The notes beneath the pieces were generated by a model. It saw only the letters and a program-made list of their open reading frames with translations. It was not told where the DNA came from and did no database searches. Below are positions 1-26,870 of a stretch of DNA of 26,870 bases, piece by piece; the stretch's first letter is position 1; every line of letters begins with the position of its first letter. Position numbers and translations under genes: made by a program. Location: positions 17,090 through 43,959 of IMG/VR virus record IMGVR_UViG_3300038652_000269; one strand, written 5' to 3'. Source of the stretch: a virus.

Positions 1-18
1 TTTTTAAGAACAAGAATT

Positions 19-43
19 CGCCCTAAAAAAGCGGGCGCTTTTT
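19..43. terminator. Bidirectional terminator hairpin
   Basis: CGCCC (19-23) pairs with GGGCG (33-37) and is followed by CTTTTT, a plus-strand terminator for a gene left of the window. On the minus strand AAAAAGC (26-32) and GCTTTTT (37-43) form a stem with a GCCC loop followed by T6, which would end the 81-299 gene. Confidence 0.6.
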
Positions 44-80
44 ATATCTAGTGCATTTATCGTATATGTCCTTACCTCTC

Positions 81-299
81 TTATGTGCCACTAGTTAAAC
101 TACAGTACAAAGACTTGTACCAACAAGCATTACATACGTGCTCTTGAACTACCTTACTATACTCTAAGTCATTAGGATCATATAGATCACCATATAAGGG
201 AGAGTAGAATATATTAAGTTCATTACTCTTACTTACATATTGATTACACCAATCACATCCCCACACATGTTGCATAGGTCTTATCTTCTCCATTGCCAT
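81..299 (-). CDS. Small Cys-pair (zinc-ribbon-like) protein, 72 aa
   Basis: Unrecognised protein. It has a CDWC pair near residue 15 and a CNAC pair near residue 56, plus one more Cys near the C-terminus. This spacing suits one structural zinc site, an inference only. The start is the first of two close ATGs (299 or 293), behind an AGGAAGAGG ribosome binding site. It lies downstream of the beta-propeller gene on the same strand, with hairpin 335-350 between them, and ends just before the bidirectional hairpin at 19-43. It could be a small regulator or an adaptor; nothing visible decides. Confidence 0.6.
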   Translation of the reverse strand: MAMEKIRPMQHVWGCDWCNQYVSKSNELNIFYSPLYGDLYDPNDLEYSKVVQEHVCNACWYKSLYCSLTSGT

Positions 300-334
300 T
301 ACCTCTTCCTTCTATATAATAGGTATATAAACTA

Positions 335-350
335 AGGGGCTATCGCCCCT
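335..350 (-). terminator. Hairpin downstream of the beta-propeller gene
   Basis: AGGGGC (335-340), loop TATC, GCCCCT (345-350) form a perfect 6-bp stem. On the minus strand it is followed by TAGTTTATA, a weak U tract. It sits 100 bases after the stop of the 452-1684 gene and probably terminates or attenuates that transcript. Confidence 0.45.
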
Positions 351-451
351 ATGTTATTCTCCCATCCATTTTCATTCCGCCCGACACTTATTCTTTTCCT
401 CTTCCTTCTCTACACATAAGTTACTCAGGCACAACTATTCTGTAAATGTAA

Positions 452-1684
452 TTACTGCTCACTACTAGGAGGTTTATCCCACCATAGTTTTCTTATACTA
501 TTATTACCTGTATCTCCAAAGATATAGCCTGATCCATCCCATATAAAGTCTATAGGACCATCCATTTCTACTTCATCATTAAAACCATCTACGAATCCTC
601 TTCGCCCGCCAGCTAGTATTATTGTGTCGTCAAAACCATTTCCAGGTGGATCCATATAGATGTGGGCCCTCACTTGCTCTTCAGAGGTAACCATGTATAG
701 ATTACTATCGTTATCTACCCATACATCAAGTACGTTGAATTGATGATCACCGAAGTCTATTTCATCTGTTTGCCTTGGATTCAACCTTTCCCATACAACA
801 TATCCTAATTCAGTTGCTATCATTATATCGTTGTCATCATGTATATAGAAATTATAAGGAGAAGCATAGGATTTCGGGTTCGTTATTTGGGTTATGTCGC
901 CGCTCTTTGGGTCGTATTTAGCAAATTGAAACATCCTAGACTTGCCTAATAACATTAAATAGATCTCTCCGTTGTATTCTTTCATCCTATAGATGTACTC
1001 TGCATGATGTTCTTTCATGTAATGTCTAATTTGAATGTCCACTTGCGTTATTCGCCCGTCTTTTTCCATATAAAGGTCATTTTCGTTGGATATATATGCA
1101 GTGTCCTGTATAACGGCTAATCCAGAGGTAAGGAAGTATCCATCTTTATCTATTAACTTGTTGTTCACTAGGTCTACTATAGTATGATTCTTCTCTCCAT
1201 CGAACATTCTTAGCTTAGCATTCTTCTGAGAACCATCTACGAACCATATATTACCTTTAGAGTCTAACTGTAGCTTACGAGGATGGTCCATATGGGCTTC
1301 GTCTTGCCCTTGTACCCCATTGCCCCATATTGTAGTTACTTGTCCGTTACTACCTTCCTCTACGTGCTCAGATATGGTGTCTGATCCTTTTACTGTAGAC
1401 CACCAAGGTGCATTTTCAGGAGCTTCATCAATATTAGGCTTCTTTGGCTTAGGTTCATCTGGCGGCGTATCTTTAGGTTTAGGTTCTTCCTTTTCTTTAA
1501 TTATCTTTTTATCTTTTAGTTCTACTGTGTGCTCTTTAGAGCTCTCCTGTGAGTCCCATGTTTCCTTAGGAGCAATTATATCACCTCTTTGCTCAAGCTC
1601 CTCTATAGGCTCCTGTGGCTCTTCTGTGTCTATTCCTACCATTGAACCTATTATTATTAATACGGAAGTAATAAATTCTTTCAT
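452..1684 (-). CDS. Membrane-anchored or secreted NHL-type beta-propeller protein, 410 aa
   Basis: Residues 1-17 form a short hydrophobic segment after Lys-2 that could act as a signal peptide or N-terminal anchor; no lipobox Cys is present. Residues 20-95 are a Glu/Lys/Pro-rich low-complexity linker. The rest (about 115-405) shows NHL-repeat-like units: the early one reads HPRKLQLDSKGNIWFVDGSQ, and the last, near the C-terminus, has DGPIDFIWDGSGYIFGDTGN followed by SIRKLW. NHL propellers usually bind proteins, glycans or ligands outside the cell. The ribosome binding site AAAAGGAG sits 8 bases before the ATG. It is transcribed divergently from the plus-strand genes. An exposed binding or adhesion role is inferred from the architecture; the ligand is unknown. 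Confidence 0.7.
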   Translation of the reverse strand: MKEFITSVLIIIGSMVGIDTEEPQEPIEELEQRGDIIAPKETWDSQESSKEHTVELKDKKIIKEKEEPKPKDTPPDEPKPKKPNIDEAPENAPWWSTVKGSDTISEHVEEGSNGQVTTIWGNGVQGQDEAHMDHPRKLQLDSKGNIWFVDGSQKNAKLRMFDGEKNHTIVDLVNNKLIDKDGYFLTSGLAVIQDTAYISNENDLYMEKDGRITQVDIQIRHYMKEHHAEYIYRMKEYNGEIYLMLLGKSRMFQFAKYDPKSGDITQITNPKSYASPYNFYIHDDNDIMIATELGYVVWERLNPRQTDEIDFGDHQFNVLDVWVDNDSNLYMVTSEEQVRAHIYMDPPGNGFDDTIILAGGRRGFVDGFNDEVEMDGPIDFIWDGSGYIFGDTGNNSIRKLWWDKPPSSEQ

Positions 1685-1710
1685 AAAAACAACTCCTTTT
1701 TATTTCTTGT

Positions 1711-1719
1711 ATTATAGCA
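1711..1719 (-). promoter_or_regulatory. Extended -10 promoter for the beta-propeller gene
   Basis: On the minus strand the sequence reads TGCTATAAT, a perfect extended -10 of the sigma-A type. It lies about 27 bases before the ATG with the ribosome binding site between. No good -35 is seen, as is common for extended -10 promoters. Confidence 0.55.
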
Positions 1720-1770
1720 TACCCATTCTTGACTATATAATACATTAAGGTTATTGTATTTACAATTAGT

Positions 1771-1799
1771 TTGATGTGTGTTAAAGTATTTATTATGAA
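1771..1799 (+). promoter_or_regulatory. Possible promoter before the 1818 gene
   Basis: TTGATG (1771-1776), a 17-base spacer and TATGAA (1794-1799) match sigma-A boxes at 4 of 6 each. The predicted transcription start would fall within the ribosome binding site of the next gene, so the call is weak. Confidence 0.25.
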
Positions 1800-1817
1800 T
1801 ATATGGGGGAACGTTTT

Positions 1818-2039
1818 ATGATTTTAAGATTCAATAATACCAATCCAAGAGTTAAGTTTAAGGTAGATGAGTTTGAAGAAGGTGTTTGTTATAGCATTAT
1901 GCCTTTACATGTTGACGATAGCGTTGCTTATATTGCTTATGAGGGGCTAAGTTTTTACGAAGCATGGGCTGTGTTCGCTGATATTGTAAGGAATGATCGT
2001 ATTAAAGTTCCAAAGCAGTTTGAGAAGTACTTAGGTTAA
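1818..2039 (+). CDS. Hypothetical protein, 73 aa
   Basis: Unrecognised small soluble protein, mixed alpha/beta by eye, with no Cys pair or membrane segment. The ATG at 1818 is preferred over an in-frame ATG at 1803 because GGGGGAA sits at a good distance before 1818 and overlaps the upstream one. It is the first gene of a short plus-strand set (1818-2595) that ends with a ribbon-helix-helix protein and a terminator. Confidence 0.6.
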   Translation: MILRFNNTNPRVKFKVDEFEEGVCYSIMPLHVDDSVAYIAYEGLSFYEAWAVFADIVRNDRIKVPKQFEKYLG

Positions 2040-2051
2040 GGGGGAATATGT

Positions 2052-2285
2052 ATGGCTGATTTGCGTATCATTAAAAAACGACTAGGTAATGAATGGGCTA
2101 CTGTATCTATGAACGAACTTGTTCCTGGAGATGTATTTAGGATGAATGAGAATACAGGTGAGCCTGTTGTTTGGGATGACACTACTAAGTGGTTAGCAAT
2201 TAGTGATCCATATGAAGCGGTTAATGAGGATAGTACAAAGACATGGGCGATTGAAGTAAGTGAGATAACTGAGGAGGTTGTTTAG
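2052..2285 (+). CDS. Hypothetical phage-type protein, 77 aa
   Basis: Contains a segment near residues 25-32 reading VPGDVFRM, then GEPVVW, KWLAISDPY and TWAI. The pattern of a requirement to be recorded (PGDxF) followed by a short beta-rich body resembles small proteins common in Firmicute phages, but I cannot name a family. It starts 12 bases after the preceding stop behind GGGGGAA and abuts the next gene (TAG directly followed by ATG), so the set is one operon. Confidence 0.65.
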   Translation: MADLRIIKKRLGNEWATVSMNELVPGDVFRMNENTGEPVVWDDTTKWLAISDPYEAVNEDSTKTWAIEVSEITEEVV

Positions 2286-2459
2286 ATGTATTATTCAGAA
2301 ACTTGTCTTAGTGGTTGGTTAATTAAGAAGTCTTATGAGGATGATTTCGTTTTTGGCCCATTTGTTAGTGAAGGGGATGCTTATTTCATTGTTGAAATGC
2401 TAAATAGTGAAAAACTAAGCATCAACGTAGGTGAGTTACATGGCCAAGAAAGTTCTTAA
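2286..2459 (+). CDS. Hypothetical protein, 57 aa
   Basis: The ATG follows the previous stop with no gap, behind GAGGAGG inside the end of that gene, so translation is coupled. The product is acidic, with a segment FGPFVSEGDAYFIVEML that may form one helix. No known family. The 3' end overlaps the ribbon-helix-helix gene by 20 bases in a different frame. Confidence 0.6.
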   Translation: MYYSETCLSGWLIKKSYEDDFVFGPFVSEGDAYFIVEMLNSEKLSINVGELHGQESS

Positions 2460-2595
2460 AAATCGCACTCAATTTACTAGTACGTTAAAGAATCAGCTTT
2501 ATATTGATTTGAAAGAATTATCTGACAATACAAGTATTCCTATCTCTAGATTGTTGGACATGGCTGTTGAAAAGGTTTTAGATGAATACAATTGA
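2440..2595 (+). CDS. Ribbon-helix-helix (Arc/CopG-type) DNA-binding protein, 51 aa
   Basis: After a basic start (MAKKVLKNR) comes the strand TQFTSTL, followed by two helices around LYIDLKELSDNT and ISRLLDMAVEKVLDEY. This strand-helix-turn-helix order, with the N-P/S-I-S turn, is that of small ribbon-helix-helix proteins, which bind operators as dimers through the beta ribbon. Ribosome binding site AGGTGA, 5-base spacing. As last gene before the terminator at 2662-2690 it may autoregulate this operon. Alternative: a plasmid copy-number or antitoxin-type regulator; no toxin partner is evident. Confidence 0.75.
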   Translation: MAKKVLKNRTQFTSTLKNQLYIDLKELSDNTSIPISRLLDMAVEKVLDEYN

Positions 2596-2661
2596 TAAAG
2601 TTGGGTTATACTTATTATTGTAATGAAGCACAACATGAGTATTTCCCCGCATTTTGTTTTG

Positions 2662-2690
2662 AGTCTCTTTTACTAGGGGCTTATTTTTTT
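2662..2690 (+). terminator. Rho-independent terminator
   Basis: AGTCTC (2662-2667) pairs, with two G-U pairs, to GGGGCT (2676-2681) around an 8-base loop. A T7 run begins at 2684. It closes the 1818-2595 operon. Confidence 0.6.
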
Positions 2691-2970
2691 GTATTAATAG
2701 GGGAACAAGTGTTCCTTATAGAGAGAGAAAAATTGCAAAAATTATATTGAGAACGGACTATTCGAGAATGTTTTGTATATATCATATATATGACCACCCC
2801 CCCTCTTATGAGGATGTCCCCAACTAACGTCCAAGTATAGAGGACCAAAAGATTATATTTTTCAACCCGCAAGGTATATATATTGTTGTTGGTGTAGTGA
2901 AGTTCGGTGCCTACCCCTTCACATGATTAAACATAATAGTCTATGAGACTTTAAATAGGAGGAATTATAT
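2691..2970 (+). other. Gene-free leader, SOS box and hairpin
   Basis: No convincing gene lies between 2596 and 2970. Besides the terminator and SOS box, it contains an AT-rich stretch around 2772-2795, a C8 run near 2795-2803, and a hairpin GTGAAG (2898-2903)/CTTCAC with inner GG/CC pairs just before the 2971 ribosome binding site. Promoter position is not clear. A minus-strand frame across 2681-2872 covers it but lacks support. Confidence 0.4.
2702..2715. promoter_or_regulatory. LexA/DinR-type SOS box
   Basis: GGAACAAGTGTTCC contains GAAC, four bases, GTTC. The Bacillus LexA (DinR) consensus is CGAACRNRYGTTYC; 13 of 14 positions agree, only the first base differing. It lies in the gene-free leader of the 2971-4828 set, after the terminator of the previous operon. 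A damage-inducible role for the downstream genes is inferred. Confidence 0.6.
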
Positions 2971-3087
2971 ATGAAACTACTAAAAGCTATTAAAAGAATC
3001 GACAAGAAGATCAGTGTGGATACTTACTCAATTGGTGCATTCGTTCTCATGATGGTATTTGTGTACATCACGCTAGTTAATGCATAA
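2971..3087 (+). CDS. Membrane micro-protein, 38 aa
   Basis: Basic N-terminus (MKLLKAIKRIDKK) followed by one transmembrane helix (about residues 18-37, IGAFVLMMVFVYITLVNA). The positive-inside rule puts the N-terminus in the cytoplasm. Strong AGGAGG site 7 bases upstream. First gene downstream of the SOS box. SOS-induced membrane micro-proteins that halt division are known in several bacteria; assigning such a role here is speculation. Confidence 0.65.
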   Translation: MKLLKAIKRIDKKISVDTYSIGAFVLMMVFVYITLVNA

Positions 3088-3169
3088 ATAGATAGCTAGA
3101 GGGCCTCTGTATCAAGGGGGCTCTTCATGGTGTCTATATAGGCATACACATACAAAAGGAGAGATTCAT

Positions 3170-3343
3170 ATGTTTAAGAAGATGTCATGGAAAAAGCGCT
3201 TAGTGTTAGGTGTAGTAAGTGGTGTAGCAGGTTACTATGTAGGTCATCGTGTAGGTAAGGGGGTGGAGAAGGCAGCAGCTGAGTCTTACTACCATGCTAT
3301 TGCTGATAGCTTAGCAGGCACTAGCTTTAAGGAGGAGAAGTAA
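3170..3343 (+). CDS. Small glycine-zipper-like membrane protein, 57 aa
   Basis: Basic start, then LVLGVVSGVAGYYVGHRVGK, with small residues spaced as in glycine-zipper membrane helices, and a soluble tail ending SFKEEK. The SD is AAAGGAGAG. Its TAA overlaps the next ATG by one base (TAATG), so translation is coupled to 3343-3528. Between this gene and 2971 is a G/C-rich stretch at 3098-3125 with imperfect pairing. No known family. Confidence 0.65.
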   Translation: MFKKMSWKKRLVLGVVSGVAGYYVGHRVGKGVEKAAAESYYHAIADSLAGTSFKEEK

Positions 3344-3528
3344 TGAAAATAATAACTAGTACTTTAGCAATTCTGTTTTTAATCGGGTTCATATGGCTAC
3401 TCTGGACATTCAAATGGATATTCTTATCTGCTTGTGTTATCTATAGTGTATTTGAAATGTTGTTTGAGAATTACACTGGTCGCAATACAAGGTTTTATAA
3501 AATGATAGATAAACAAAAGGAGGAATAA
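3343..3528 (+). CDS. Small membrane protein, 61 aa
   Basis: Residues 5-24 and 25-42 are hydrophobic and Trp/Phe-rich, giving one long or two short transmembrane helices, followed by a charged tail ending DKQKEE. AAGGAGGAG lies upstream within the previous gene. The start overlaps the previous stop. Together with 2971 and 3170 it forms a run of three tiny membrane proteins behind the SOS box. Unrecognised. Confidence 0.65.
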   Translation: MKIITSTLAILFLIGFIWLLWTFKWIFLSACVIYSVFEMLFENYTGRNTRFYKMIDKQKEE

Positions 3529-3531
3529 AGA

Positions 3532-4221
3532 ATGATAGATTGGAAAGTAAACTTTAGAGAAACATTGGAATTTGGAACAGTTAAGAAAAGAATTGAGCAT
3601 GTTAAGACTATAAAGAAGGATAGTTGTAATGAATCTGGTTATATGCACGGGGAAGCTGTGGAGAGCAGTCTAGTTAATATGCTTTCTTATGATAGTAGGC
3701 TTTCTATTAAGAGATTATCACCTCAGATGGATATTGGGTTCGGCGCTGATATGCAAGTGTCCTATGTTAAGGATAATAAAAATTACTCTTTCTTTAGCGA
3801 TATTACATCTACACAGAAAAAGAACCTATTCTACTTTGACATTAAAGGTAACTTCATTAAAGACATTAATAAAGCGTTTGTTTATGAGACAGAGGCGTTT
3901 AATGTCCGTTTTGCCATTAAGAACAAGCATAGCTCTATATTCACATATGAGAAGCCCGTTATTGTTCTTTATATTGAAAACTTTAAAAAAGATACAGAGC
4001 TAGATCAATCACATATAAATAATATTGGTAGCGTACTCATCTCTCTAAATGAAATGTTGTACAGCAAAGGGTATGGTGCCCGTGCATCGCAAAATGTAAA
4101 ACCTAATAAAGCTTTATTTCAAACTGAATATATGCAATATGTAGATGAGAATAACCTATGGCCTGAATACATGGGCGAGTTAGTATATAAACACTTGAGA
4201 GGAGGGATGGCTTGGAAATAA
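3532..4221 (+). CDS. Hypothetical protein, possible PD-(D/E)XK-like fold, 229 aa
   Basis: The centre reads like a nuclease-fold core: a helix with GEAVESSLVNML (about 42-53), a strand GFGADMQVSY (about 69-78), then FSDITSTQKKN (about 87-97), giving D, D/T and K residues in the order of PD-(D/E)XK enzymes. The match is by pattern only, and the D-I-T form is not canonical. The remainder is mixed alpha/beta, ending in HLRGGMAWK. SD AAAGGAGG, 4 bases after the previous stop. Alternative: a catalytically inactive structural protein. The gene is in the SOS-box-led cluster. Confidence 0.6.
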   Translation: MIDWKVNFRETLEFGTVKKRIEHVKTIKKDSCNESGYMHGEAVESSLVNMLSYDSRLSIKRLSPQMDIGFGADMQVSYVKDNKNYSFFSDITSTQKKNLFYFDIKGNFIKDINKAFVYETEAFNVRFAIKNKHSSIFTYEKPVIVLYIENFKKDTELDQSHINNIGSVLISLNEMLYSKGYGARASQNVKPNKALFQTEYMQYVDENNLWPEYMGELVYKHLRGGMAWK

Positions 4222-4358
4222 AACCTGTTACTTATCCACCGCCGCTAGTGAAGCCTGTATCTAAAGTAGATCCTATCCAAAAGGATAAGAAACGCAAGAC
4301 TAATTTTGAACGCATTCTTGAAGAATATAAAGGAGGAAATATTAATGTCAAAAGATAA
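4212..4358 (+). CDS. Short basic protein, TTG start, 48 aa
   Basis: TTG at 4212 follows GAGGAGGG at good spacing and opens a frame overlapping the preceding gene by 10 bases and the next by 14. The product begins MEIKPVTYPPPLVKPV and has a Lys-rich middle and a helix FERILEEYKGG. The Pro-rich start and amphipathic tail suggest a small adaptor, but the family is unknown. The strong SD and operon overlap support it despite its size. Confidence 0.5.
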   Translation: MEIKPVTYPPPLVKPVSKVDPIQKDKKRKTNFERILEEYKGGNINVKR

Positions 4359-4686
4359 AAAGTTAGTTGCTGTTGTAGAAAATGGTGTCACTGTATTTTA
4401 TTTAACTGATGGTGGAGTTAAAACTAGAATAACTTCTAATGAAATTATGAAAATGAAGCGAGAGGGTAAAAAGGTTGGTCTTAGTGATTTCGTTAATAAA
4501 CAAAGAACTATAACTACGCCAATTAAAATTGAAGAAAAAGAAAATTTGCCTAGAGAAACTAAGCCTAAGGAAAAAACAAGTTGTTCTACCTGGGCCTCTA
4601 TTCCTAGTGATAATGTAGTCGGACTGCGCAAATCGACTCCTACTAGGAAATCATGGTTAAAAAAGATATTGAAAGGGGGTGAATAA
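4345..4686 (+). CDS. Hypothetical protein, 113 aa
   Basis: The ATG at 4345 has AGGAGG 8 bases upstream; an in-frame ATG at 4306 lacks a site and lies inside the preceding gene. Residues 1-55 look folded (VAVVENGVTVFYLTD, EIMKMKREGKKVGLSDFV), residues 60-100 are Lys/Thr/Pro-rich and disordered, and the basic tail ends SWLKKILKGGE, amphipathic and possibly membrane-touching. One Cys only. No known family. Confidence 0.65.
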   Translation: MSKDKKLVAVVENGVTVFYLTDGGVKTRITSNEIMKMKREGKKVGLSDFVNKQRTITTPIKIEEKENLPRETKPKEKTSCSTWASIPSDNVVGLRKSTPTRKSWLKKILKGGE

Positions 4687-4687
4687 C

Positions 4688-4828
4688 ATGTTTGGTACTT
4701 TAATGTTTTTACTAATGGGCATTGTTATTTGTATTGGTAAATTTGCTGATGGTGATAGAAGTATGGGTTGTCTAGTCCCAATCCTTATCATCACTCTAAT
4801 CTTAGTTGGTATTACATCATCAATGTAG
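4688..4828 (+). CDS. Two-helix membrane micro-protein, 46 aa
   Basis: Residues 2-18 and 27-45 are hydrophobic, separated by a charged turn FADGDRSMG, so both ends should face the same side. SD AAGGGGGTGA at 7 bases. It starts 1 base after the preceding stop. The helical-hairpin layout is typical of phage holin-size or envelope micro-proteins; no lysis partner is nearby, so no such role is claimed. Confidence 0.6.
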   Translation: MFGTLMFLLMGIVICIGKFADGDRSMGCLVPILIITLILVGITSSM

Positions 4829-4839
4829 GGAGGAAGAAT

Positions 4840-5160
4840 ATGAAGATTATTTTAGCTAATCTGAAGAATACAATCACACATAATGTTGCACAATTATTAG
4901 TCTCAACTGGAAAAGAAGGCGCTTATGATTACCTTGGCGCAGTTGCAGAATATCTTCTAAATGATCCAGTTCCATTAGCACTTGGTATAGACATGGATAC
5001 TGCAAATGAGATATATATCTACGCTTGGAATCATGCTCAAGAAGAAGTAGATATCGTTAAGTCTATGTACGAGCAACATGGTATAGAGATCAACGTAAAT
5101 GGTAATGGCGGTAGTCAAATTCATCCTAGTGTGATGATGGAGACACTGCTTCACAAGTAA
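4840..5160 (+). CDS. Hypothetical protein, 106 aa
   Basis: ATG at 4840 has AGGGAGGA upstream; an in-frame ATG at 4768 lies inside the previous gene and lacks a site. Starts MKIILANLKNTITHNV and is mainly helical, ending in a Gly/Asn-rich piece and METLLHK. Its first residues resemble those of 5237-5512 (ANLKK), so the two may be distant paralogs. No motif seen. Confidence 0.65.
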   Translation: MKIILANLKNTITHNVAQLLVSTGKEGAYDYLGAVAEYLLNDPVPLALGIDMDTANEIYIYAWNHAQEEVDIVKSMYEQHGIEINVNGNGGSQIHPSVMMETLLHK

Positions 5161-5174
5161 CAGGCTGTCTTTTA

Positions 5175-5202
5175 AGAAGGGAAGACGTAAAAGAACCCTT
5201 CT
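5175..5202 (+). terminator. Intercistronic hairpin
   Basis: AGAAGGG (5175-5181) and CCCTTCT (5196-5202) form a perfect 7-bp stem with a 14-base loop; no U tract follows. It may slow polymerase or protect the upstream mRNA end. Confidence 0.35.
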
Positions 5203-5236
5203 AATCTATCAAACTAATATAACGGAGGAATTTAAA

Positions 5237-5512
5237 ATGAATACTAATATAACAAATGTAATAGCTAACCTAAAGAAAGTCTTTACTCGTCGCATGGTGG
5301 ATATTGATACAGAAACTGGTGAATTGTACTTGCAAGAAGATGTTAACTACGAAGATGCTGAACAAATGTTGATTCTTATTGGTAATCTACACGCTATTGT
5401 TGGCTTTAAGGAAGAAGAGAAAGCTGAATACCTTATGATGAAAAACAAGTTCTACCAAGATGTAGATAAAGATGTAGAGTTGTTCCGCCACGTACTAATG
5501 ACTAACGCATAA
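5237..5512 (+). CDS. Hypothetical protein, 91 aa
   Basis: Strong GGAGG site, 9 bases before ATG. Largely helical and acidic; TETGELYLQEDVNYEDAEQM and a helix ending RHVLMTNA. No metal site, membrane segment or named motif. Lies between two junction hairpins (5175-5202 and 5522-5545), so its dose may be set separately within the cluster. Confidence 0.65.
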   Translation: MNTNITNVIANLKKVFTRRMVDIDTETGELYLQEDVNYEDAEQMLILIGNLHAIVGFKEEEKAEYLMMKNKFYQDVDKDVELFRHVLMTNA

Positions 5513-5521
5513 TAAATATAG

Positions 5522-5550
5522 GGGGCGCTCCAACAGGGGTGTCCCATTTT
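5522..5550 (+). terminator. Intercistronic 10-bp GC hairpin (attenuator-like)
   Basis: GGGGCGCTCC (5522-5531), loop AACA, GGGGTGTCCC (5536-5545) form ten pairs including G-U pairs, then ATTTT. It looks like an incomplete terminator that could pass part of transcription into the 5587 gene. Confidence 0.5.
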
Positions 5551-5586
5551 AAAATAAACTTACAAACTAAAAGGAGAGAAAAAATC

Positions 5587-6498
5587 ATGTCATTACAAAT
5601 GTATTTAATCTTAGGAGCTATTCTTGCTCTAACTGCTTTCGTCGTTACTGTTTCTATTGCTATAACTAAAAAGGTTCGTGCTATTAAAGCTAGTCGTCAA
5701 CTTAAGTTTCTACAGTCTACAATCAATAGCATGAACAATAATGAGACATATTCAATTCCTATATCTAAGAATATTATTCTTTGGGTAATAAATCTAGACG
5801 TTGTTTGTGTAATTATTAATTCGAGTGAATATCAGTCTATCACAGAAGCATTAGTCTACCATCAAGTTAATGCTTTTCGTCGTAACCAGCTGTTGAAAAT
5901 TGAGAAGCAACTTACAGACGCATATAACCTAAAGAACATTCAGTCATCAAAAGTAAGAGAGGTTAAACAAAAGGTTGCAGTTGAGAAACAAGAGACTCGT
6001 CAAGACACCATCTTTGATGAGATTGATACAACAGAACATATAGAAGGCAAGATATATGTGTATAAGCCTTGTGAGTTTATTATTAGTAACCACTTAAAAG
6101 CTGAAATTGTGAAAGACGAGGAAACTGGCTACATGGAGATTGCTATGATTTGGTATGCACCAGCTGGGAACGTTAAGTCTCCTAAGGCGCTGATTCCATT
6201 TGATATTCGTACTGCTAGTGGTAGCAATGGATATGCTCACTATATTGAGAACCACCCAACTAATGATTTCAAACTAGAAGCTAAGGCAGTGGATGAGATT
6301 GTTGGTCATTTAGACAAGTATAACAAAATCTATGAAGAAGGTCGTATTAGCAAGTCTAGTAATGGAGAGTGGATCGTGCAGCCGCCTATTCTTAAGGGGG
6401 AGAGCAAGGATACTGCTGATAAAGCAGACAAAGAGGCAAAAGAAGTAGTTGAAGGACAGTTTATTGAGCTAGGACAAGTACTACCTAGTAGTAAGTAG
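5587..6498 (+). CDS. Single-pass membrane protein, 303 aa
   Basis: ATG at 5587 with AAAGGAGAG upstream is chosen; an in-frame ATG at 5539 falls in the hairpin leader. Residues 4-27 form one transmembrane helix (YLILGAILALTAFVVTVSIA) followed by a basic stretch, so the large C-terminal part is probably cytoplasmic. Residues 75-140 are helical; a beta-rich domain spans about 165-265 with AMIWYAPAGNV and IPFDIRTAS; the tail is Lys/Asp/Glu-rich. Family unknown. It heads a group with 6936-7409, another N-terminally anchored protein. Confidence 0.7.
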   Translation: MSLQMYLILGAILALTAFVVTVSIAITKKVRAIKASRQLKFLQSTINSMNNNETYSIPISKNIILWVINLDVVCVIINSSEYQSITEALVYHQVNAFRRNQLLKIEKQLTDAYNLKNIQSSKVREVKQKVAVEKQETRQDTIFDEIDTTEHIEGKIYVYKPCEFIISNHLKAEIVKDEETGYMEIAMIWYAPAGNVKSPKALIPFDIRTASGSNGYAHYIENHPTNDFKLEAKAVDEIVGHLDKYNKIYEEGRISKSSNGEWIVQPPILKGESKDTADKADKEAKEVVEGQFIELGQVLPSSK

Positions 6499-6524
6499 TA
6501 TATTTAATTAAATTAAAGGAGGTG

Positions 6525-6566
6525 ATGCCTAAGTGTAAAATCCATGGTGAAAGGAGGTGGTATTAA
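6525..6566 (+). CDS. 13-codon leader peptide coupled to the next gene
   Basis: A strong AAAGGAGG precedes ATG 6525 and a 13-codon frame encoding MPKCKIHGERRWY. Its TAA shares one base with the ATG of 6566 (TAATG), and the second gene's own AAAGGAGG site lies inside this frame. The layout is that of a translationally coupled mini-gene; whether the peptide or the act of translation matters is unknown. Chance is possible at this length. Confidence 0.4.
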   Translation: MPKCKIHGERRWY

Positions 6567-6901
6567 TGCTTAAGAAGCTATGGGAAAAACTAAAAAAAGC
6601 TTTTTCAACAGAAGAAATGCCTGAGCCAAGAAGAACCATTGTTACGTATCAGTCTAGAGTAGTTAGCTTTAGCAACGTAAGTGTGGACGATGAGGCACAA
6701 AGGTTAGACAGGGAAATGCGTTTACGTAAGTCGGCTGATTTTGCTGCAAAGGTTAGAGAAGAGATTGCTATGAACGACACTTCTTCTACTAAGACTTACA
6801 GCAAAGAAGAGTCTCCTAAAAATTTGTTTCAGCAATGGAAAAAACAAAACGAGGAGATTTCTGATTACTTTAACAAGCGTAACAGCCTAGCTGCAATGTA
6901 A
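6566..6901 (+). CDS. Hypothetical protein, 111 aa
   Basis: ATG at 6566 is preferred over GTG 6557, which lies within the ribosome binding site. An amphipathic start (MLKKLWEKLKKAFST) is followed by a soluble, charged alpha-rich body, RLDREMRLRKSADFAAKV, and a tail FNKRNSLAAM. No recognised family. Coupled to the 13-codon leader at 6525. Confidence 0.65.
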   Translation: MLKKLWEKLKKAFSTEEMPEPRRTIVTYQSRVVSFSNVSVDDEAQRLDREMRLRKSADFAAKVREEIAMNDTSSTKTYSKEESPKNLFQQWKKQNEEISDYFNKRNSLAAM

Positions 6902-6935
6902 CAAAAATAATCCTTTGAAAGGGGATATAACAACG

Positions 6936-7409
6936 ATGACAATATTTACACTAGCGATCATTGCTATTGCATTTGCAACACTACTAAATGTGTTCATTGC
7001 AAACAATCAAGATATCACAACAAGAAAAATCACACATGACTTTATTAATGTTGTTCGCCACAATAATGAAAGACTGAAGGAATACGCACTAGCTTACAAT
7101 CTAGACAACTCTTATGAAATAGACATCGAAGAATTATACAGACAGGGTAGAGAATTGGAGTTTTCTATTGGTCAAGATTCATTTGACATGATTGTACGCC
7201 GCACCATTCAGCAAAAAGAGTTAGAAGGCAGTACATCTTCCTCTGCTTGGAAGAAAACAGCCTACAAAGCTTCTACTTGTGTAGTTGCTAAGACTATATC
7301 TCTTGTTAGTCATATTATCGCTTCGTCTTCTTTAATCGGCGACAAAGTGTTTAGTATGCTCAAAACTGTTCAAGGTGGTGATCGTAGTGAAGAACCGAAC
7401 TTTATTTAA
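6936..7409 (+). CDS. N-terminally anchored membrane protein, 157 aa
   Basis: ATG at 6936, behind GAAAGGGGAT, opens with a transmembrane helix (residues 2-22, IFTLAIIAIAFATLLNVFI); a TTG at 6915 would lie within the ribosome binding site region. The remainder is helical and charged, with a second moderately hydrophobic segment around 118-140. Its end overlaps the next gene. With 5587 it forms a pair of small anchored proteins of unknown role. Confidence 0.65.
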   Translation: MTIFTLAIIAIAFATLLNVFIANNQDITTRKITHDFINVVRHNNERLKEYALAYNLDNSYEIDIEELYRQGRELEFSIGQDSFDMIVRRTIQQKELEGSTSSSAWKKTAYKASTCVVAKTISLVSHIIASSSLIGDKVFSMLKTVQGGDRSEEPNFI

Positions 7410-7878
7410 GAAGCGTCGTCATTCACACACTGATCCTGCTGGTCACACACATGTATTCACTGTTGTTGTTGCACAAGGTGATAACTTGCTACCAGTAGAG
7501 TCAGATAGGCTTACTTTCACTGATCATGTAGAGGTAAGGACCTACCAAGCTGTAGTCAATGAAGTCGTAATGGATGTAAAGGGTGAATTTATCTACACCC
7601 ATGATTACGAGTTCGAAAATCTGTGCAGTCGTAGTAACCATGCAAACTACTTTTTAGCTAAAGTTAAGTCTTGTCGTTCTGCTAAAGAGTTAATGGAGCT
7701 TGTAGAAGATTTACGAGTAGACTTTAACATTTCTTTAAGAGCTGACACCCGCAAGGCTTTAAGGAAACTTCTCGGATTGCCCAGAAATGTCTATGAGAAT
7801 AATATGGTTTCATCTAGAAAGAAGTTTTCGTCACCTTTAGACATCAAGGAGCATAAGGCAGGTCGAAGTAACCGATAA
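7387..7878 (+). CDS. Hypothetical basic protein, 163 aa
   Basis: GTG at 7387 follows AAGGTGG at 9 bases; GTG 7375/7378 would lack a site. The gene overlaps the previous one by 23 bases. The N-terminus is His-rich (HSHTDPAGHTHVF), a possible metal site or part of a beta strand, followed by a beta-rich middle and a helical C-terminal half with LRKLLGLPRNVYENN. No known family. The 3' end leads into a 460-base gene-poor stretch. Confidence 0.6.
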   Translation: MKNRTLFKKRRHSHTDPAGHTHVFTVVVAQGDNLLPVESDRLTFTDHVEVRTYQAVVNEVVMDVKGEFIYTHDYEFENLCSRSNHANYFLAKVKSCRSAKELMELVEDLRVDFNISLRADTRKALRKLLGLPRNVYENNMVSSRKKFSSPLDIKEHKAGRSNR

Positions 7879-8095
7879 GTTTTCATTAATGTTCTGGCAT
7901 TAGTCATCCGTGTGTGATGGTGAGGGGCTATAGGGGCTGGTTAGTCTATAGCTAAGGTGGAAGGGCCAGCAATAACACGAGGAGGGTTCGTGGTCTTAAA
8001 ATGTAGGAGGGAAGAGGTTCAAGGTGATTTACTACTTCTCTTTAATAGACGAGAAGTAGTAAGCCAATGACTCGTACTAACTAATCGCAGCTTAT
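7879..8095 (+). other. Gene-poor stretch with several stable hairpins
   Basis: Three stems are visible. GCTATAG and CTATAGC (about 7928-7953) pair perfectly over 7 bp. CACGA and TCGTG (about 7976-7992) enclose GGAGGG in the loop. TTACTACTTCTC (8029-8040) and GAGAAGTAGTAA (8051-8062) give a perfect 12-bp stem with a 10-base loop and no U tract. A 26-codon frame from GTG 7990 to 8070 runs through the last stem behind GAGGAGGG. It could be a small RNA, a 5' leader with a hidden ribosome site, or a micro-gene. Confidence 0.35.
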
Positions 8096-8141
8096 ATGTC
8101 GCAATGTACTATACAAACAACAAAAGGAGATTCTACTAGCT

Positions 8142-8225
8142 ATGTACTCACAGCAAAAATCGAAGCAACCAACACCAACTGTAAATTTTCACCCATCCTT
8201 AGTAGGGGGTGGTCTTGTAAGATAA
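8142..8225 (+). CDS. Possible 27-aa peptide gene
   Basis: ATG at 8142 lies 13 bases after AAAAGGAG and opens a 27-codon frame for a Pro/Gln-rich peptide ending GGGLVR. It is followed at once by a hairpin ACCTGG (8227-8232)/CCAGGT (8244-8249). The competing 75-aa frame from ATG 8096 has no ribosome site. Both are weak; the site and hairpin slightly favour the short frame. Confidence 0.25.
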   Translation: MYSQQKSKQPTPTVNFHPSLVGGGLVR

Positions 8226-8337
8226 CACCTGGTCAATCTTTCCCCAGGTATTTATTAAAAATGCGGCACAGCTTTTATCAAGTTGATCGATGCGCTGACC
8301 CCTTTTCATTCTACAAAAAATAGAAGGAGGTGATTTT

Positions 8338-8580
8338 ATGGGAAGATTCGAAGTTTACGGTTCTATTCATACAGATGGTGATGCGCTGTTAATGATACGC
8401 AATGGTCATGTATGTCGTGCTATTTATAAGACAAGTGATCATGTGTATATTGATAAGCTACGTACTAAGGTTTGGAATGAAGTATCAGGCGCTAAAAGTA
8501 AGTTAGATGTGTATATTCGATACTATCGCTTAGCACATAAACTTGATTTGCATTCATATAGAGTGCCTTGGTGTAATTAA
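8338..8580 (+). CDS. Hypothetical protein, 80 aa
   Basis: AGGAGGTGA 5 bases before ATG gives a confident start. The product opens with MGRFEVYGSIHTDGDALLMI, likely two beta strands, followed by a helix containing KLDVYIRYYRLAHKLD. Ends RVPWCN. No known motif. It follows the 7879-8337 leader region, so its expression may be set there. Confidence 0.6.
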   Translation: MGRFEVYGSIHTDGDALLMIRNGHVCRAIYKTSDHVYIDKLRTKVWNEVSGAKSKLDVYIRYYRLAHKLDLHSYRVPWCN

Positions 8581-8607
8581 ACTAAAAAAACAATTGGAGG
8601 AATTAAA

Positions 8608-8826
8608 ATGTTAACAGATATACCTTGTAGTAAATGCGGTGGAGAATGTATTGAATTGGATGATCAGTACGGGCGCTGGTGGAGAGATTGTATGGAGTGT
8701 GGTTACAATGAATTAACTTCTGGTGAACTTGAAAAAGATGGCGAGCCAGATTGCTATGTATGTGATGATGTTGGTTATGCTAATTGTGATAGTGACATAC
8801 GTGGATTTAGTGTTAAGCATAGCTAA
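8608..8826 (+). CDS. Small zinc-ribbon-like protein, 72 aa
   Basis: CSKC at residues 7-10 and CMEC about 24 residues later form a typical zinc ribbon; a further CYVC near residue 49 and a later Cys may add a partial second site. GGAGG 9 bases before ATG. Such phage zinc ribbons often bind nucleic acid or RNA polymerase; the partner here is unknown. One of about ten Cys-pair proteins in this window. Confidence 0.65.
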   Translation: MLTDIPCSKCGGECIELDDQYGRWWRDCMECGYNELTSGELEKDGEPDCYVCDDVGYANCDSDIRGFSVKHS

Positions 8827-8890
8827 GCTAGGTAGTCCAGTGCTGAGCAACACTATAAACTGTTTAACATTATATTAGGAGGAATATAAG

Positions 8891-9352
8891 ATGACAAACA
8901 ATAATGAATTAACAGTAGAACAAATCAATATGGTATTAGGTATACAAAATGATGTGCGTGATATCGTACAGGAATTTGTGCTAGAAGAAGGAATGTACTC
9001 GAAAATTGAAGAAGATCGACTTAGGTATTATAGGAAAGAGCTTAATGATTTTCTTCTTGATCCAAAAGCAACTGTGCATGAAAAGCAAGCTGCTATTGCA
9101 AACTTAACGCAAGTAGAGGGTTTTATTGATCTATTTGAAACGATTCAGGGTTATGGACTTGATACAACTGGGATGAACGCTTCACAGGTTGTATTGCAAG
9201 CAAGTCAGCGAACTCTTACTAGCTGGGTTAAACCTGCATTAAGAAAAGGCAATTCTTCTGACGGCTCTATAGTAAGGGCTAAGGATAGTGCTCTGTCTAT
9301 GGCTAATAAGGCTAGAGGCTGGTTGCATAATGTAACAGCACCTAAGGAATAA
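8891..9352 (+). CDS. Hypothetical helical protein, 153 aa
   Basis: AGGAGG 8 bases before ATG. The protein is helical and acidic up to about residue 100 (QEFVLEEGMYSKIEEDRLRY), then basic (KPALRKGNSSDGSIVRAKDS) with a Trp near the end. No recognised domain. It lies upstream of 9455-10228 with 102 bases of gene-free DNA between. Confidence 0.65.
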   Translation: MTNNNELTVEQINMVLGIQNDVRDIVQEFVLEEGMYSKIEEDRLRYYRKELNDFLLDPKATVHEKQAAIANLTQVEGFIDLFETIQGYGLDTTGMNASQVVLQASQRTLTSWVKPALRKGNSSDGSIVRAKDSALSMANKARGWLHNVTAPKE

Positions 9353-9454
9353 GTATTGACCTGAGTATGTCATTAAACTGCTTTTTTGTATTGTGTTTTC
9401 TTGCTACGTAAGCCCTCACCTATATGGGAGGCATAGCGAAAGGAGAAATTAATT

Positions 9455-10228
9455 ATGGCATTTACATTCGAAACTATGGTGAATCAATTCAGCAACAAAG
9501 ATAACAAGAAGGGTAAAGCTGGCAAAGCATTTAGTGATGCTTTTGATGCAACTAAAACTGCTAGTGTAAAAGCTGTTGATACTGCTAAGGGTTATGTTCC
9601 AGTAACAAATCGTCGTTTTGAGGATATGGTTGCTGATACGAACAGTAAGCTTAATAATCATGATCGTGATATTTGGATGAACAAGTTTGACATTCATGTT
9701 ATTGCTCAAGCTGCTGGTGTCAATCTAGAATCAGATGAAAAGAAGGCGGAAATGTATGAGGAACTCTTAAAGGATGAGGTGGCTCGTATAAAAGAAGAGG
9801 AAAGGAAAGATGAGAAACCAACTAGCCCTAGTAATCCTATTGCTGATGTATTGGATGATCCTGAGCTACTGTCTCGTATTAAGGCTTTCTTATTTGGCTC
9901 TGAAGAACAAGTGGAGAATGTAATGAATCAAGAAGCTGTAAAATCTGAAGATATTAAGGCGAAGGTGTCGTCTAATAAGATAGTAGGCAAAGTTAGAGTT
10001 GAAGAACCTGCTGTGGAAGAGATAGAGGAGGTGGAAGAGTCTCCTGTAAAAGAAGAAGGCTCTAAAGCAAAAGATAATCCAAGCGAATGGAAGTCTTGTG
10101 TATCTTGTGATGCTGATGTCTCTGTTGTGTATAAACATGATCAGTGTCCACATTGTCGTCGTACTGAAAAAGCTAAGGAAAGTGGAAGTCAGCGTCCACG
10201 TCTTCGCTTTGATGACTCTGCAAAATAA
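9455..10228 (+). CDS. Hypothetical protein with C-terminal zinc ribbon, 257 aa
   Basis: Residues 1-90 are helical with a Lys-rich start (NKDNKKGKAGKAFSDAF). Residues 95-200 are Glu-rich and probably disordered (VEEIEEVEESPVKEE). The C-terminus carries CVSCDAD near residue 215 and CPHC about 15 residues later, a compact zinc ribbon. AAAGGAG site 9 bases before ATG. An acidic linker with a zinc ribbon suggests a nucleic-acid- or polymerase-associated adaptor; this is inference. Followed by the 798-aa gene in the same direction. Confidence 0.65.
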   Translation: MAFTFETMVNQFSNKDNKKGKAGKAFSDAFDATKTASVKAVDTAKGYVPVTNRRFEDMVADTNSKLNNHDRDIWMNKFDIHVIAQAAGVNLESDEKKAEMYEELLKDEVARIKEEERKDEKPTSPSNPIADVLDDPELLSRIKAFLFGSEEQVENVMNQEAVKSEDIKAKVSSNKIVGKVRVEEPAVEEIEEVEESPVKEEGSKAKDNPSEWKSCVSCDADVSVVYKHDQCPHCRRTEKAKESGSQRPRLRFDDSAK

Positions 10229-10320
10229 TAACTAGCTGCTGGTGTCCTTTGTATTTACAGAGACTAATAGGGTGAGTGAGAGTAACCCAATAAAACTATC
10301 TTAAAGCGGAAATAACTATT

Positions 10321-12717
10321 ATGAAAATCAATTTTAGCAAAGCTACTGACAACAATGAATCTATGGATGTTCCTACTACTAATAATGAGGAGATGGTTAA
10401 TATGACAAGCAACACTAAACTTATTGAAGGCAACGAAATAGTACCACTAGAGGAAGACGATAAGGATGTTGTGAATCAATCTGCTGCTGATGAGACTTCA
10501 GTGGCGGAACAAAATACAGAGGAGGTTATTGAAGTGACTTCATTATCAAAAGAAGTTCTAGAACAAAATGCTAGAGCAATGGAAAACTCTCCAGCTCTAA
10601 AGAAAAAGGAAGGGGAGATCGTGACAGGTAATCACAAATATGTTAATCCAGCTATTCAGGAAATGCATGATTACTTGATGTCTGCCGCTCACGTCTATAC
10701 TAACAAACTAGGTGAATACCCAGTGTTGGTAGAAGGTATTGAGTGGTTTGATAAGAGTGATCGTCGTCATCGTTGGGGTCGTATTGGTGCTGTAACAATT
10801 CGCCTTCCTAAGGGTTATGCAACTATCTCGGAGTGGGATCAGTTTGCTAGGAATAAGAAAGGTGGATACGGAACATTTGTTAATTATGACTTTGCTGCTG
10901 TTAATCAGAAACCAGTCTATGTTGTTAGTAAAGACGTAAATGGTAATATGATGAAAGACGATAGAGGTAATCACATTATGGTGCCAGCAACTCAAGCACT
11001 AGATAAGAATGATGAGCCGCTATTTGATGAGAAGAATCAGCCTGTGTTAGTTCCAGCTGGAAAAGATGACGAGGTGTTCACTCAAGATCATGGTCCTTTT
11101 GATTATGATCAGACTCAGAAGAATGATCGCTTTGCACCGCTTCATAAGGGCTCTGGTCGTCTAACTCTTGCTATTAAGTATCGTGAAGATGATTATGAGC
11201 AAGGCTTAATGGTTAATCTTCCTAAATCTGCTGGGAAGGAAAGAGATGAGAGTGGTATGCCTAAGGATATTTATGATATCTTCAAGACTTCTAATATTCG
11301 TTGGGGTAAGGCGCACTCTGATAATAATCGTAGTGCTGAAGCTGCTGTGTCTGCATTCCTTCGCACATTTGAATCTGAGTTTACTAGAGGGAATCCTGAG
11401 AACTACCATGCAATGTCTCCTGCTTGTGTGAACTGTAGTCTTGCTAATATCTTGTCTGCCAAAGATGGCTTAGACGATGATCTTGAACATGAGAAGTCCA
11501 ATCGTGTTCTACAGCAAAATGATATTCCAACGTTAGTAGCTTGGGGCTCTCGTACTCCTATAGTGCATTGCCCAGTCTATGATAAGATTATGGACTTTGA
11601 TGGTATTCGTGCGGCCAATAAAGCTGACGCTGTGGATCATGAGCAAGTATTTGATAGTGAGCTAGGTGAGGAACGTTATCTTCGTAAGGGAGAGCTGTTC
11701 GTTGATGGCAAGATAATCAAATCTACTGATGTGCGTCATGAAGCTACTAAGGATGCTGCTCAAGATTGTGAACACTATCACGGTAATGTCTACAAAGGTG
11801 CTACTCGTGCTGATAGTGATCGTGCTAGAACTGGTAATAAGTATCTTTCTGCTTACTGGACTGATCGTGCAGAGGTTAATCGTCAAGTAGTACAAACTTC
11901 TGTTGATGGTAAGTGGGTTAATGAGTTTCCAGGTAAAGTAGAAGAACCTGAAGCATTCCGTGTTATTGGTCTTGGCGGCGTAGTCGTTTATGGTACTGAT
12001 GATGTAATGGCTGCTGCTGATCCTAACTTTGCACCAGAGCGTGAGGAAGTTGATACTCTTCGTGCTGAGCTAATGAGTAAGGTTAATCAAATCTTCTATG
12101 CTGCTTTTAACTTTGGTAAACTGAGTGCTACTCAGGCAAACATCGTATTAGAGATGGCTGCCAACAAACCAGAGATTGCAAACAAAATGATTAGTAGAAG
12201 ATGGGATAGTGCCTGTGACTATCTTGCTCAAACTATTGCTCGTATTAATGAAGGTGAACACATCAAGTCTCGTCCTGACTTTGCTATTCGCTTTATTGAG
12301 GGTGCTAAGCCAGCGGGTGAGAAAGGGAAGGAAGTTTCTGCTGATGTCCTACTAGATGAAACTAAGTTCCGTGAAGAGAGTGGTATGCTTCAATCAGATA
12401 TCAACAAGAAGTCACTGGGTTACAAAGACTTAACTGTTAATCCGAAGGAAGCTATCAAGTTTCTAGATGAAATATTAACAGAAGATATTGTATTTGACGT
12501 CTTGTTTGGAGATGCAACTTACTATGTTAAGTCTCGCTCTCCGAAAGATAAGTTGATTGTAACGGGCGCTCTTCAGGCAGTACTACAACGTCATGTAGAT
12601 AGCTTCTTATATGATATTCGTCGTGAACCTAACTCTGCTAAAGCATTGGAAGATTTCAAAGTATCTACAACAGTAAAAGAATATATCTCTGACGCTCTTC
12701 AGTTAGAAGAGAAGTAA
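10321..12717 (+). CDS. Large unrecognised protein, 798 aa
   Basis: Largest gene in the window; no family recognised. Residues 1-100 are acidic and low-complexity; the folded part begins about residue 105 (YVNPAIQEMHDYLMS) and includes SPACVNCSL near 370, CEHYHGNVYKG near 490 and an acidic helical tail. Arg is mostly CGT and Ala/Gly/Thr mostly end in T, which suggests high expression. The ATG at 10321 has only a poor site (AGCGGAAA), whereas in-frame ATG 10402 follows GAGGAG, and GTG 10534 and 10621 follow GAGGAGG and AAGGGGAG, so shorter forms may exist. An abundant structural or nucleic-acid-binding role is possible but not shown. Confidence 0.75.
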   Translation: MKINFSKATDNNESMDVPTTNNEEMVNMTSNTKLIEGNEIVPLEEDDKDVVNQSAADETSVAEQNTEEVIEVTSLSKEVLEQNARAMENSPALKKKEGEIVTGNHKYVNPAIQEMHDYLMSAAHVYTNKLGEYPVLVEGIEWFDKSDRRHRWGRIGAVTIRLPKGYATISEWDQFARNKKGGYGTFVNYDFAAVNQKPVYVVSKDVNGNMMKDDRGNHIMVPATQALDKNDEPLFDEKNQPVLVPAGKDDEVFTQDHGPFDYDQTQKNDRFAPLHKGSGRLTLAIKYREDDYEQGLMVNLPKSAGKERDESGMPKDIYDIFKTSNIRWGKAHSDNNRSAEAAVSAFLRTFESEFTRGNPENYHAMSPACVNCSLANILSAKDGLDDDLEHEKSNRVLQQNDIPTLVAWGSRTPIVHCPVYDKIMDFDGIRAANKADAVDHEQVFDSELGEERYLRKGELFVDGKIIKSTDVRHEATKDAAQDCEHYHGNVYKGATRADSDRARTGNKYLSAYWTDRAEVNRQVVQTSVDGKWVNEFPGKVEEPEAFRVIGLGGVVVYGTDDVMAAADPNFAPEREEVDTLRAELMSKVNQIFYAAFNFGKLSATQANIVLEMAANKPEIANKMISRRWDSACDYLAQTIARINEGEHIKSRPDFAIRFIEGAKPAGEKGKEVSADVLLDETKFREESGMLQSDINKKSLGYKDLTVNPKEAIKFLDEILTEDIVFDVLFGDATYYVKSRSPKDKLIVTGALQAVLQRHVDSFLYDIRREPNSAKALEDFKVSTTVKEYISDALQLEEK

Positions 12718-12727
12718 GAACAATTAT

Positions 12728-12757
12728 GAGTAGGGTGAGACTCCCTGCTCTCTTTTT
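12728..12757 (+). terminator. Terminator-like hairpin between the 798-aa and 478-aa genes
   Basis: GAGTAGGG (12728-12735) pairs with CCCTGCTC (12743-12750), one G-U, with a 7-base loop; TCTTTTTA follows. The U tract is short, so partial termination is likely. Confidence 0.55.
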
Positions 12758-12793
12758 ATCTATTAAACTATAAACTATTTGGAGGAATTAATT

Positions 12794-14230
12794 ATGTCTA
12801 AGAAAATTGAAAACAAGTTTGTTGCTGGGAACAAGGTAGTTAATAATGATGTGGATATGGATGTTGATTTAGTACGCAGCATGTTAAAAACAGATGAGGG
12901 TCGTATTGAAATGTTTGATGGTGCTTTTAACTCTAATGGGGTTGTGCATATCGTTGATGAAGACACTAAATTAGCTGAAGGGATTGTTGTTATGTTAAAC
13001 GAAGCGTACAAGGATTTTGTTTCTGCTGAAGAGGCTCGTGCGACGGCTACCAGTACAGTCAACACTGCTTTTGATAGTGATGGCTCTCGTGTACCTGTCG
13101 CTGAATCTGCTGAAGATGCTGCTATTGCCAATATGGATAACAAAACTACTAAAACTAAGGGAGAGAACAAAACTATGAATAATCAAACTGTTAACAATCA
13201 AACTGAGGATCAAGCAAAAGCTCAATCAAAGGCTGCTCAAGATTTCCTAAAGAAACACCAATCACAAATTGAGCAATCTAATAATGGACCTGCAAATAAA
13301 AAGGAGGAAACTAAAGTGGAGAATAAGAATACTAAAACAACTGTTAAATCAACTACTAAAACTAAAAATGAAAAGGGAGCTGTTAAAATGAATAACACTG
13401 TAAAAATGGGAGCTAACAAAAACGAAGGTAATCAATCTGTTGGAGCTAGTAAAGAACGTAAATCTGTTGGTACTACTATTCAATTGGATCAAAACAAAGT
13501 GTCTAAAGTTGACAACAGTAAGAATCGCATTAACTTTGATGAGTCTAACAATCAATTCAATAGATTTAATGGTGCTTGGTATTTAAATGCTGGTCTTCAT
13601 GAAGAAGTTTCAAGATTAGAAGATCTAATTGCTAGTCGTGAAGATGCTGAGTCTGGTATTAAGGATATTCGTTTCGTTAATCCTGACAGTGTACTAAGCT
13701 ATAAGAACAATAACATTCTTTCTATTGTTGAAGTTGTAGTCGAAGGTAAGAAAGGTGATAACGTTTGGAGTTTCCGTATCCAAAGAGAACAAAGAAGTGA
13801 GAAAACTGCTGACCTTAAATCTTCTAACATTGGTTGGGATACTATTGATGGTGAGCTTCGTCCTGTGTATCAGTATTTCAAGAAGAATGAAGACAATGTT
13901 GTAAGTGCTACTTGTGGCTGTGGTAAGCGTCATAATGTTGAACCTGGCACATCTGTACTTTGTGACTGTGGTTTAGCTGTTTCTGCTTATGAGACAGGTG
14001 ATGACAATATTCAAGGCTCTACAATAGATGTTGCTAAACTTGCTCAGCTTAAAGCAACTGGTGCTACTAATAAAGAAATGGATGATTGCTTCGGTAGCCT
14101 GAAGGATATCAACCTTTTCAATTACACTCCTGTTGTAAGAAAAGAAGTGCGTAAGGATGTCGTTGTATTGGCTCTAGCATTTGCTCACTATGCTCATGGT
14201 TTCGACATGGCTGGAGTAATTGAAGAATAA
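12794..14230 (+). CDS. Modular low-complexity protein with zinc-ribbon pair, 478 aa
   Basis: ATG 12794 with GGAGG 9 bases upstream. Residues 1-105 are folded-looking; 110-245 are Asn/Lys/Thr/Gln-rich low complexity; 255-345 contain AWYLNAGLHEEVSRLEDL and GIKDIRFVNPDS, which align by eye with the SpoVG-like protein at 24543; 370-400 carry CGCGKRHNV and CDCG, a zinc-ribbon pair; then helical. Three in-frame internal starts follow AGGGAG-type sites: ATG 13175, GTG 13316 and ATG 13388. Role unknown; homology to the 24543 protein suggests nucleic-acid binding. Codon use resembles that of the 798-aa gene. Confidence 0.7.
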   Translation: MSKKIENKFVAGNKVVNNDVDMDVDLVRSMLKTDEGRIEMFDGAFNSNGVVHIVDEDTKLAEGIVVMLNEAYKDFVSAEEARATATSTVNTAFDSDGSRVPVAESAEDAAIANMDNKTTKTKGENKTMNNQTVNNQTEDQAKAQSKAAQDFLKKHQSQIEQSNNGPANKKEETKVENKNTKTTVKSTTKTKNEKGAVKMNNTVKMGANKNEGNQSVGASKERKSVGTTIQLDQNKVSKVDNSKNRINFDESNNQFNRFNGAWYLNAGLHEEVSRLEDLIASREDAESGIKDIRFVNPDSVLSYKNNNILSIVEVVVEGKKGDNVWSFRIQREQRSEKTADLKSSNIGWDTIDGELRPVYQYFKKNEDNVVSATCGCGKRHNVEPGTSVLCDCGLAVSAYETGDDNIQGSTIDVAKLAQLKATGATNKEMDDCFGSLKDINLFNYTPVVRKEVRKDVVVLALAFAHYAHGFDMAGVIEE

Positions 14231-14244
14231 TAGATTGCTAATTT

Positions 14245-14274
14245 GGGGTGGCTGCGGCTGCCTCTTCTTTATTT
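14245..14274 (+). terminator. Intercistronic hairpin with weak U tract
   Basis: GGGGTGGC (14245-14252), loop TGCG, GCTGCCTC (14257-14264) form eight pairs including G-U; TTCTTTATTT follows. Probably partial termination after the 478-aa gene. Confidence 0.5.
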
Positions 14275-14302
14275 AACAACAACAATACTAGGAGGAATAA
14301 CT

Positions 14303-14566
14303 ATGAATAGAATATTAACATTACAAGAAGAACAAGAACAATTTGAAGAACGCATGGAAGAATGTGAGCTTACGCAAGAAGATATTGATCAAGCAACAGC
14401 ATCAACTACTAAACTAGGAGGAGTTATGGTGATGGAAGAAGAGATAGACATAATTAGAACATGCGACACTTGTAATAGAAATGATATTGAAACAGCAATT
14501 GACCCAGAAGGGTATGCGGTGTGTGTAAACTGTGAAGCAGACATATTAAGGAGGGAGTATAGATGA
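14303..14566 (+). CDS. Zinc-ribbon protein with internal start, 87 aa
   Basis: ATG 14303 follows AGGAGG at 7 bases. Residues 1-40 are Glu/Gln-rich and helical; the C-terminal half carries CDTC and CVNC about 18 residues apart, a zinc ribbon. In-frame ATG 14426 (and 14432) sits directly behind a perfect AGGAGG inside the gene and would give just the ribbon, so two products are plausible. Its 3' end overlaps the next gene by 4 bases (ATGA). Confidence 0.7.
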   Translation: MNRILTLQEEQEQFEERMEECELTQEDIDQATASTTKLGGVMVMEEEIDIIRTCDTCNRNDIETAIDPEGYAVCVNCEADILRREYR

Positions 14567-14871
14567 ATAAAAATGTATGCCCTAAATGTAGAATGGAATT
14601 AGACTCTGGTTTTCATGTAGATAGCTGTGGCAGTATACAGGTTTTTGTAAACAAGTTTAGACAGAAAGAGAAATTCCCTTTGTTGCAAATCTTATGCGAG
14701 GCTGCTAACAACAATTGTTTAGATATTGAAGACTTGGCACTATTCACTGTAGCTAAACGTCACTTCGCTATTGATGAAAGCGACTTCTTTAATGATAGAG
14801 ACTCTTTGACACAGGAGTCGATTGATTATGGCTTAACTAACTGGAAGCCAGTAATAGGGGGTGGAGAATAG
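14563..14871 (+). CDS. Protein with N-terminal CPKC motif, 102 aa
   Basis: CPKCRMELD at residues 6-14 is one half of a zinc ribbon; the second ligand pair may be a lone Cys near residue 22 (DSCG) plus His. The remainder is helical, ending in KPVIGGGE. GGAGGGAGT lies 8 bases upstream; the start overlaps the preceding gene by four bases. Unknown function; coupled with the metallopeptidase-like gene downstream. Confidence 0.65.
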   Translation: MNKNVCPKCRMELDSGFHVDSCGSIQVFVNKFRQKEKFPLLQILCEAANNNCLDIEDLALFTVAKRHFAIDESDFFNDRDSLTQESIDYGLTNWKPVIGGGE

Positions 14872-14872
14872 A

Positions 14873-15367
14873 ATGCAAACTTTATTGGGTCAAATAAAAC
14901 TCCGTGAATTAGAGGAAAGATTGGACGAGTTAATAGGTATGTACGGTTTGCAATTGAGGTATGATGAAGAGCGTCAATTTAGAGCAAGAATAGCTGTTCA
15001 TGAGAATGACTACTCCTTTATTGAATTGCATGCTGATTTAAAGGATAAGAAGTATCTACTAACTCGTATTATCTTAAAGGCACATGAGCTTGGGCACTAT
15101 CTTAGTTATAGTGTCTTCTTCCAAGAGAACTATACCATGTGGGTAATAGATAAAACGATAGATGAGAAAGAAGAGGAGATGAGAGCCTGGGAATTTGCTT
15201 ATCAAGTATTAAGTGATCTGGAGTTTGACTACTGGGATCAATTTGAACAGTATGGCAAGTGGGCGCTGAGCACCTACTATAAGGTATATCACAATCCTAA
15301 AGAGGGGGTGCATCATGCCGTGGTTACAGAGTTCTTTGATTCCCTACTTGCTAATGTTACTGCTTAA
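14873..15367 (+). CDS. ImmA/IrrE-like HExxH metallopeptidase, 164 aa
   Basis: The motif AHELGHYLSY (about residues 72-81) has the HExxH zinc-peptidase core, and EEEMRAWEFAYQVL (about 101-114) matches the ExxAxxFA third-ligand helix of the ImmA/IrrE (COG2856, DUF955) family. These enzymes cleave phage or ICE repressors (ImmA) or act in the DNA-damage response (IrrE). ATG 14873 is chosen behind GGGTGGAG; GTG 14861 would lie in the site. The family's usual helix-turn-helix fusion is absent. Substrate unknown; the target may be the host's or this element's own repressor. A structured gene-free stretch follows. Confidence 0.65.
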   Translation: MQTLLGQIKLRELEERLDELIGMYGLQLRYDEERQFRARIAVHENDYSFIELHADLKDKKYLLTRIILKAHELGHYLSYSVFFQENYTMWVIDKTIDEKEEEMRAWEFAYQVLSDLEFDYWDQFEQYGKWALSTYYKVYHNPKEGVHHAVVTEFFDSLLANVTA

Positions 15368-15637
15368 GTACCCCGATAGCCGAGCGAGCGGAGCGAGCGA
15401 TGGGGGCGTTGACCCGCCGATCCATCTTTAGGGGACCCCGAATGAAAATGAGGGGGGGCTTGTAAGATGGTGATACGCTGGTCCAATTGTAGAGGCCTTC
15501 GGCACATAATTCGGCCTTCGGCAACTAACAGAAGTTCAAGAGCTTTAAGGTCAAGACATACTAGTAGGATTATATAAGGGTTTTTATTATATGTGTTCTA
15601 TTGGTATGGTATTATTTTAAAAGGAGTGTTATGTATC
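15368..15637 (+). ncRNA. GC-rich structured non-coding stretch
   Basis: No supported gene. Contains a direct repeat GAGCGAGCG (15382-15399, two adjacent copies) between CCCC (15371-15374) and GGGG (15402-15405). Nested helices follow: TTGACC (15409-15414) with GGTCCAA (15480-15486), one bulge, and CCATCTT (15422-15428) with AAGATGG (15464-15470), enclosing CCCC/GGGG. Two copies of GCCTTCGGC (about 15495-15503 and 15514-15522) form small hairpins. Local GC is far above the surroundings. A leader RNA or an RNA gene is plausible; I do not recognise a known riboswitch. Confidence 0.35.
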
Positions 15638-15817
15638 ATGTCTATTTTAAAAGAATATAAGTGTGACTCATGCAAAGAGCTATTTAATTATGAAGATGAG
15701 ATGGTTTTTGATGGCGACGAGCTAACGGAGCCAGAAGAAGGCTGGAGCACCTGTGAATGTATCGAATGTTATACAGACAATGTAGACTATGAGGAGGATA
15801 ATATAGATTATGACTAA
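15638..15817 (+). CDS. Tandem zinc-ribbon paralog A, 59 aa
   Basis: Reads MSILKEYKCDSC, then FDGDEL, EEGWSTCECIEC and an acidic tail DYEEDNIDYD. CDSC and CECIEC form one zinc ribbon. The ATG at 15638 has AAGGAG 11 bases before it. It is a clear paralog of the next gene (shared LKEYKC, FDGDEL, EEG, CECxEC) and overlaps it by 8 bases. Confidence 0.65.
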   Translation: MSILKEYKCDSCKELFNYEDEMVFDGDELTEPEEGWSTCECIECYTDNVDYEEDNIDYD

Positions 15818-16043
15818 ATTAAAAGAGTACAAGTGTATTATCTGTGACGAGGTAATCTTTGACGGCGACGAGCTTAACTCAGCTGAAGAAGGTTTTAACT
15901 ATTGTGAGTGTAAGGAGTGTTTCTATGAGGAGACATGTCAATATTGTCACAAGGATGTGAAGGACGACCCAGTTAGAATAAATAATCTCTTGGCTCATCG
16001 GCATTGTGCTCATAAGGCAGGAGATATTCAGGGAGAAGTATAA
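15810..16043 (+). CDS. Tandem zinc-ribbon paralog B, 77 aa
   Basis: Starts MTKLKEYKCIIC and repeats the paralog A pattern (FDGDEL, AEEG, CECKEC), then adds CQYC and HRHCAH, which suits a second metal site. GAGGAGG precedes the ATG within the end of paralog A, so translation is coupled. Tandem duplication within one operon is the simplest origin. DNA- or polymerase-binding is possible; no direct sign. Confidence 0.65.
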   Translation: MTKLKEYKCIICDEVIFDGDELNSAEEGFNYCECKECFYEETCQYCHKDVKDDPVRINNLLAHRHCAHKAGDIQGEV

Positions 16044-16070
16044 TAGATTACTATATAGGAGGAGTCTCTT

Positions 16071-16253
16071 ATGGCAGAGAATGCTGTAAAATATATGGAA
16101 GGTATGAAACAAGCTACACGGGATACATGTACTTGTAAGGTAGGGGATAGGGATACAGTGGTTATCGGGCCGATTGGTGGACTGGAGGCAGAAGGTACGC
16201 CTATTGATTTCTTTTTCTGCAAGAACTGTAATTCATTCTGGGGAGAGCTATAA
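16071..16253 (+). CDS. Small zinc-ribbon-like protein, 60 aa
   Basis: CTCK near residue 20 and CKNC near residue 50 can form one zinc site, with a Gly/Pro-rich middle (VVIGPIGGLEAEG) and a C-terminus FWGEL. AGGAGG precedes ATG by 7-8 bases, directly next to a CTATATAG palindrome at 16051. No known family. Confidence 0.6.
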   Translation: MAENAVKYMEGMKQATRDTCTCKVGDRDTVVIGPIGGLEAEGTPIDFFFCKNCNSFWGEL

Positions 16254-16283
16254 GGGTTCTCTCCTATATAGGGGGAAACACAC

Positions 16284-16772
16284 ATGAAAACAAATCTAGT
16301 TATTGATGTTATTATACACTATAGTATAACACTGCAAGGGAAACTCTGTTGGGGGTGCGCCCCTGCTTCTACTATAGGGGAAATGCATGCTATTATTGAA
16401 AAGAATAATGAGGACGGGGGTAGTCTTCGCTATATAGAGGATAAAAGCCTTCGGACAATCATAGATAAATATGTGGAAGTTATGCGGCGGGGTGGGTACT
16501 CCTTCTCTAGCAAGGATGGTGTCTTCTTCTACTATATAGACAACAAGCCTCATCACTATATAGGAGAAGCGCCCTCTGCTATGGACGGAAAGCCTATTTA
16601 TGGGCATGAGCTGCGATGGGCCGTGCAATCCCATATCCAATCTTTAAAAGGCAAAGAGCGTTTTGATGAGTTACTCTATATAGAGGAGAAGTATGCTACC
16701 TTTACAGGAGTACACATCCCTATAGGCCAAACAACTATATATGATTATCTACCAGGTGGTTCTAATGCCTGA
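16284..16772 (+). CDS. Hypothetical protein, 162 aa
   Basis: Opens with MKTNLVIDVIIHYSI, has a CWGC motif near residue 22, several Tyr-Ile dipeptides encoded by TATATA (part of the CTATATAG cluster), and GVHIPIGQTTIYDYL at the end. ATAGGGGG lies upstream with another CTATATAG at 16264. Unknown fold and function. It overlaps the next gene by 8 bases. Confidence 0.6.
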   Translation: MKTNLVIDVIIHYSITLQGKLCWGCAPASTIGEMHAIIEKNNEDGGSLRYIEDKSLRTIIDKYVEVMRRGGYSFSSKDGVFFYYIDNKPHHYIGEAPSAMDGKPIYGHELRWAVQSHIQSLKGKERFDELLYIEEKYATFTGVHIPIGQTTIYDYLPGGSNA

Positions 16773-16998
16773 AAAGGGTGAGCTATGTGTTATAGGGGGA
16801 AAGCATGCACATAGGTGTTTCTATACTCCTATAGTAAACAAAGTGTGTGTTTTCTCTAGAGAGACTGGCAACACGTATCAGGTATTTCTCAATTCAACTT
16901 TTGAAAGTTGGAACATACATCCTGAGGATTTCATCCCTATTGATATGAACAATGATCATGCTGTTAAGCTATTAAATAAAGAGGAGGACAATCTATGA
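16765..16998 (+). CDS. NNxxAL-family paralog, 77 aa
   Basis: ATG 16765 behind AGGTGG (5 bases) is chosen; ATG 16741 lies deeper in the previous gene. The sequence opens MPEKGELCVIGGKHA and ends PIDMNNDHAVKLLNKEE, matching the terminal NNxx(A/G)(L/V)xLLxEE motif of the genes at 17798, 18160, 18458, 18681, 25188 and 25474. Divergent in the middle. It overlaps the next gene by 4 bases (ATGA). Function unknown. Confidence 0.6.
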   Translation: MPEKGELCVIGGKHAHRCFYTPIVNKVCVFSRETGNTYQVFLNSTFESWNIHPEDFIPIDMNNDHAVKLLNKEEDNL

Positions 16999-17153
16999 AT
17001 CCATTAGGTAATCAGAAGGCCCCTCTCTATATAGGGGAAAACATCCTCTCACTAGGGGAATACTATATAGTAGGAACCGCCTCTTATCATAAGGATTGGT
17101 ATGAGCCTGTCTACGTACTTCCTATCAACGATGGGCTTAAGGCCGCTGAGTAA
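16995..17153 (+). CDS. Hypothetical protein, 52 aa
   Basis: ATG overlaps the previous stop (ATGA) behind GAGGAGG. Product begins MNPLGNQKAPLYIGENILSL, has a beta-rich middle and ends DGLKAAE. Two CTATATAG palindromes (17027, 17063) lie in it, both encoding Tyr-Ile. Part of the CTATATAG-dense operon. No known family. Confidence 0.55.
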   Translation: MNPLGNQKAPLYIGENILSLGEYYIVGTASYHKDWYEPVYVLPINDGLKAAE

Positions 17154-17525
17154 GTGGCCGCTATCAGCTCAAGTAATATGAGACACGGGAGAGACTTATC
17201 TATGCATACTAGCCTGAAATACACCTCTCAAAGGGGGTAAGGCTAGTCCACCCTGAAATTAGGGGGGTTTTGTGGAGGTCTGTGTCTCCCTTTTCGTCTG
17301 TCTAAGTACTGGTATGACAGCATTCTTAAGGTGTAGCTATAAATATGTATATGAAGTTGAAAGTAGTACTCTCTATTAACTAATGAGGAGCATAAATATA
17401 GATCAATTTATACTTCCTCTTATTAATACGGGGTAATACATTAAATTACACCACGTTTAAGTAAATTTATTGAAAGTTATGTTATTATAAATAAGATTAG
17501 TTATAGAAGGGAGGTAAAGGATGTA
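17154..17525 (+). ncRNA. Structured non-coding stretch with three-way junction
   Basis: GGGAGA+GAC (17187-17195) pairs with GTC+TCTCCC (17278-17290), enclosing two perfect or near-perfect arms: ACTAGCC (17208-17214)/GGCTAGT (17241-17247), and CCAC (17248-17251)/GTGG (17272-17275) with inner CCT/AGG. TTTT follows the closing helix. A second long hairpin runs 17375-17427: ATTAA, GAGGA, ATAAAT against ATTTAT, TCCTC, TTAAT. The layout suggests a folded RNA; I do not recognise a known class. No gene is supported here. Confidence 0.4.
17470..17497 (+). promoter_or_regulatory. Possible promoter before 17526
   Basis: TTGAAA (17470-17475), a 16-base spacer and TAAGAT (17492-17497) resemble sigma-A boxes (5/6 and 4/6). 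It sits directly upstream of the 17526 ribosome binding site. Confidence 0.3.
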
Positions 17526-17684
17526 GTGGTAGTTGATTATATTACTAAGAAAGATACTCACTCTATAGGAGATACTCTTACTCTCTATAGTGAAAGTGAG
17601 TCCTATATAGGAGAAGTAATAGATGTAGCTATCTATCCTAATATGGTAGATAGAGAGTTAGTCTATATAGAGATAGATATGTAG
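17526..17684 (+). CDS. Hypothetical protein, GTG start, 52 aa
   Basis: GTG 17526 lies 11 bases after GGGAGG; no ATG fits in frame. The product begins MVVDYITKKDTHSIGDTLTL and ends VYIEIDM, likely beta-rich. It contains two CTATATAG copies (17603, 17663) as Tyr-Ile codons. It precedes the NNxxAL array. The stop is followed, in the same frame, by a 22-codon open stretch that looks like a relict membrane segment. Confidence 0.5.
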   Translation: MVVDYITKKDTHSIGDTLTLYSESESYIGEVIDVAIYPNMVDRELVYIEIDM

Positions 17685-17750
17685 TGTTATAGTCTTATAG
17701 GAGGAGTGTCTTTCTATATAGTATTTCTTCTCTATATAGTATTATATTAG
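17685..17750 (+). pseudogene. Relict membrane-peptide segment
   Basis: In frame with the preceding stop, the sequence reads CYSLIGGVSFYIVFLLYIVL before a TAG at 17748. This resembles the C-terminus of the 32-aa micro-protein at 18027 (GVFIYIVLS). AGGAGG abuts a GTG at 17706, too close for good initiation. Probably a remnant of a duplicated micro-membrane gene; a 14-aa peptide is the alternative. Confidence 0.3.
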
Positions 17751-17797
17751 AGGTTAGGTTTTTGATTTGCGGCGCCCAGTAATATGGAGGTGTTTGT

Positions 17798-18025
17798 TTG
17801 ACATATGGACCTGTTGATAGTAAAGGGAATTTATATAAGGAGGGTGCTTTATACAAAGCACATGGTGTAATTTTTAAAATGGTTCGTATGCATTATCCCT
17901 ATGCTGATGTAGGTTTTGGTAGTAGTGGGCGGACTGCGGAAGTATCTGTTATAAGTGGTTGGGAGTGTATTGCACCAAACGTAGATAATAACGAAGAGGG
18001 TCTTTATCTCTTAGAGGAGGATTAA
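17798..18025 (+). CDS. NNxxAL-family paralog, intact type member, 75 aa
   Basis: ORF opens with TTG at 17798, behind TATGGAGG. Product reads DSKGNLYKEGALYK, a beta-rich middle, GWECIAP and the terminal NNEEGLYLLEED. This is the shared family pattern: DxxGNxYxxGxxY..., GW, NNxxALxLLxEE. It is the best intact example. A GCGGCGCCCAGTAA leader resembles those before 18160 and 19588. A micro-membrane gene follows directly. Family unrecognised; short beta-barrel binding fold is a guess. Confidence 0.65.
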   Translation: MTYGPVDSKGNLYKEGALYKAHGVIFKMVRMHYPYADVGFGSSGRTAEVSVISGWECIAPNVDNNEEGLYLLEED

Positions 18026-18026
18026 T

Positions 18027-18125
18027 ATGCACAAAGAATGGTATGATATAGATATGATAGATATGCTTCTCTGTATGTTAGGTGTTTCTACTATAGGTGT
18101 ATTTATTTATATAGTATTATCTTAG
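18027..18125 (+). CDS. Membrane micro-protein, 32 aa
   Basis: AGGAGG is 6 bases before ATG. The N-terminal third is charged (MHKEWYDIDMID), the remainder one transmembrane helix (LLCMLGVSTIGVFIYIVLS). It follows the 17798 gene with one base between, and similar hydrophobic micro-proteins follow other family members (17685, 19060, 19395), suggesting a duplicated two-gene cassette. Confidence 0.5.
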   Translation: MHKEWYDIDMIDMLLCMLGVSTIGVFIYIVLS

Positions 18126-18159
18126 TATTCTCGCCGCCCATCAGTAAGGAGTGATTTGT

Positions 18160-18388
18160 ATGATGAACTTAGAAGTTGATAGTCAAGGTAATCCTTATAA
18201 GGTTGGTTCTATTTACTATGGACATAAGCATTACCTTAAAATAATAGCAATCACTTTTACTAATATAGATGTTCTTCCTCTTGGTAAAAAAAAGAGTTAT
18301 TAGATTATCTATTATGGATGGTTGGGTGCCTGAATGTCCTGAAGTGTCTAACAATCAAGATGCGCTTTATTTATTGAAGGAGGAATAG
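18160..18388 (+). pseudogene. NNxxAL-family paralog broken by a frameshift in A8
   Basis: The frame from ATG 18160 (AAGGAG 8 bases upstream) reads MMNLEVDSQGNPYKVGSIYY and stops at 18301-18303. The rest of the family pattern continues in the +1 frame to a TAG at 18386: RVIRLSIMDGWVPE and NNQDALYLLKEE. The two parts meet at an A8 run (18286-18293). Removing one A restores a protein of about 75 aa, equal to the 17798 paralog. Options: genuine decay, polymerase or ribosome slippage on A8, or a sequencing error. Confidence 0.7.
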
Positions 18389-18389
18389 T

Positions 18390-18461
18390 ATGAATAAGCA
18401 AGTATATTTTTGTAGACGTATTGATGAATATAAATATGATGGTGTAGGAGTGATCTTGTGA
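18390..18461 (+). CDS. Possible 23-aa micro-gene
   Basis: ATG 18390 follows AAGGAGG and lies one base after the stop of the broken paralog. Product begins MNKQVYFCRRIDEYKYDG. Its TGA overlaps the next GTG. The strong site supports translation; it may be a leader that couples to 18458. No hydrophobic stretch. Confidence 0.35.
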   Translation: MNKQVYFCRRIDEYKYDGVGVIL

Positions 18462-18679
18462 CTAGATTATTAGAAGATGGTACTCCTGCCTGGGCTTTAA
18501 ATGTTATAACAGAAAAATATCGAGAAGGCTTCTATTCTTATGATATTGGTCGCCTTGGTGCTGAAAGGCATTGGATTTATTCTAATGGTATAGAAGATAG
18601 AAGGCGAGTTAAAGGGAGTACTGTTAGACTCCTTCCTTCTAATAATAGTGAAGCTTTGTATTTTTTAAGGGAGGAATAG
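18458..18679 (+). CDS. NNxxAL-family paralog, GTG start, 73 aa
   Basis: GTG 18458 overlaps the preceding micro-gene; GTAGGAGTG lies upstream. Product has a divergent start (MTRLLEDGTPAWAL), a segment GFYSYDIGRLGAE and the family ending NNSEALYFLREE. Intact. Followed one base later by the next family gene. Divergence among the members is high in the middle and low at the C-terminal motif. Confidence 0.6.
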   Translation: MTRLLEDGTPAWALNVITEKYREGFYSYDIGRLGAERHWIYSNGIEDRRRVKGSTVRLLPSNNSEALYFLREE

Positions 18680-18680
18680 T

Positions 18681-19057
18681 ATGAGTATTGAATCGTTTAT
18701 AAGAAATAACCATCCTGATATTTTAGAACAGTATGAACGTTATATAGATAGGTCTAATTTTCCTGCCGTCGGCTCTACCGTCATTCCATTAGTTGATGGA
18801 TATGGAACACGTCTTGTTGATGGTCGAGGTAGCTCTATGACTGTATTAGAATATACAGACAATATAAAAAGGATCATATTTATCGTTTGTATGATACTCA
18901 TTTTATCTTACTTGATATTAAAGATAATAATGCGACAGTTAAATTAATACAACAAAATAGAACTACAGTTTTAATTTTAACTAATGGCTGGGATTATGTT
19001 TCCCCTGTTTTTTCCACTAATCAAGATGCTCTATCTCTTATGGAAGAAGGTGAGTAA
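18681..19057 (+). pseudogene. NNxxAL-family paralog with an extended N-terminus, frameshifted
   Basis: The frame from ATG 18681 (GGGAGG upstream) reads MSIESFIRNNHPDILEQYER, then DGYGTRLVDGRG, and would switch at about 18861-18872 (AATATAAAAAGG) to the -1 frame, which holds DHIYRLYDTHFILLDI, LTNGWDYVSP and TNQDALSLMEEGE to a TAA at 19055-19057. Left in its own frame it ends at 18947 in an artefactual hydrophobic tail. Joined, it would be about 124 aa. The joined part aligns by eye with 17798. Slippage on AAA or decay or sequencing error are the options. Confidence 0.65.
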
Positions 19058-19059
19058 CT

Positions 19060-19212
19060 TTGTTATTAACTGTAGTTATTCTTTATATAATATCTGCTAT
19101 TATTCACATTTATCTTTGGGACAATTTGCCGAGGATAAGTTTTGTTTTATTTTCTATATCTACGCTTCTTATTTTTTTAGTTACATTAGCTCAAATAATA
19201 ATTTTATTTTAA
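19060..19212 (+). CDS. Membrane micro-protein, TTG start, 50 aa
   Basis: TTG 19060 follows GAAGGTGAG and lies two bases after the stop of the previous frame. Two hydrophobic stretches (residues 1-18 and 26-50) around a polar turn WDNLPRIS give a helical hairpin. A frame at 18984 crosses it but has no ribosome site. Same position after an NNxxAL member as other micro-membrane genes. Confidence 0.5.
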   Translation: MLLTVVILYIISAIIHIYLWDNLPRISFVLFSISTLLIFLVTLAQIIILF

Positions 19213-19225
19213 GGAGGTATATATT

Positions 19226-19393
19226 TTGTCTCAAAAGAAATTAATCGAAGGCAAGGTTGTAATGGCTAGTTATGGTCAACCTGGTGTTCTTGAAATTCGC
19301 ACGCCGACTGTTGAGGGTGATAATTCTTATTTTGCTAAAGAACTCTCTAAATATATGGGCAAGAAAGTTACTATTTATATAGAGGAGGAATAA
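19226..19393 (+). CDS. Hypothetical protein, TTG start, 55 aa
   Basis: AAGGAGG precedes TTG 19226 by 8 bases. Product begins MSQKKLIEGKVVMASYGQPG and ends KKVTIYIEEE, beta-rich with a Gly-rich turn. No Cys. Possibly a small beta-barrel; no family. A frameshifted membrane gene follows after one base. Confidence 0.55.
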   Translation: MSQKKLIEGKVVMASYGQPGVLEIRTPTVEGDNSYFAKELSKYMGKKVTIYIEEE

Positions 19394-19394
19394 T

Positions 19395-19551
19395 ATGATT
19401 AGCTTTCTTACTGCTATTGTCATGTGGGGGTTTAGCCTTTTTCTTTTTCTATACTAATGAAAATTATTTAGCTGGTATTATATATATTCTTATTATTGGT
19501 ACCATAACTATTTCTATTTTATTAGAAGAAATAATTAAAAAAATGAAGTAA
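19395..19551 (+). pseudogene. Micro-membrane gene with a frameshift at a T-rich run
   Basis: ATG 19395 behind GAGGAGG opens MISFLTAIVMWGFSLFLF and stops at 19455-19457. In the +1 frame, from about 19447, the sequence continues YTNENYLAGIIYILIIGTIT to a TAA at 19549-19551, a coherent second transmembrane helix with a charged tail (EEIIKKMK). The switch lies at a T5 run (19438-19448 region). One extra T explains it. A 20-aa product from the first frame alone is the alternative. Confidence 0.5.
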
Positions 19552-19587
19552 AATTTTCGCTGACTTTTTTCAGTAAGGAGGAATACT

Positions 19588-19812
19588 ATGTGCTCTGATC
19601 CTATTCAAGTAAGAGATTTTGAATGTTGGAATATGTCTCTTTCTATGTTGTTTGGTAAAACTCCTAAAGTTACGATGTCTTGTGGCAAATGTAGGCATAT
19701 TTGGAGTAAACGTTTTACTGGAATGGATTTTAGGAATGGTTATAAAAATCGTCCAGTTTCTATCTGCCCACGTTGCAATACTTCTAATTATGTACCAATG
19801 GCTATTAGTTAA
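19588..19812 (+). CDS. Zinc-ribbon protein, 74 aa
   Basis: CGKC near residue 32 and CPRC near residue 62 form a zinc ribbon with a basic middle (SKRFTGMDFRNGYKNRP). ATG 19588 behind AAGGAGG. Upstream lies CTGA, CTTTTT, TCAG, a small hairpin, then the CAGTAAGGAG leader seen before 17798 and 18160. Nucleic-acid binding is likely for this fold type; partner unknown. Confidence 0.65.
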   Translation: MCSDPIQVRDFECWNMSLSMLFGKTPKVTMSCGKCRHIWSKRFTGMDFRNGYKNRPVSICPRCNTSNYVPMAIS

Positions 19813-19843
19813 ATGATCTTGATTTTTTGATCATGCATGGAAG

Positions 19844-19870
19844 GCTTTCTACCCCTTTATAGGGGGAAGG
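19844..19870 (+). terminator. Hairpin with CCCCT/AGGGG stem
   Basis: CCCCT (19852-19856), loop TTAT, AGGGG (19861-19865), extended by CTT/AAG. No strong U tract. A second small hairpin TGATC/GATCA lies just before it (19814-19834). Confidence 0.35.
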
Positions 19871-19913
19871 TATTTGGGTATATAGTTGATTGTATAAGTG
19901 AGGAGGAATTTTT

Positions 19914-20042
19914 ATGAAAACTGCAAGTTTTATAAGCACGAAGGGGTACCGTAATTTTATCTCTAATAATCCAGATATAGAAATTCATTCTACTTTTGCT
20001 TTTGAAAAAGAAATTATTCTTACATATAGTGGCACAATTTAA
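19914..20042 (+). CDS. Hypothetical protein, 42 aa
   Basis: GAGGAGG precedes ATG 19914 by 7-8 bases. Product begins MKTASFISTKGYRNFISNN, is soluble and short. No motif. May be a fragment, but the site is strong and there is no sign of a broken neighbour. Confidence 0.4.
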   Translation: MKTASFISTKGYRNFISNNPDIEIHSTFAFEKEIILTYSGTI

Positions 20043-20083
20043 TAATATCTATATGTAAACTATAGATTAAAAGGGGGATTTGT

Positions 20084-20635
20084 ATGTTTAATAAATTATT
20101 TGGCAAAAAAGAAACTACAGAACAAGGGGGCGATCTTCATATGACAACACATCTATTTAACCACGCACTAGGTATAAAAGCTCGTGATATTATTACAGGT
20201 TGCGAGGGTATAATTGTTACACGTAATGATCATATCTCTGGTTGTGCTCATTATGGTTTAGCACAACCAGAGACAGAGGCTGGTGTTATTCCGCCGACTG
20301 AATTCTTTGATGAAGGTCGTATTGAATTTGTTGGTAAAGGTGTATCTGATCGTGTTGAAGATCCAGACGCTACATTCAAGTATGAGGCTGGTCTTTTAGC
20401 AAAAGATAAAATTACTGGATTTAAAGGTAAGATTGGTGTGCGTGGTCAGACATTCAATAGTGCTGATAATTATGCTTTAATACCTGATGTTGATGAAAAG
20501 GGGAAACTACAAGAAGCAATGTTCTTTGATGAGGGTCGTCTTGAAATATTAGATGAAGGCATTACAGCTAAAGAAGTGGAATCATCTCAACGTGGACCAA
20601 TTTTTAGTCGTGACACACAACAGGGACTTTACTAA
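20084..20635 (+). CDS. Tandem-domain phage-type protein, 183 aa
   Basis: Two copies of one domain of about 60 residues. The first, near 31-85, has DIITGCEGIIVTRNDHISGC, PTEFFDEGRIEF; the second, near 105-160, has DKITGFKGKIGVRGQTFNSA, AMFFDEGRLEI. Single-domain versions are common in phages, without known function; the repeated ITGFxG...FDEGRLE pattern is what I recognise. ATG 20084 follows AAAGGGGG. An in-frame ATG at 20141 follows AAGGGGG, so a form without the 19-residue charged start could be made. Confidence 0.65.
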   Translation: MFNKLFGKKETTEQGGDLHMTTHLFNHALGIKARDIITGCEGIIVTRNDHISGCAHYGLAQPETEAGVIPPTEFFDEGRIEFVGKGVSDRVEDPDATFKYEAGLLAKDKITGFKGKIGVRGQTFNSADNYALIPDVDEKGKLQEAMFFDEGRLEILDEGITAKEVESSQRGPIFSRDTQQGLY

Positions 20636-20640
20636 GAATT

Positions 20641-20757
20641 ATGGTTATTGAAATTGGTGATAATTTGATGGATTTAATTAGTGGGATTTTTGTTTTATGT
20701 TTATTTGTATATATTATTTATTTATTTGTATATATTATTTATTTATTTTTAAGATAA
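20641..20757 (+). CDS. Repeat-built membrane micro-protein, 38 aa
   Basis: From ATG 20641 (or ATG 20668 behind GGTGAT) the frame reads MVIEIGDNLMDLISGIF and then two exact 7-residue repeats LFVYIIY, ending LFLR. The repeats are encoded by a 21-bp tandem DNA repeat (20701-20742). One long hydrophobic helix. The site is weak, but the codon-phase repeat supports translation. Confidence 0.4.
   Translation: MVIEIGDNLMDLISGIFVLCLFVYIIYLFVYIIYLFLR
20701..20749. repeat. 21-bp tandem repeat
   Basis: Two exact copies of a 21-bp unit (20701-20721 and 20722-20742) beginning TTATTTGTATATATT, plus a partial third. The unit is a multiple of three and lies in frame within the 20641 micro-protein. Confidence 0.75.
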
Positions 20758-21210
20758 TACCTTGGTGGAACTAACCAGCCGTATAAATGGAGACTGAGAT
20801 GAACGTCTGGCATCCCGTATCACTTCAGGCATATATAATGAGGTTAATCCTAACTCCTCTTGTATATTAGTAACATTAGGTTTGGTCTTTTTCATATTGG
20901 GCACCAGTAATTGAGGCGGTATGACCGTAGTCTTTTGTCGTTTAGACTCTGCATTAAATAAAGCGACTAACTATCAGTCTATTAATTACTATGAGAGGGG
21001 ATACTCTGAAAATTAATACACACTCTCTGAAGACCGTGGGTATATCCCGCCTTCGGCTAGTAAGAGAAGATAGTGATTCTTATTATTTAGGGAAGGATTT
21101 GCGACCTTCCAGCATAGTTGGTAAACTCCTATATGTTGTTGCGACGTGATAGGACGCATAGGGCAAGTGTGATGGCTTGCCCCTTGCCTAAGTAATAAGA
21201 AAAAATAGTT
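20758..21210 (+). ncRNA. Large structured non-coding region, about 450 nt
   Basis: No supported gene. Many local stems are visible: GAGG/CCTC with TTA/TAA (20840-20859); CGGT/ACCG (20917-20927); GTCG/CGAC with TTT/AAA (20937-20967); TATTAATT (20980-20987)/AATTAATA (21011-21018) enclosing AGAG/CTCT; GGGT/CCC near 21037; GGAAGG/CCTTCC (21091-21110); GGGCAAG (21161-21167)/CTTGCCC (21176-21182). The density and order suggest a folded RNA, and ornate long RNAs (ROOL, GOLLD) are known from phages, but no homology is claimed. A minus-strand frame at 21013-21342 is unlikely to be coding. Confidence 0.4.
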
Positions 21211-21222
21211 AGGAGTTTTCAT

Positions 21223-21663
21223 ATGATTTATTATACAAAAGGTGATATATTTGATAGTAAAGCACAAGCTATTGTTAATCCAGTAAATTGCGTTGGTGTT
21301 ATGGGTGCAGGACTTGCTAAACAATTTAAGAATCGCTGTCATCGCAGTATGTTCTTTCGTTATAAAACTTTATGCGATAAAGGTGAATTACGCCCTGGCA
21401 CTCTTATGTATTTTCAAGATAATGATAAAATGATTGTCAATTTTCCTACAAAAGATGACTGGCGTAATCCAAGTAAGTTGAAGTGGATAGAAGACGGTCT
21501 TATTAATTTTGTTAAAAACTATAAAGCTGTTGGCATTAAGTCTATTGCTTTTCCGCCTCTTGGTGCTAGACTTGGTGGATTAGATTGGAATGATGTGGAT
21601 CGGTTAATGCTTAAATATCTTGCTGATTTACCTATCGATGTATATATATATCAACCAAAGTGA
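21223..21663 (+). CDS. DarG/TARG1-type macrodomain protein, 146 aa
   Basis: Clear macrodomain of the DarG-like class. Hallmarks are GDIFDSKAQAIVNPVNCVGV (6-25), the ADP-ribose loop VGVMGAGLAKQFK (24-36), NFPTKDDWR (72-80), and IAFPPLGARLGGLDWNDV (104-121). The usual GCGLGGL loop reads GARLGGL here. These proteins bind ADP-ribose or remove it from DNA; DarG reverses the DNA ADP-ribosylation by DarT. The protein is one domain only and no DarT gene is next to it. An orphan DarG-like domain on a phage could protect its DNA from host DarTG; that is inference. ATG 21223 follows TAGGAG. Confidence 0.9.
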   Translation: MIYYTKGDIFDSKAQAIVNPVNCVGVMGAGLAKQFKNRCHRSMFFRYKTLCDKGELRPGTLMYFQDNDKMIVNFPTKDDWRNPSKLKWIEDGLINFVKNYKAVGIKSIAFPPLGARLGGLDWNDVDRLMLKYLADLPIDVYIYQPK

Positions 21664-21664
21664 T

Positions 21665-21678
21665 AGGGCTTTTGCCCT
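21665..21678 (+). terminator. Short hairpin after the macrodomain gene
   Basis: AGGGC (21665-21669), loop TTTT, GCCCT (21674-21678). No U tract. Probably a transcript-stabilising or attenuating hairpin. Confidence 0.35.
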
Positions 21679-21700
21679 GTCCTTCTATGGAGGCTTGTTA

Positions 21701-21976
21701 ATGAAAATTACATTAAATCATGATATTCAGTATTATAAAGGTATTAAATTACAACTTATTAAAAGAAGTTATCCTAGAAATAATAAGGCAAAGCGTTTTA
21801 CCATAGGTGGAACGAATCAGAATGTATGGATTCCTAATAAGCATCTAGAACCTAATGGAATCATTATTGATGGTATGGATATAGATTATGTGTTCAGAAG
21901 AGCTCAGCGTCAGTTAGAGCTTGCTGGTTATACTGATCCTATCATTGGCATTAAAAGGCGTAGTGTAACTAATTAA
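21701..21976 (+). CDS. Hypothetical basic protein, 91 aa
   Basis: ATG 21701 follows TATGGAGG; an in-frame earlier ATG at 21620 lies inside the macrodomain gene. Basic, beta-rich start (MKITLNHDIQYYKGIKLQLI), then NVWIPNKHLEPNG and a helix DYVFRRAQRQLELAGY. Could bind nucleic acid by charge; no family recognised. Sits between the macrodomain gene and the 22000 gene. Confidence 0.6.
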   Translation: MKITLNHDIQYYKGIKLQLIKRSYPRNNKAKRFTIGGTNQNVWIPNKHLEPNGIIIDGMDIDYVFRRAQRQLELAGYTDPIIGIKRRSVTN

Positions 21977-21999
21977 CTCCAAGTCAGTATTTTGATATC

Positions 22000-22698
22000 T
22001 TGAAAGATAAGAAAAACAAGATAGATGACGATGTTTTAACAAATATTTATGACAATTGTCTATCATTACTTAGTAAATATAAAATGACAGATCAACATAT
22101 AACTATGCGTAAACTTATTTTTCATTTAGAAACAATTGAAAAAGAACGAGAAATTGTAAAGATGGGCATTAATACATTTGTTTATCAGGACGAAGTAACT
22201 CACTTTATTAAGGATGTAGCAGACGATGTTGTTAAAATTATTGAGCTACATAAGTATGAGCGTGAGATTCCTGATGATATTGCTAAAATAGTTAACCAAG
22301 TAAAAGATAATTTTGACGAATTTTATATTGTCTTCACAGATTATACAGGTGAAGCAGAGCGTCAGGTTCAAAAAGAGCGTCGTGATAAAGATCCTATTTT
22401 ATTTGGTGCTTTCCAAGATGAAGTAACATCTACAGTTATTGATAGATTCTATTTCTTGGGTGACTGGGAAGATGAATATTGTGATTTAACTTTAGACAAA
22501 ATGGTCAATGCCGTTAAAGCAAAAGAAAAGCGTAATATTGAGCACACCATTAAAAAACCTGAAGATATTGAAGAATTAAAAACACAACTTGCTCTCTTAA
22601 GTCGCAACCCAAGAAATACGAGCTTCATAGTTAGCAATGAGAAGAAGGTTTCATTCTTCAAGAAGATTAAATCATTTTTAACAATGCATAAGAAATAA
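22000..22698 (+). CDS. Hypothetical helical protein, 232 aa
   Basis: The frame opens at TTG 22000 with no clear ribosome site; ATG 22084 is another possible start. The product is strongly charged and helical, with KDVADDVVKIIELHKYERE, an acidic middle and a basic tail ending SFLTMHKK. Not recognised. It overlaps the next gene by one base (TAATG). Confidence 0.55.
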   Translation: MKDKKNKIDDDVLTNIYDNCLSLLSKYKMTDQHITMRKLIFHLETIEKEREIVKMGINTFVYQDEVTHFIKDVADDVVKIIELHKYEREIPDDIAKIVNQVKDNFDEFYIVFTDYTGEAERQVQKERRDKDPILFGAFQDEVTSTVIDRFYFLGDWEDEYCDLTLDKMVNAVKAKEKRNIEHTIKKPEDIEELKTQLALLSRNPRNTSFIVSNEKKVSFFKKIKSFLTMHKK

Positions 22699-23093
22699 TG
22701 TTACATGATAATATTGATTTAACAGAGAATCGTATCTTTGGTGCACTACCAGTTCAATCATCTAGAATAAATCATCGCTCTCATTTTGACTTAGATAGAG
22801 AACTGATTGTGTTATCTACTTCATTAAATCATGAGCAGTTGATGCCTTGGGAAAGACGCAAGTTACATCATGACTGTTATTCTACTATTATTCCTACAGG
22901 TTCTGTTAAAGATATTCGGAAACAAAAGTGGTACCATGAAGGAGAAATGGGTGAATCCTGCCACTGTTGTGGTGTTGATTTAACAAGAATTCCTTATCAA
23001 GCAATTTATTCTTTATGTAGATATTGTAATGATCAAATGGAAATGCAAACACATAAAACTTTGTATACAGAACAATTGGATACAATGCGTTAA
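22698..23093 (+). CDS. Hypothetical protein with CxxC pairs, 131 aa
   Basis: Start overlaps the previous stop by one base. The C-terminal part has CHCCG near residue 93 and CRYC near 115, a zinc-ribbon-like pair; the N-terminal two thirds carry His-rich helical segments (NHRSHFD, RRKLHHD). HNH-like features were looked for and not convincing. Metal-binding, nucleic-acid-related role is inferred. Confidence 0.6.
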   Translation: MLHDNIDLTENRIFGALPVQSSRINHRSHFDLDRELIVLSTSLNHEQLMPWERRKLHHDCYSTIIPTGSVKDIRKQKWYHEGEMGESCHCCGVDLTRIPYQAIYSLCRYCNDQMEMQTHKTLYTEQLDTMR

Positions 23094-23104
23094 GGAGTGG
23101 TTGT

Positions 23105-23263
23105 GTGTACTATGAAGATAAAAAAATAATTATAGAAAAGCTACAAGCGGATTCATGTCGTCTTCTCCTTAAGAACACGGGTTTGGATAATGAAGGTGAG
23201 ATATTTAAACTCATGTTGGAAAAAGCATTCTATGAGGGGTATATGTATCAAAAACTGAACTAA
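23105..23263 (+). CDS. Hypothetical protein, GTG start, 52 aa
   Basis: GTG 23105 lies 7 bases after AAGGAG. The product is one or two amphipathic helices, MYYEDKKIIIEKLQADSCRL and LMLEKAFYEGYMYQKLN. No motif. Continues the operon from 22698. Confidence 0.5.
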   Translation: MYYEDKKIIIEKLQADSCRLLLKNTGLDNEGEIFKLMLEKAFYEGYMYQKLN

Positions 23264-23282
23264 TAAAGGAGGTTTTTTTATT

Positions 23283-23444
23283 TTGCATATTCGTATTAAG
23301 TTTTTTCAAGGTTCTATTGATTCTATTGAAAAGAGTTTTAACACATGGTCTAAAAATAAATATGTAAGTGAAACAACACTGCATTTAAAACGTAATGCAG
23401 GACAAGAACATGCTATTTTGAAAGTTCTTTATGGTGACAAATAG
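23283..23444 (+). CDS. Hypothetical protein, TTG start, 53 aa
   Basis: TTG 23283 follows AAAGGAGG at 10-11 bases. Basic, starts MHIRIKFFQGSIDSIEKSF, beta-alpha-beta by eye, ends ILKVLYGDK. No known family. Just upstream of the SLOG gene. Confidence 0.5.
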   Translation: MHIRIKFFQGSIDSIEKSFNTWSKNKYVSETTLHLKRNAGQEHAILKVLYGDK

Positions 23445-23456
23445 GAGGAATATGTT

Positions 23457-23813
23457 GTGAAGGTTATCGTTGCTGGTGGCAGAGAATTTAATAATTATAA
23501 TCTATTAGTTGATTCATTAGATAAGGCTTTTCAAAAACTTAATAAAAATAAATTAATCATTGTTTCAGGTGGAGCAAAAGGTGCCGATGCATTAGGTGAA
23601 AAATATGCTAAGGACAGAGGATATCCATTAGAGATATTTCCTGCTGACTGGCAACTCCATGGGAAGGCGGCGGGACCTATCCGTAATAAACAAATGGCAG
23701 AAAATGCTGATGCGCTTGTGGCATTTGATTCTGGTGGGCCTGGTACACGCAATATGATTAAAACTGCAAAAGAATTAAATTTAAAAGTAAGAGTAGTTGA
23801 TGCCCGTGGGTAG
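23457..23813 (+). CDS. YspA-type SLOG nucleotide-binding protein (DUF2493), 118 aa
   Basis: Contains the family's hallmarks: VIVAGGREFNNYNLLVDSLD (3-22), IVSGGAKGADALGEKYA (36-52), PADWQLHGKAAGPIRNKQM (61-79), and DSGGPGTRNMI (91-101). This Rossmann-like fold (SLOG, DprA/LOG-related) binds nucleotide-derived ligands; YspA-type members are common in phages without settled roles. GTG 23457 follows AGGAGG. Its proximity to an ADP-ribose-binding macrodomain suggests nucleotide signalling or counter-defence, an inference. The next gene overlaps its end. Confidence 0.9.
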   Translation: MKVIVAGGREFNNYNLLVDSLDKAFQKLNKNKLIIVSGGAKGADALGEKYAKDRGYPLEIFPADWQLHGKAAGPIRNKQMAENADALVAFDSGGPGTRNMIKTAKELNLKVRVVDARG

Positions 23814-23958
23814 TGTATTTTTTATACTTATTGGCATTATACTAGGTATAGCTATTATACCAATTGTTGGACCGTTAGTACTACCTGTTCTTACAATTGT
23901 TGGGGCAGGTTTTATTATATATAAAATAATAAGTTATTTTGGAGGAGATCGATTATGA
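23800..23958 (+). CDS. Membrane micro-protein, 52 aa
   Basis: ATG 23800 overlaps the SLOG gene by 14 bases. Hydrophobic from about residue 4 to 45 (SVFFILIGIILGIAIIPIVG, then LPVLTIVGAGFII), likely two helices with a Pro-Gly turn, and a short tail FGGDRL. TGA overlaps the next ATG (ATGA). Site is weak, so it may depend on coupling. Confidence 0.5.
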   Translation: MPVGSVFFILIGIILGIAIIPIVGPLVLPVLTIVGAGFIIYKIISYFGGDRL

Positions 23959-24395
23959 ACATATCTTTTAAATTAGGAAAAGTAAATATCCCAGTTACAG
24001 AAGAACATAATATTGAAATTAAAGATTTAAAAATTGCTGTTGAAGATTATAACTTAATGGAAGGCTTAGAAATAATGAAAGAAATTCCTTTCATATTAGC
24101 TGACCTACAAGCTGTTTTACATCAAAGCGAGTCTTTAACTGGTTGTGATTTTTCTGATAAAATGGTTGATAAAAATGAAGAAGAGGAAGAAAGTGTTCAT
24201 GAAGCCCCAGTTGATTTATTTGATCTTCTTGCTAAAGCAACTAATTATCAAAAACAGCAGGAAGAAGAAAAAGGATCGTCAAAGTCTTTAGCTGACTTAT
24301 TAATAAGCCATGGGAAATCACCTAGTCAAATTAAACTTATAGGTGGCGGTTCTTTAGCTGATTTATTAAAAGGCTTATCTAAAGACGAACAATAA
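23955..24395 (+). CDS. Hypothetical acidic protein, 146 aa
   Basis: GGAGG lies 8-9 bases upstream of ATG 23955. Residues 1-65 look folded (MNISFKLGKVNIPVTEEHN); 75-112 are Glu/Gln-rich; the C-terminus has two similar pieces SLADLLISHGKSPS and SLADLLKGLSKDEQ, a short internal repeat (SLADLL). No known family. Last gene before a strong terminator. Confidence 0.6.
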   Translation: MNISFKLGKVNIPVTEEHNIEIKDLKIAVEDYNLMEGLEIMKEIPFILADLQAVLHQSESLTGCDFSDKMVDKNEEEEESVHEAPVDLFDLLAKATNYQKQQEEEKGSSKSLADLLISHGKSPSQIKLIGGGSLADLLKGLSKDEQ

Positions 24396-24427
24396 AGGAG
24401 GTGAGTGAGTTGTAAGAAGGTTCTGCG

Positions 24428-24473
24428 GGTTGTATTAAGTATTCTTTGAATGCTATTACAACCTGTTTTTTAT
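24428..24473 (+). terminator. Rho-independent terminator
   Basis: GGTTGTA (24428-24434) and TACAACC (24457-24463) close a stem, with GTATTC/GAATGC continuing inside around TTT. TGTTTTTTATT follows. Ends the 20-24.4 kb operon. Confidence 0.75.
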
Positions 24474-24542
24474 TATGCTGCTTGTTGCTACTGTCTATCA
24501 AAAGTTATTAACTAAACTAAAAATGAATTGGAGAGATTTAAA

Positions 24543-25028
24543 ATGACTAAAACAACTGTACAAGAAGAAACTAAAACTAAAATGGGTGCTAAAAATGAAA
24601 ATCGTACTAGTGCTGGAGATGTAAACAAAACAGAGCAACAGCCTGTTACCACACGTCGCCTAGCAATGGATAACCTACGTGATTCATTCTGGTATCTTAA
24701 GCATGCAGATGAACTTGAAAAGGTAACTGCTGAATCTGATAATGCTGATCTAGGTATTAAACGAATTGGCGTATTCCCACCATCTGAGGCACAAGCTAAT
24801 AATGCTGTAATTGCATCAATTCAGCTTGAAACTATTGTTGGTAATATCCGTGGTATTCAAGTGAAAGAATCTAAGAATACTGCTGGAGCTCTTTACCTTC
24901 AGACTGGTTCTAAGAATATTGCAAGAGAAGGTCAGCAAGCTAAGTGGTTTAATGAGGTTACACTTGAAAGAGTTGTAACAGCTCAAATTCTTAGCTATGT
25001 TGATAGTCTTTTAGAAGAAGTTAAATAA
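24543..25028 (+). CDS. SpoVG-like protein, 161 aa
   Basis: ATG 24543 follows GGAGAG; a GTG/ATG earlier in the leader is not needed. Residues 1-40 are Lys/Thr/Asn-rich. From about 78 the order LGIKRIGVFPPSEAQ, AVIASIQLETIVGNIRGIQV, TAGALYLQTGSKN, and a C-terminal helix TAQILSYVDSLLEEV follows the SpoVG pattern (beta strands with V..I.V...NG.f..MPS... then helix). SpoVG binds RNA/DNA and regulates genes in Firmicutes. It is flanked by strong terminators on both sides, so it is a single-gene unit. The 478-aa protein (12794) shares KMGAxxNE and WYL...LGIK motifs. Assignment is by pattern. Confidence 0.55.
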   Translation: MTKTTVQEETKTKMGAKNENRTSAGDVNKTEQQPVTTRRLAMDNLRDSFWYLKHADELEKVTAESDNADLGIKRIGVFPPSEAQANNAVIASIQLETIVGNIRGIQVKESKNTAGALYLQTGSKNIAREGQQAKWFNEVTLERVVTAQILSYVDSLLEEVK

Positions 25029-25047
25029 CTTTAAAAAAGTGATTAAG

Positions 25048-25082
25048 AAGGGACACTCATTGAGTTGAGATGTCCCTTTTTT
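25048..25082 (+). terminator. Strong rho-independent terminator
   Basis: AAGGGACA (25048-25055) and TGTCCCTT (25071-25078) form a perfect 8-bp stem followed by a T6 run. It closes the SpoVG-like gene. Confidence 0.85.
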
Positions 25083-25134
25083 ATGTGGGGCTCACTGTTA
25101 CAGCTGTGCTACGCTTGTTCCATATTGGGCTATA

Positions 25135-25162
25135 TTGGGCTATATTTTTTCATTAATATAAT
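25135..25162 (+). promoter_or_regulatory. Likely sigma-A promoter for the 25188 operon
   Basis: A perfect TATAAT (25157-25162) with a 16-base spacer and TTGGGC (25135-25140). The TATATTGGGC unit is tandemly repeated just upstream (25123-25140), so a second -35-like copy exists. It lies after the terminator at 25082 and 26 bases before ATG 25188. Confidence 0.55.
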
Positions 25163-25187
25163 CAATAGTTTAAAGGAGTGTTTATTA

Positions 25188-25448
25188 ATGCAGGTTATTC
25201 CAAAAAATAGTCATATATATATTGGACCACATCCACAAGTTTGTGCTTCAGCAGTTGGGGTGGTTTTTTCCTTAAAACATCAAATAGATTTAACAAAAAG
25301 TAAGGAAGCTACTGGTTATATTATAGAAAGCCCTAATGGTTGGGGCGTATCTACTATAAACCATGAAATAGATTTAAAGTTTGATCATATTGTAAAACTT
25401 GCGGAAGTAAATAATAATGAATTTTTACAGTACTTAAACGAAGATTAA
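25188..25448 (+). CDS. NNxxAL-family-like protein, 86 aa
   Basis: ATG 25188 follows AAAGGAG. The C-terminus VNNNEFLQYLNED matches the family ending NNxxALxLLxEE loosely, and the middle has ESPNGWGVSTI with the family's GW. The start MQVIPKNSHIYIGPHPQ differs from the array members. Located about 6 kb from the array; may be a transposed or older paralog. A longer frame from 25065 has no site. Confidence 0.5.
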   Translation: MQVIPKNSHIYIGPHPQVCASAVGVVFSLKHQIDLTKSKEATGYIIESPNGWGVSTINHEIDLKFDHIVKLAEVNNNEFLQYLNED

Positions 25449-25473
25449 CCATATAATATAAAGGAGTGTTACA

Positions 25474-25746
25474 ATGGTTAGTATTGATCAGATCAAAGAA
25501 GGTTTAATACTTGAACTTAAACATAGCAAGCCTGTAAAAAAAACATGGTGGGGGCATAAGATTAAAATATTGTCCATAAATAATACTTCACATAATATAC
25601 GCATTGAAGCAGAGGTTTTAACTGCTCCTTGTGATCTTTAACATAAAATAGGTATTAGTATTTTTACATCAATTGATAATCTTATTTTTCCTGGTTCTCG
25701 TGCAAAAAATAATTATAAAGCTTTAGAGTTACTCAATAATGATTAA
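25474..25746 (+). pseudogene. NNxxAL-family paralog with an in-frame TAA
   Basis: ATG 25474 (AAGGAG upstream) opens MVSIDQIKEGLILELKHSKP, stops at TAA 25639-25641 and continues open in the same frame to 25746 with FPGSRAKNNYKALELLNND, the family ending. Reading through gives 90 residues. The same-frame continuation with the intact C-terminal motif shows a single nonsense change. Readthrough of TAA or recent decay are the options; sequence error of one base is possible. Confidence 0.65.
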
Positions 25747-25772
25747 TTTAATTAACAGAAAGGAATAAAAAA

Positions 25773-26234
25773 ATGATAAAAATTTATACACTTCATAGCA
25801 ATAGTTCTTCTAGGAAGGCAATTAAATGGCTTGATGAGAACAACCTCAATTATAGTGACCAGCGTATCAATATGCTTCCACCTAACTTACAACAAATAAA
25901 AGAAATCTTATCACTTACTGAAAATGGTACAGATGATATTATTGCTTCAGCATCTATAACTTATGGCAAATTAATTGAAGAGGGAATAGACTTTGATAGT
26001 CTCACTTTACTTGAGTTATCTTATTTAATAAAAGAAAATCCTACTGTATTGAAAGGACCTATTATTATTAGTGACGATAAGCTACAAATTGGTTTCAATC
26101 ATTTTGAGATGAGTCAATTTATACCTCGTGCTAAGAAGATGTCTATTTACTCTAAACAATTAGAAGATCTACGTTTCGAAGAAGATCAAAGACTTGAAAG
26201 AGGAGAGTTGATTGGCGGGGGGTATAGGATTTGA
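25773..26234 (+). CDS. Spx-like RNA polymerase-binding protein lacking the redox CxxC, 153 aa
   Basis: Spx/ArsC fold: MIKIYTLHSNSSSRKAIKWL at the start corresponds to Spx residues 1-20, with N10 and S13 where Spx has C10 and C13. The RNA polymerase alpha-CTD contact is kept (ENGTDDII, G52 equals Spx G52). The RR pair before PIII reads KG (about 94-95). Length exceeds Spx (131 aa) by a C-terminal extension ending RGELIGGGYRI. ATG 25773 follows GAAAGGAA. It should bind the alpha subunit without redox control, possibly to redirect host transcription; this is inference. Confidence 0.85.
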   Translation: MIKIYTLHSNSSSRKAIKWLDENNLNYSDQRINMLPPNLQQIKEILSLTENGTDDIIASASITYGKLIEEGIDFDSLTLLELSYLIKENPTVLKGPIIISDDKLQIGFNHFEMSQFIPRAKKMSIYSKQLEDLRFEEDQRLERGELIGGGYRI

Positions 26235-26326
26235 GCCTATTTGATGTAATAGCAACTGCAATTACAACTACATTTATTTTTGCAATTCTTTACTCTCTAT
26301 CTCTTGCATTACTTTCTATATTATAA
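26231..26326 (+). CDS. Membrane micro-protein, TTG start, 31 aa
   Basis: TTG 26231 overlaps the Spx-like stop (TTGA) behind GGGGGG. One hydrophobic helix from residue 5 on (DVIATAITTTFIFAILYSLS). Coupled translation with the Spx-like gene is likely. No known family. Confidence 0.45.
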   Translation: MSLFDVIATAITTTFIFAILYSLSLALLSIL

Positions 26327-26342
26327 TAAGGAGTGATTTACA

Positions 26343-26786
26343 ATGGATATAGTAGCTAATATTGGTGATAACTACTCAGAAATACTAGGTTATAAAGAAG
26401 CAGTAGGATCAATGGGTATCATTGGCACCGCCATGAGCGCATTAGTAGAAGTACAAATTATAACAGGTGAAATGAGTGGCAAAGTAGTAGATATTCATAA
26501 ACAAGATATATTAATCGACCATGTTTCTGAGCCTGCTTATTTATGTATAGCTGATTATGATCTTAATCGCTTTTATTTTACTAGAAGCAAAAGAAAGTTT
26601 AATTTTATATTAGATGATTTTGGTTGGTGTAGCTCTTTTAGAACACATTCATATGTTAATATTGACAAAATGATACTACAATACAGCAAATTTACATTTC
26701 ATGACTTAGATAGTGATATGGATAATGCAACAAAAGAATTTCCCAATGCATTTGAAGAAAAAATAACTAATAGTCAGGAGATATAA
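26343..26786 (+). CDS. Hypothetical protein, 147 aa
   Basis: AAGGAG 8 bases before ATG. N-terminus MDIVANIGDNYSEILGYKEA, a Gly/Ala-rich helix (GSMGIIGTAMSALVEV), then beta-rich and FDDF-type aromatic content, ending EEKITNSQEI. Not recognised; no membrane helix long enough. Last complete gene. Confidence 0.6.
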   Translation: MDIVANIGDNYSEILGYKEAVGSMGIIGTAMSALVEVQIITGEMSGKVVDIHKQDILIDHVSEPAYLCIADYDLNRFYFTRSKRKFNFILDDFGWCSSFRTHSYVNIDKMILQYSKFTFHDLDSDMDNATKEFPNAFEEKITNSQEI

Positions 26787-26788
26787 TA

Positions 26789-26870
26789 TGCATCAATATG
26801 TTTTTAATGTAAATCATAAAAGTGACATTAGTGATGGATACCATACATTTAATGAGTTGTACTATCATCG
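26789..26870 (+). CDS. Start of a widespread phage protein (partial)
   Basis: ATG 26789 follows CAGGAGAT; the frame runs out of the window. The first residues include ISDGYHTFNELYYHR, the N-terminal signature of a conserved phage protein of unknown function that begins with DGYHTFxELYxHR. This supports a phage origin for the window. The C-terminal part is not visible. Confidence 0.65.

Follow-up and report, generated by a model that had tools for sequence, protein, structure and literature searches.

Short C-terminal helices or peptides bring cargo to HK97-fold shells, as with the P22-type scaffold and the cargo peptides of encapsulins. Cargo work with P22 is reported in PMC9962691. The internal proteins of T4 (IPI-III and Alt) are diverse and fast-changing, and all that they have in common is a short terminal capsid targeting sequence (PMC3012670), an N-terminal tag of 10 to 20 residues that is cleaved by the prohead protease (PMC5694885) and is proven in packaging. 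The phage proteins described here resemble the T4 internal proteins in that otherwise different proteins share a short terminal tag, and they resemble P22-type scaffold and encapsulin cargo peptides in that this element is C-terminal; unlike the T4 targeting sequence, however, their C-terminal tail is known from sequence alone. Two of them have predicted structures of the same fold class as SH3/KOW-like small phage proteins. No such tail is described in the literature searched, whose coverage lay outside most subscription journals.

The window analyzed here (26,870 nucleotides) comprises bases 17090 to 43959 of a 43,959-base phage record in IMG/VR (IMGVR_UViG_3300038652_000269, here G000). It contains seven plus-strand genes with similar endings, all at the places listed in an earlier note on this DNA, and the element that unites them is a C-terminal 9-mer, N-N-x-x-A-L-x-L-L, carried on several body families. 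The intact genes encode proteins of 77 aa (16765..16998; tail NNDHAVKLL), 75 aa (17798..18025; start codon TTG, tail NNEEGLYLL), 73 aa (18458..18679; start codon GTG, tail NNSEALYFL), and 86 aa (25188..25448; tail NNNEFLQYL). Two further features that the earlier note ascribed to the type members are less widespread than the tail. The segment DxxGNxYxxG is present at 17798 (DSKGNLYKEG) and 18160 (DSQGNPYKVG), is only weak at 18681, and recurs in a homologue from another phage, G020 (DSQGNRFKVG); a GW before the end occurs in four of the seven (17798, 18160, 18681, and 25188).

Three copies are broken, as had been proposed. The gene at 18160..18388 (tail NNQDALYLL), a type member, loses its frame at a run of eight A near 18286, leaving a 5′ part (18160-18303, with the DSQGNPYKVG segment) and a 3′ part in the +1 frame (18269-18388) that bears the tail. 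That at 18681..19057 (tail TNQDALSLM) loses its frame at a run of five A near 18868, and its 5′ part (18681-18947) is followed by a 3′ part in the −1 frame, reaching 19057, with NGW and the tail. The gene at 25474..25746 is interrupted by an in-frame TAA (25639-25641), and the part downstream ends in NNYKALELL. Compared with relatives, no other conserved gene of G000 has a split frame, and we therefore favor real decay over general sequencing error, on the evidence of one metagenome contig. Because the tail past each of the three breaks is still conserved, the breaks, if real, are recent. Hydrophobic micro-proteins that lack the tail directly follow two of the seven genes (32 aa at 18027..18125, behind 17798; 50 aa at 19060..19212, behind 18681; both plus strand), not four as previously counted. 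Tail genes in relatives show no clear enrichment for a following small membrane gene, and we rejected the micro-membrane genes as tail partners on that ground. By eye, similar leaders precede small genes of the array at 17771-17790, 18130-18155, and 19560-19585 (GCCCAGTAATATGGAG, GCCCATCAGTAAGGAG, and TTTTCAGTAAGGAGG), and CTATATAG-like palindromes are frequent between 16.7 and 18.1 kb. A promoter scan of the array gave no excess over shuffles.

The tail genes lie in the non-structural half of G000 on the plus strand, while the structural genes in the remainder of the record, including those for capsid, portal-like, and scaffold/protease-like proteins, are on the minus strand. The G000 capsid protein is 80% identical to that of the 216-kb Bacillus phage KLEB27-3, with which G000 also has part of its gene neighborhood in common, 76 to 77% identical to those of two Bacillaceae phage-plasmids (pN497-ZHONG and pAD3), and 74 to 87% identical to those of other IMG/VR records. 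A scan with a matrix of the window tails found no tail arrays in KLEB27-3 or pN497-ZHONG, and six relatives, KLEB27-3 among them, are without such arrays. Only three distinct phages carry the tail (G000, G013, and G020), with no isolate known among these, and the GTDB genomes searched included none with the capsid protein or the family of the 25188 protein. Elsewhere in this set of records, the terminase large subunit of locus L005 (10353-13313, minus strand) has what looks by eye like an intein, placed at the Walker A motif with GRRIGK before it and TWTMAAHM after it, and a G022 protein begins in the same way.

Within the phages that carry it, the tail is common. About 33 proteins encoded by the 251-kb G013 genome end in such a tail, as do 14 of the 207 proteins in the 120 kb of G020 that were read first, in the latter nearly all at the very C terminus and against an expectation of 0.00 drawn from internal pseudo-ends. 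(Genes of relatives were called by a simple in-house procedure.) A matrix built from the seven window tails alone, at a threshold score of ≥10 and with expectations taken from internal pseudo-ends, found 13 of 365 proteins in G013 (0.2 expected) and 7 of 305 in G020 (0.1 expected), which places the endings far above chance; the six relatives gave 0 to 2 matches. De novo motif searching on C termini recovered the tail in G013 and G020 only. An expectation-maximization search yields some best motif for any genome and was judged against internal controls; coherent tails stood well above these controls in G013 and G020 only, and a motif excess in W03 was rejected as a tail because it was incoherent.

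With the tails removed, the bodies split into several families in profile searches. The observations of the earlier note largely hold, but the single small-protein family that it described is replaced by several families sharing a tail. Broken copies were read across their breaks solely to build search profiles. A profile of the 17798, 18160, and 18681 bodies finds a G020 protein (DSQGNRFKVG...AGWE; E = 5.6e-4), and by this match the three form one family with a G020 relative. With the 25188 body as query, three G013 proteins were recovered (E = 6e-8 to 2e-5), a second family that is present in G013 and G020. For the 16765 body, matches are weak, the two best both being tail-bearing G013 proteins (VGxKHA...WxI...DxIP), and the bodies of 18458 and 25474 had no significant match in this search and are orphans. 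Window members had no significant match in Pfam and none below E = 0.01 in PHROGs. As sole query, 17798 had no relative among the viral contigs, the annotated phages, and the 23 relatives searched, and a search with the 17798/G020 alignment matched only four contigs, each with the identical G020 protein. One alignment of all seven endings and bodies (A1) was too loose for use; two others (A3 and A4) found only G013 and locus L047, which has no tail genes and was discarded as a chance match.

Divergence of the bodies is fast, as had been suggested: homology between bodies can scarcely be made out from one phage to another even where the capsid proteins are 75 to 81% identical. Duplication is also apparent, with tail genes standing in tandem more often than expected (adjacent pairs, 16 versus 3.0 expected in G013 and 6 versus 0.7 in G020). 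The tails themselves have a phage-specific consensus, roughly NNxxALYLLxEE in G000, SNxEAKxLLSKEW in G020, and NNExLLxxLxDxE in G013, and similarity within a phage exceeds that between phages (0 of 2,000 label shuffles). Inside G020, the tails of the two body families shared with that phage agree at seven of nine positions, while tails on the same body family in G000 and G020 agree at only three. Conserved Asn, Ala, and Leu residues of the tail are spelled by many synonymous codons, and therefore selection acts at the protein level, and the tail core is not explained by a signal in the DNA or by recent gene conversion.

AlphaFold models of 17798 and 25188 each show a five-strand barrel (pLDDT 80 and 84, respectively) followed by a short helix in the tail that is detached from the barrel and of lower confidence (pLDDT about 54 to 62); the alignments behind both models are shallow, at five rows. 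The best PDB folds for both are KOW, Spt5/NusG, Tudor, and PWWP, all weak matches with E above 0.05, and the predicted SH3/KOW-like assignment is evidence of fold class only. Some G013 and G020 bodies match DUF4314, phrog_9469, phrog_11307, and phrog_2431 weakly to moderately (phrog_11307, E = 9e-7), but these matches do not cover the tail, and window members match none of the four significantly.

Because the tail sits on different bodies, is alike within a phage but differs between phages, is kept at the protein level, and is predicted to form a separate helix, we think it fairly probable that it is a short C-terminal docking tag by which many small phage proteins meet one common partner; that the tail docks at all, that its partner is a single one, and what this partner is are what we infer here. 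The tag, N-N-x-x-(A/L)-L-x-x-L, would be an amphipathic helix with an Asn cap that forms the very end of numerous small proteins. The bodies of these proteins would differ, most of them being SH3/KOW-like barrels, and their genes stand in tandem in an accessory part of the genome that would serve host takeover and counter-defense. If one partner reads all the tails of one phage, this shared reading would let the tails change in concert toward a version peculiar to that phage, even as the bodies diverge, and the bodies would supply different activities that the tag gathers at one place.

Many of the bodies may instead be very diverged paralogues of one barrel, the tail being merely the slowest-evolving part. 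Barrel and helix would then descend together by tandem duplication, with the best-kept tail completing the fold or a dimer interface. Both models fall in one fold class, many tail proteins of G013 and G020 read like barrels, and the tandem arrangement of the genes suits such a history. We nevertheless consider common descent a possible but doubtful account. The tail also ends a G013 HIRAN-domain protein (Pfam E = 2e-10), a 225-aa protein, a 51-aa open reading frame, and a Tyr/Ser-rich 62-aa protein, the short frames being non-barrel; the helix is of low confidence and separate in both models; and descent alone does not account for tails that agree better inside one phage than across one body family.

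If the tail is a docking tag, the leading candidate for the gathering place, advanced tentatively, is the procapsid, where tagged proteins might be packaged and later injected in the manner of T4 internal proteins; alternatively, it could be a complex for replication or transcription, of either the phage or the host. Capsid loading nevertheless seems to us unlikely; in this form of the explanation the tail would imitate the shell-contacting C-terminal helix of the scaffold/prohead-protease protein, so that tail proteins are packed in the head, ejected with the DNA, and act at once in the new host. The precedent of T4, whose diverse internal proteins have nothing but a capsid targeting sequence in common (PMC3012670), and the ejection of many head proteins by giant phages (PMC5694885) speak for it. 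Scaffold/protease proteins of this phage group also have a similar C-terminal helix, and in two tail-less relatives this ending is the top tail-matrix match of the whole proteome (TNNEEALISLL in G012, SNEDALISLL in W02). This likeness, noticed after the fact, is clear in those relatives but weak in the tail-bearing phages, where the scaffold ending ranks 10 of 68 (G000), 60 of 365 (G013), and 25 of 305 (G020); moreover, the scaffold ending does not mirror the phage-specific features of the tail, and the tail genes are for the most part on the other strand from the structural genes.

A feature of the DNA, with the ending shaped by the Shine-Dalgarno sequence that serves the following gene or by a recombination site for shuffling cassettes, is a very improbable origin for the tail. 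The last residues (EED, KEE, REE) do fall on this Shine-Dalgarno sequence, the codons of the final three or four (EED, KEE, KEW) reading GAGGAGG or AAGGAGTGG immediately ahead of the following start, and in G013 GGAG or GAGG precedes the stop in 15 of 33 tails; the NNxxALxLL core, however, lies upstream of the Shine-Dalgarno sequence, and the ribosome-binding-site explanation covers the last residues only and is largely refuted for the core by the synonymous codons of its conserved residues. Known bacterial ssrA-type C-degrons end in small hydrophobic residues. By analogy the tail might make early proteins short-lived, as its extreme C-terminal position on many small accessory-region proteins would allow, but it can hardly be a degradation signal, given that the tails end acidic or in EW, EY, or DYE and differ between phages, as a host-read degron should not.

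Returning to the docking tag, we searched for its receptor by phylogenetic profile, taking proteins that both complete tail-bearing genomes (G013 and G020) encode and that none of six relatives without tails has; this left 20 candidates and singled out no partner among them. Two of these, a von Willebrand A-like protein and a 559-aa protein with a Gly-rich end near the arrays, are possible tail partners (G013:24426-25199 with G020:153809-154600, and G013:228427-230106 with G020:138617-140386). Directly behind window gene 24528 or its homologue, each of the three phages has a tail gene; in KLEB27-3 the gene in that position encodes a membrane protein with no tail.

Several neighbors of the tail genes were identified in the window. 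A macro-domain protein (21223-21663) strongly resembles the DarTG antitoxin DarG (PADLOC E = 3e-59; Pfam Macro E = 7e-14) and likely serves, judging by this similarity, as counter-defense against DNA ADP-ribosylation. An ArsC/Spx-family protein (25773-26234) is encoded directly behind the 25474 tail gene and has homologues in G020, G012, G016, G022, and KLEB27-3, the last annotated as an Spx regulator. The DarG-like and ArsC/Spx-family genes fit the idea of a host-interaction region, in keeping with the role in host interaction suggested earlier. The window also encodes a YspA/cpYpsA-related SLOG-family protein (23457-23813; Pfam YAcAr E = 3e-20) and a 183-aa protein (20084-20635) of two similar halves (GxEGIIV...YGLAQPE...FDEGRIE), which has 39% identity to a counterpart in G013 and matches no Pfam family.

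In its fullest form, which we offer as a tentative and on balance doubtful proposal, the docking tag would amount to a targeting code written by the phage at the C terminus. Each phage would tune its own helical tag and place it on tens of different small effectors, which one receptor, most likely the procapsid, collects; giant Bacillus-type phages would then have a C-terminal equivalent of the sequence that targets T4 proteins to the capsid. Should the tail prove to be a targeting tag, about 50 uncharacterized proteins in three phages would be marked as acting at one place, further such proteins could be found by their ending alone, and a ready peptide would be at hand for isolating the partner. 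For some of the early region that lacks annotation in giant phages, destination could then take the place of fold as a basis for sorting.
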